In this document: in pieces, positions 1 through 38,648 of the stretch
How positions within the stretch are numbered: position 1 is the stretch's first letter
Layout: every line of letters begins with the position of its first letter
NCBI RefSeq assembly: GCF_002154695.1
Contig: NZ_MTAV01000123.1
Span: 1-38,648, forward strand
Reading direction: 5' to 3'
DNA from: Nostoc sp. T09
Lineage (GTDB): Bacteria; Cyanobacteriota; Cyanobacteriia; Cyanobacteriales; Nostocaceae
DNA: 38,648 bases
The notes under the pieces: generated by a model
The model's input: the letters and a program-made list of their open reading frames with translations, nothing else
What the model was told of the DNA's origin: nothing
Databases searched by the model: none
Position numbers and translations under genes: made by a program

Positions 1-228
1 ATTGCCTTTTTGACACCAGTTCACCAGTCTGATTTTGTAACTGGCAACTTGGGTTATTAAAGAAAGTTCTGTTGCTTCAGCAAAGGCTAACGGAGTATGT
101 CCATTATTATCCACCATTAACCGATTCTCAAAGAATTGTTTCCTGCACGTTTTGCATAAGTAATACTGCTTACCATTCCTACGACCATTTTTACGATATG
201 AAGTTGATTCGCATCGGGGACATTTCAT
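1..228 (-). pseudogene. Partial ORF: IS1-type transposase zinc ribbon joined to an unrelated tail
   Basis: An open frame runs on the minus strand from an ATG at 228 off the left edge of the window (76 codons without a stop). Residues 1-34 begin MKCPRCESTSYRKNGRRNGK and form a zinc ribbon with two CxxC pairs (Cys3/Cys6 and Cys25/Cys28), the pattern of the InsA-type N-terminus of IS1-family transposases. After about residue 35 the sequence no longer looks like an IS1 helix-turn-helix; it holds NNGHTPLAFAEATEL, which resembles one ankyrin repeat. I infer either an IS1 fragment fused to a decayed ankyrin gene or a small zinc-ribbon protein of unknown family. The rest lies outside the window, so I cannot say whether it is functional. 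Confidence 0.5.
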
Positions 229-492
229 CTTGTTATTTAGCTGATTTTGTGCTGATAATTACCTCTAAGTATGCAAACTGAAAAGCGTAGTTCATAAATT
301 TTAATATAATTGCCAAATTAAGTTTTGGGATAATCCTACTAAACGGCAAGCATCAAGATTTTTAACTCAAGCACAATAAGCCACAACTTACTTGTATAAA
401 TGAGTATCTACTTCACAGCAAACTGATACATAACTTGGTTATTTATTGGGCTATTTTCATAAGTAATTCCAACAAATAACATCGGAAATACT

Positions 493-1278
493 CTAATTCA
501 TACGTGTTAAAACATAGTCGCGGGTGCGGTAATCCAAGGGATTAGTAAAGATTTTAGTAGTAGTACCAAATTCAACTAGGCTGCCAATCCGATTTTCATT
601 ACTGTGAAAGAAAGCAGTAAAATCTGATACGCGAGTGACTTGGCGCATATTGTGGCTAACAATCACAATTGTTAGCTCAGAGCGTAAACTTTGGATCAAC
701 TCCTCAATTTTCATGCTGGCAATGGGATCGAGGCCAAAACAAGGCTCATCCATCAAAATAACTTTTGGCTTGACAGCTAAAGCACGGGCAATACATAGCC
801 GCTGTTGTTGGCCACCAGAAAGTTCCAAAGCCGATTTGTGTAGCTTATTCTTTACTTCATCCCAAAGCTCAGCACTTTTAATAGCAAATTCTATAATTTC
901 ATCTAATTCTGCTTTCGGACGCCATCCTACAAGTTTTACCCCATAAGCAACATTATCGTAAACACTCATAGGAAAGAGATTTGGTTTTGGAAATACTATA
1001 TTAATTTGGCGGCGCACCCGATTTAAGTTAACACGGCGCTCATAAATATTTTGACCAAAAAATTCTACTCTGCCTTCAATCTTTACTTGTCCTTCTAATT
1101 CGCTCATGCGATTGAGCGATTTGATAAAAGTAGATTTACCACAACCGCTAGGGCCAATAATTGCAGTAACTTTGTCTTGGTAAATATCTATTGATACATC
1201 TTCAAGTATCTTTTTATCGTCGTAATAAAAACTAAAGTTGCTGACTTTTATGGCTGGGACTAATTTGCTCATGGTCAC
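493..1278 (-). CDS. pstB: Phosphate ABC transporter ATP-binding protein PstB (divergent paralogue)
   Basis: This is the cytoplasmic ATPase that drives high-affinity phosphate uptake through the PstC/PstA channel. The 261-residue length fits the family (about 250-270). Visible motifs are Walker A GPSGCGKST (42-50), ABC signature LSGGQQQRL (153-161), Walker B VILMDEP (173-179) and the H-loop in IVSHNMRQV. The Q-loop is unusual: the segment reads INIVFPKPNLFPMS, with proline where E. coli PstB and most ABC ATPases have glutamine (residue 97). DEPCFGLDPIASMK also differs from the common DEPCSALDP form. From memory such forms occur among cyanobacterial PstB paralogues. The gene is intact and transcribed away from sphX; the two share a 405-bp divergent region with a Pho box. 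The start chosen is ATG 1278; a second ATG lies two codons in. No other complete pst permease gene is in the window, so its membrane partners must be elsewhere. Confidence 0.9.
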   Translation of the reverse strand: MTMSKLVPAIKVSNFSFYYDDKKILEDVSIDIYQDKVTAIIGPSGCGKSTFIKSLNRMSELEGQVKIEGRVEFFGQNIYERRVNLNRVRRQINIVFPKPNLFPMSVYDNVAYGVKLVGWRPKAELDEIIEFAIKSAELWDEVKNKLHKSALELSGGQQQRLCIARALAVKPKVILMDEPCFGLDPIASMKIEELIQSLRSELTIVIVSHNMRQVTRVSDFTAFFHSNENRIGSLVEFGTTTKIFTNPLDYRTRDYVLTRMN

Positions 1279-1683
1279 AAATGCGTGAGTTCAAACGTCA
1301 GTTAACAGAACAGTAAAAATCTCTCTCTATGAAGTTATTTCTACTCTTTTATCTGGGAGATATTTATAAAGTATTTGTAAAATTAAAGATATAAGCAAAA
1401 TATTCTCAACAGTAGAGCTTGCTAGAAATCCTTAAATAGATACTGCGTTAATTTCATCGAGCTTTAAAGAAAGAATCAAGCTATTAACAAACAATCATTC
1501 TACTTGCTATTACAAGTTATCCTCCCTATAACCACTAGTTAACTTTTATATTACCTGAGTAAGTCAAATTTCAGGTAGTGAACAGCTAACTAATATGTTC
1601 ACTAACTCTTAAATTTAAAAAATTATTGTGGTTTTGGATTGATTGGGCGGCAATTAGACGTCCAACAAATGAGGAGTATCCTG
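1279..1683. other. Divergent pstB/sphX intergenic region
   Basis: No gene is visible in this AT-rich 405-bp stretch. It should hold promoters for both pstB (minus) and sphX (plus). The notable element is the phased octamer array at 1516-1556, annotated separately. An in-frame ATG at 1669 lies here but is not favoured as the sphX start. Confidence 0.6.
1516..1556 (+). promoter_or_regulatory. Candidate Pho box (four octamers at 11-bp spacing)
   Basis: Four related octamers start at 1516 (GTTATCCT), 1527 (TATAACCA), 1538 (GTTAACTT) and 1549 (TATTACCT), exactly 11 bp apart, one DNA turn. Cyanobacterial PhoB/SphR boxes are direct PyTTAAPyPy(T/A) repeats separated by 3 bp, which gives this same phasing. 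The array lies 128 bp upstream of the sphX GTG and within the divergent pstB region, so control by phosphate starvation is the natural inference. The match to consensus is imperfect in each unit. Confidence 0.6.
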
Positions 1684-2697
1684 GTGAGCAAAATGAACTT
1701 GAAGCTTAATAGCTTGACGGTCTTAGGTGTAATGTCATTGGTAAGCGCCACCTTTGGTTTATCAATGTCTGCGGTTCAGTCCCAAAGTGTCAGCACAATT
1801 AAAGTTGATGGTTCTAGTACCGTCTTTCCAATTACTGAAGCAGCCGCGGAAGAATTTCAAAAGTCTCAAGGCGGTAGAGTTCGAGTTACTGTTGGAATTT
1901 CTGGTACTGGGGGCGGCTTCAAAAAATTCTGTCGCGGTGAGACTGATATATCAGATGCTTCTCGTCCCATTTTACAGAAAGAAATCGCTGACTGTAAAGC
2001 AAATGGCGTTCGTTATGTAGAACTACCAATAGCTTATGATGCTTTGACAGTTGTTGTTAACCCTCAAAACAACTGGGCAAAAAATCTAACAGTAGCTGAA
2101 CTCAAGAAGATTTGGGAGCCTGGGGCACAAGGTAAAGTCAGTAACTGGAGCCAAGTCCGTTCAGGATTCCCCAATGCACCTTTGAAATTGTTTGGTCCTG
2201 GTACGAACTCTGGTACTTTTGACTACTTTACTGAAGCTGTTGTTGGCAAAACTAAGTCTAGCCGAGGTGATTTTACTGCTAGCGAAGATGATAACGTACT
2301 TGTACAGGGTATTTCCCGTGATAAGAATGCCCTTGGTTATTTTGGTTACGCCTATTATGCAGAGAACAGCAAAAAACTGAAGGCTGTGTCAATTAATGGT
2401 GTATTGCCCTCAGAAGCTACAGTCAAAAATGGCACTTACACTCCCCTCTCTCGGCCTTTGTTTATCTATGTCAGTTCTAAGTCTATTGATAAACCAGAGG
2501 TGAAGCAGTTTGTCCAATTTTATTTACGGAATGCTGCTAAATTCTCTCAAGAGGTAAGATACGTTGCCCTACCAGTATCAGCTTACACCACTGCCCAGAG
2601 TCACTTCAATAAAAAGAGATTTGGTAGTGTATTTGCTGGTAAAGAAGCAGTTGGTTTAAAGATTAACGAGTTGTTAAGCCGTGACGCCAAAGAATAA
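1684..2697 (+). CDS. sphX: Periplasmic phosphate-binding protein SphX/PstS family
   Basis: Secreted solute-binding protein that captures phosphate for an ABC importer. The frame is open from ATG 1639, but GTG 1684 is the better start: GAGGAG at 1671-1676 sits 7 nt before it, and the product then begins with a short basic stretch and a hydrophobic signal peptide ([20 protein letters not shown]), likely cut near AVQSQS. The mature part opens with [19 protein letters not shown] and contains [20 protein letters not shown] and [13 protein letters not shown], all typical phosphate-contact segments of the PstS/SphX family. Mature length (about 310 residues) is normal. It is followed 8 bp after its stop by a decayed pstC fragment, so the operon it once headed is gone and it must serve another Pst permease or act alone. 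PstS versus SphX is chosen on cyanobacterial context, not proven. Confidence 0.88.
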
Positions 2698-2705
2698 ATT
2701 TCCCT

Positions 2706-3188
2706 GGTTTTAATATGTTGAGTGCGGGTTTAGTCATCGGGATGATGATTATTCCCTATGTCAGTTCCCTTAGTGAAGATGCGATGCGTGCAGTACCGGC
2801 ACATCTGCGCGAGGGTTCCTATGCAACAGGTGCTACCCGCTTACAAACAGCCTTACGAGTCGTATTGCCAGCATCGATTTCTGGGATATCAGCAGCTTAC
2901 ATTTTGGGAATTTCGCGTGCAGTTGGCGAAACGATGATAGTAGCGATCGCGGCTGGTGGGCAACCTAATCTCACTTTTAACCCAATGTAACCAGCCGCAA
3001 CTATGACTGCCTACATCGTTGCAGTCAGCCTTGGCGATTTACCACATGGAACTCTAGAATACGAGACTATTTTTGCTGTGGGACTCACTCTCGTACTGAT
3101 GACTTTGGAATTTAATAAAACAGAAGCGATTTTTAATAACCCCTCAAATAAAAAAACCGCAGACTATGTAAGTGGACGTTTTGGGTAA
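2706..3188 (+). pseudogene. Collapsed pstC-pstA-pstB remnant
   Basis: Starting 8 bp after the sphX stop, the frame encodes the C-terminal part of a PstC permease ([20 protein letters not shown], then the [20 protein letters not shown] loop and [20 protein letters not shown]). A nonsense TAA at 2988-2990 replaces the Glu expected in NPMEPAATM; the frame then continues unchanged through [16 protein letters not shown]. At about 3107-3116 PstC homology stops and the last about 22 residues of a PstB follow (EFNKTEAIF...YVSGRFG, stop 3186-3188). The 5' part of pstC, the end of pstC, all pstA and most of pstB are missing. This reads as a sphX-pstC-pstA-pstB operon that suffered two deletions plus a stop. 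The PstB tail differs from that of the intact pstB at 493-1278, so it came from another pstB copy. Confidence 0.85.
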
Positions 3189-3751
3189 TAGGGATTGAGA
3201 TTTGGGGTTTGTAAATGAGTGAATTTTAGATCGTTGACTGCTGTGGTTGCGATCGCAAATTCACTACTCACTATTTAAAACAACACTACAGCAATCAATT
3301 ATTCGCTTGAACCTGAAGTAAATGTCTTTTATGGCACAAGTAAATAAAAAAATAGATAAACCCAGCAGAGGTCACTTTAATGAACCGCCTGCCAGGGAAG
3401 TGTCGTATATTCTGGCCATGTTTGATCAGGTTAGCGCTTATTTGTAATAAATAATGCTTTATCCTTATTTAGGTTAACTAAATTGTGCGTCATCAGTAGT
3501 TAAGAAAAGTAAAGAAATAGGTTAAGTTGTAGTTAAGTACAACCCAGCCTCAAACAGACAGGGCGAACTGGCGAATCCTAGCAGTGACCGAAATAGTGCT
3601 GAGTATCGAGTAACGAGTAATGAGTGAGATCCCCACTTAGAACTCAATACTCGGTACTCCTGAAGATTGCGATCGGGAATATAAAGCGAAGAATGACTAA
3701 TAATATAAGAAAGCGCTTCACAGTTCTTAATTATTCAGTATTACTAAAACA
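3189..3751. other. Intergenic region, remnant pst locus to ubiD
   Basis: This 563-bp stretch holds a HIP1 site (3249-3256), one weak 41-codon ORF (annotated separately) and, at 3600-3660, a run of degenerate heptads of the type gagtatcgagtaacgagta, a class of short repeat common in Nostoc genomes. I see no clear promoter or terminator. Confidence 0.5.
3322..3447 (+). CDS. Possible 41-residue ORF or gene fragment, unknown
   Basis: An ATG-started frame encodes 41 residues, mostly hydrophilic, ending in REVSYILAMFDQVSAYL just before tandem stop codons. I do not recognise it. The end looks like the start of a helical domain cut short, so it may be the N-terminal remnant of a longer gene. There is no good ribosome-binding site. 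Chance is a real alternative at this length. Confidence 0.25.
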   Translation: MSFMAQVNKKIDKPSRGHFNEPPAREVSYILAMFDQVSAYL

Positions 3752-5260
3752 ATGGCGAGAGATTTGCGGGGATTCATCAAACTTCTAGAAGAAAGAGGAC
3801 AATTACAGCGGATTTCAGCTTTAGTTGATCCAGATTTAGAGATAGCTGAGATTTCTAACCGGATGCTGCAAAAAGGTGGGCCGGGGTTATTGTTTGAAAA
3901 TGTCAAAGGCGCATCCTTCCCAGTAGCAGTAAATTTGATGGGAACTGTGGAAAGGATATGCTGGGCAATGAATATGCAGCATCCAGAGGAATTAGAAACC
4001 TTGGGTAAAAAGCTGAGTATGCTGCAACAACCTAAACCGCCTAAGAAGATTTCCCAAGCGATCGATTTTGGTAAAGTGCTGTTTGATGTAATCAAAGCTA
4101 AACCAGGACGGGACTTTTTCCCCGCTTGTCAGCAAGTGGTGGTTCAAGGGGAAGAGTTGGATTTAGATACGTTACCGTTGATACGTCCTTATGTAAATGA
4201 TGCTGGAAAAATTGTTACTCTGGGGCTGGTAATTACTAAGGATTGTGAGACAGGTACGCCAAATGTAGGTGTGTATCGCTTGCAACTGCAATCTAAAAAT
4301 ACGATGACAGTACACTGGTTATCGGTGCGGGGTGGGGCGAGACATTTGCGCAAAGCCGCAGAACGTGGTCAGAAATTAGAAATTGCGATCGCACTTGGTG
4401 TAGACCCCTTAATTATCATGGCAGCTGCTACACCTATACCTGTAGATTTATCAGAATGGTTGTTTGCTGGACTTTACGGTGGTTCAGGGGTGCAGTTGGC
4501 GAAGTGCAAAACCGTAGATTTGGAAGTTCCCGCAGATTCAGAATTTGTTTTAGAAGGGACAATTACGCCAGGGGAAGTCTTACCAGATGGGCCATTTGGC
4601 GACCACATGGGTTATTACGGCGGTGTCGAGGATTCGCCATTAATTCGTTTTCATTGTATGACACACCGCAAAGATCCGATTTACTTAACAACATTTAGCG
4701 GTCGTCCACCGAAAGAAGAAGCGATGATGGCGATCGCACTCAATCGAATTTACACCCCCATTCTGCGGCAACAAGTGTCCGAAATTGTCGATTTCTTCTT
4801 ACCAATGGAAGCTTTGAGTTACAAAGCCGCAATTATTTCTATTGATAAAGCATATCCCGGACAAGCACGGCGTGCTGCTTTGGCGTTTTGGAGTGCTTTG
4901 CCACAATTTACTTACACTAAGTTTGTGATTGTGGTTGATAAAGACATCAATATTCGCGATCCGCGTCAAGTTGTGTGGGCAATTAGTTCTAAAGTTGACC
5001 CCACAAGGGATGTGTTTATTTTACCGAATACACCCTTTGATACTTTAGATTTTGCCAGTGAGAAAATTGGTTTAGGTGGGCGGATGGGAATTGATGCTAC
5101 CACCAAAATTCCCCCGGAAACCGACCATGAATGGGGTGCGCCACTAGAATCAGATCCAGATGTGGCGGCGATGGTTGATAGACGCTGGGCGGAGTATGGT
5201 TTAGCAGATTTGCAATTAGGTGAAGTTGACCCAAATTTGTTTGGTTACGATATGAGGTGA
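3752..5260 (+). CDS. UbiD family decarboxylase
   Basis: A 502-residue member of the UbiD family of prenylated-FMN-dependent (de)carboxylases; the classic substrate is 4-hydroxy-3-polyprenylbenzoate, and in cyanobacteria the likely role is plastoquinone precursor synthesis. The start MARDLRGFIKLLEERGQLQR and the early PDLEIAEISNRMLQKGGPGL are typical of the N-terminal domain. The central GPFGDHMGYYGG segment (about residues 285-296) and the following TTFSGRPPKEEAMM are conserved family motifs near the cofactor and metal site. Length matches the family (about 490-500). It stands alone; the neighbouring genes are unrelated. The exact substrate is an inference from family and host. Confidence 0.88.
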   Translation: MARDLRGFIKLLEERGQLQRISALVDPDLEIAEISNRMLQKGGPGLLFENVKGASFPVAVNLMGTVERICWAMNMQHPEELETLGKKLSMLQQPKPPKKISQAIDFGKVLFDVIKAKPGRDFFPACQQVVVQGEELDLDTLPLIRPYVNDAGKIVTLGLVITKDCETGTPNVGVYRLQLQSKNTMTVHWLSVRGGARHLRKAAERGQKLEIAIALGVDPLIIMAAATPIPVDLSEWLFAGLYGGSGVQLAKCKTVDLEVPADSEFVLEGTITPGEVLPDGPFGDHMGYYGGVEDSPLIRFHCMTHRKDPIYLTTFSGRPPKEEAMMAIALNRIYTPILRQQVSEIVDFFLPMEALSYKAAIISIDKAYPGQARRAALAFWSALPQFTYTKFVIVVDKDINIRDPRQVVWAISSKVDPTRDVFILPNTPFDTLDFASEKIGLGGRMGIDATTKIPPETDHEWGAPLESDPDVAAMVDRRWAEYGLADLQLGEVDPNLFGYDMR

Positions 5261-5266
5261 TATTAA

Positions 5267-5523
5267 GAAGGCAGAGGGCAGGAGGCAGGAGGCAGAAGGG
5301 AATACATGAAAATCTGGCGTTGCTGATTGATGAGATGAATTTTGTTTCGCGCCTAGACGCGGTAGCGGCTTCTCGTTGGCGTAGCGTCTCCGACAGGAGA
5401 AGAGTAGGCGCAAAGGCGCAAAGAATCAATCTTTAGGTTTGGTCAAAAATCCTAATGCATCCTGCATTTATGCAACGCTGAAAATCTTATACCTTCTGCC
5501 ATCTGCCCTCTGCCATCTACCTT
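5267..5523. repeat. Inverted heptad repeats flanking a nested palindromic repeat
   Basis: The convergent gap between ubiD and the CAP gene begins with direct heptads of type GGCAGGA (5267-5300) and ends with their inverted counterpart, type CTGCCAT (5492-5523). Inside these, GGCGTTGC (5318 region) faces GCAACGC (5473 region). Both are Nostoc-type short repeats. The arrangement could fold into a long stem and might end transcription from both sides, but there is no normal intrinsic terminator with a T-tract. Confidence 0.55.
5349..5410. repeat. Small palindromic repeat (GCGTAGCGTCTCC family)
   Basis: The segment 5353-5407 contains GCTTCTC and, 22 bp on, GAGAAG around a core GCGTAGCGTCTCCGACAGGA. 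It interrupts a heptad run that reads TTTCGCGC on the left and GCGCAAAGGCGCAAAG on the right, with GCGC on both sides, as expected for insertion into an existing repeat. Related copies are at 14716-14752 and within 34007-34095. Confidence 0.55.
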
Positions 5524-5528
5524 ATTTT

Positions 5529-6191
5529 CTATTCAGCAAACATTTGCACTGCATAAATCCGACCATCTACCCCAGTTGCAATCCCATAACCAAATTTGGT
5601 GTATTCAGCAGTCAGGAGGTTTTCCCGATGTCCATTACTGTACATCCAACCGCGTTGAAACTTTTCAGCTTCTCCGTAAGTTAAACCGAAACCATGCGCA
5701 TGACCTTTAAGAATGTTTTCGCCAACGCCAACATAAGGACTACCACCAACCCCAAGGTAGCGATCGCGGGGGCGTTTACCTTCGAGAGAAGTATGATTGA
5801 AATAATTGCGAGCCAGCATATCCTCTGCATGACCTTGTGCTGCTTGGGAAAGTAAACTATCTTCCTGCAAAGGTTTCAAATTATTTAACTCGCGGTCGCG
5901 ATTTACTAGTTCTAGTGCAAAATTTCTGATATCTGGTAGAGAACGTAACTGTTCGGCATTCCAGATTGTGGCTTTTGGCTTGCCTATTTTCCAGTCCGCC
6001 CCGCCATCCCCATTATCAAGTCCCCCTGAAAAAACTTTCTTTGGTGAAAGTTCGCTTAAGAAATAGTGAACATCGAGTGGGTGTCCTCGTAATGCCTGGT
6101 TAATAAAATGAAAAGTTGGTCTAGAAACTAAAAGCGCCGTAAATAAGAGAACGTATCTCCACCAAATATTAACTTTGCTCTTTGTCTTCAT
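5529..6191 (-). CDS. Secreted or anchored CAP/SCP-domain protein
   Basis: A CAP (SCP/PR-1) superfamily protein. The start at ATG 6191 gives a basic N-terminus followed by one hydrophobic segment (WWRYVLLFTALLVS), so it is a signal anchor or signal peptide. The CAP domain occupies about the last 125 residues: it starts at LELVNRDRELNNLKPLQEDS, with AAQGHAEDMLARNYFNHTS (the conserved His region), a glycine-rich YVGVGENIL, and the end motif GWMYSNGHRENLLTAEYTKFGYG. These give the CAP-cavity His, Glu, Glu and His residues. Bacterial members of this kind (YkwD-like) have no settled function. The frame also continues upstream to 6221. It converges on ubiD and diverges from the RNase T2 gene. Confidence 0.82.
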   Translation of the reverse strand: MKTKSKVNIWWRYVLLFTALLVSRPTFHFINQALRGHPLDVHYFLSELSPKKVFSGGLDNGDGGADWKIGKPKATIWNAEQLRSLPDIRNFALELVNRDRELNNLKPLQEDSLLSQAAQGHAEDMLARNYFNHTSLEGKRPRDRYLGVGGSPYVGVGENILKGHAHGFGLTYGEAEKFQRGWMYSNGHRENLLTAEYTKFGYGIATGVDGRIYAVQMFAE

Positions 6192-6503
6192 TTTAGTTAT
6201 CCAAGCTTTGGGGATGCACAAACCATAAAATAACTACTACAATTGCGTGCTGATCAATTTCGCAAAAGCTGCGCAGTATTATAGTACGGCGAAAATAAAT
6301 CTACTATCTAAAAACACTTGAAAGTCCACAATAAAGCGTTTTTCAACTTTATGTAGATACTCAGCAGCACTAGTTGCATTTTGCCAGAAACGAGTGTGAT
6401 AGTGAATGCCTGCGATCGCAATTTATCAATAACTTTATATTTTTTGCTGAACTGAGTTAATGTATATGGCGTAACTTCAATTACATAAAGTCTGACTGTA
6501 AAT

Positions 6504-7172
6504 ATGCAGATCAAGAAACTCCTGATAGCATCTTCCTTAGCCATCACTAGCTTTGCTATACCTAACGCCGTCAGTGCCCAAAATCGCGGTACTCCTGGTC
6601 AGTTTGATTTTTACGTACTGACTTTATCCTGGTCACCAGATTATTGTGCAAATAATGGCGATCGCGATCAACAACAATGCAAATCAGGCAAGAAACTCGG
6701 TTTTGTATTACATGGTCTATGGCCCCAGTACCAAAAAGGTTATCCTGCTAACTGTTCTACTGAAAAATTACCGCTACAAGTAAAGCAGCAGTTTCCGGGT
6801 TTATTCCCTAGCGATAAGCTGTATAGCCATGAATGGGAAAAACATGGTACTTGTTCTGGTAAAACTCCCCAAGAATATTTGGCATTATCTAAACAATTAA
6901 AAGGATCTGTCGCTATTCCTACGGCTTATAACCGTCCTAACAAACCCTTCCGCACTACAATTCAAGGGCTAAAAAATACATTTGTAATTTCTAATAGTGA
7001 ATTAGTCGCTGATGGCATAGCGCCTTACTGTTCTGGTTCAGGAAGGTTTTTGCAAGAAGTATTCTTTTGCTATTCTAAAGATGGTAAACCCGGCGCTTGT
7101 AGTGCAGAAATATTGAAGAGTTCTCAAAAAAGCTGTGGACAGCCCAATTTTTTGGTGAGAAACGTTAGATAG
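6504..7172 (+). CDS. Secreted RNase T2 family ribonuclease
   Basis: A 222-residue extracytoplasmic endoribonuclease that cuts single-stranded RNA by a 2',3'-cyclic phosphate route. The N-terminus MQIKKLLIASSLAITSFAIP is a signal peptide with a probable cut after AVSA (residue 25). Both active-site signatures are intact: FVLHGLWP (67-74, catalytic His70) and HEWEKHGTC (109-117, Glu110 and His114). Several paired cysteines fit the disulfide-rich T2 fold. It lies alone, after the divergent CAP gene. In a cyanobacterium a periplasmic RNase T2 would plausibly scavenge phosphate or nucleosides, but nothing here shows that. Confidence 0.92.
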   Translation: MQIKKLLIASSLAITSFAIPNAVSAQNRGTPGQFDFYVLTLSWSPDYCANNGDRDQQQCKSGKKLGFVLHGLWPQYQKGYPANCSTEKLPLQVKQQFPGLFPSDKLYSHEWEKHGTCSGKTPQEYLALSKQLKGSVAIPTAYNRPNKPFRTTIQGLKNTFVISNSELVADGIAPYCSGSGRFLQEVFFCYSKDGKPGACSAEILKSSQKSCGQPNFLVRNVR

Positions 7173-7193
7173 TCAACAAATAAAACTTTGTAG

Positions 7194-7210
7194 GGTGGGC
7201 AATGCCCACC
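7194..7210. repeat. Perfect short palindrome GGTGGGCA-A-TGCCCACC
   Basis: An 8-bp perfect inverted repeat around one base, 22 bp after the RNase T2 stop, inside GTAGGGTGGGCAATGCCCAC, a short dispersed cyanobacterial repeat. It lacks a T-tract and is therefore not a standard terminator. Confidence 0.6.
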
Positions 7211-7251
7211 AAAACGCGAAGCTGCGGTTAATTGCTAATTACAATATTTAT

Positions 7252-7297
7252 AAAAGCATGATTTTGTCTAAAAAATTAATAGTGAATCATGCTTTTT
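7252..7297. terminator. Probable terminator hairpin after RNase T2
   Basis: AAAAGCATGATT (7252-7263) pairs with AATCATGCTTTT (7285-7296) across a 21-base AT-rich loop, and TTTT ends the right arm. The stem is AT-rich, so strength is uncertain. It lies between the RNase T2 gene and the acyl-CoA synthetase gene. Confidence 0.45.
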
Positions 7298-7369
7298 ATG
7301 CATTAATATTCGCTGCATTATATTATGGTATGCTCCAGAAATGTTGAATGTTAACTATTAGCATTAGCC

Positions 7370-8980
7370 ATGAACCCTGAAGCAGTTTATCGCAGCATTC
7401 TCACACCTTTAACTTTTATTCAACGCAATGCTAAAGCCTATAGTCATAAACTTGCGATTATATATAATCAAAAATGCTTCACTTATGCTGAGTTTGCAGA
7501 ACGCATAAATTGTCTAGCCTCAGCGCTGCGTCATGCTGGACTTGAAAAAGGCGATCGCATCGCTTTTTTTTGTTTCAATACTCCCCCTATGCTAGAAGCC
7601 CATTTTGCTGTGCCTTTAGCGGGAGGTGTAATAGTATCTATTAATACTCGGTTAGCTCCCCAAGAAGTCGCTTATATTTTGAATGATTGCGGTGCTAAGT
7701 TTCTCTTTGTTGATACAGAATTAGCAAATATAATTCGACCGATTCAAAATAATCTAGAAACCGTCAAACATATAATAAATATTAGTGATGTAGAAGGATT
7801 TGAGCCTCTAGATAGTGAGGATTATGAAAGTTTTCTGCTAACTGGTAATACTACACCCTTGTCTTGGGTAATTACAGATGAAATGGAGACAATTTCTATT
7901 AATTACACTAGTGGAACTTCAGGTAAACCCAAAGGTGTGATGTACTCTCACAGAGGTGCATATATTAATTCTTTAGGAGAAATAATAGAAACAACATTAA
8001 CGCCTAACTCAATTTATCTCTGGACTTTGCCCATGTTTCACTGCAACGGTTGGTGTTTTACTTGGGCGGTAACTGCTATTGGTGGTACTCATATTTGTTT
8101 GCGGAAATTTAACCCTGGTAATGTTTGGAAGTTAATTCAACAAGAGGAAGTAACTCATTTAAATGCTGCACCTGTAATTTTAATTTCCCTTGTGAACCAT
8201 CCAGACTGTCCGCAATTATTAGAGAAACCTCTAACTATCACTACAGCCGGCGCGCCACCTTCGCCAACATTGATTGCAAAAATTACCGAAATTGGCGCAA
8301 AAATTATTCACGTTTATGGTTTAACGGAAGTTTATGGTCCTTATACAGTTTGCGAATATCAATCAGATTGGGACAATTTAATAATTGAAGAAAAAGCAAA
8401 ACTCATGGCACGTCAAGGCGTACCTTATATAAGTGCAGATGGTTTGCGAGTTGTAGATCAAAATATGAATGATGTCCCGCCTGATGGGCGAACAATGGGG
8501 GAGGTGGTGATGCAAGGCAATATGGTGATGACAGGCTATTATAATGACCCGGAAGTAACCGAAAGGGTATTTAGAGGAGGATGGTTTCATAGCGGCGATT
8601 TAGCAGTGATGCACCCCGATGGTTATATTGAAGTACGCGATCGCATGAAAGATATCATCATTACTAGTGGGTAAAATGTCTCTAGTATTGAAGTTGAACA
8701 ATGTCTTTACCGCCATGAAGCCGTGTTAGAGTGTGCTGTTATTGCCATACCTCATGCCAAGCGCGGTGAAGTACCCAAAGCGTTTGTTACTCTTAAAGAG
8801 GGAGCGCAAGTTACAGAACAAGAATTAATCCAATTTTGCCGTTATCAAATTGCTGCTTTTAAATGTCCTACTACTATTGAATTTACTACTTTGCCCAAAA
8901 CCAGCACTGGCAAAATTCAAAAGTATCTATTACGAGAAAAAGAATGGGTAGGTTATGAAAAGAGAATTTATGGTGGTTAG
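7370..8980 (+). pseudogene. Acyl-CoA synthetase (AMP-binding), interrupted by one in-frame stop
   Basis: The frame encodes an ANL-superfamily fatty acyl-CoA ligase of 536 codons, the normal length. The adenylate-binding P-loop is present (TSGTSGKPKGVMYSHRG), as are the A5-like HVYGLTEVYGP and the A7/A8 region SGDLAVMHPDGYIEVRDRMK. At 8672-8674 a TAA stands where the conserved Glu of the SGGEN(I/V)SSIE motif should be; the frame then resumes unchanged with NVSSIEVEQCLYRHEAVLEC and the C-terminal lid through the catalytic lysine in PKTSTGKIQKY (stop 8978-8980). So a single nonsense change splits a 434-residue N-terminal part from the lid. It may be a recent pseudogene, a read-through gene or a base-call error; the rest shows no decay. 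Confidence 0.85.
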
Positions 8981-9100
8981 TTAAAAAATATGAAATATTG
9001 ATCGGCTAAAACTCAAGTATCGAGTGTTAAAAGCTATCCAAATAGAAAGCAAGAAGTTTGCTTTGAGAATAATTGTAACAATTACAGACGATACTAGATT

Positions 9101-9334
9101 TGATCATATTTACACTAGGTTAAACAACCTTACAGAAGATGTGACCAATCTGAAGATCCAACCTGGAACATAGGTACATCACAAGTAGCAATAGCCCGGA
9201 CAATAACCTTAGCTACTGGACTGGCTTCGGACATGCGCGAAGTCAAAGCCGATATCAGACAAATCAAGGGTGATATCAGGGATTTAAAAGCAGGTTTAGA
9301 AGAAGTATTGAGGATACTTAGGGAGAGATCCTGA
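9101..9334 (+). pseudogene. Remnant of a small coiled-coil protein
   Basis: One frame reads DHIYTRLNNLTEDVTNLK and stops at TAG 9171-9173. A different frame then reads TSQVAIARTITLATGL and continues as a 33-codon end piece from ATG 9233 (MREVKADIRQIKGDIRDLKA...ILRERS, stop 9332-9334). The two together look like one small cyanobacterial protein with heptad coiled-coil character that has been frameshifted. The alternative is that only the short end piece is translated. The rest of the 8981-9465 gap holds no other gene that I can see. Confidence 0.45.
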
Positions 9335-9411
9335 ATCCTAATACTACTATCTTTTCGCGCTAAGGTGATTAGTAAAAGTTGTCAAATTAAAATGAGTGAC
9401 CATAAAAATAA

Positions 9412-9432
9412 AGGTGGACAAATAGCCCACCT
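9412..9432 (-). terminator. Intrinsic terminator of the aldolase gene
   Basis: AGGTGG (9412-9417) and CCACCT (9427-9432) form a 6-bp stem with a 9-base loop. Read on the minus strand the stem is followed by TTTATTTTTATGG, a T-rich tail, 34 bp after the aldolase stop. Confidence 0.65.
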
Positions 9433-9465
9433 GGTTATTTAATTTTTCTTTCTATTTTCTAAGCA

Positions 9466-10548
9466 TCAAGCTATCGTCACGTCTGGTGATAGATAAACAT
9501 CTTGAATGGCGTGAAACAGTTTCACTCCTTCCTCAAACGGACGTTGGAATGCTTTACGCCCAGAAATTAATCCTGTACCACCAGCACGTTTGTTAATTAC
9601 AGCAGTGCGAACCGCTTCTGCAAAATCATTTTTACCAGAAGCCCCACCAGAATTAATTAACCCCGCACGTCCACAGTAGCAATTCAGTACTTGGTAACGA
9701 GTTAAGTCAATTGGGTGGTCGGTTGTCAAATCTGTGTAAATTCGCTCGTTGGTTTTACCATAAGATTCACCAGTTGCTTTCGCTACAGCGCCGTAACCAT
9801 GATTATTTTCTGGTAACTTCTGTTTAATAATGTCGGCTTCAATTGTTACACCTAAATGATTTGCTTGTCCGGTCAGGTCAGCAGCAACATGATAGTCTTT
9901 ATCTTGTTTAAAAGCGTTGTTACGCAGATAGCACCAGAGGATAGTTACCATGCCCAGTTCATGAGCATATTTAAAAGCTTGGCTAATTTCCTGAATTTGT
10001 CTAGTGGACTGTTCTGAACCAAAATAAATCGTTGCGCCTACTGCTGCTGCACCCAAATTCCAAGCTTGTTCTACATCGGCAAACAATACTTGATCAAATT
10101 GATTGGGGAAAGTCAACAGTTCGTTATGATTTATTTTGACTATAAAGGGGATTTTATGAGCATATTTGCGCGAAACGCTGCCTAAAACTCCCAAAGTCGT
10201 AGCAACAGCATTGCAACCTCCAGCTATTGCCAACCGCACAATATTTTCTGGATCAAAATAAATCGGATTGGGTGCAAACGATGCTCCAGCTGAATGCTCA
10301 ATACCTTGGTCTACCGGGAGAATGGAGAGATAACCAGTATATGCCAGACGACCAGTAGAATATAGTTGCTGGAGATTACGCAATACTTGAGGATTGCGAT
10401 CGCTGTTTATCCAAACTCGATCTATAAAGTCTGGACTTGGTAAATGTAGTAAATCTTGAGAAACTTTTGCTTTGTATGTGAGCAGGTCTTCTGCTTCATT
10501 ACCTAAGAAAGATTCGATAGAACTACCTGCTAAGAGGGTTGCAGTCAT
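9466..10548 (-). CDS. fda: Class I fructose-bisphosphate aldolase (DhnA type)
   Basis: Cytoplasmic Schiff-base aldolase that interconverts fructose 1,6-bisphosphate with dihydroxyacetone phosphate and glyceraldehyde 3-phosphate, in glycolysis and in the Calvin cycle of cyanobacteria. The 360 residues align by eye along their length with E. coli DhnA/Fba[59 protein letters not shown] and [20 protein letters not shown]. The ADIIKQK segment (238-244) is the region that holds the Schiff-base lysine, most likely Lys242. It is a single gene with its own terminator. Most cyanobacteria also have a class II enzyme as the main aldolase; which one dominates here cannot be told. Confidence 0.93.
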
Positions 10549-11293
10549 AGTTTTTTCCTCAAAAATTGAGTAAATGACCTTGCTTTTAAGATAATACTCT
10601 TACTATTTATAACTTACTAATAATTGCAGTCGAGATTCTGCACAAATCTTATTTGACTTGTGAACAATACTTTTATTAACCCAAATGTAGAGGTTCGGAG
10701 ATTTTTCTAATAGGGAAGCAGCCAAAAATCGCAAAGTAAGAAAAGTAGATATAATATCTCTAAGTTTAATTAAAATAAAGAATTTTTTTTTAAGCAATAT
10801 ATCTTTAGGTAGAAATTACAATTAACAGAGGTTTACGAGAAATATTTTTAATGATTAATTTAGATTCAAGAAAAACCTAGACGCGATCGCTAAACTTAAA
10901 CAGCAAGGTCAACAAGGCCTGGTGCTAATTGCCGATGATTTTGACTGCATAGATAGTCTGAGGCGTGGTAAACACGCCTGAAAACCTCTCTGTATCTACC
11001 TAAAGCGTTAACGAAGACTAGTAAAGTCTTTCAGTTCACAACCAGTAAAAAGATTTATCTTTCAGTAAATGTGGTGGCGAATGGGCAGGATAGCTACGGT
11101 TTAAACGTTGCTAAACTAATTCAAATTTTTGCTCAGGTGTGAGTTTTCGCTATTCATATATATTTTTTTAAACTCTGAAGTGCTGACTACAAAGTTAATT
11201 AATATTTGCCTTTGTCGTCTAATTAAGTAACTTAAATATGCAAGCCCTACGAGTGGTAAAATATTGGAGTAGCTGCTTGACTCCTTTTTATCG
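10549..11293. other. Long gene-poor spacer with one gene fragment
   Basis: This 745-bp spacer separates the divergent aldolase and 11294 genes. The part near 10549-10800 is AT-rich leader. At 10859-10981 a stop-bounded frame without a start codon reads FRFKKNLDAIAKLKQQGQQG and ends ADDFDCIDSLRRGKHA; I do not recognise it and take it as the 3' remnant of a lost gene. A hairpin AGGCGTG/CACGCCT (10961-10979) overlaps its end but has no T-tract. Nothing else is evident. Confidence 0.45.
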
Positions 11294-11758
11294 ATGAATA
11301 AACCATTGGACGAAGCGCTTTCGGTTGAAATTTCTCAACGCATCAAAAGCAAGGCAAAAAAAACCTTTGATAATGCTTATAGAGCAGCATTGGCGACTGA
11401 GGGAGCAAAGTATGTCCAGGGATTTTTAGTTTTTCCTGGGAAGCCATACCAACCAATTGAACACGGTTGGATTGAACTAGGGGACTCTATTGTCGATCCC
11501 ACCCTACCTTATCTGCAAAAAAATTCCCAGCAGCTTTATTATTTTCCGGCAGAAAGCTTCACTGTTAAGCAGCTAAAAGCAATCATCGAAGAATCGCAAG
11601 AAGATTATCCCGAAGATGATCCTCTACCAATTTATGGCGACCCACCTTATGAGTATTACGGTGATGTAATGTTGGGTGGTCAAAATTACTTGGATGCATA
11701 TCAAGCCGCAGAGGCTAAATCTAAAGAAATCAATCAACCAAACTTTGAGAATAATTAA
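11294..11758 (+). CDS. Hypothetical protein, 154 residues
   Basis: An acidic soluble protein with no signal peptide or membrane segment. The N-terminal third is helical and rich in Lys and Ala (EISQRIKSKAKKTFDNAYRA). The middle has YVQGFLVFPGKPYQPIEHGW followed by IELGDSIVDPTLPY. An H-W-x-E(x)n-DPT arrangement occurs in several small bacterial families of unknown function that recall papain-like folds, but the catalytic cysteine is not apparent, so I do not assign a function. The C-terminal part is rich in Asp, Glu, Pro and Tyr (EDYPEDDPLPIYGDPPYEYY). It stands alone, 14 bp after the TGAC-rich leader with no strong ribosome-binding site. Codon use looks like that of its neighbours. Confidence 0.65.
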   Translation: MNKPLDEALSVEISQRIKSKAKKTFDNAYRAALATEGAKYVQGFLVFPGKPYQPIEHGWIELGDSIVDPTLPYLQKNSQQLYYFPAESFTVKQLKAIIEESQEDYPEDDPLPIYGDPPYEYYGDVMLGGQNYLDAYQAAEAKSKEINQPNFENN

Positions 11759-11874
11759 CTAATTCTTCTTTCTCAAATCATTTCTCAATTTTTTAGAGCA
11801 AATTTAATTAATATAAACTAGGCAGTTGGGGAACAAAATTGTTGTGCTTCTACTGAATATGTGGATTGACTTGT

Positions 11875-12270
11875 TTAATACGATTTACCATCGCTACCAA
11901 AGTATTCTCGATAGGCACAAATTTTGTCTCCACGCACATCAAAAGAGACCGCTACTCGATTTTTATAAGGTTGTCCTAGTAATAGTCCCTCATCTCGAAA
12001 CTCAAACACAACAGTCGTGTCATTACTGGTAACACGGTCTAGGGAAGTCAACTTTATACCAGGATTAAAAGATGCATTAACATACTGAAAAAACTCTTTA
12101 GCTCGTTCTTTTCCCTCATTCATACCGTGAAATTTACCCATTGGAAACCAAAAGGTAAAATCTTCTGTAAGTATATCTAGAAACTCTTGCCATTCGCCTG
12201 TTGCTAGACCATGTGTAAAATGCTCAAATGCCTGCTGGGCAACTTTCAAAGTATTTTCTGCTTGGCTCAT
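11875..12270 (-). CDS. SnoaL/NTF2-like fold protein
   Basis: A 131-residue protein (ATG 12270, GGGAAAG just upstream; a TTG at 12282 would add four residues) with the pattern of the SnoaL-like NTF2 superfamily: helical start (TLKVAQQAFEHFTHGLATGE), then LDILTEDFTFWFPMGKFHGM, and the strand-rich end VSFDVRGDKICAYREYFGS. Members are small cone-shaped proteins that are enzymes, ligand binders or of unknown role; sequence alone does not say which. It is followed on the same strand, upstream, by the 12324-12704 gene (gap 53 bp), so the two may form a short operon. Confidence 0.75.
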   Translation of the reverse strand: MSQAENTLKVAQQAFEHFTHGLATGEWQEFLDILTEDFTFWFPMGKFHGMNEGKERAKEFFQYVNASFNPGIKLTSLDRVTSNDTTVVFEFRDEGLLLGQPYKNRVAVSFDVRGDKICAYREYFGSDGKSY

Positions 12271-12323
12271 TATCTTTCCCAATCACAACTGATGTTCAGT
12301 AGACTTGTGCGAGAACGCAAAAT

Positions 12324-12704
12324 TTATTCTAAGACAGGCGATCGCTCGATCACAAACCATTCATGGTATAAAATAGCCAAAAAGAAATTTTCTTCTACAA
12401 CGCGATCGCAAACTGCTATAAAGCCAGAAAAAAAAGGATCATCATCAAAAGTTGTGTCTTTGAGAAATAGAGTTAAAGACTTGCCATCAATACTAAAAAT
12501 TGCACGGAGAATTGTAATATTAGCGTGATGAGACTTTTCTACAGGTAAAAGCACAGGCTTTCCTTCAACCATAATAAACTCTGGCTCAGAGCATCGCAGA
12601 ACCATAGCCCAATCTTCTGGACCTTCGTGTTTTTCGATGGTTCTATCCCATCGCACAGACTTAATTTTCTCTAACGTTCCCTGGGATAATTCCACCAGTT
12701 TCAT
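12324..12704 (-). CDS. Hypothetical protein, 126 residues
   Basis: A soluble protein that starts MKLVELSQGTLEKIKSVRWD and has no recognised domain. It alternates short strands and loops (ILRAIFSIDGKSLTLFLKDT, FSGFIAVCDRVVEENFFLAI), compatible with a small beta-rich fold. No signal peptide or membrane segment. It ends 53 bp before the SnoaL-like gene on the same strand and may be cotranscribed with it. I regard it as a real conserved-type gene by its codon use and sharp frame, but I cannot name a function. Confidence 0.6.
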   Translation of the reverse strand: MKLVELSQGTLEKIKSVRWDRTIEKHEGPEDWAMVLRCSEPEFIMVEGKPVLLPVEKSHHANITILRAIFSIDGKSLTLFLKDTTFDDDPFFSGFIAVCDRVVEENFFLAILYHEWFVIERSPVLE

Positions 12705-13262
12705 TTTTAGTTAAGGTTGGTCAGTAAGTATAAAAGCGTATTTTATAGTGTAAACCAAACCTAATACTAGTACCGCTGCGCGGAATTCGTAATTCGTAAT
12801 TACCTTTTCGCAAGGGTTTCAGACATTTTCAATGGGTGGTTTATTTACGCCGTACTGTACTAGGCTCTAATAAACTTAGTGGAATATTGAAAGATTAATT
12901 AACATTTATACACTTTAACTTTCAGGTGCTTCAAATAGGCAGTAGGGAAGCAGAGAATAATAGTTTGCACCTGTAATTTGTGGAATTGGTATTAAACAAG
13001 ATTTGAGAAGTCTCATTAAATAAATTCCTTGGTGACTAAAAACCGCCGTTTATTTTGCACACATACCAATCCCACAAAATAAGGCTTTGAAAAGCCAGCT
13101 TTTCTAATACTTCACTCCGAGAGCGGTTATAAGGAAGGTGTTGACCTTAATAAACTCAAAGCCAATTTAAATTGTATAGTAGCGAATTACATTCGCTCCA
13201 TACTTTCACACTATCCCCTGATTCCCGTACTTAATGCCTAATTTCACAATAAATGTTAAATT
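12705..13262. other. Gene-poor spacer
   Basis: This 558-bp stretch holds short repeats and small hairpins such as GGCTTTGAAAAGCC near 13083-13096 and GCGAATTACATTCGC near 13182-13196. I see no coding frame worth reporting, and no RNA gene that I recognise. Confidence 0.45.
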
Positions 13263-13397
13263 TCATCCCATAGCTCGCTTTAGCGAACCATCAGCATATA
13301 GCTCTAATGGTACTAACTGAATTTTGCCATTAACTTTAACTTGAGAGTAAACTACTTTCACTAAGGGAGCATTATTTTGGTTGTAACGTACAGACAT
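13263..13397 (-). CDS. Small ORF, 44 residues, unknown
   Basis: An ATG-started minus-strand frame encodes 44 residues beginning MSVRYNQNNAPLVKVVYSQV and ending LYADGSLKRAMG. GAGAGGG lies 9 bp upstream of the ATG, a good ribosome-binding site, which supports translation. The product is basic, without cysteines or a membrane segment, and looks like a single beta-strand-rich unit. It lies in an otherwise gene-free 1.2-kb spacer. I do not recognise the family. A remnant of a longer gene is possible, but the intact start signal argues against that. Confidence 0.5.
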   Translation of the reverse strand: MSVRYNQNNAPLVKVVYSQVKVNGKIQLVPLELYADGSLKRAMG

Positions 13398-13888
13398 AAT
13401 TACTTACCCTCTCTATAAATTTTTGATGTTAAGAGGTTTTCTTACTCATAATCTACTCAATTTTTTCTTGAGTAGGTTTGCTTCTTTTGAATGATTATTT
13501 ATCCTACTTTAGAATTATTGAAAAGATTTTAAAGTTAGATGTTCCCAGACCTGTTAAGGATAAAGATTACAACAAATTTTAATCTCGGATATTAAGTAGA
13601 AAGACGTAAATAAATGTAGTCTCGATAAAGACATATGAGCTTGGCTCAAACTCTCTTCTGTCTTCTCCTCCTACCTTCTTGATCCTCACGATAAATATTT
13701 ACGCCAATCTGCTTAGTTGATTAACAATTTTGCAACCAGGAGACTAGGAACGAGAGATAATAATAAACTTATACCGCCCTCAGCTGTAATAGCATTGCCG
13801 ATAACAGAACAAGTTCTAGCTTGCTAGGTCTACATCTTTAACTTCATAGCTACAGAGTCAATTTCCGCAAGTTGCAGCAAATAACATC
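13398..13888. other. Spacer between the small ORF and the GH15-like gene
   Basis: The region separates two divergent genes and should contain both promoters. It holds one clear hairpin, CTACTCAA (13453-13460) with TTGAGTAG (13468-13475), 55 bp upstream of the small ORF, and a pyrimidine heptad run near 13655-13680. No gene is visible. Confidence 0.45.
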
Positions 13889-16800
13889 ATGGACACTACC
13901 AAATTGTATGCTCGCCTGGAGAATTACTATCAGCAAATCAAGACAATTATTCTCAGCCGTCAGAATCCGATTACTGGTTTGTTACCTGCGAGTACGGCTA
14001 TAACAGCCCACGGCGATTATACAGATGCTTGGGTAAGAGACAACGTTTATAGCATTTTGGCAGTTTGGGGTTTAGCAATTGCATATCGCAAGATTGATGA
14101 AAACAAAGGATACACCTATGAATTAGAACATAGCACGATCAAGCTGATGCGTGGATTGCTGTTTGCAATGATGCGACAGGCTAATAAAGTGGAACGATTT
14201 AAACATACTCAGTCACCATTAGATGGTTTACATGCCAAATACAACACTGCTACTGGTGATATTGTCGTAGGTGATGATGAATGGGGACATTTACAACTAG
14301 ATGCCACATCTATATTTTTGTTGATTTTGGCTCAAATGACCGCCTCCGGCTTGCAAATAATTTATACCATTGATGAAGTAAATTTTGTTCAAAATCTGGT
14401 TTACTACATTGGACGAGCTTATCGCACACCAGATTATGGCATTTGGGAACGTGGTAACAAAATTAATCGCGGTAATGCTGAGTTAAATGCTAGCTCTGTA
14501 GGTATGGCGAAAGCTGCTTTGGAAGCTATCAATGGGCTAGATTTATTTGGTGTGCGTGGAAGTCAAGCATCGGTAATTCATGTTTTACCCGATGAAATTG
14601 CCCGCGCTCGCATTACATTAGAATCTCTATTACCGAGAGAATCTGGTTCAAAAGAAATTGATGCAGCATTACTGAGTATTATTAGTTTTCCCGCATTTGC
14701 AGTAGAAGACAAGAAGCTTCGCGAATCTCCTTCGGAGACGCTTCGCGATCGCACTTTTAACGATATTATTAGCAAACTCCAAGGCAAATATGGCTGCAAA
14801 CGCTTCCTCCGGGACGGACACCAAACTGTATTAGAAGATACTCAACGTTTACACTACGAACCTTGGGAACTTAAACAATTTGAGCATATTGAGTGTGAAT
14901 GGCCTTTATTTTTCACTTATTTATTACTCGATGGTTTGTTCCAGGATCGTAAAGAACAAGCTAAACATTACCAAGAAATTTTAGAATCATTACTCGTAGA
15001 ACGCGATGGATTGTATTTATTACCAGAACTTTATTATGTTGCCGAGCAAAATATAGAAGCGGAAAAATTAGCGCCTCAAAGTCAACCTCGGTTACCTAAT
15101 GAAAATGTACCCCTAGTGTGGGCGCAAAGTTTATATTTTCTCGGACAAATGCTAAGTGAAGGGCTATTGGCAGTTGGCGATATTGACCCTTTGGGAAGAC
15201 ATCTGTGTATAGGTAAAAACAGAGAATCTCTAGTACAAATTGCCTTGCTAGCTGAGGATGAAGACTTACAAGAAAAACTAGAAGTTCACGGTATTGAAAC
15301 GCAAACACCCAAGCAATTAGAACCGATTCAAGTTAGAAAAGCTGGGGATCTCTCGGCTATTTATACCCAAATTGGACGCAACGATAAACTAGGTCTAACT
15401 GGGCGACCCGTGCGGCGGTTGCGGAGTTTGACTACATCCCGCATTTTTCGGATTCACGACCAGACAGTTGTATTCTTACCATCTTTTTTAGATGCCCAGC
15501 AATTTTACTTAACCCTTGATTATCATTTCTTGCTGGATCAAATTAGAAGTGAACTTGCTTATATTCAAAAGTATTGGAGTGATTTGGGACGTCCTACCTT
15601 AACTTTAATGTTGACCCATACCATGTTAGACATCGGTTCTGAGGCATTATTAGAATTAATGCAAGAGCTGAAAGATGGTGTTTGTAATGGTGTCCGGGTA
15701 AAGTTAGGACGATTAAATCAGCTGATGCTGACAGCCGGAATTCAAAGAATTGATTTTCTGCAAGATGAAGAATTTTCGCTACCAGCCGTCAAAAATGCTG
15801 CACTACATTGCTATTATTTGGCATATCATCCAGGGAAAAACGGACTATTAGAGCATACCCAAGAATTTCAAATGGAATCTGAAACTAACTTGGGATTATT
15901 GCTATCGTCTTTACGTGCATCAGAAAATATTTACGAGCAAATTGAGTTATTGCAGACTTTGACTCGCTTGCAAGGATTAGAGTTTGATACAGGGTTTGGT
16001 GGACCTAACTCTGCTGTAACAGTAGACTATTTACTCAATGAAGTATATACCAAAGCCGGGGATTTAGGCCTTTGGGCAATAGTACGCCGTGCAGCTGGGT
16101 TGCGACAGATGGTAGATATTAGCTTGTCAGATGTTGTCACAAGTATTGTAGTACGGGGTAAGCAAATTTCTGTGGGCAAAGCTTACAGTGAAGAGTCACT
16201 AATTGCAGTGCCAATGTCCCACAATGAAATTGCCGAAAAAATTAATCATTTTTGTCGTGAAGATATCCGCGATCGCGTCCTCACTCAAGAAATTATCATC
16301 TATCTAGGTGTCTTAATCAGATCGGAACCCGAACTATTTCAAGGACTACTGACACTGAAAGTCGGCTATCTCATCCTGCTCATTACCAGCAAACTAGCAA
16401 CAGAATTACGGGTAACTCAAGATGAAGCTTACGAGTATGTAATGCAACTTTCACCCTTTGAAGTCAAAACACGCTTGCAAAATGTCTTAACCGAATATGC
16501 AGGTATGAGTAACCTTTTGCGCCAGCAAGAATCACTTCATGTCAAACAAAAAGAAAGTGACATTGATTGGGTAGTAGCACCACCAATTGAAGCCGAAAGC
16601 GAAGTTCCCGCAGGCGGTTGGCGACGGTTCCGCCAAGCAGGAGGAGCAACAGGACGCGTACCAAAAGACTTTTTTCAACAAGTTTGGCAATTAATGAAAC
16701 ATTGCAAAGGCTTAGTGATTGGCGATAAGTTAGAACGCCGCAATCGCTTGGATAGTGAATTGATGTTGTCAGAGATGACACCAGGCGAAAGAAATTTTGC

Positions 16801-17116
16801 TTTATTAGTCGAGCATCTATTAAATAAAATTGAGGCTCCCGAATATCGACAAGTTAATATTGAAGCGCTGATTGAATTATCTGCGATCGCTGCTAATAAC
16901 CCCAACCTGCAAATTGAAGAATATATCGTCTTGGATGTCTTAATCGGTCATGCAGTCCGACTAGCATGGTTAGATGCACATCCTGAAAGAGGCGATCGCT
17001 ATGATGAAGATAAGGCCAGCGCATGGCGATCGTTCTACAATACCTCACCTCGAGATTGCGCTAGTTATGTATTGAAAGCCTTCCGTTTCTTAACAGAATT
17101 TGTGAAAGAGTTATAA
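13889..17116 (+). CDS. GH15 / phosphorylase-kinase-alpha-like protein
   Basis: A 1075-residue soluble protein of the glucoamylase (GH15) and phosphorylase kinase alpha/beta superfamily. The (alpha/alpha)6-barrel signatures lie in the N-terminal half: [20 protein letters not shown] (about 46-65), [29 protein letters not shown] (about 131-150) and [20 protein letters not shown]. The second half, from about residue 500, resembles the regulatory C-terminal region of phosphorylase kinase alpha/beta rather than a starch-binding domain. There is no signal peptide, so it acts in the cytosol. Whether it hydrolyses glycogen-type glucans or is a regulator is open; the length and the second half favour the kinase-like group. 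Residues about 277-288 ([12 protein letters not shown]) are encoded by a dispersed repeat. A terminator follows at 17143. Confidence 0.85.
   Translation: [1075 protein letters not shown]
14716..14752 (+). repeat. Dispersed palindromic repeat inserted in frame in the GH15-like gene
   Basis: The segment GCTTCGCGAATCTCCTTCGG and its continuation GAGACGCTTCGCGATCGC forms a palindrome (GCTTCGCGA...). Its complement contains GCGTCTCCGAAGGAGA, the core also seen at 5349-5410. It adds about 12 residues ([12 protein letters not shown]) to the protein without breaking the frame, in what should be a surface loop. Confidence 0.65.
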
Positions 17117-17142
17117 ACGGGTTTTTCTGCGTTAAAAAATAT

Positions 17143-17172
17143 CCCCCACCTTAGCAAAGGCAGGGGGTTTAT
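17143..17172 (+). terminator. Terminator after the GH15-like gene
   Basis: CCCCC (17143-17147) pairs with GGGGG (17163-17167), with an inner CCTT/AAGG pair, followed by TTTATT. It begins 27 bp after the stop codon. The converging DUF1232 gene ends at 17196, so the hairpin may serve both. Confidence 0.7.
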
Positions 17173-17195
17173 TAAATTTTATATCGTTTGTAAAA

Positions 17196-17510
17196 CTATT
17201 TGACAGAGACAGCATCAACATCGACAGTGTTTCCGGTAGAGGTAGAAGCCTCAGAGGTATTAGGAGATTCAGTGTCCAGTTTACCCTTATGAGCTTTCCA
17301 GCCTTCAATCACTAGCCCAGACACCTCGGTAACTAGTAATGACAAAAGTAAAACATCATCAAGTTGTCCCACAATGGGTATAAAGTCTGGAGCAATATCA
17401 ATTGGGCTAACCAAATAAACTAGCGTTCCTAAAATTACCCACCAACGGTACTTTGGATTCCGAAGCGAATTGCGATACCAGGTGTAAACTGATTCTATTG
17501 AGAATTTCAT
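17196..17510 (-). CDS. DUF1232 (YkvA-like) membrane protein
   Basis: A 104-residue protein with the DUF1232 signature SPIDIAPDFIPIVGQLDDVL (about 35-54) flanked by hydrophobic helices (WWVILGTLVYLVS and LLLSLLVTEVSGLVI), so it is probably membrane-associated. The family is widespread in bacteria, its function is not established. The last 30 residues are a Ser/Thr-rich tail (SPNTSEASTSTGNTVDVDAV) without a predicted fold. It converges on the GH15-like gene and has its own upstream region from 17511. Confidence 0.8.
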   Translation of the reverse strand: MKFSIESVYTWYRNSLRNPKYRWWVILGTLVYLVSPIDIAPDFIPIVGQLDDVLLLSLLVTEVSGLVIEGWKAHKGKLDTESPNTSEASTSTGNTVDVDAVSVK

Positions 17511-17779
17511 GTTTTTAACCTCCAGTTACCTTTAATTTTGACAAATTATCCTTGAAACTCCCGGTAGGAATAACCGCCCAAGTTATTCTGGAAGCCGCCC
17601 TCTTAGCATCTACAATATTCACAATGCGCCAAACTTAGATTTGCTGACGTTATGTAAACTAAATATGCAACATAATTACCCTGTAATTCAGCATAAGAGT
17701 ATGGTAATTGTGCATTAATCTCTAGAATTAAAGTGCTTTGCAATAGTTGTTCTAGAAGTGGAGGGAGGAGACCTAAACA

Positions 17780-18538
17780 GTGGATATTTTAGATTTATTT
17801 CACAAGGGCGGTTCAGCAATGTGGCCTTTGCTGGCGCTGTCGATTTTAGCTTTGAGTGTGATTTTTGAACGCCTGTGGTTCTGGCTGCGAATCTTAACTC
17901 AAGAAAAACAAATAGTTGATCGTGTTCTGGATGCTGCTGGCGATAATTGGGAAACAGCTGCGGAAATTGCCAAACAAGCAACTAATCAACCCATCGGTAG
18001 GTTTCTCTTCGCCCCCTTACGCTTATTGAAACCAGATACAGAGACCTTTAGATTGGCATTGGAAGCAACTGCGGAAGACGAGTTAGCTGGAATGCGCCGG
18101 GGTGAAAAACTTTTAGAAGCTGTGATTGCTCTCGCACCACTTTTGGGTTTGTTAGGTACTGTTTTAGGTTTAATCCAATCTCTGCGCGCAATTCGTATTG
18201 GTGACTTGGGAACTGAATCTACAGCCGGGGTGACTACAGGTATTGGGGAATCTTTAATTAGTACGGCAACTGGGCTAATAGTTGCCATTGTTAGTTTGGT
18301 ATTCTACCGTCTATTTCAAAGTTTTGTAGTCAGCCAAGTCAAAGTTTTTCGTAAAGCTGGGAATGATTTGGAGTTGCTCTACCGCCAATCACCACCTGAC
18401 TTTAGTAGTAATACATCGATAATTATGCGGGAATCTTCACGGGAAAATTTTACTCCACCCCGGAAACGAGGCAGAAATAAATTTTCCGATTCTCCTGAAA
18501 TTTCCGAGGGAACTGATTCTTTAGATCCTGAGCAATAG
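17780..18538 (+). CDS. exbB: MotA/TolQ/ExbB proton channel family protein
   Basis: An inner-membrane protein of 252 residues that, with ExbD, forms a proton-driven motor for energising outer-membrane transport. GTG 17780 is the start; the ribosome-binding site GGGAGGAG ends at 17770, 9 bp upstream. There is an N-terminal helix ([20 protein letters not shown]) and, after a cytoplasmic loop, the conserved pair [20 protein letters not shown] (about 113-132) and [20 protein letters not shown] (about 154-173). The C-terminal 45 residues are charged and unconserved. It lies 43 bp before exbD, in an evident operon. No tonB is nearby. MotA or TolQ are less likely because of the adjacent ExbD. Confidence 0.88.
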
Positions 18539-18581
18539 TTAAGAATTAAATCCTTGAAGCAGGCTAAATAAGAGTAAAACA

Positions 18582-19271
18582 ATGAAGGTTAATTTGCATA
18601 CTCCGGTTGAAGATTTCCAAATTCAACTCATTCCCTTAATTGATGTCGTTTTTTGTATCCTGACATTTTTTCTGTTGGCGGCTTTGCAATTCACTCGGCA
18701 ACAAGCAATTAATATTGATTTGCCTAAAGCCAACACTGGTACATCACCCACAGCCTCACTCCAGGGCAATAGTAATATATTACCCGTGACTATTGATGCT
18801 GTTGGTCAAACTTATGTTGAAAAACAGATGGTCAGACGAGAGCAATTGGCAGGTATTTTAAAGAAGTATGTCCAAGAAAATCCCAATGGTGTTTTGGTGC
18901 TGAATGCTTCACGAACAGCAACATACAACGATGTAATCGAGACTTTGGATTTACTGCGGCAGGTGGGAGGCGATCGCGTATCTTTGGGAATTATACCGGG
19001 ACCATCTCAAACATCTACAAGTTCAAACCTGCCTGTGGTTCCATCTTTCCCAATTAATCCTGGTACTAATCCTGTACCAAACAATGCACCAGTACCTGGA
19101 ATCAATCCCCAAGGTAATATTAATCCCAACTTTCCCACTAACCCCACTCAACCTCAAACGGGGCGAGGTATAAATCCGGTTAATCCAGAGATTGCTCCTA
19201 TAGTTCCCAAGACAACTACGCCCAACAAGGCTGTAGCACCAGGAAAAACTAACTCTGCTCCTCAAAGGTAA
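18582..19271 (+). CDS. exbD: ExbD/TolR family protein with long Pro/Asn-rich tail
   Basis: Partner of the preceding ExbB: one membrane helix with the essential acidic residue in IQLIPLIDVVFCILTFFLLA (Asp21 by my count), then a periplasmic domain (about 40-140, VLVLNASRTATYNDVIETLD). The normal family length is about 140 residues; here about 85 more follow, rich in Pro, Asn, Gly, Thr and Ile (NPVPNNAPVPGINPQGNINP, PTQPQTGRGINPVNPEIAPI), ending in a Lys/Arg-containing end. This tail has low complexity and looks like a wall-spanning linker; the purpose is unknown. It is translated in operon with exbB, 43 bp downstream. Confidence 0.87.
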   Translation: MKVNLHTPVEDFQIQLIPLIDVVFCILTFFLLAALQFTRQQAINIDLPKANTGTSPTASLQGNSNILPVTIDAVGQTYVEKQMVRREQLAGILKKYVQENPNGVLVLNASRTATYNDVIETLDLLRQVGGDRVSLGIIPGPSQTSTSSNLPVVPSFPINPGTNPVPNNAPVPGINPQGNINPNFPTNPTQPQTGRGINPVNPEIAPIVPKTTTPNKAVAPGKTNSAPQR

Positions 19272-19829
19272 TACTGAGTTGCTTTTCGAGCAAAGTAACT
19301 TAGGGATGGGATTGGAGAAGGTAAAGACAAACTAACTTTTACTTTATCAGTTTCTAAAAAATCAAGGATGGGAAGACAATGAGGGAAACCCTATTTCGTT
19401 GTCTAACGCGCTAGGCCTGCATTTTTGGCAAGCCAGCCCTCCTTGAAACTTCTGTTGCCTTGCTCACCTTGCTCCATTGTCGTTACATCTATCTTTTAAA
19501 CCTAAAGATATCCAGAATAAATTTTGGTTAGATAAAAAAATCTGCTAATTTACAAATAATTGATTAATTTTCCCAGATTTTCCTTTCAACCAACTAAGTA
19601 ATTTAACTGCCTAGGTGCAGAAGGCAGAAGGTATAAGGTAGAAATATTTATATTTCCTACCTAATGCCATCGGAGTTTACAGCAATTTTCTGATAAATCA
19701 ACCACAAGGTAGGGACAGACAGCCGTCCGCCCCTACGAAAGATTGTGGTTCAAATAGATGAAAAACGCTGTAAGGCTCCTTTGAAACAATGGCAATCTGT
19801 CTTAGGGTATTCCTGAAGCTGATTTTCAG
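19272..19829. other. Repeat-rich spacer downstream of exbD
   Basis: No gene is visible in 558 bp. It contains a hairpin (19375-19403, GACAA/TTGTC outer and AGGG/CCCT inner), a heptad run near 19617-19640 (GCAGAAGGCAGAAGG), and a 28-bp palindrome at 19709-19736 whose arms (GTAGGGACAGACAG and CCGTCCGCCCCTAC) pair completely only as minus-strand RNA, allowing G-U pairs. These are dispersed cyanobacterial repeats rather than regulatory sites that I can name. Confidence 0.5.
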
Positions 19830-20282
19830 GTGAGGTCAGAATCCCCTTTGAAAAGCCTTATATCTGTTGCCTTAGTTTTAACGCTGATCGCCATTCACGT
19901 TTCAGGGATTGTGGCAATGAATGAAATTTGGACAGTTTTAATTGTTTGGCTAGCAACGTCTGTCAGCTTGTTAATTATTAGCAAGTTGCCTTTAGGTGTA
20001 GAAATTGATACTCCCAATAAAGCCTTCTTATCAGCAGCCGTTCTTGGCATTGTCACGACATTAGTTAGACCAATTCTACGCCTGGTATTTGCAGTACCAA
20101 GTTTGCTTACCTTCAACTTACTATCCAGCTTGTTCACATTTATGATTGCCGTTGTTTGTTTTAGTATTGCAGCTTGGTTAGTAGAGGGGTTTCGCTTGCG
20201 TTTTGGTATTTGGAGTGCTGTATTAGGGGCGTTTGCACTCACCATTATCAACAATTTGATCTACCGATTATTAGGTGTTTAG
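19830..20282 (+). CDS. Phage-holin-family-like membrane protein
   Basis: A 150-residue integral membrane protein with about four helices (SVALVLTLIAIHVSGIVAM, TVLIVWLATSVSLLIISKLP, FLSAAVLGIVTTLVRPILRL, FMIAVVCFSIAAWLVEGFRL) and a last short one. The LGIVTTLVRPILRLVF motif is typical of the phage holin family 4 superfamily of cyanobacterial and other bacterial chromosomes; despite the name these are not phage genes. The GTG 19830 start has only a weak ribosome-binding site and a TTG at 19848 is possible. No function is assigned. It converges on thf1. Confidence 0.72.
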   Translation: MRSESPLKSLISVALVLTLIAIHVSGIVAMNEIWTVLIVWLATSVSLLIISKLPLGVEIDTPNKAFLSAAVLGIVTTLVRPILRLVFAVPSLLTFNLLSSLFTFMIAVVCFSIAAWLVEGFRLRFGIWSAVLGAFALTIINNLIYRLLGV

Positions 20283-20376
20283 GTGTCTAAATTTTCAATA
20301 AAAACCACTCCCAACTTCAAACTTCATAGTCTACAGTCGATAGTAAAAGTTATTACTATTGACTATTGACTATTAA

Positions 20377-21084
20377 CTACTCATTAGCGCTGGGAGGTGC
20401 AACTGAAGTAGTTGATTGTTGTTTCCGCTGTTCGCGTTTTTTGCGATCGGCGGAGAGCATATCTGCCATAACTACTAGTGCTTGTGCTATTTTGTCTAGG
20501 TTAGAGCGATACAGATCCAAATCCTTACTCAGTTTCTCCTCAGAGAGATGTAAGCCGCTAGCAATATTTTTTAGAGCTTCGTTACGTTGTTTTTCGTCCT
20601 TTACTAATTCTGGATCTGACAGTTCTAATAACGAAAATAATCCAATTGCAAACAGGCGGCTGTATTTAAAGTTAGGATTGTTGGCGATCGCTTGTAGTTG
20701 TGCTTGCAAGTCAGCATCTCGATCTAAGTGAGTGGTTTGACTGAGCCACGCAATCAAATCATTGACTGGTAAACTTTTAGCTAACTCTCGCAATCTTTCA
20801 GCATCTTGCCTGTAGCGTTGCTCTTCTTGCTCTACAGCCTGACATAAGGCGCTAAAAATAGATTCTTTATCCCGTTCTGGTTGGTAGCCTTGCATAAAGC
20901 GGTCAAAGGTGGTGACGACGCCCAAGCCATAAATCGGATTGTAGCTAAAATCGACATTTACTGACAGCAGATGCATTTCCACCATCAACTCTTCTACTAC
21001 CCGACGATAAATCGTGTTGATTGGACGGGTGTGAAGGGCGTAAAAAGTTCGCTTTGTATCAGAGACAGTACGGACGTTATTCAC
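20377..21084 (-). CDS. thf1: Thf1/Psb29 (photosystem II biogenesis protein)
   Basis: A 235-residue soluble protein of the Thf1/Psp29 family, required for normal assembly and repair of photosystem II and a partner of the FtsH protease complex. The start (MNNVRTVSDTKRTFYALHTR) and PINTIYRRVVEELMVEMHLL followed by FSYNPIYGLGVVTTFDRFMQ are diagnostic. The second half is all helix, with a long C-terminal helix (LSEEKLSKDLDLYRSNLDKI) and an ending rich in Arg, Lys and Gln. GTG 21084 is the start. Divergent from the phycobiliprotein lyase gene at 21314, with which it shares a 229-bp promoter region. Confidence 0.92.
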   Translation of the reverse strand: MNNVRTVSDTKRTFYALHTRPINTIYRRVVEELMVEMHLLSVNVDFSYNPIYGLGVVTTFDRFMQGYQPERDKESIFSALCQAVEQEEQRYRQDAERLRELAKSLPVNDLIAWLSQTTHLDRDADLQAQLQAIANNPNFKYSRLFAIGLFSLLELSDPELVKDEKQRNEALKNIASGLHLSEEKLSKDLDLYRSNLDKIAQALVVMADMLSADRKKREQRKQQSTTSVAPPSANE

Positions 21085-21313
21085 AAAGAAAATGTTAAGG
21101 GCGACGTATTTTTATTCTCTCGCTTAAAGGCTACTTTGCCAAGTTCGGGTTTCAACTTGTGATGGAGCGGTTTACAATAATTTCACTCAACTTCTAACTA
21201 CCAAAGTCTGTGCTTTGTTGACAGACGCGATAAAACCTGTGCTGTAAATTTTAACCTGCCAGCCAAAAAATCTTTTTATCAAAAGCAATTAAATCAATTG
21301 TGCATCTAAATTT

Positions 21314-21910
21314 ATGAGCTTATCCTCACAGTTAACAGTGCTAGGTGAATACCTAGCTGGTGAATTTGACAATCAGGAACAAGCTATAGCCGATCCTGCT
21401 TGGTACGTTCACCTGCGCCTCTGGCAAAGGCCAGTTAATTTGTTTTCAGAAGATAGTATTACTTTGTTTGCTGAACAAGCCAATATTATCAACCTAGATA
21501 ATCCTTACCGCCAGCGAATTATGCGGTTAAAGCCAGGCGGTGACTTTGATCCACACCTGCAAGTGCAATACTATATGCCTAAAGATCCAGGCAGTTTAAA
21601 AGGTGCGGGTCGCAATCCAACTTTACTCGATACTTTAACATCCGATCAATTAGATTTATTACCAGGTTGCGTCCTCACCGTTACCCAGCAAACACTAGCG
21701 CCCAACTGCTATAAGTTTGTCGCGACTCCAGTAGCAAATACTAGTTGTCGCTTTACTTATCTAGGCAACAGCATACAAGTTTCTTTAGGCTTTGAAGCCT
21801 CTGCGGCACAATTTCACAGCTACGATAAAGGAATTGACACAGCAACTGGCAAAGCTACTTGGGGAGCGATTTTAGGACCTTACCGCTACAATAAGCGGAA
21901 TCAATACTGA
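21314..21910 (+). CDS. cpcT: CpcT/CpeT chromophore lyase
   Basis: A 198-residue lyase of the CpcT/CpeT family, which attaches phycocyanobilin (or phycoerythrobilin) to the beta subunit Cys153-type site of phycobiliproteins. Motifs are FDNQEQAIADPAWYVHLRLW, NPYRQRIMRL, LDLLPGCVLTVTQ and SLGFEASAAQFHSYDKGIDT, ending WGAILGPYRYNKRNQY, characteristic of the family. Length is standard. It acts in the cytosol on newly made phycobilisome subunits. CpcT and CpeT cannot be separated here; CpcT is given as the commoner form. Divergent from thf1 and followed at once by short repeats and the converging STAS gene. Confidence 0.85.
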   Translation: MSLSSQLTVLGEYLAGEFDNQEQAIADPAWYVHLRLWQRPVNLFSEDSITLFAEQANIINLDNPYRQRIMRLKPGGDFDPHLQVQYYMPKDPGSLKGAGRNPTLLDTLTSDQLDLLPGCVLTVTQQTLAPNCYKFVATPVANTSCRFTYLGNSIQVSLGFEASAAQFHSYDKGIDTATGKATWGAILGPYRYNKRNQY

Positions 21911-22069
21911 GTTATGAGTGCTGAGTACGAAGTTGTAGAAAAGAGCCATTTTCTATACTCTTCTCTTCTGTACCTTTTCTCAATTCTTCAACTCAGCAAC
22001 GCCAGTAACTACAATTTTGCCAACAAAAGCAAAGCGCTGGCTTCTCAAAACTTAGAACTCAGCAGAGTT

Positions 22070-22438
22070 TTAGCTAGCGATGCTACGAGGCACACCTTCT
22101 AAAGCTTCCTCTTCAGTTTCAAAGATTTCAAATACTGTATCCATCATTGTAACTTCAAACACAAGTTTTGCTTCTGTATGTACATTACAAATCCGGAAGC
22201 TGCCCTTGAGTTTATCGGCGTCACGCATCCCGGCTACTAAAGAAGTAAGACCAGAACTATCAATAAAGTTTACCTGGCTAAGATTCACAACTACATGGCG
22301 ACTGAGTTTGGAAATACATTCCTGTAACTTCAGGCGAAATTGCCAAGCAGTGGTGATATCCAAGCGCCCTGTTGGTGCCAAGACAATAACGGTATTACCA
22401 TCTTGTGTGATGTGGGTTTTCTGCTCTATCTGAATCAC
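22070..22438 (-). CDS. STAS-domain anti-sigma factor antagonist
   Basis: A 122-residue protein (GTG 22438 start; AGGGAGG stands 4 bp before it, and the TTG at 22465 is less likely) with one STAS domain. The motif VVVNLSQVNFIDSSGLTSLV has the phosphorylatable Ser in DSSGL; the C-terminal part (TMMDTVFEIFETEEEALEG) matches the SpoIIAA fold. Members act in partner-switching pathways with anti-sigma kinases and phosphatases. No kinase or phosphatase gene is near, so its partner is unknown. It converges on the CpcT gene. Confidence 0.85.
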   Translation of the reverse strand: MIQIEQKTHITQDGNTVIVLAPTGRLDITTAWQFRLKLQECISKLSRHVVVNLSQVNFIDSSGLTSLVAGMRDADKLKGSFRICNVHTEAKLVFEVTMMDTVFEIFETEEEALEGVPRSIAS

Positions 22439-22837
22439 TGAGCCTCCCTGCGGCAGTCCTGTCAAAGTTAACTACTGTATTTAAGACTGTTACTGGTGAG
22501 TCAAAAGACTTGCTTTTCTGAAAATCTGAACATTCCCGTAACTAGGAACTCCAGTGAGTTAGTAAATTAATTGACTCACCACTAACAGAACAATTTAGTG
22601 CTGATACTTGAGATTAACAAGCTACAGCTAAAAATGTCACCTTTTTTTACTAGGTGCTTTTCTTTAGTAGTTTAACTCACCTAAACAGAGCTGAGTGACC
22701 AGATAAGTGCTGAGTCAAGAAGAGGAGAAAATACAAGCAAACTACGGATATACAAAGATCTGAACTCAAACATTCCTGATTTTATAATTCGGGATTGTTT
22801 TGTGAGATTTTACTCAGAACTCAATACTTATCACCGA
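22439..22837. other. Spacer between STAS gene and hemF
   Basis: A 399-bp AT-rich stretch with scattered heptad-like fragments (AGTGCTGAGTCA near 22707) and no frame of interest. It should hold the promoter of the STAS gene and the end of hemF. I see no strong terminator. Confidence 0.45.
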
Positions 22838-23890
22838 TTATTCAGCACTATTCGTCGGTGTCCAATTTATCCAATCTTGAGGCTTCAAGAAAGTTTCATA
22901 TAATTCGGCTTCTGGGGTATTAGCTGCTGGTTGATACCCGTACTCCCAACGTACCAAAGGTGGTAAGGACATGAGAATCGATTCTGTGCGTCCGTTGGTT
23001 TGGAGACCGAAAATTGTCCCGCGGTCGTAAACCAAGTTAAATTCTACGTACCTTCCGCGGCGATATAGTTGGAAATTCCGTTCGTGATCGCCATATTCAA
23101 TGCCATTGCGCCGTTCGACAATCGGGAGGTAAGCTGGCAAAAAGGCTCGGCCGCAGCCTTGTACCAAGGCAAACAATTCTTCCCAAGTTCTTTGTGGTAT
23201 TGTGCCTACCTGGTTACTATATTTAGCTGCTTCCCCATTCGGGTCAGGACCGCGATATAAAGCACCTTGACCATCTTGATAATCTAAAAATAGACCCCCA
23301 ATTCCTCTTGTCTCACCGCGATGCTTGAGGTAGAAATATTCGTCACACCAGCGCTTGAAAACTGGGTAATACTCTGGATGATGTTGATCGCACGCCTGCT
23401 TCAGTGTTTGATGAAAATGCTGAGCATCTTCGGCAAAGGGGTAGTAAGGTGTTAAATCGGCACCACCACCAAACCACCAGACTGGACCAGCTTCAAAATA
23501 GCGGTAGTTCAAATGCACAGTTGGCACATAGGGGTTGCGCGGGTGTAACACTAAGGAAGTACCTGTGGCATAAAAACTATGTCCTGCCGCTTCTGGGCGT
23601 TGGGTTAAAATTGATGCTGGTAAATGGGAACCCCAAACTTCAGAAAAGTTTACACCAGCTTGTTCAAATATTGCGCCATCACGCAGAACACGCGATCGCC
23701 CTCCACCTCCTTCTGGCCGCTCCCAACTATCTTCATGAAACTTAGCAACACCATCCAAATCCACCAAGGCTTGAGTGATTTCGTCTTGTAACTGTTGCAT
23801 AAACTGACTGACTCTTTGTTTAGCGTCAGTTGCTGGTAGAAACTTTGATGGGTCTACGGACAGAGTTGGGGTTTGCGAGTTGATCAACAT
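22838..23890 (-). CDS. hemF: Oxygen-dependent coproporphyrinogen III oxidase
   Basis: A 350-residue aerobic HemF. It decarboxylates two propionates of coproporphyrinogen III to give protoporphyrinogen IX, in heme and chlorophyll synthesis. Diagnostic segments are [54 protein letters not shown] (about 138-152) and [10 protein letters not shown] with [20 protein letters not shown] near the end. The length matches the cyanobacterial family (about 340-350). The start is ATG 23890; the mRNA would be monocistronic. The usual cyanobacterial second enzyme, HemN, is not in this window. Confidence 0.95.
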
Positions 23891-24369
23891 AGATTCCCGA
23901 ACCTAAATTACAATTTCCAAAAAATCAGAAATTTTCAATTAAAAATTTCTGACCAAACACGAGAGCAATTTTGCGTTTTTCTTACTTGTCAAGCATTTCT
24001 ACGATTGATTAGCAAGACTAGAGTTATTTTCCCTCAAATGCGTATAGGCTTGTATATTGGACAAAGTTTTTTTTGAATTTTTTGATAGAAATATTCTGGT
24101 ATTTAAACCAGACTCTGGCGAATTAGTTACAAGCACTCTCAACCTTGATGTTTCAAGGTTTTGACTGAACTGCTCAAAAATTGGACACCTAACCCAGCAT
24201 GGTGTTCCACGAATCGGGGGTGTAAATTCCCAATAATCGTACTAGCGTTTGCACCGTATGGGGCTTGCTATAGTTAGGGCAATTTTGAGAAAGTTTGATT
24301 CGAGGGCTGAGTACAATTGCCCACCATGCCAGAGTTCCCAAAAAGTGTTTAGCTAGGAGGATTAGGCAA
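23891..24369. other. Spacer between divergent hemF and SRPBCC genes
   Basis: The region should hold promoters in both directions. It has a long T-run near 24066 and a hairpin AACCTTG/CAAGGTT (24141-24160) without a T-tract. No gene is visible. Confidence 0.45.
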
Positions 24370-24894
24370 ATGCGAGGTTGTTTATCCAAATTCATTCAGC
24401 GTAAACGTCGTCGATTTTGCGCTTCTCTGGTGCGAACATATCGAGAAATTAGTTCTGCTTCTGTAGATGAACTCTGGCAACAGGTGGTAGACTTCACAGA
24501 CGTTTCTTGGCACCCACTACTCAAGAGTACTAATGTGCCTTACGGATTAGTACCCAAACCCGGATTAATTTTTCAAGCAGTGACGCGCTTTTCACCCATT
24601 CCCATTCGGATTTTTGTGGAGCGTGTGAATCCTCAAGAAATGCTCAGTATTAGAGTGCTAGCGATTCCTGGGATTGAGGAACGGGTAACTTACCGAGTAG
24701 AGTCAACTCTTTGCGGTACTTGTCTATCTTACTCTGTGACTCTCAAGGGTTGGTTGTCGCCTTTAATCTGGTCTTTGTCTCGTCCTTATGTTGATCGCGT
24801 GGCTCGTTCTTTAGTGGAAGCCGTAGAAAAAGCTGCATTGCAAGCAGTACCTAGCAAGAAAAAAAATCTCAATGACAGTTGTTTTGATTTCTAA
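24370..24894 (+). CDS. SRPBCC (START-like) family protein
   Basis: A 174-residue protein. ATG 24370 is the start: AGGAGG lies 9 bp upstream. The frame also continues upstream to 24295 without a better signal. After a basic N-terminal segment (KFIQRKRRRF) comes an SRPBCC fold: SSASVDELWQQVVDFTDVSW, LKSTNVPYGL, FAVTRFSPIPIRI-type beta strands and LSYSVTLKGWLSPLIWSLSR, then a C-terminal helix. Such proteins bind hydrophobic ligands or serve as cyclase/transfer factors; the ligand here is unknown. It may act alone. Confidence 0.7.
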   Translation: MRGCLSKFIQRKRRRFCASLVRTYREISSASVDELWQQVVDFTDVSWHPLLKSTNVPYGLVPKPGLIFQAVTRFSPIPIRIFVERVNPQEMLSIRVLAIPGIEERVTYRVESTLCGTCLSYSVTLKGWLSPLIWSLSRPYVDRVARSLVEAVEKAALQAVPSKKKNLNDSCFDF

Positions 24895-25150
24895 AGATTG
24901 GGGATTGGGAATTACTTAAAGGCAGGACAAGAGAATAACTAATGACAAATAACTCTTGACTTTTGACGCTTGACTAATCAAAAATGACCAATCCCTGATT
25001 CCTCACGCCAGATAAAATTATATATGAAGATTATGTATTTTTTTTAAGTTTTATTACAGCGATCGCGGTGCAACGAAAGTATCCAGTTAGTAGTTAAGAT
25101 ACTTGCCGCAAATAGATTTTTTCTTTTTGAAATTTGAAATTTGAATTTTT
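24895..25150. repeat. Degenerate heptad repeat patch
   Basis: Two types of short repeat lie here, GATTGGGGATTGGGAATT at 24898 and then TAACTCTTGACTTTTGACGC near 24950, with an inverted form GACCAATCCCTGATTCC near 24985. Such sequence is typical of Nostoc intergenic repeats. Confidence 0.5.
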
Positions 25151-26221
25151 ATGTACGATGTCCTTGATTCCCGCTCGGTTCTAGAAGTGTTGCGACCAGT
25201 ACAAGACCCAGAACTCCAGAAAAGCCTGGTAGAACTGAATATGATTCGCAACGTCAAAATTGATGGTGGCAAGGTTAGTTTCACTTTAGTGTTGACTACA
25301 CCAGCCTGTCCTTTACGGGAGTTTATCGTTGAAGACTGTCAAAAGGCAGTGAAAAAGCTTCCAGGTGTAACAGATGTCAGCGTAGAAGTGACCGCCGAAA
25401 CACCCAAGCAAAAAAGCTTACCCGATCGCACTGGCGTTACTGGGGTGAAAAATATTCTGGCGATTTCCAGTGGTAAAGGTGGCGTTGGTAAAAGTACAGT
25501 AGCTGTCAATGTAGCAGTTGCTCTAGCGCAGACAGGTGCAAAAGTTGGTTTACTTGATGCCGATATCTACGGCCCCAACGATCCCACCATGCTAGGACTG
25601 TCTGATGCCCAAATTACAGTGCGCCCTGGCGAAAAAGGTGAAATACTCGAACCTGCTTTTAATCACGGTGTGAAATTAGTCTCAATGGGCTTTTTAATCG
25701 ACCGAGATCAACCAGTGATTTGGCGGGGGCCAATGTTAAATGGTGTAATTCGCCAATTTCTCTATCAAGTCGAATGGGGAGAATTGGACTATTTAATTGT
25801 AGATATGCCACCAGGAACGGGGGATGCCCAGTTAACTTTAACCCAAGCAGTACCAATGGCAGGGGCAGTAATTGTCACTACACCGCAAAATGTAGCTTTA
25901 TTAGATTCTCGCAAGGGACTGCGGATGTTCCAGCAGATGAACGTTCCAGTGCTGGGAATAGTGGAAAATATGAGCTATTTTATTCCCCCGGATATGCCAG
26001 ATAAACAGTACGATATCTTTGGTTCTGGTGGTGGTGAAAAAACTGCGGCTGAACTGGGAGTACCATTGTTGGGATGTGTACCCCTAGAGATTTCCACCAG
26101 AGTTGGTGGTGATAGTGGTATACCGATAGTCGTTGCCGAGCCAGATTCAGCTTCAGCCAAAGCATTAACTGCGATCGCCTTGGCGATTGCTGGTAAAGTA
26201 TCAGTTGCAGCCTTGACATAA
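25151..26221 (+). CDS. mrp: Mrp/ApbC-family P-loop ATPase (Fe-S carrier type)
   Basis: A 356-residue cytoplasmic protein of the Mrp/NBP35 family. Residues 1-82 form a MIP18/DUF59 domain (LEVLRPVQDPELQKSLVELN and TTPACPLREF). Walker A SSGKGGVGKST is at 106-116, switch I/Walker B at LLDADIYGPNDPTMLG and DYLIVDMPPGTGDAQLTLTQ. The segment that holds the CPxC Fe-S ligands in E. coli-type Mrp reads ENMSYFIPPDMPDKQYDIFG here, with no cysteine, so this copy may not bind a bridging cluster there. Remaining cysteines are at 53, 63 and in LLGCVPLE. The chloroplast homologue HCF101 also lacks this pair, as far as I remember. It is followed after 100 bp by rodA. Confidence 0.9.
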   Translation: MYDVLDSRSVLEVLRPVQDPELQKSLVELNMIRNVKIDGGKVSFTLVLTTPACPLREFIVEDCQKAVKKLPGVTDVSVEVTAETPKQKSLPDRTGVTGVKNILAISSGKGGVGKSTVAVNVAVALAQTGAKVGLLDADIYGPNDPTMLGLSDAQITVRPGEKGEILEPAFNHGVKLVSMGFLIDRDQPVIWRGPMLNGVIRQFLYQVEWGELDYLIVDMPPGTGDAQLTLTQAVPMAGAVIVTTPQNVALLDSRKGLRMFQQMNVPVLGIVENMSYFIPPDMPDKQYDIFGSGGGEKTAAELGVPLLGCVPLEISTRVGGDSGIPIVVAEPDSASAKALTAIALAIAGKVSVAALT

Positions 26222-26321
26222 GAAATTTCAATTCTTTCTGGTTCCTGGGTCACAGCCTAGGAATACAGATTTTTAGTACTCACTAAACTTAAAATCTACA
26301 AGTTAAAGTCTAAACTCACAC

Positions 26322-27638
26322 ATGTTGTTAAAAAGTTCGCTCCCCAAAATTCGTTGGAAGAATTGGGTAAAACCTTGGCAGCAAGTAGATTGGTTACTAT
26401 TTTGTTTGCCTATTGCTGTCAGTATCTTTGGCGGCATCATGATCTTAAGTACGGAACTTAAGCAGCCAGTCACTGACTGGTGGTGGCACTGGCTAGTAGC
26501 GAGTATAGGTGTGTTGATCGCATTGTTTCTAGCTCGCAGCCGTTACGAACATTTGATTCAATGGCATTGGGTAACATACGGACTGACAAACTTTAGCCTA
26601 ATGGCCGTGATGATCGCTGGTACCAGCGCTAAAGGGGCACAACGATGGATTAATATTGCCGGTTTTAACGTCCAACCCTCAGAATTTGCCAAAGTGGGTA
26701 TAATTATTACCCTTGCAGCTTTGTTACATAAACGCACAGCTTCTACCATCGAAAGCGTTTTTAGAGCTTTGGCAATCACTGCCATTCCCTGGGGATTAGT
26801 ATTTTTGCAACCAGATTTGGCAACATCATTGGTATTTGGTGCGATCGTCTTAGGGATGCTTTACTGGGCAAATGCCAACCCAGGCTGGTTGATTCTGATG
26901 ATTTCTCCTATAGTTGCCGCTATTTTATTTAGTATTTCTTGGCCGTTACCAGAACCCATCGTTTTGTTTAAAGAATTAACCTTCGGGCCATTAGGATTAT
27001 TTTGGGCTGGAGCGATGGCTATTGTTGGTTGGCAGACTCTCCCCTGGCGAAAATTTGGTCTTGGGGCCATAGGCGCATGGAGTCTCAATATGCTGGGTGG
27101 TGAATTAGGTGTTTTTGCCTGGAATCATGTGCTCAAAGAATATCAAAAAGACAGGCTCAGCGTATTTATAAATCCCGAACATGACCCTTTAGGCGCTGGT
27201 TATCACCTTATCCAATCTCGGATTGCCATTGGTGCTGGTGAAATTTGGGGATGGGGGCTATTCAAGGGTCCGATGACCCAACTAAATTTTGTGCCCGAAC
27301 AGCATACAGACTTTATTTTCTCTGCCGTTGGTGAAGAATTTGGTTTTGTTGGTTGTTTGGTGGTACTTTTTGTCTTCTGTTTAATTTGCCTCCGCCTACT
27401 GCATGTAGCTCAAACCGCCAAAGATAACTTTGGCTCGTTGTTGGCTATTGGTGTTTTGTCGATGATTGTATTTCAACTAATTATTAACGTTGGCATGACT
27501 GTGGGTTTAGCACCTGTAGCTGGAATTCCTCTACCTTGGATGAGTTACGGTCGTTCTGCCATGCTGACTAACTTCATTTCCTTAGGAATAGTAGAATCGG
27601 TAGCAAACTTTCGCCAACGGCAGAAGTATTATTCATGA
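26322..27638 (+). CDS. rodA: RodA/FtsW/SpoVE family glycan polymerase
   Basis: A 438-residue membrane protein of the SEDS family, glycosyltransferase of peptidoglycan in the elongasome. Visible parts are a first helix (WLLFCLPIAVSIFGGIMILS), the ILIALFLAR loop, the conserved GTSAKGAQRWINIAGFNVQP and SEFAKVGIIITLAALL, and the signature NPEHDPLGAGYHLIQSRIAI plus LPWMSYGRSAMLTNFISLGI near the C-terminus. The canonical SYGGSS reads SYGRSA here; I recall the same in other cyanobacterial RodA proteins. RodA is preferred to FtsW because it is isolated from division genes, but this is inference. It follows mrp by 100 bp in the same direction. Confidence 0.85.
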   Translation: MLLKSSLPKIRWKNWVKPWQQVDWLLFCLPIAVSIFGGIMILSTELKQPVTDWWWHWLVASIGVLIALFLARSRYEHLIQWHWVTYGLTNFSLMAVMIAGTSAKGAQRWINIAGFNVQPSEFAKVGIIITLAALLHKRTASTIESVFRALAITAIPWGLVFLQPDLATSLVFGAIVLGMLYWANANPGWLILMISPIVAAILFSISWPLPEPIVLFKELTFGPLGLFWAGAMAIVGWQTLPWRKFGLGAIGAWSLNMLGGELGVFAWNHVLKEYQKDRLSVFINPEHDPLGAGYHLIQSRIAIGAGEIWGWGLFKGPMTQLNFVPEQHTDFIFSAVGEEFGFVGCLVVLFVFCLICLRLLHVAQTAKDNFGSLLAIGVLSMIVFQLIINVGMTVGLAPVAGIPLPWMSYGRSAMLTNFISLGIVESVANFRQRQKYYS

Positions 27639-27815
27639 GTCAAGAGTCTAGGGAAGCCACTGCGTCCTTGGGGTTTCACGTCACTTCCTACAACAGGAAC
27701 CCCGCTCCCCAAGTTGAGCAGGTGGCGTTCAATGGACAAGAAACTATGGACTTTTGACTTTGGACTCCTGACAAGTATTAAGCTATATAACAGGAAATAA
27801 GCGAGGATAAAAATC

Positions 27816-28010
27816 ATGATCCTGCCTGGAGCAACTGTTCGCGTTAAAAATCCCGCAGATATCTATTATCGCTATGAGGGACTCGTACAGCGGGTGAGTG
27901 ATGGCAAGGTAGCCGTGCTATTTGAAGGTGGTAACTGGGATAAATTAATTACCTTTCGCTTGAGCGAATTGGAAACTGTAGAGACCACAGCCAAGAAAAA
28001 AGGTAAATAA
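27816..28010 (+). CDS. ndhS: NDH-1 subunit S (NdhS)
   Basis: A 64-residue protein beginning [20 protein letters not shown] with the SH3-like DUF3252 pattern, [20 protein letters not shown] and [13 protein letters not shown]. This is the small ferredoxin-binding subunit S of the photosynthetic NDH-1 complex, the counterpart of CRR31 in chloroplasts, used in cyclic electron flow at the thylakoid. Length agrees with other NdhS. No other ndh genes are nearby; in cyanobacteria ndhS is usually isolated. Confidence 0.8.
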
Positions 28011-28015
28011 TTACT

Positions 28016-28068
28016 GGTCATTAGTCATTTGTCATTTGGCAAATACTAATGACTAATAACTAATGACC
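28016..28068. repeat. Inverted repeat after ndhS
   Basis: GGTCATTAGT (28016-28025) and ACTAATGACC (28059-28068) form a perfect 10-bp inverted repeat, with extra GTCATT and AATGAC units between. It is a common Nostoc heptad type. It could end ndhS transcription, but no T-tract follows. Confidence 0.55.
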
Positions 28069-28085
28069 AATGACAAAAGACTACT

Positions 28086-28742
28086 ATGCGCCTTCCTCTA
28101 CCACAGTTTGCCACTGGCGATCGCCATCCTAACCATATTGCCGAGGTGATTGAAACTACTACTACGGAGTTTCTAGCACAGTGCTTGGAACCGGAAGACT
28201 TAAGTTTTCCCCCCATGCCTCCCTTTGGTAGCTGGGTTTGTTCTATCGATGAAGAATCGGGCAACCAAATTTATGCAGTGGTGTACTATGCCACAACAAT
28301 GCCTATAGATTCCGTACACCGTGCAGTGGCCTTGGGGTTATCTTTGCAAGACTTGCGAGAGGAACAACCCCAGATATTTGCCATGCTCAAAACTGAATTT
28401 CGGGCCGCGATCGTGGGATTTGAACAGCCGTCTCATGCCCAAGGTTATAGCCAAAGAGTATATCAATATTTACCACCCCGTCCTCCGCAAATTCATCAAG
28501 CCGTTTATCGCTGCGACCCAGAAACAATTGTTAAATTTACTGAAGAATTAGATTTTTTGCAGACACTACTTTCTATTAAAGGAGCACCGATAGAGTCTTT
28601 AACGGCGGCTGCCATTCGAGAGGTTTATCAATTACGTAAAGCCGACCGCAAATGGCTAATCAAAGCCGGACGAACCCTGAGTTTGCTGTTGAAAGATGAC
28701 TATGATCGCTTACGGTTTATTTTGAGTCAGGTTCACCCATAG
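28086..28742 (+). CDS. Probable HAS-barrel-domain protein of unknown function
   Basis: A 218-residue soluble protein. The first 100 residues are beta-rich (NHIAEVIETTTTEFLAQCLE, PPFGSWVCSIDEESGNQIYA) and resemble the HAS-barrel domain found at the N-terminus of HerA-type ATPases, here without an ATPase. The second half is helical (QTLLSIKGAPIESLTAAAIR, KADRKWLIKAGRTLSLLLKD). The family is common in cyanobacteria and has no assigned role. It follows ndhS by 75 bp and is 139 bp upstream of the antiporter gene. Domain assignment is from memory. Confidence 0.6.
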   Translation: MRLPLPQFATGDRHPNHIAEVIETTTTEFLAQCLEPEDLSFPPMPPFGSWVCSIDEESGNQIYAVVYYATTMPIDSVHRAVALGLSLQDLREEQPQIFAMLKTEFRAAIVGFEQPSHAQGYSQRVYQYLPPRPPQIHQAVYRCDPETIVKFTEELDFLQTLLSIKGAPIESLTAAAIREVYQLRKADRKWLIKAGRTLSLLLKDDYDRLRFILSQVHP

Positions 28743-28881
28743 GTGGTTTCTCAACAATTACCTAGCTAGTGTAAGTTAAGTTTTTTTAAGTTTTACTCAA
28801 GGTAACTTTTGCAGTTATATTGATCGGGCAATTGCCCTTAAGGTAATCGCAGCTTCACTATCGCCCTTTCAAGTTCTACCT

Positions 28882-31017
28882 ATGGAACTCATTTCACAAG
28901 TTCTTGCACTGGAACCAACCTCCCAAGTTCTTGGCAAGGAACCAATTGTTCCCTTTGCTATTTTGCTGGTGGTTATCTTAGTGGTGCCGATTCTGTTCGA
29001 GCGACTCAGACTACCAGGATTAGTAGGTTTGGTTTTATCTGGGGTAGTACTTGGTCCCTCAGGCTGGAATTTATTCCAAACTGAATCAGAAAGCATGAAC
29101 CTGCTAGCAGATATTGGGCTAGTTTACTTAATGTTCGTAGCAGGACTAGAAGTTGACTTAGAGCAGTTCTATCGTCAGAAAAATCGCTCCTTAGGTTTTG
29201 GTACCTTCACTTTTAGCCTCCCCCTAGTCATGGGAAGCTTGTTAGGGCAAATTTTTGGCTTTGGTTGGATAACATCAATATTAATTGGCTCATTGTTCGC
29301 CTCCCATACTCTCTTGGCATATCCAATTATTAATCGCCTAGGAGTTGTTAAAAATGAAGCCGTTACCGTTACTATTGGAGCCAAGGTTGTTACTGATATT
29401 GGCGCTCTGCTGATATTAACTGTGTGTGTAGCTTCCACTAATACCGGAGTATTTAGCTTAGCAAAGCTACTAACTTTGTTGGGTTGGTTAACTATTTACT
29501 CTGTTGCGGTTTTAGTCGGCTTTGATTGGGTTGGCAAAGAATTTTTTCGACGATCTGGAGGGGAAGAGGGCAACCAATTTTTATTTGTGCTGCTGACTGT
29601 GTTTCTAGCTGCTGTGGGCGCTCAATTAATTGGGGTAGAAAAAATTATTGGAGCCTTTTTAGCAGGTTTGGCCGTCAATGAAGTTTTGGGCGAAGGACCA
29701 GTCAAAGAAAAAGTGGTGTTTGTTGGCAGTGTGCTATTCATCCCTATTTTCTTTGTTAATTTTGGTTTGCTGATTGATGTACCCAGTTTTACCAAAAGCA
29801 CTACTAATCTTCAATTGACGCTCCTGTTGGTGTTTGGTTTGATTGCCAGCAAATTTATTGCAGCTTTCTTAGCGAAACTGTTATACCGCTACAATTGGCA
29901 GGAAATGCTAACAATGTGGTCGCTATCAGTTCCCCAGGTGGGGACAACATTAGCAGCAACATTAGTCGGGTATCGAACTGGGTTATTGTCATCTGAAGTC
30001 TTAAATAGCATTATTGCTGTGATGCTCGTTACATCAACCTTGGGACCATTGCTTACTAGTCGGGTAGCTGTTGGGTTGGCTTCATCAGCCGCTACGGAGC
30101 CACCACCATCAACCCAACCGGAGCCAAAAATAGAAGAAATTAGCACCGCTTTCACTATAGTTGTACCCATCTACAATCCCCAAACTCAGCAGTATCTGAT
30201 TGAACTGGCAACATTATTAGCACGCCAAGCAAATGGCAGAATTATACCTTTAGCGATCGCTACTGCTGCTGCGCATATGGATGCACCACAGTTAGAAGCA
30301 TCTTTGCAGCGGAGTGAGCGATTATTGGCAAAAGCTACAGCACAAAGCCGAGTCTTGGGCGTGGGAGCAGAACCTTTACTACGCATTGATGATGCTTTTG
30401 CTCAAGGAATTAGCAGAGCAGCTCGCGAACAAAAGGCTAGTTTGATTGTTATGGGTTGGGGTAAACGCACTGGACTAAGAGCGCGTTTATTTGGTAACGT
30501 CATTGATAACGTTCTTTGGGCATCCCACTGTCCTGTAGCGGTTACCCGTTTAGTAGATGCTCCTAAGAAAATCCAACGGATCTTAGTTCCCATAGAAAAC
30601 TTAATGGCACCAACGTTGCAGCCTGTGCATTTTGCGCAAATGTTGGCAGATGCCAATCAAGCTCAAGTGACTGTCCTGAATGTCTGCGAGCGACGTACCA
30701 GTTCTAGTAAAATTGCGACTCGGCGATCGCATCTTGCTCTAGTAGTGTCTAAATTGGCTTTGCCAAATCCACCAGAAATTCAAATAATCGCCCATGAAAA
30801 TGTAGCCCAAGCGATTTTACAGGCAGCACGATTATATGATTTAGTTGTATTACCTTTTATACGCAATCGTACCAGTCCAGGTGGTTTAGCTATTAGTGAT
30901 GTTACAACTCAGTTGGCTAGTCAACTCACCTGCTCTATTGTCATGCTTGGGGAACCACAGCGCACGCAAACAGTAGTTCTTCCGACAGGAGTTCCTAATA
31001 CCACATCTACTATGTAA
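28882..31017 (+). CDS. CPA2-type cation:proton antiporter with universal stress domains
   Basis: A 711-residue membrane protein. The first about 400 residues hold 12-13 helices of a monovalent cation/H+ antiporter (CPA2/Kef type): PGLVGLVLSGVVLGPSGWNL, LADIGLVYLMFVAGLEVDLE, the GALLILTVCVAST region and GAFLAGLAVNEVLGEGPVKE. From about residue 430 the protein is soluble, with two universal-stress-protein-like halves: one around EISTAFTIVVPIYNPQTQQY and ASLIVMGWGKRTGLRARLFG, the other from QRILVPIENLMAPTLQP to the end. Such fusions are widespread in cyanobacteria and likely govern Na+ or K+ and pH balance; the ion is not determined here. There is no operon partner within 100 bp. Confidence 0.85.
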   Translation: MELISQVLALEPTSQVLGKEPIVPFAILLVVILVVPILFERLRLPGLVGLVLSGVVLGPSGWNLFQTESESMNLLADIGLVYLMFVAGLEVDLEQFYRQKNRSLGFGTFTFSLPLVMGSLLGQIFGFGWITSILIGSLFASHTLLAYPIINRLGVVKNEAVTVTIGAKVVTDIGALLILTVCVASTNTGVFSLAKLLTLLGWLTIYSVAVLVGFDWVGKEFFRRSGGEEGNQFLFVLLTVFLAAVGAQLIGVEKIIGAFLAGLAVNEVLGEGPVKEKVVFVGSVLFIPIFFVNFGLLIDVPSFTKSTTNLQLTLLLVFGLIASKFIAAFLAKLLYRYNWQEMLTMWSLSVPQVGTTLAATLVGYRTGLLSSEVLNSIIAVMLVTSTLGPLLTSRVAVGLASSAATEPPPSTQPEPKIEEISTAFTIVVPIYNPQTQQYLIELATLLARQANGRIIPLAIATAAAHMDAPQLEASLQRSERLLAKATAQSRVLGVGAEPLLRIDDAFAQGISRAAREQKASLIVMGWGKRTGLRARLFGNVIDNVLWASHCPVAVTRLVDAPKKIQRILVPIENLMAPTLQPVHFAQMLADANQAQVTVLNVCERRTSSSKIATRRSHLALVVSKLALPNPPEIQIIAHENVAQAILQAARLYDLVVLPFIRNRTSPGGLAISDVTTQLASQLTCSIVMLGEPQRTQTVVLPTGVPNTTSTM

Positions 31018-31389
31018 AATTACTTAAATAGCGAAAGTTTATTAATTTATCACTATCCTTTGCCTATCTTTAGATATATTGCCAAATAACCTTTCTTCTG
31101 GACCATAAGAAGTGACAGATTGAATTCTAAAAATACTTAATATTGTTGAAGATTTGATGAATTCTAGGCTCTGAAGCTACAATCTTCAAACGATGTTTGT
31201 TATTTTGCTAATGGAATTGTTCAAAAATTGAAACAACCTGTAACAAAATTATACCCGTAGGAAACTTGGTAAATCTAACAACATCTGTTTAGATAAACAT
31301 ATTCTTCTGGAATATTTTTTTACCTAAATTAGGTAATCAAAAAATACGCACGAGAGCTACTAACAAGATCTGTAATTATCTGGGAAAGT
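31018..31389. other. Spacer before the UDP-sugar genes
   Basis: This 372-bp AT-rich region should contain the promoter of the next gene and holds the palindrome at 31320-31336 described separately. No gene is visible. Confidence 0.5.
31320..31336. promoter_or_regulatory. Perfect palindrome, possible operator
   Basis: TTACCTAA-A-TTAGGTAA is a perfect 8-bp inverted repeat centred 62 bp before the UDP-glucuronate decarboxylase start, flanked by a T-run on the left and an A-run on the right. It could be a repressor site or a weak bidirectional terminator; no known box is matched. Confidence 0.35.
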
Positions 31390-32340
31390 ATGAGAATTTT
31401 AGTGACAGGCGGTGCCGGGTTTCTTGGTTCCCATCTGATCGACCGACTAATAGGTGATGGGCATGAAATTATTTGCTTAGATAATTTCTACACAGGTAAC
31501 AAGCGCAACATTCTTAAATGGATGGATCATCCATACTTTGAACTCATCCGCCACGACATCACCGAACCTATTAGGTTAGAAGTGGATCAAATTTATCATT
31601 TGGCTTGTCCTGCATCTCCAGTACATTATCAGTACAATCCCGTCAAAACTGTGAAAACTAATGTGATGGGGACGCTAAACATGTTGGGACTGGCTAAACG
31701 TGTGAAAGCTAGATTTTTCTTAGCATCAACTAGTGAAGTGTACGGCGATCCAGAAGTTCATCCCCAAACTGAAGAGTATAGAGGTAGCGTTAATCCAATT
31801 GGACTGCGTTCATGCTACGACGAAGGCAAACGCATTGCTGAGACTTTAGCTTTTGATTATTACAGACAAAATAAAGTTGATATTCGAGTTGTACGGATTT
31901 TTAATACTTATGGCCCTCGGATGTTGGAAAACGATGGTCGCGTAGTCAGCAACTTTATAGTTCAAGCTCTACGGGGTGAACCTTTAACAGTTTACGGTGA
32001 TGGTTCGCAAACCCGTAGTTTTTGCTACGTCTCTGACTTAGTGGAAGGATTTATCCGGCTAATGAATAGCGACTATGTTGGTCCTGTGAATCTGGGAAAT
32101 CCTGATGAATACACGATTTTGGAATTGGCACAGGCAGTGCAAAACCAGATCAACCCAGATGCCAAGATAAAATTTGAGCCACTACCTTCTGATGATCCAC
32201 GCCGTCGCCGTCCAGATATCACAAAGGCCAAAACCTTGTTAAATTGGGAACCTACCGTTCCGCTTGAACAAGGGTTAAAACTGACAATAGAAGATTTCCG
32301 CAATCGGATCAAAACTGATACAAAGCAGCTAGTTTTCTGA
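31390..32340 (+). CDS. uxs: UDP-glucuronate decarboxylase (UXS), SDR family
   Basis: A 316-residue short-chain dehydrogenase/reductase that converts UDP-glucuronate to UDP-xylose with internal NAD+. It has the Rossmann [10 protein letters not shown] (7-16), the [10 protein letters not shown] segment (31-40), the serine in [11 protein letters not shown] (111-121) and the active YxxxK in SCYDEGKR (Tyr143, Lys147). The combination [20 protein letters not shown] and EDFRNRIK is typical of bacterial UXS rather than of dTDP-glucose dehydratase. It lies 142 bp upstream of ugd on the same strand, which supplies the substrate. The product goes to cell-wall or exopolysaccharide xylose. Confidence 0.88.
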
Positions 32341-32482
32341 TCGATGTCGAGCATCGCTCGGAACTTTCGTGCAGGCTTACTTATACGTAGTTTTAAACGT
32401 GTAGTATTTTACCTGTACATAAGTATTATGCTGAAAACTTCCGATATAAAAAAGAAACAGAAAAAATGAGGAGTTAAACGGA

Positions 32483-33874
32483 ATGCGTGTTTGCGTAATT
32501 GGTACTGGCTACGTTGGTTTGGTTACAGGCGCTTGCTTAGCTCACATCGGACACGATGTTATTTGTGTAGATAATAACGAAGAAAAAGTCAAGTTAATGA
32601 AGTCTGGGCAGTCACCAATTTTCGAGCCGGGACTCTCGGAAATTATGCAAACTGCCATTCATGCAGGGAAAATCGAATTTACCACAGATCTGGCTGCTGG
32701 AGTCGCTCACGGAGAAATTCTCTTTATCGCTGTGGGAACACCACCTTTACCAACAGGTGAAAGTGATACACGTTATGTGGAAGCTGTAGCCCGTGGTATT
32801 GGGAACCATCTCAACGGTGGTTATAAGGTAATCATCAATAAATCTACGGTGCCTATCGGCTCTGGTGACTGGGTAAGAATGATTGTTTTGGATGGCATTG
32901 CTGAACGCCAAAAAACACTAGTACCAGCAGGTGGAGTTGCAATTGAGGATAAATTGCCAGAGATTGCATCTCACTTTGATGTAGTCAGCAATCCAGAGTT
33001 TTTACGCGAAGGATCAGCAGTATACGACACTTTTAACCCCGATCGCATTGTCTTGGGAGGTAATAGCCAAAAAGCGATCGCTTTAATGAAAGAACTGTAT
33101 ACTCCCATCGTGGAACGCCAGTACGCTGAGGATAAATCTTTACCGCCCGTGCCAGTGCTGGTAACAGATCTTAGTTCAGCAGAAATGATTAAATATGCTG
33201 CTAATGCCTTTTTAGCAACCAAAATTAGTTTTATTAACGAAGTTGCTAACATTTGTGATCGCGTTGGTGCTGATGTTACTCAAGTAGCAAAAGGCATTGG
33301 TTTAGACTCTCGCATTGGTAAAAAGTTCTTACAAGCTGGTATTGGTTGGGGTGGTTCCTGCTTCCCCAAAGATGTAGCAGCTCTGATTCACACTGCTGAT
33401 GACTATGGCTATGAAGCCCAGTTGCTGAAATCTGCTGTCAGCGTCAATGAACGCCAACGGCTGATTGCTCTAGAAAAACTCCAGCAAGTCTTAAAAATCC
33501 TCAAAGGCAAAACAGTAGGTCTACTTGGTCTAACCTTTAAGCCAGATACCGACGATTTACGCGATGCTCCAGCACTTAACCTGATTGAACAGCTAAACCG
33601 ATTGGGAGCCAAAGTTAAAGCCTACGACCCGATTGTCTCTCAAACTGGTCTACGTCATGGTCTTTCCGGCGTGCTGGTGGAAACTGATGCTGAAAGATTA
33701 GCCGACGGCTGCGATGCTTTAGTACTGGTAACTGAATGGCAGCAGTTTAACACTCTGGACTACGTGAAGATGGCAACGCTGATGAATCACCCAGTGATTA
33801 TTGATGGTCGTAACTTCCTGAATCCTGAAACCTTAGTAAGGGCTGGTTTCCAATATGTAGGTATTGGTCGATAG
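32483..33874 (+). CDS. ugd: UDP-glucose 6-dehydrogenase
   Basis: A 463-residue NAD+-dependent enzyme that oxidises UDP-glucose to UDP-glucuronate in two steps. The Rossmann motif GTGYVGLVTG is at 7-16, IFEPGLSEIM and FIAVGTPPLP lie in the first domain, SSAEMIKYAANAFLATKISF in the middle, and GIGWGGSCFPKDVAALI holds the catalytic cysteine (Cys293). The third domain includes VGLLGLTFKPDTDDLRDAPA. GAGGAG lies 9 bp before the ATG. Together with the gene upstream it forms the UDP-glucose to UDP-glucuronate to UDP-xylose pair. A terminator follows at 33911. Confidence 0.94.
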   Translation: MRVCVIGTGYVGLVTGACLAHIGHDVICVDNNEEKVKLMKSGQSPIFEPGLSEIMQTAIHAGKIEFTTDLAAGVAHGEILFIAVGTPPLPTGESDTRYVEAVARGIGNHLNGGYKVIINKSTVPIGSGDWVRMIVLDGIAERQKTLVPAGGVAIEDKLPEIASHFDVVSNPEFLREGSAVYDTFNPDRIVLGGNSQKAIALMKELYTPIVERQYAEDKSLPPVPVLVTDLSSAEMIKYAANAFLATKISFINEVANICDRVGADVTQVAKGIGLDSRIGKKFLQAGIGWGGSCFPKDVAALIHTADDYGYEAQLLKSAVSVNERQRLIALEKLQQVLKILKGKTVGLLGLTFKPDTDDLRDAPALNLIEQLNRLGAKVKAYDPIVSQTGLRHGLSGVLVETDAERLADGCDALVLVTEWQQFNTLDYVKMATLMNHPVIIDGRNFLNPETLVRAGFQYVGIGR

Positions 33875-33910
33875 AAAATATTTTGTTAATTTCAAAATTC
33901 TATTAACTCA

Positions 33911-33937
33911 TCCCTCAGACTTCAGTCGGGGGATTTT
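33911..33937 (+). terminator. Terminator of ugd
   Basis: TCCC with GAC (33911-33920) pairs to GTC with GGGGA (33925-33933) across TTCA, and TTTTTTG follows. It starts 37 bp after the ugd stop. Confidence 0.78.
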
Positions 33938-34325
33938 TTGTTAGTAGTCACTGGCAAAGATTAGACTACCGCCCACAAAGGATGGGATTATCAAATGAGT
34001 AAAAAACAACTGACGTTGGGTGACGCTCGATAACCCGCTAACGCTGCGCTATCGTCTCCCCCTGGGAGAAGACTTGCTAACGCTAACGTCAGTTGCTTAT
34101 GGGGGAGAGCACGCCACTTGACGGCAGTTGCTAAGTACCTAAACAAAAATATTTATAGTCATTGCGAGGGGAGCGTAGACGCGAAGCGCAAAAAAATTTG
34201 CTCCTGACGGCAACGCAGTAACTATCCCTTTCACCCTTAGAACGAGTTTTGGCTTCCCACTGCGATTTGGGGATTATAAAGCAGTCCAGAAGACTCTAGG
34301 CAGCTTTTAATTTATTTTATAGTTA
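33938..34325. other. Repeat-bearing spacer after ugd
   Basis: The 388-bp spacer between the converging ugd and DUF2993 genes is largely made of dispersed repeats: the inverted-repeat element at 34007-34095 and a further patch GCGAGGGGAGCGTAGACGCG near 34165. No gene is visible. Confidence 0.5.
34007..34095. repeat. 89-bp element with 11-bp perfect inverted ends
   Basis: CAACTGACGTT (34007-34017) and AACGTCAGTTG (34085-34095) are perfect inverted ends of an 89-bp segment. The inside contains GCTAACGCTGCGCTATCGTC and CCCCTGGGAGAAGAC, close in type to the GCGTAGCGTCTCC repeats at 5349-5410 and 14716-14752. It looks like a MITE-sized unit without coding capacity. I see no clear target-site duplication. 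Confidence 0.6.
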
Positions 34326-35120
34326 TCAAGAACTACTAGGTATACGCTCAATCTCAGCATATCCACTAAAAATTAACTTTTGACCTTCAGTTTCTAAACG
34401 GTTGAGTCGCATTTTCACCCCATCTAGATCAAAGCGATCCAAATCGACCATATTATCTAAAATTTCTACCAGTGCTAAACTCAGGGTTCGCGATATTTCC
34501 CGTTGTGCTTCTGGTACAAGGTCAAGTTCAATTTGAGGATTTTGGAAAGAAACTCGTCTTCGCCGTTCCACAGCTAGGCTGACAGTCATATTCAGGGGTA
34601 CGAGTTCGCCATTATCTAAATCAGCCTTTGCCAAAATCCGCAAGCGATTTTCTGGCAATAGTTGTACCTGAATCTCAGGAAAAGATACTGGTTTTCCACC
34701 AGATAGCGCCGTTAAGGTAGGCAAATTCAGGTTAACAAGACGCTTTCTGACCAGTTCGGCATTAAAAGCCTGATTGATACCTGCTTCTGATAAGATTACT
34801 TGGGCGATCGCTTGGGTGGGTTGTTTGAGAGTTAATTTGCCACTTAAAACCGAGCCGAAATCAATGGCAACTGCATCCGTTTCAAAGGACATTTCCTCTA
34901 CCGCAAAATCTCTACGGATGACTAAGCCACGTCCACTCATCTTGAAACTATCAATGCTGCCTTGCAACAGTTTGCTGGAGGGATAGCAGCGCACAAAGAC
35001 TTCTACTGACTCGCTTTGGGTAAACAGGTGGCGAATCGTTTGGCTGGCGACTGTGTTGAGCATCCGCTCTCCCCAATCTGTGCCTTTAGAATCTGTTAAA
35101 CCAGTAAGTCCGCCGAACAT
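34326..35120 (-). CDS. DUF2993 family protein (LmeA-like)
   Basis: A protein of 264 residues from ATG 35120 (MFGGLTGLTDSKGTDWGERM); a TTG at 35162 would add 14 residues. It has the DUF2993 pattern found in nearly all cyanobacteria: LNTVASQTIRHLFTQSESVE, DSFKMSGRGLVIRRDFAVEE and the LSGKLTLKQPTQAIAQVILS region, ending LDLDRF-type repeats. The family resembles the actinobacterial LmeA lipid-binding fold and may bind lipid, which is only an inference. No clear signal peptide. It converges on ugd and lies downstream of hetF on the same strand, separated by 421 bp. Confidence 0.78.
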   Translation of the reverse strand: MFGGLTGLTDSKGTDWGERMLNTVASQTIRHLFTQSESVEVFVRCYPSSKLLQGSIDSFKMSGRGLVIRRDFAVEEMSFETDAVAIDFGSVLSGKLTLKQPTQAIAQVILSEAGINQAFNAELVRKRLVNLNLPTLTALSGGKPVSFPEIQVQLLPENRLRILAKADLDNGELVPLNMTVSLAVERRRRVSFQNPQIELDLVPEAQREISRTLSLALVEILDNMVDLDRFDLDGVKMRLNRLETEGQKLIFSGYAEIERIPSSS

Positions 35121-35541
35121 GAGGTTTTGGGTCTCTAGAAGTTCTTTGTACTTTTGTAACAAAATGTGAACAATACAGCAAGCGATCCCTGATTAATTGT
35201 GCTGATAGGTAGCAGTAAAATAACTGATGACTAATAAATAAGTGTGTCTGATGATACTTTTTAGTTGAAATCAGTGAGTAATTAATCTGTAATTAATCTA
35301 TTTATAAGCAATGGGGGTAGAAAGTAATCCAGGCTTGAAGAAAAGACTTTTAATTCAAAATGGAATCGCATTAGCTGAACATCCTTAGGCAAACTCCAGA
35401 TATGGCGCTAAAAGTGTCTCCTGAAGATGAGCGATCGCATTTTTCAAGAGTGGGCAAAATTTACCCTACAACACCTCTAACTCATTTAAGTTTCTCATCA
35501 ACTGGAATAAAAAACTTAAAAAATTTAAATCTTATATTTAG
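35121..35541. other. Spacer between hetF and the DUF2993 gene
   Basis: The 421-bp stretch is AT-rich with one HIP1 site near 35430. A plus-strand frame of 50 codons (35402-35554) overlaps the hetF 3' end and is judged a chance ORF. No terminator stands out. Confidence 0.45.
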
Positions 35542-38034
35542 TTACTGCTTCTGACTTTTTTCCTGAAGGAGCGATCGCCAATCAGCAATTGCTTTTTCTG
35601 TCCACAACCAATTATTACTTAATTTATCTACCTGGAAATTTACAGGATCATCCTTGATCACCATTTGACGCAATTTGATCGCTTCACTTAGATATTGAGA
35701 TTGTTTATCACTTGGTTGATTATATGCAGATTTATACAATCCTAGAGCCAATCCAGCATAGGAAGTTAAAGCATCCTTAGGTATTGTAGTTGCTTTTATT
35801 GCTACTTGTGTAGTACTAGCAAGGTTTTGTTGTTTCAAAGCTAAGTTCAAAGCCTTAAACCAAGAGTCATTAGCTCGATTTAAATTTTCTTCGGCATAGT
35901 AAGCAAATCCCAAGGCATTATTGTACAAAAACGAATCTGGGTCAGCTTTTACAGCAGTTTCCCAGTAACGGCGAGCATCATCAATACTATATTTTTTATC
36001 TTTAATTTGGACGAACTGCCAAGCTAATCTTCCTTTAAAAAAGTTGACAGCGGGATTATTAGCTTGCTTTTGCGGCACAAGATTTAGGGCCGTTTGAGCA
36101 GGAGGAAGTGCGCCACGGTTAAGTAGTTCTTCCACAGCCTCAAGTCCACCCTGCAAGTCACCTTGGCTCAATTTTTCAGTAGCAGTAGCGGTGATAATTC
36201 CAGTTGCAGCCGTCTTTAAATCGATGGGAGGGGAATTTTCGGCTGTGAGTGACTGGGTAGGAATTGCTGGGATGTCAGGTAACTTTGAAACTTGGTGGTT
36301 TTGCCACCAACTCAAACCAACAAAAACTGCGATCGCACTTGCTCCCACCATACCGACAATCGGCCAGATTTTGCGTCGGTGGTTTCGTTTTGAAGAGACT
36401 TGTTGTGCATTTCCAAAAGAGGAATTATGCCAATCACCTGCAAAATTAGTAGAAGTTTCAGTTGATGCAACCGGATCTTCTTCCCAAAAGCTGGCTTCTT
36501 GATCCGGTACAGTCATCTCCTGAGAAACTTGTCTTGACCGCAGATTATTTTCATTTACTTGTTGCACAAGTTCTGCATTCATAGAAGATTGCTCAGAAGT
36601 TCCTGTTTGTTTATCTAGCTGGCGAAACAAATCTGAAACAAGAGCTGAATCTTCTGCGTAGGTTGGGTCATCATACTCAATTTCATCCACGAGATCGCCC
36701 CAAGTCTCTTCTCCTAGCCAGTCCAGCCCCGAAGATTCACGCGCTAAACCAGAAGGAATCATATCTTCTATAGCCGAAGGCATATCAGTTTCATCTGCCA
36801 CAGCAGAGTACATCGCAGTTTGATTTGACCTTGAGGCTGGATTGTACTCATTCAATAGTTCTGCACTTTCAGGAATTTCTGGGCTGAGAAATCCGTCAAA
36901 TTCTGGTTGCAGATAGAGAGTTGGTAACGCCCAGTACATCTGGTGCGAACCATAGGCAGAAATTAAACCCTGGCGCACCCGACTTACGCACAAATCCACA
37001 GGATAGCCCTGATTCAGGTTGCGGTAAAACAGTTGTGTGAGCGTCAGCGCTACTTCATCAGGAATTCGCTCTGACATGGCTAACACGCTCCTCAGTCCGC
37101 GTTTCACCAAGCTTTCTGTAAGGTTACGTTCTCCTGTTTCTTCAGTAGTATCAGAGTTAGCTCTGTATGCTCCCAAACAGGAGTTAAACACAGCCATTTG
37201 GATATTATTGTTGACGAGCAAGCCCGCCAGATCGTCCCCACTTAAGGTTTCTGTTAAGCCAGTTCTGCTACTGACCAGATAAATTTCACCGCCGTTGACA
37301 CCTAGGTTGCTATGACCGGAATAGTGCAGGACATGGTATCGTCCTTGCTCCAAAGCTTGCGTCAATTCTTCCCGCCCCGGTTGATCTAGCAACGTGAGTT
37401 CTATGTCTGGAACATAATTGCCACTTTCAGCAACTCGCGGTACATGACGGTTAAGCTCAGCTTGGAGTTTGATGGCCTCATGTTTGAGTAGATCGAGACG
37501 GGCTTGATCTGTAGGAGATGCTATCACCATCAATACTTTCACACCACCTTCTTCTAGGGGTTGTGGTATGTTTTTCGATGGCAAACGAGAAGCTGGCAAA
37601 ATTCCAGTTTGGTAGCGAGAAAAAGCGACATAAGGTCCGGTGGCTAAAGGACGATCCCCTGCGTGCATTACTTCCCAAGGCAGACGAGCTAACCTAGTGT
37701 CTTTTAGCCCTAAGCGTAAACGCAATACCTGTTGGTGGTTCTGGGCAATACCCTGTGCCGTAATCCAACTATCTCTGAGAGTGCCTTGAAACAGTGCATT
37801 ATAAAATTGCTGACCCAACGCCACTAGGTTTACAGAGTTCCTTGCAAACGCATCCCCTTGCAACACTGACTTCAACGGGTCATTCATCAGATGCCCCGCA
37901 GCCGCTAACCAATCAGCTACAGGCCAAGTCACCAGTTCTTCTGCCAATGGCACCCCAGGCGCGACTTGTTCCGTCCGCACCAAGTAGTCATTTTGCCCTA
38001 CTGGGGTTACGGAAATGTGAAATTCCTGGGTCAC
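35542..38034 (-). CDS. hetF: HetF, CHAT-domain caspase-like protease regulating heterocyst differentiation
   Basis: An 830-residue protein. The N-terminal half is a CHAT domain, with KVLMVIASPTDQARLDLLKH, the His in VLHYSGHSNLG (His241, the usual catalytic one) and the Cys in AVFNSCLGAY (Cys286), then ALPTLYLQPEF near 370. An acidic, Ser/Glu/Asp-rich linker follows, then one membrane helix (IWPIVGMVGASAIAVFVGLS), and a TPR-like C-terminal part (SFLYNNALGFAYYAEENLNR, KADPDSFLYNN). This is the layout of HetF, needed for heterocyst differentiation and for normal cell size, and its proteolytic dyad is intact. The start is GTG 38034 with GGAGAAG just upstream. The call is supported by the divergent NsiR1-like array upstream, as in Nostoc sp. 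PCC 7120. Another CHAT-TPR protein is possible but less likely. Confidence 0.85.
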   Translation of the reverse strand: MTQEFHISVTPVGQNDYLVRTEQVAPGVPLAEELVTWPVADWLAAAGHLMNDPLKSVLQGDAFARNSVNLVALGQQFYNALFQGTLRDSWITAQGIAQNHQQVLRLRLGLKDTRLARLPWEVMHAGDRPLATGPYVAFSRYQTGILPASRLPSKNIPQPLEEGGVKVLMVIASPTDQARLDLLKHEAIKLQAELNRHVPRVAESGNYVPDIELTLLDQPGREELTQALEQGRYHVLHYSGHSNLGVNGGEIYLVSSRTGLTETLSGDDLAGLLVNNNIQMAVFNSCLGAYRANSDTTEETGERNLTESLVKRGLRSVLAMSERIPDEVALTLTQLFYRNLNQGYPVDLCVSRVRQGLISAYGSHQMYWALPTLYLQPEFDGFLSPEIPESAELLNEYNPASRSNQTAMYSAVADETDMPSAIEDMIPSGLARESSGLDWLGEETWGDLVDEIEYDDPTYAEDSALVSDLFRQLDKQTGTSEQSSMNAELVQQVNENNLRSRQVSQEMTVPDQEASFWEEDPVASTETSTNFAGDWHNSSFGNAQQVSSKRNHRRKIWPIVGMVGASAIAVFVGLSWWQNHQVSKLPDIPAIPTQSLTAENSPPIDLKTAATGIITATATEKLSQGDLQGGLEAVEELLNRGALPPAQTALNLVPQKQANNPAVNFFKGRLAWQFVQIKDKKYSIDDARRYWETAVKADPDSFLYNNALGFAYYAEENLNRANDSWFKALNLALKQQNLASTTQVAIKATTIPKDALTSYAGLALGLYKSAYNQPSDKQSQYLSEAIKLRQMVIKDDPVNFQVDKLSNNWLWTEKAIADWRSLLQEKSQKQ

Positions 38035-38215
38035 AACTTCTCCTATTCGCCTCCTAAATCTGGATTGAAACGCGAAAGTTTCAAGTCGATTTTTCGCTTC
38101 TTCTGATACCTTAGATGCATCTTGCCACTGAATGTTTCTGAATTCTCCTTATTTTACGTTTTCAGCTTTTATAACTTTATCCGGATTGGTAGGTATTGGA
38201 CTAGAACACTTTATT
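38035..38215. other. hetF 5' region
   Basis: Leader and likely promoter region of hetF (minus strand), bounded by the first NsiR1-like unit. No clear box is visible except the TCCGGA at 38180-38185, which belongs to the array. A hetF transcript that starts further to the right would be antisense to the array. Confidence 0.5.
38180..38185 (+). promoter_or_regulatory. TCCGGA (DIF+-type) promoter element, copy 1
   Basis: TCCGGA starts 36 nt before the conserved GGTAGATGCACC of the first RNA copy, which places it at about -35. This motif is known from heterocyst-specific (DIF+) promoters of Nostoc, including NsiR1. Confidence 0.65.
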
Positions 38216-38277
38216 GGTAGATGCACCTTGATCTTCGACTCCCCTGGTTGGCGAATGCCTACTTGGGGATTTTTTTA
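38216..38277 (+). ncRNA. nsiR1: NsiR1-like small RNA, copy 1 (divergent)
   Basis: The RNA would begin near GGTAGATGCACC and end in the T-run 38270-38276, about 62 nt. Its body differs from copies 2 and 3 after the 12th base (CTTGATCTTCGACT instead of CCTGATAACTAACT). A stem of CCCCTGGTTGGC with GCCTACTTGGGG and a T-run make an intrinsic terminator on the plus strand. It lies 182 bp upstream of the hetF start and is divergent from it. The identification rests on size, position by hetF, TCCGGA promoter and repetition. Confidence 0.7.
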
Positions 38278-38392
38278 TGTTGGCAAATAGCAATAAACTC
38301 CAACGCAGTTATTCTCAAGCCAGGTATATGGTTCAACGCCCCTTCTTTGTGTCATTGCCAGCTAGAATCCACTAAATTTTGTTTGACACAGA

Positions 38393-38412
38393 ACTAAAAT
38401 ACACATTTTAGT
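38393..38412. promoter_or_regulatory. Palindrome upstream of sRNA copy 2
   Basis: ACTAAAAT-ACAC-ATTTTAGT is a perfect 8-bp inverted repeat that ends 7 bp before the TCCGGA of copy 2. Nothing like it precedes copy 1 or copy 3. It lies in a 116-bp stretch that separates copies 1 and 2 and could be an operator or a relic of an inserted sequence. Confidence 0.4.
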
Positions 38413-38419
38413 AAATTTA

Positions 38420-38425
38420 TCCGGA
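38420..38425 (+). promoter_or_regulatory. TCCGGA (DIF+-type) promoter element, copy 2
   Basis: Same motif at the same distance (36 nt) before the second RNA copy at 38456. Confidence 0.65.
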
Positions 38426-38455
38426 GCATGGGGGTTCACCTGAGAACAATTAAAT

Positions 38456-38516
38456 GGTAGATGCACCCTGATAACTAACTCCCCTGGTGGGCTAACGCCT
38501 ACTGGGGGCTTTTTTA
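38456..38516 (+). ncRNA. nsiR1: NsiR1-like small RNA, copy 2
   Basis: About 60 nt from GGTAGATGCACC to the T-run 38510-38515. The stem is CCCCTGGTGGGC with GCCTACTGGGGG, using G-U pairs. The first 30 or so bases are identical to copy 3. Confidence 0.75.
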
Positions 38517-38558
38517 TGCTTGGTAAACCAGAGCAAACTCAATACTTGTGGAATTTTA

Positions 38559-38564
38559 TCCGGA
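38559..38564 (+). promoter_or_regulatory. TCCGGA (DIF+-type) promoter element, copy 3
   Basis: Same motif 36 nt before the third RNA copy at 38595, 139 bp after the copy-2 element. Confidence 0.65.
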
Positions 38565-38594
38565 TGATGGTAGTTATCTAAAGAACAGTTAAAT

Positions 38595-38648
38595 GGTAGA
38601 TGCACCCTGATAACTAACTCCCCTAGTTGGCTCAAACCCACTGGGGGA
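38595..38648 (+). ncRNA. nsiR1: NsiR1-like small RNA, copy 3 (cut by the window end)
   Basis: The unit begins GGTAGATGCACC and reaches the right arm of its terminator (TCCCCTAGTTGG with CCCACTGGGGGA) at the last base of the window; the T-run would lie beyond. It shows that the tandem array continues past this window. Confidence 0.7.

Follow-up and report, generated by a model that had tools for sequence, protein, structure and literature searches.

The window analysed here, a 38,648-nt stretch of Nostoc sp. T09 DNA that makes up the complete contig C68, ends within an array of short tandem units located upstream of hetF and divergent from it (Table 1). The neighbouring gene scored as HetF above the curated cut-off, which bears out the originally predicted position of the array beside hetF and divergent from it. 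A repeat search of the window recovered one 113-nt repeat family with three copies (65% and 78% identity to the reference). As the original prediction had stated, every unit carries TCCGGA followed at a fixed distance by GGTAGATGCACC (36 nt from start to start, 30 nt between the two), which places the hexamer, the DIF1 element, at the -35 position in all three. The pattern TCCGGA-N28-32-GGTAGATGCACC was matched three times in the window, and 100 shuffles contained no match. Because TCCGGA by itself was found at chance level (4 occurrences against 4.07 expected), the signal is carried by the spacing.

Table 1. Position of hetF and of the array units in the window, and of the tag RNA found at gatB-argJ on another contig of the same genome.
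Feature	Position	Strand	Remarks
hetF	35542..38034	-	NCBIfam NF045509 CellDiv_HetF 1534.2 bits, cut-off 1200; Pfam CHAT domain
DIF1 box TCCGGA, unit 1	38180..38185	+	36 nt ahead of tag
NsiR1 unit 1	38215..38276	+	tag GGTAGATGCACC at 38216; RF02399 57.7 bits; hairpin z -3.06
DIF1 box TCCGGA, unit 2	38420..38425	+	spaced-pattern search
NsiR1 unit 2	38455..38516	+	tag at 38456; RF02399 72.6 bits; terminator hairpin 38481-38508
DIF1 box TCCGGA, unit 3	38559..38564	+	spaced-pattern search
NsiR1 unit 3	38594..38648	+	tag at 38595; RF02399 56.6 bits; 3' truncated by contig end
gatB-argJ tag RNA	G000:C252:1772-2087 (L038)		three tag units

GC-rich hairpins were found in all three units (z of -3.06, -2.68 and -1.77 for units 1, 2 and 3), and T-runs follow them in units 1 and 2; the contig ends directly after the hairpin of unit 3. 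The expectation of a hairpin plus T-run in each unit stood for the hairpin throughout and for the T-run in the first two units, the third being cut off. A simple terminator scan detected unit 2 only (1 found against 0.6 expected). Comparison with Rfam confirmed the proposed likeness to NsiR1, with all three units above the gathering score (39 bits) of the RF02399 covariance model, and size, promoter motif and divergent orientation likewise agree with published NsiR1 (PMC9045159, PMC8406250, PMC6133370, PMC3610870). We conclude that the three units are NsiR1 and that the window holds a further array of this already described small regulatory RNA.

At least one more copy had been expected beyond the window, and contig C256 indeed opens with five more NsiR1-like units (14-75, 146-206, 275-336, 410-471 and 543-609, scoring 70.4, 62, 34.8, 55.1 and 37.1 bits, respectively). 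Three of these exceed the gathering score of 39, and two of the eight units known in this genome fall under it. The units are followed by a 107-aa ORF that has no Pfam or NCBIfam match. In all five same-genus genomes compared, hetF, the array and a homologue of this ORF lie on one contig, with identities to the T09 sequences of 82.6-91.1% for hetF and 91.6-94.4% for the flanking ORF. The scan, which overlooks decayed units such as one of the five on C256, found 12, 13, 14, 12 and 12 units in these arrays, and in all five the first unit retains a distinct CTTGATCTTCGACTCC sequence. The ends of C68 and C256 show no overlap of 10 or more exact bases. From the C256 units, the flanking ORF and the one-contig layout in the five relatives, it is very likely that the T09 array comprises at least eight units and was split by the assembly. 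Promoters are degenerate at the C256 units starting at 275, 411 and 544. These distal units (275-336, 410-471 and 543-609 of C256, our locus L030) lack a good DIF1 box and one of them lacks a good tag, signs that the far end of the array may be decaying. Within the same family, RF02399 matches above the gathering score were present in 145 of 145 genomes.

The counterpart in Nostoc sp. PCC 7120 has 12 NsiR1 copies with individual DIF1 promoters and heterocyst-specific, HetR-dependent expression; there, NsiR1.1 is reported to inhibit hetF translation, and the identical central copies to repress alr3234 in trans, with footprints in vitro (PMC9045159). The T09 array resembles it in its tandem ∼60-nt units with their own DIF1 promoters, its divergence from hetF, and a first copy that is antisense to the hetF leader and divergent in sequence. 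It differs in lying on two contigs, in the number of units (at least 8, versus 12 in PCC 7120) and in the apparent decay of its distal units. The idea that a hetF transcript starting in the array would be antisense to the RNAs was already in print, as the PCC 7120 hetF transcript starts at -256, within nsiR1.2 (PMC8406250). In the same report, the hetF promoter-gfp signal changed little after the -10 box of nsiR1.1 was replaced or removed, which argues that the effect of NsiR1.1 is not exerted at transcription; how large it is in vivo is a matter of debate. Published PCC 7120 data also include leftward reads in the alr1199-alr1200 gap (PMC3141674), which may be the lgt-cobM RNA described below.

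In T09, 182 nt separate the start of NsiR1 copy 1 from the hetF start codon, and unit 1 would be antisense to the hetF leader if hetF transcription starts upstream of it. All six array copies tested are predicted to pair with this leader (-65.0 to -126.5 kcal/mol), and for each the best of 200 shuffles was weaker (-41.9 to -48.7 kcal/mol); the first 12 nt pair gap-free in copies 2 and 3 and in the first copy of C256. Genome G013, of 3.8 Mb and from the same family, carries HetR together with a CTGGT-type tag but gave no hetF match above the cut-off, just a distant one (3.8e-41).

The best explanation of the whole, to which we assign a probability of roughly 0.92, is that the window contains the hetF-proximal end of an NsiR1 array whose units work as in PCC 7120. 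Family membership, promoter motif and spacing, orientation, continuation in relatives and the potential to pair with the hetF leader come from the DNA studied here; on the strength of the literature, the transcription, cell type and targets of these units would be those of their PCC 7120 counterparts. Each unit would be its own small RNA gene, with a DIF1 promoter (TCCGGA near -35), an RNA of ∼60 nt beginning with the tag GGUAGAUGCACC(C)UGAU, and a terminator of the intrinsic type. On the PCC 7120 model, the HetR cascade, in which hetR and patS have DIF1 promoters that require HetZ, would activate the units in cells starting to become heterocysts. Copy 1, antisense to the hetF leader, would then block hetF translation, and the other copies, sharing its tag, would act on hetF, and on further mRNAs such as alr3234, in trans. 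Weighing against this account are the little-changed hetF promoter-gfp signal (PMC8406250), the two units under the gathering score and the degenerate distal promoters.

It is very improbable that the units act instead as DNA or as transcription roadblocks, titrating the DIF1 activator or colliding with hetF transcription, with the RNAs as by-products. Tandem units that each have a promoter and a terminator would suit such a role, as would the hetF start inside the PCC 7120 array (PMC8406250), but the 5′ tag stays constant (it is also the search key) across loci that have a DIF1 or HetR-type box and unrelated terminators, and the trans action on alr3234 with its in vitro footprints (PMC9045159) likewise tells against it.

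The tag also occurs elsewhere in the T09 genome. A solitary copy at C66:78573-78623 (L032:3074-3124, minus strand; 51.2 bits, above the gathering score) is not beside hetF; it lies between lgt (TIGR00544, 262.4 bits, cut-off 118.9) and cobM (TIGR01465, 340 bits, cut-off 259.65), antisense to the region upstream of cobM, with TCCGGA 35 nt before its tag. Further copies are on C26, C188 and C20 (35.8, 32.8 and 26.2 bits with RF02399), and C252 carries three tag units. The C188 and C20 copies have neither a DIF1 nor a HetR-type box and were left out of the network count. Both (L034:2963-3031 and L035:3656-3716) lie downstream of short Phage_integrase-family ORFs, and the tag might be a target for integration or be carried by a mobile element; Phage_integrase-related ORFs are also found near the tag at two Calothrix loci (L077, L124).

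hetF was considered as a common target of all tag RNAs and rejected, since the copies outside the array lack clear pairing to its leader: the lgt-cobM copy gave -47.6, only slightly better than its best shuffle (-42.9), and a gatB-argJ copy (-36.3) was no stronger than the best of its shuffles (-38.0). A search for targets by tag complement in the T09 genome (one mismatch to GGTAGATGCACC; 44 stretches, L310-L353) gave no convincing candidate among 45 classified sites, of which 16 were sense to an ORF, 19 antisense to an ORF and 10 intergenic, with a few of them near predicted starts. One tRNA-Leu gene (L333:1609-1692) contains TGGTAGACGCACC, a single letter off the NsiR1 tag; the resemblance is likely a coincidence and a source of chance matches in tag searches.

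To describe the distribution of the tag, we used 291 evenly drawn cyanobacterial genomes with a completeness of 90% or more, with HetR scored as PF03574 at E≤1e-10. The 17-mer GGTAGATGCACCCTGRT was present exactly in 60 genomes and HetR in 64 (59 with both, 5 with HetR only, 1 with the tag only and 226 with neither). The 15-nt 5′ tag RGTAGATGCACCCTG was present in 72, comprising 64 of 64 HetR-positive and 8 of 227 HetR-negative genomes, non-heterocystous lineages included; in one of these eight (G227) it lies in a stretch without a terminator. The reversed control pattern had no match in either scan. Relatedness inflates these genome counts, and tandem copies do not count as independent; over 38 families, the numbers with both, HetR only, tag only and neither were 14, 1, 1 and 22 for the 17-mer and 15, 0, 3 and 20 for the 15-mer. 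In the one genome with the 17-mer only (G344), HetR was not found even at E≤10, and the hetR gene may be missing from the assembly. The tag units of this genome (L203, L254) have DIF1-like boxes and one HetR-type box.

Among the named matches listed, the tag is held by Symploca, Moorena, Spirulina, Okeania, Phormidesmis and Kaiparowitsia, which are not known to form heterocysts. Tags adjacent to hetF occur in non-heterocystous records (L101, L104, L112, L156, L162, L183, L191, L192), and tags lie 154-230 nt upstream of a hetF match in G173, G181 and G255. Matches in metagenome-assembled genomes labelled Clostridia and Verrucomicrobia (L082, L088) lack a promoter box and appear to be chance hits. 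The tag thus appears to follow HetR, not heterocyst formation.

The lgt-cobM setting is shared widely. Across 121 loci with a neighbouring ORF (out of 117 named-contig and 6 T09 loci), the first opposite-strand neighbour was cobM in 24, lgt in 22 and both in 20, and hetF was a neighbour in 16. Both genes were found in Oscillatoria, Coleofasciculus, Elainella and two Leptolyngbya records (L142, L152, L164, L154, L174). Around exact 17-mer matches outside the Nostocaceae (family f1), lgt or cobM was present in 11 of 32 regions (f4, f6, f9, f10, f29), and it was present in all eight f1 regions, which were chosen for the CTGGT tag variant. The lgt-cobM layout with a DIF1 box thereby recurs across families, non-heterocystous ones included. 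Ten loci of relatives had no match to any other Rfam family at E≤1.

We examined the promoters of 304 unique tag units, each with 80 nt of upstream sequence. Because the units were found by their tag, its constancy is in part a selection effect; boxes and synteny did not enter into that search. DIF1 (TCCGGA, at most one mismatch) was found at -34 to -38 in 275 units, 184 of them exact, and nine shifted controls gave no exact match and 0-23 with one mismatch. By group, DIF1 was present in 79 of 80 named non-heterocystous, 96 of 99 heterocystous, 17 of 17 remaining cyanobacterial and 0 of 2 non-cyanobacterial units. A second element, the HetR-type box GGGGTNNNACCCC, precedes 18 of the 29 units lacking DIF1, which leaves 11 of 304 with neither box (L257-L260, which are HetR-negative, and L082, L088, L080, L124, L166, L212 and L261; L080 has N letters upstream of its tag). 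After 30 loci were added, the box was present in 46 (≤1 mismatch) or 49 (≤2) of 69 DIF1-less units, and in 0 (≤1) or 1 (≤2) of 277 units with DIF1; at the same two thresholds, shuffles gave 0.0 and 0.115 per set and windows taken at random from these loci 0.95% and 1.25%. At L258-L260 (f5, three HetR-negative genomes), a tag RNA with a terminator lacks both boxes, and its stretch shows neither gatB nor argJ; this RNA is possibly a form older than the link to HetR.

One tag RNA preceded by the HetR-type box lies between gatB and argJ (in T09, gatB scored 605.1 bits with TIGR00133, cut-off 314.8, and argJ 548.5 bits with TIGR00120, cut-off 298). This RNA is often tandem (L098, L239, L263, L277, L292-L295, L304, L305, L360-L389) and, in the copies scored, stays under 39 bits with RF02399 (L098 37.2, L239 34, L231 32.9; T09 22.2 and 15.5); it is related to NsiR1 by its tag and is not filed as NsiR1. 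Outside f1, a box with at most two mismatches was present in 15 of 15 HetR-positive gatB-argJ loci (at most one in 13), versus 0 of 10 f3 genomes that lack HetR and have the RNA next to gatB or argJ (best 3-5 mismatches), a contrast close to a single evolutionary event because the f3 genomes are one family. The RNA is present in 35 of 40 f1 genomes (HetR was scored in part of these 40), and over 30 f1 loci the best box had 0, 1, 2 and 3 mismatches in 6, 11, 10 and 3, respectively (27 of 30 with at most two). In T09, one of the three C252 copies has GGGGTATTGCCCC at -40, and the box is degenerate in the other two.

The HetR site of the hetP promoter is GAGGGGTCTAACCCCTC, with GGGnnnnnCCC as its structural need (PMC4192349); GGGGTNNNACCCC fits both and has the same layout. 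The hetP site drives a protein gene, and the gatB-argJ box is a putative HetR site. We think it rather unlikely that GGGGTNNNACCCC is instead part of the gatB 3′ end, or the site of another regulator distributed like HetR. The box does lie downstream of gatB, its assignment to HetR is putative, and the HetR-negative comparison loci all come from f3 and so approach one event. However, no T-run follows the inverted repeat, in almost every locus read the box precedes the RNA at -38 to -42, and similar boxes stand before tag RNAs on stretches with neither gatB nor argJ (L268, L270, L271, L273, L275, L276, L279, L280, L297-L303); the fit to the hetP site (PMC4192349) and the missing box in all ten HetR-negative loci also argue for a HetR operator.

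One explanation for the co-occurrence of tag and HetR is shared ancestry in filamentous lineages, with no functional tie. The genomes are related and the counts by family are far smaller than those by genome, but 293 of the 304 tag units come with a DIF1 or HetR-type box, and where HetR is missing, so is the HetR-type box; we therefore consider shared ancestry by itself unlikely. Its relatives instead point to NsiR1 as a branch of a more ancient, HetR-linked family of RNAs. We somewhat favour the view that NsiR1 is a late, hetF-linked amplification of a family of ∼50-60-nt RNAs with one 5′ tag, which would serve as an RNA output of the HetR network across filamentous cyanobacteria, whether or not they make heterocysts. 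Wiring would be through DIF1 on the hetF side, at lgt-cobM and at other loci, and direct, through a HetR-type operator, at gatB-argJ and other loci.

No report of this wider family was found in the open-access literature, although it is partly anticipated by an NsiR1-like RNA in Limnospira and a DIF1 prediction in Leptolyngbya. RNA162 of Limnospira PCC 8005, a 57-nt RNA said in a single report to resemble NsiR1, comes from a species without heterocysts (PMC8400943), and a DIF1 promoter has been predicted at patX-hetR of the non-heterocystous Leptolyngbya BL0902 (PMC11298460). The DIF1 genes hetR, patS and patX (PMC7377430, PMC11298460) have TCCGGA at -35, as the units do, but as described there they are protein-coding and, unlike the NsiR1 units, have no shared RNA tag.

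As regards the window itself, the feature is one more NsiR1 array in a known set, and the array, its DIF1 promoters and the antisense layout are published for PCC 7120. The wider result bears on the role of HetR in cyanobacteria without heterocysts, for which the functions of hetR and patX have been described as a mystery (PMC11298460). If the proposed family is real, its shared tag would allow the DIF1 and HetR-operator inputs to meet at the same target mRNAs. If the tag RNAs are a conserved HetR output in such cyanobacteria, existing hetR mutants of non-heterocystous strains such as Leptolyngbya BL0902 would be direct test systems, and NsiR1 in heterocysts would represent the reuse of an older circuit.
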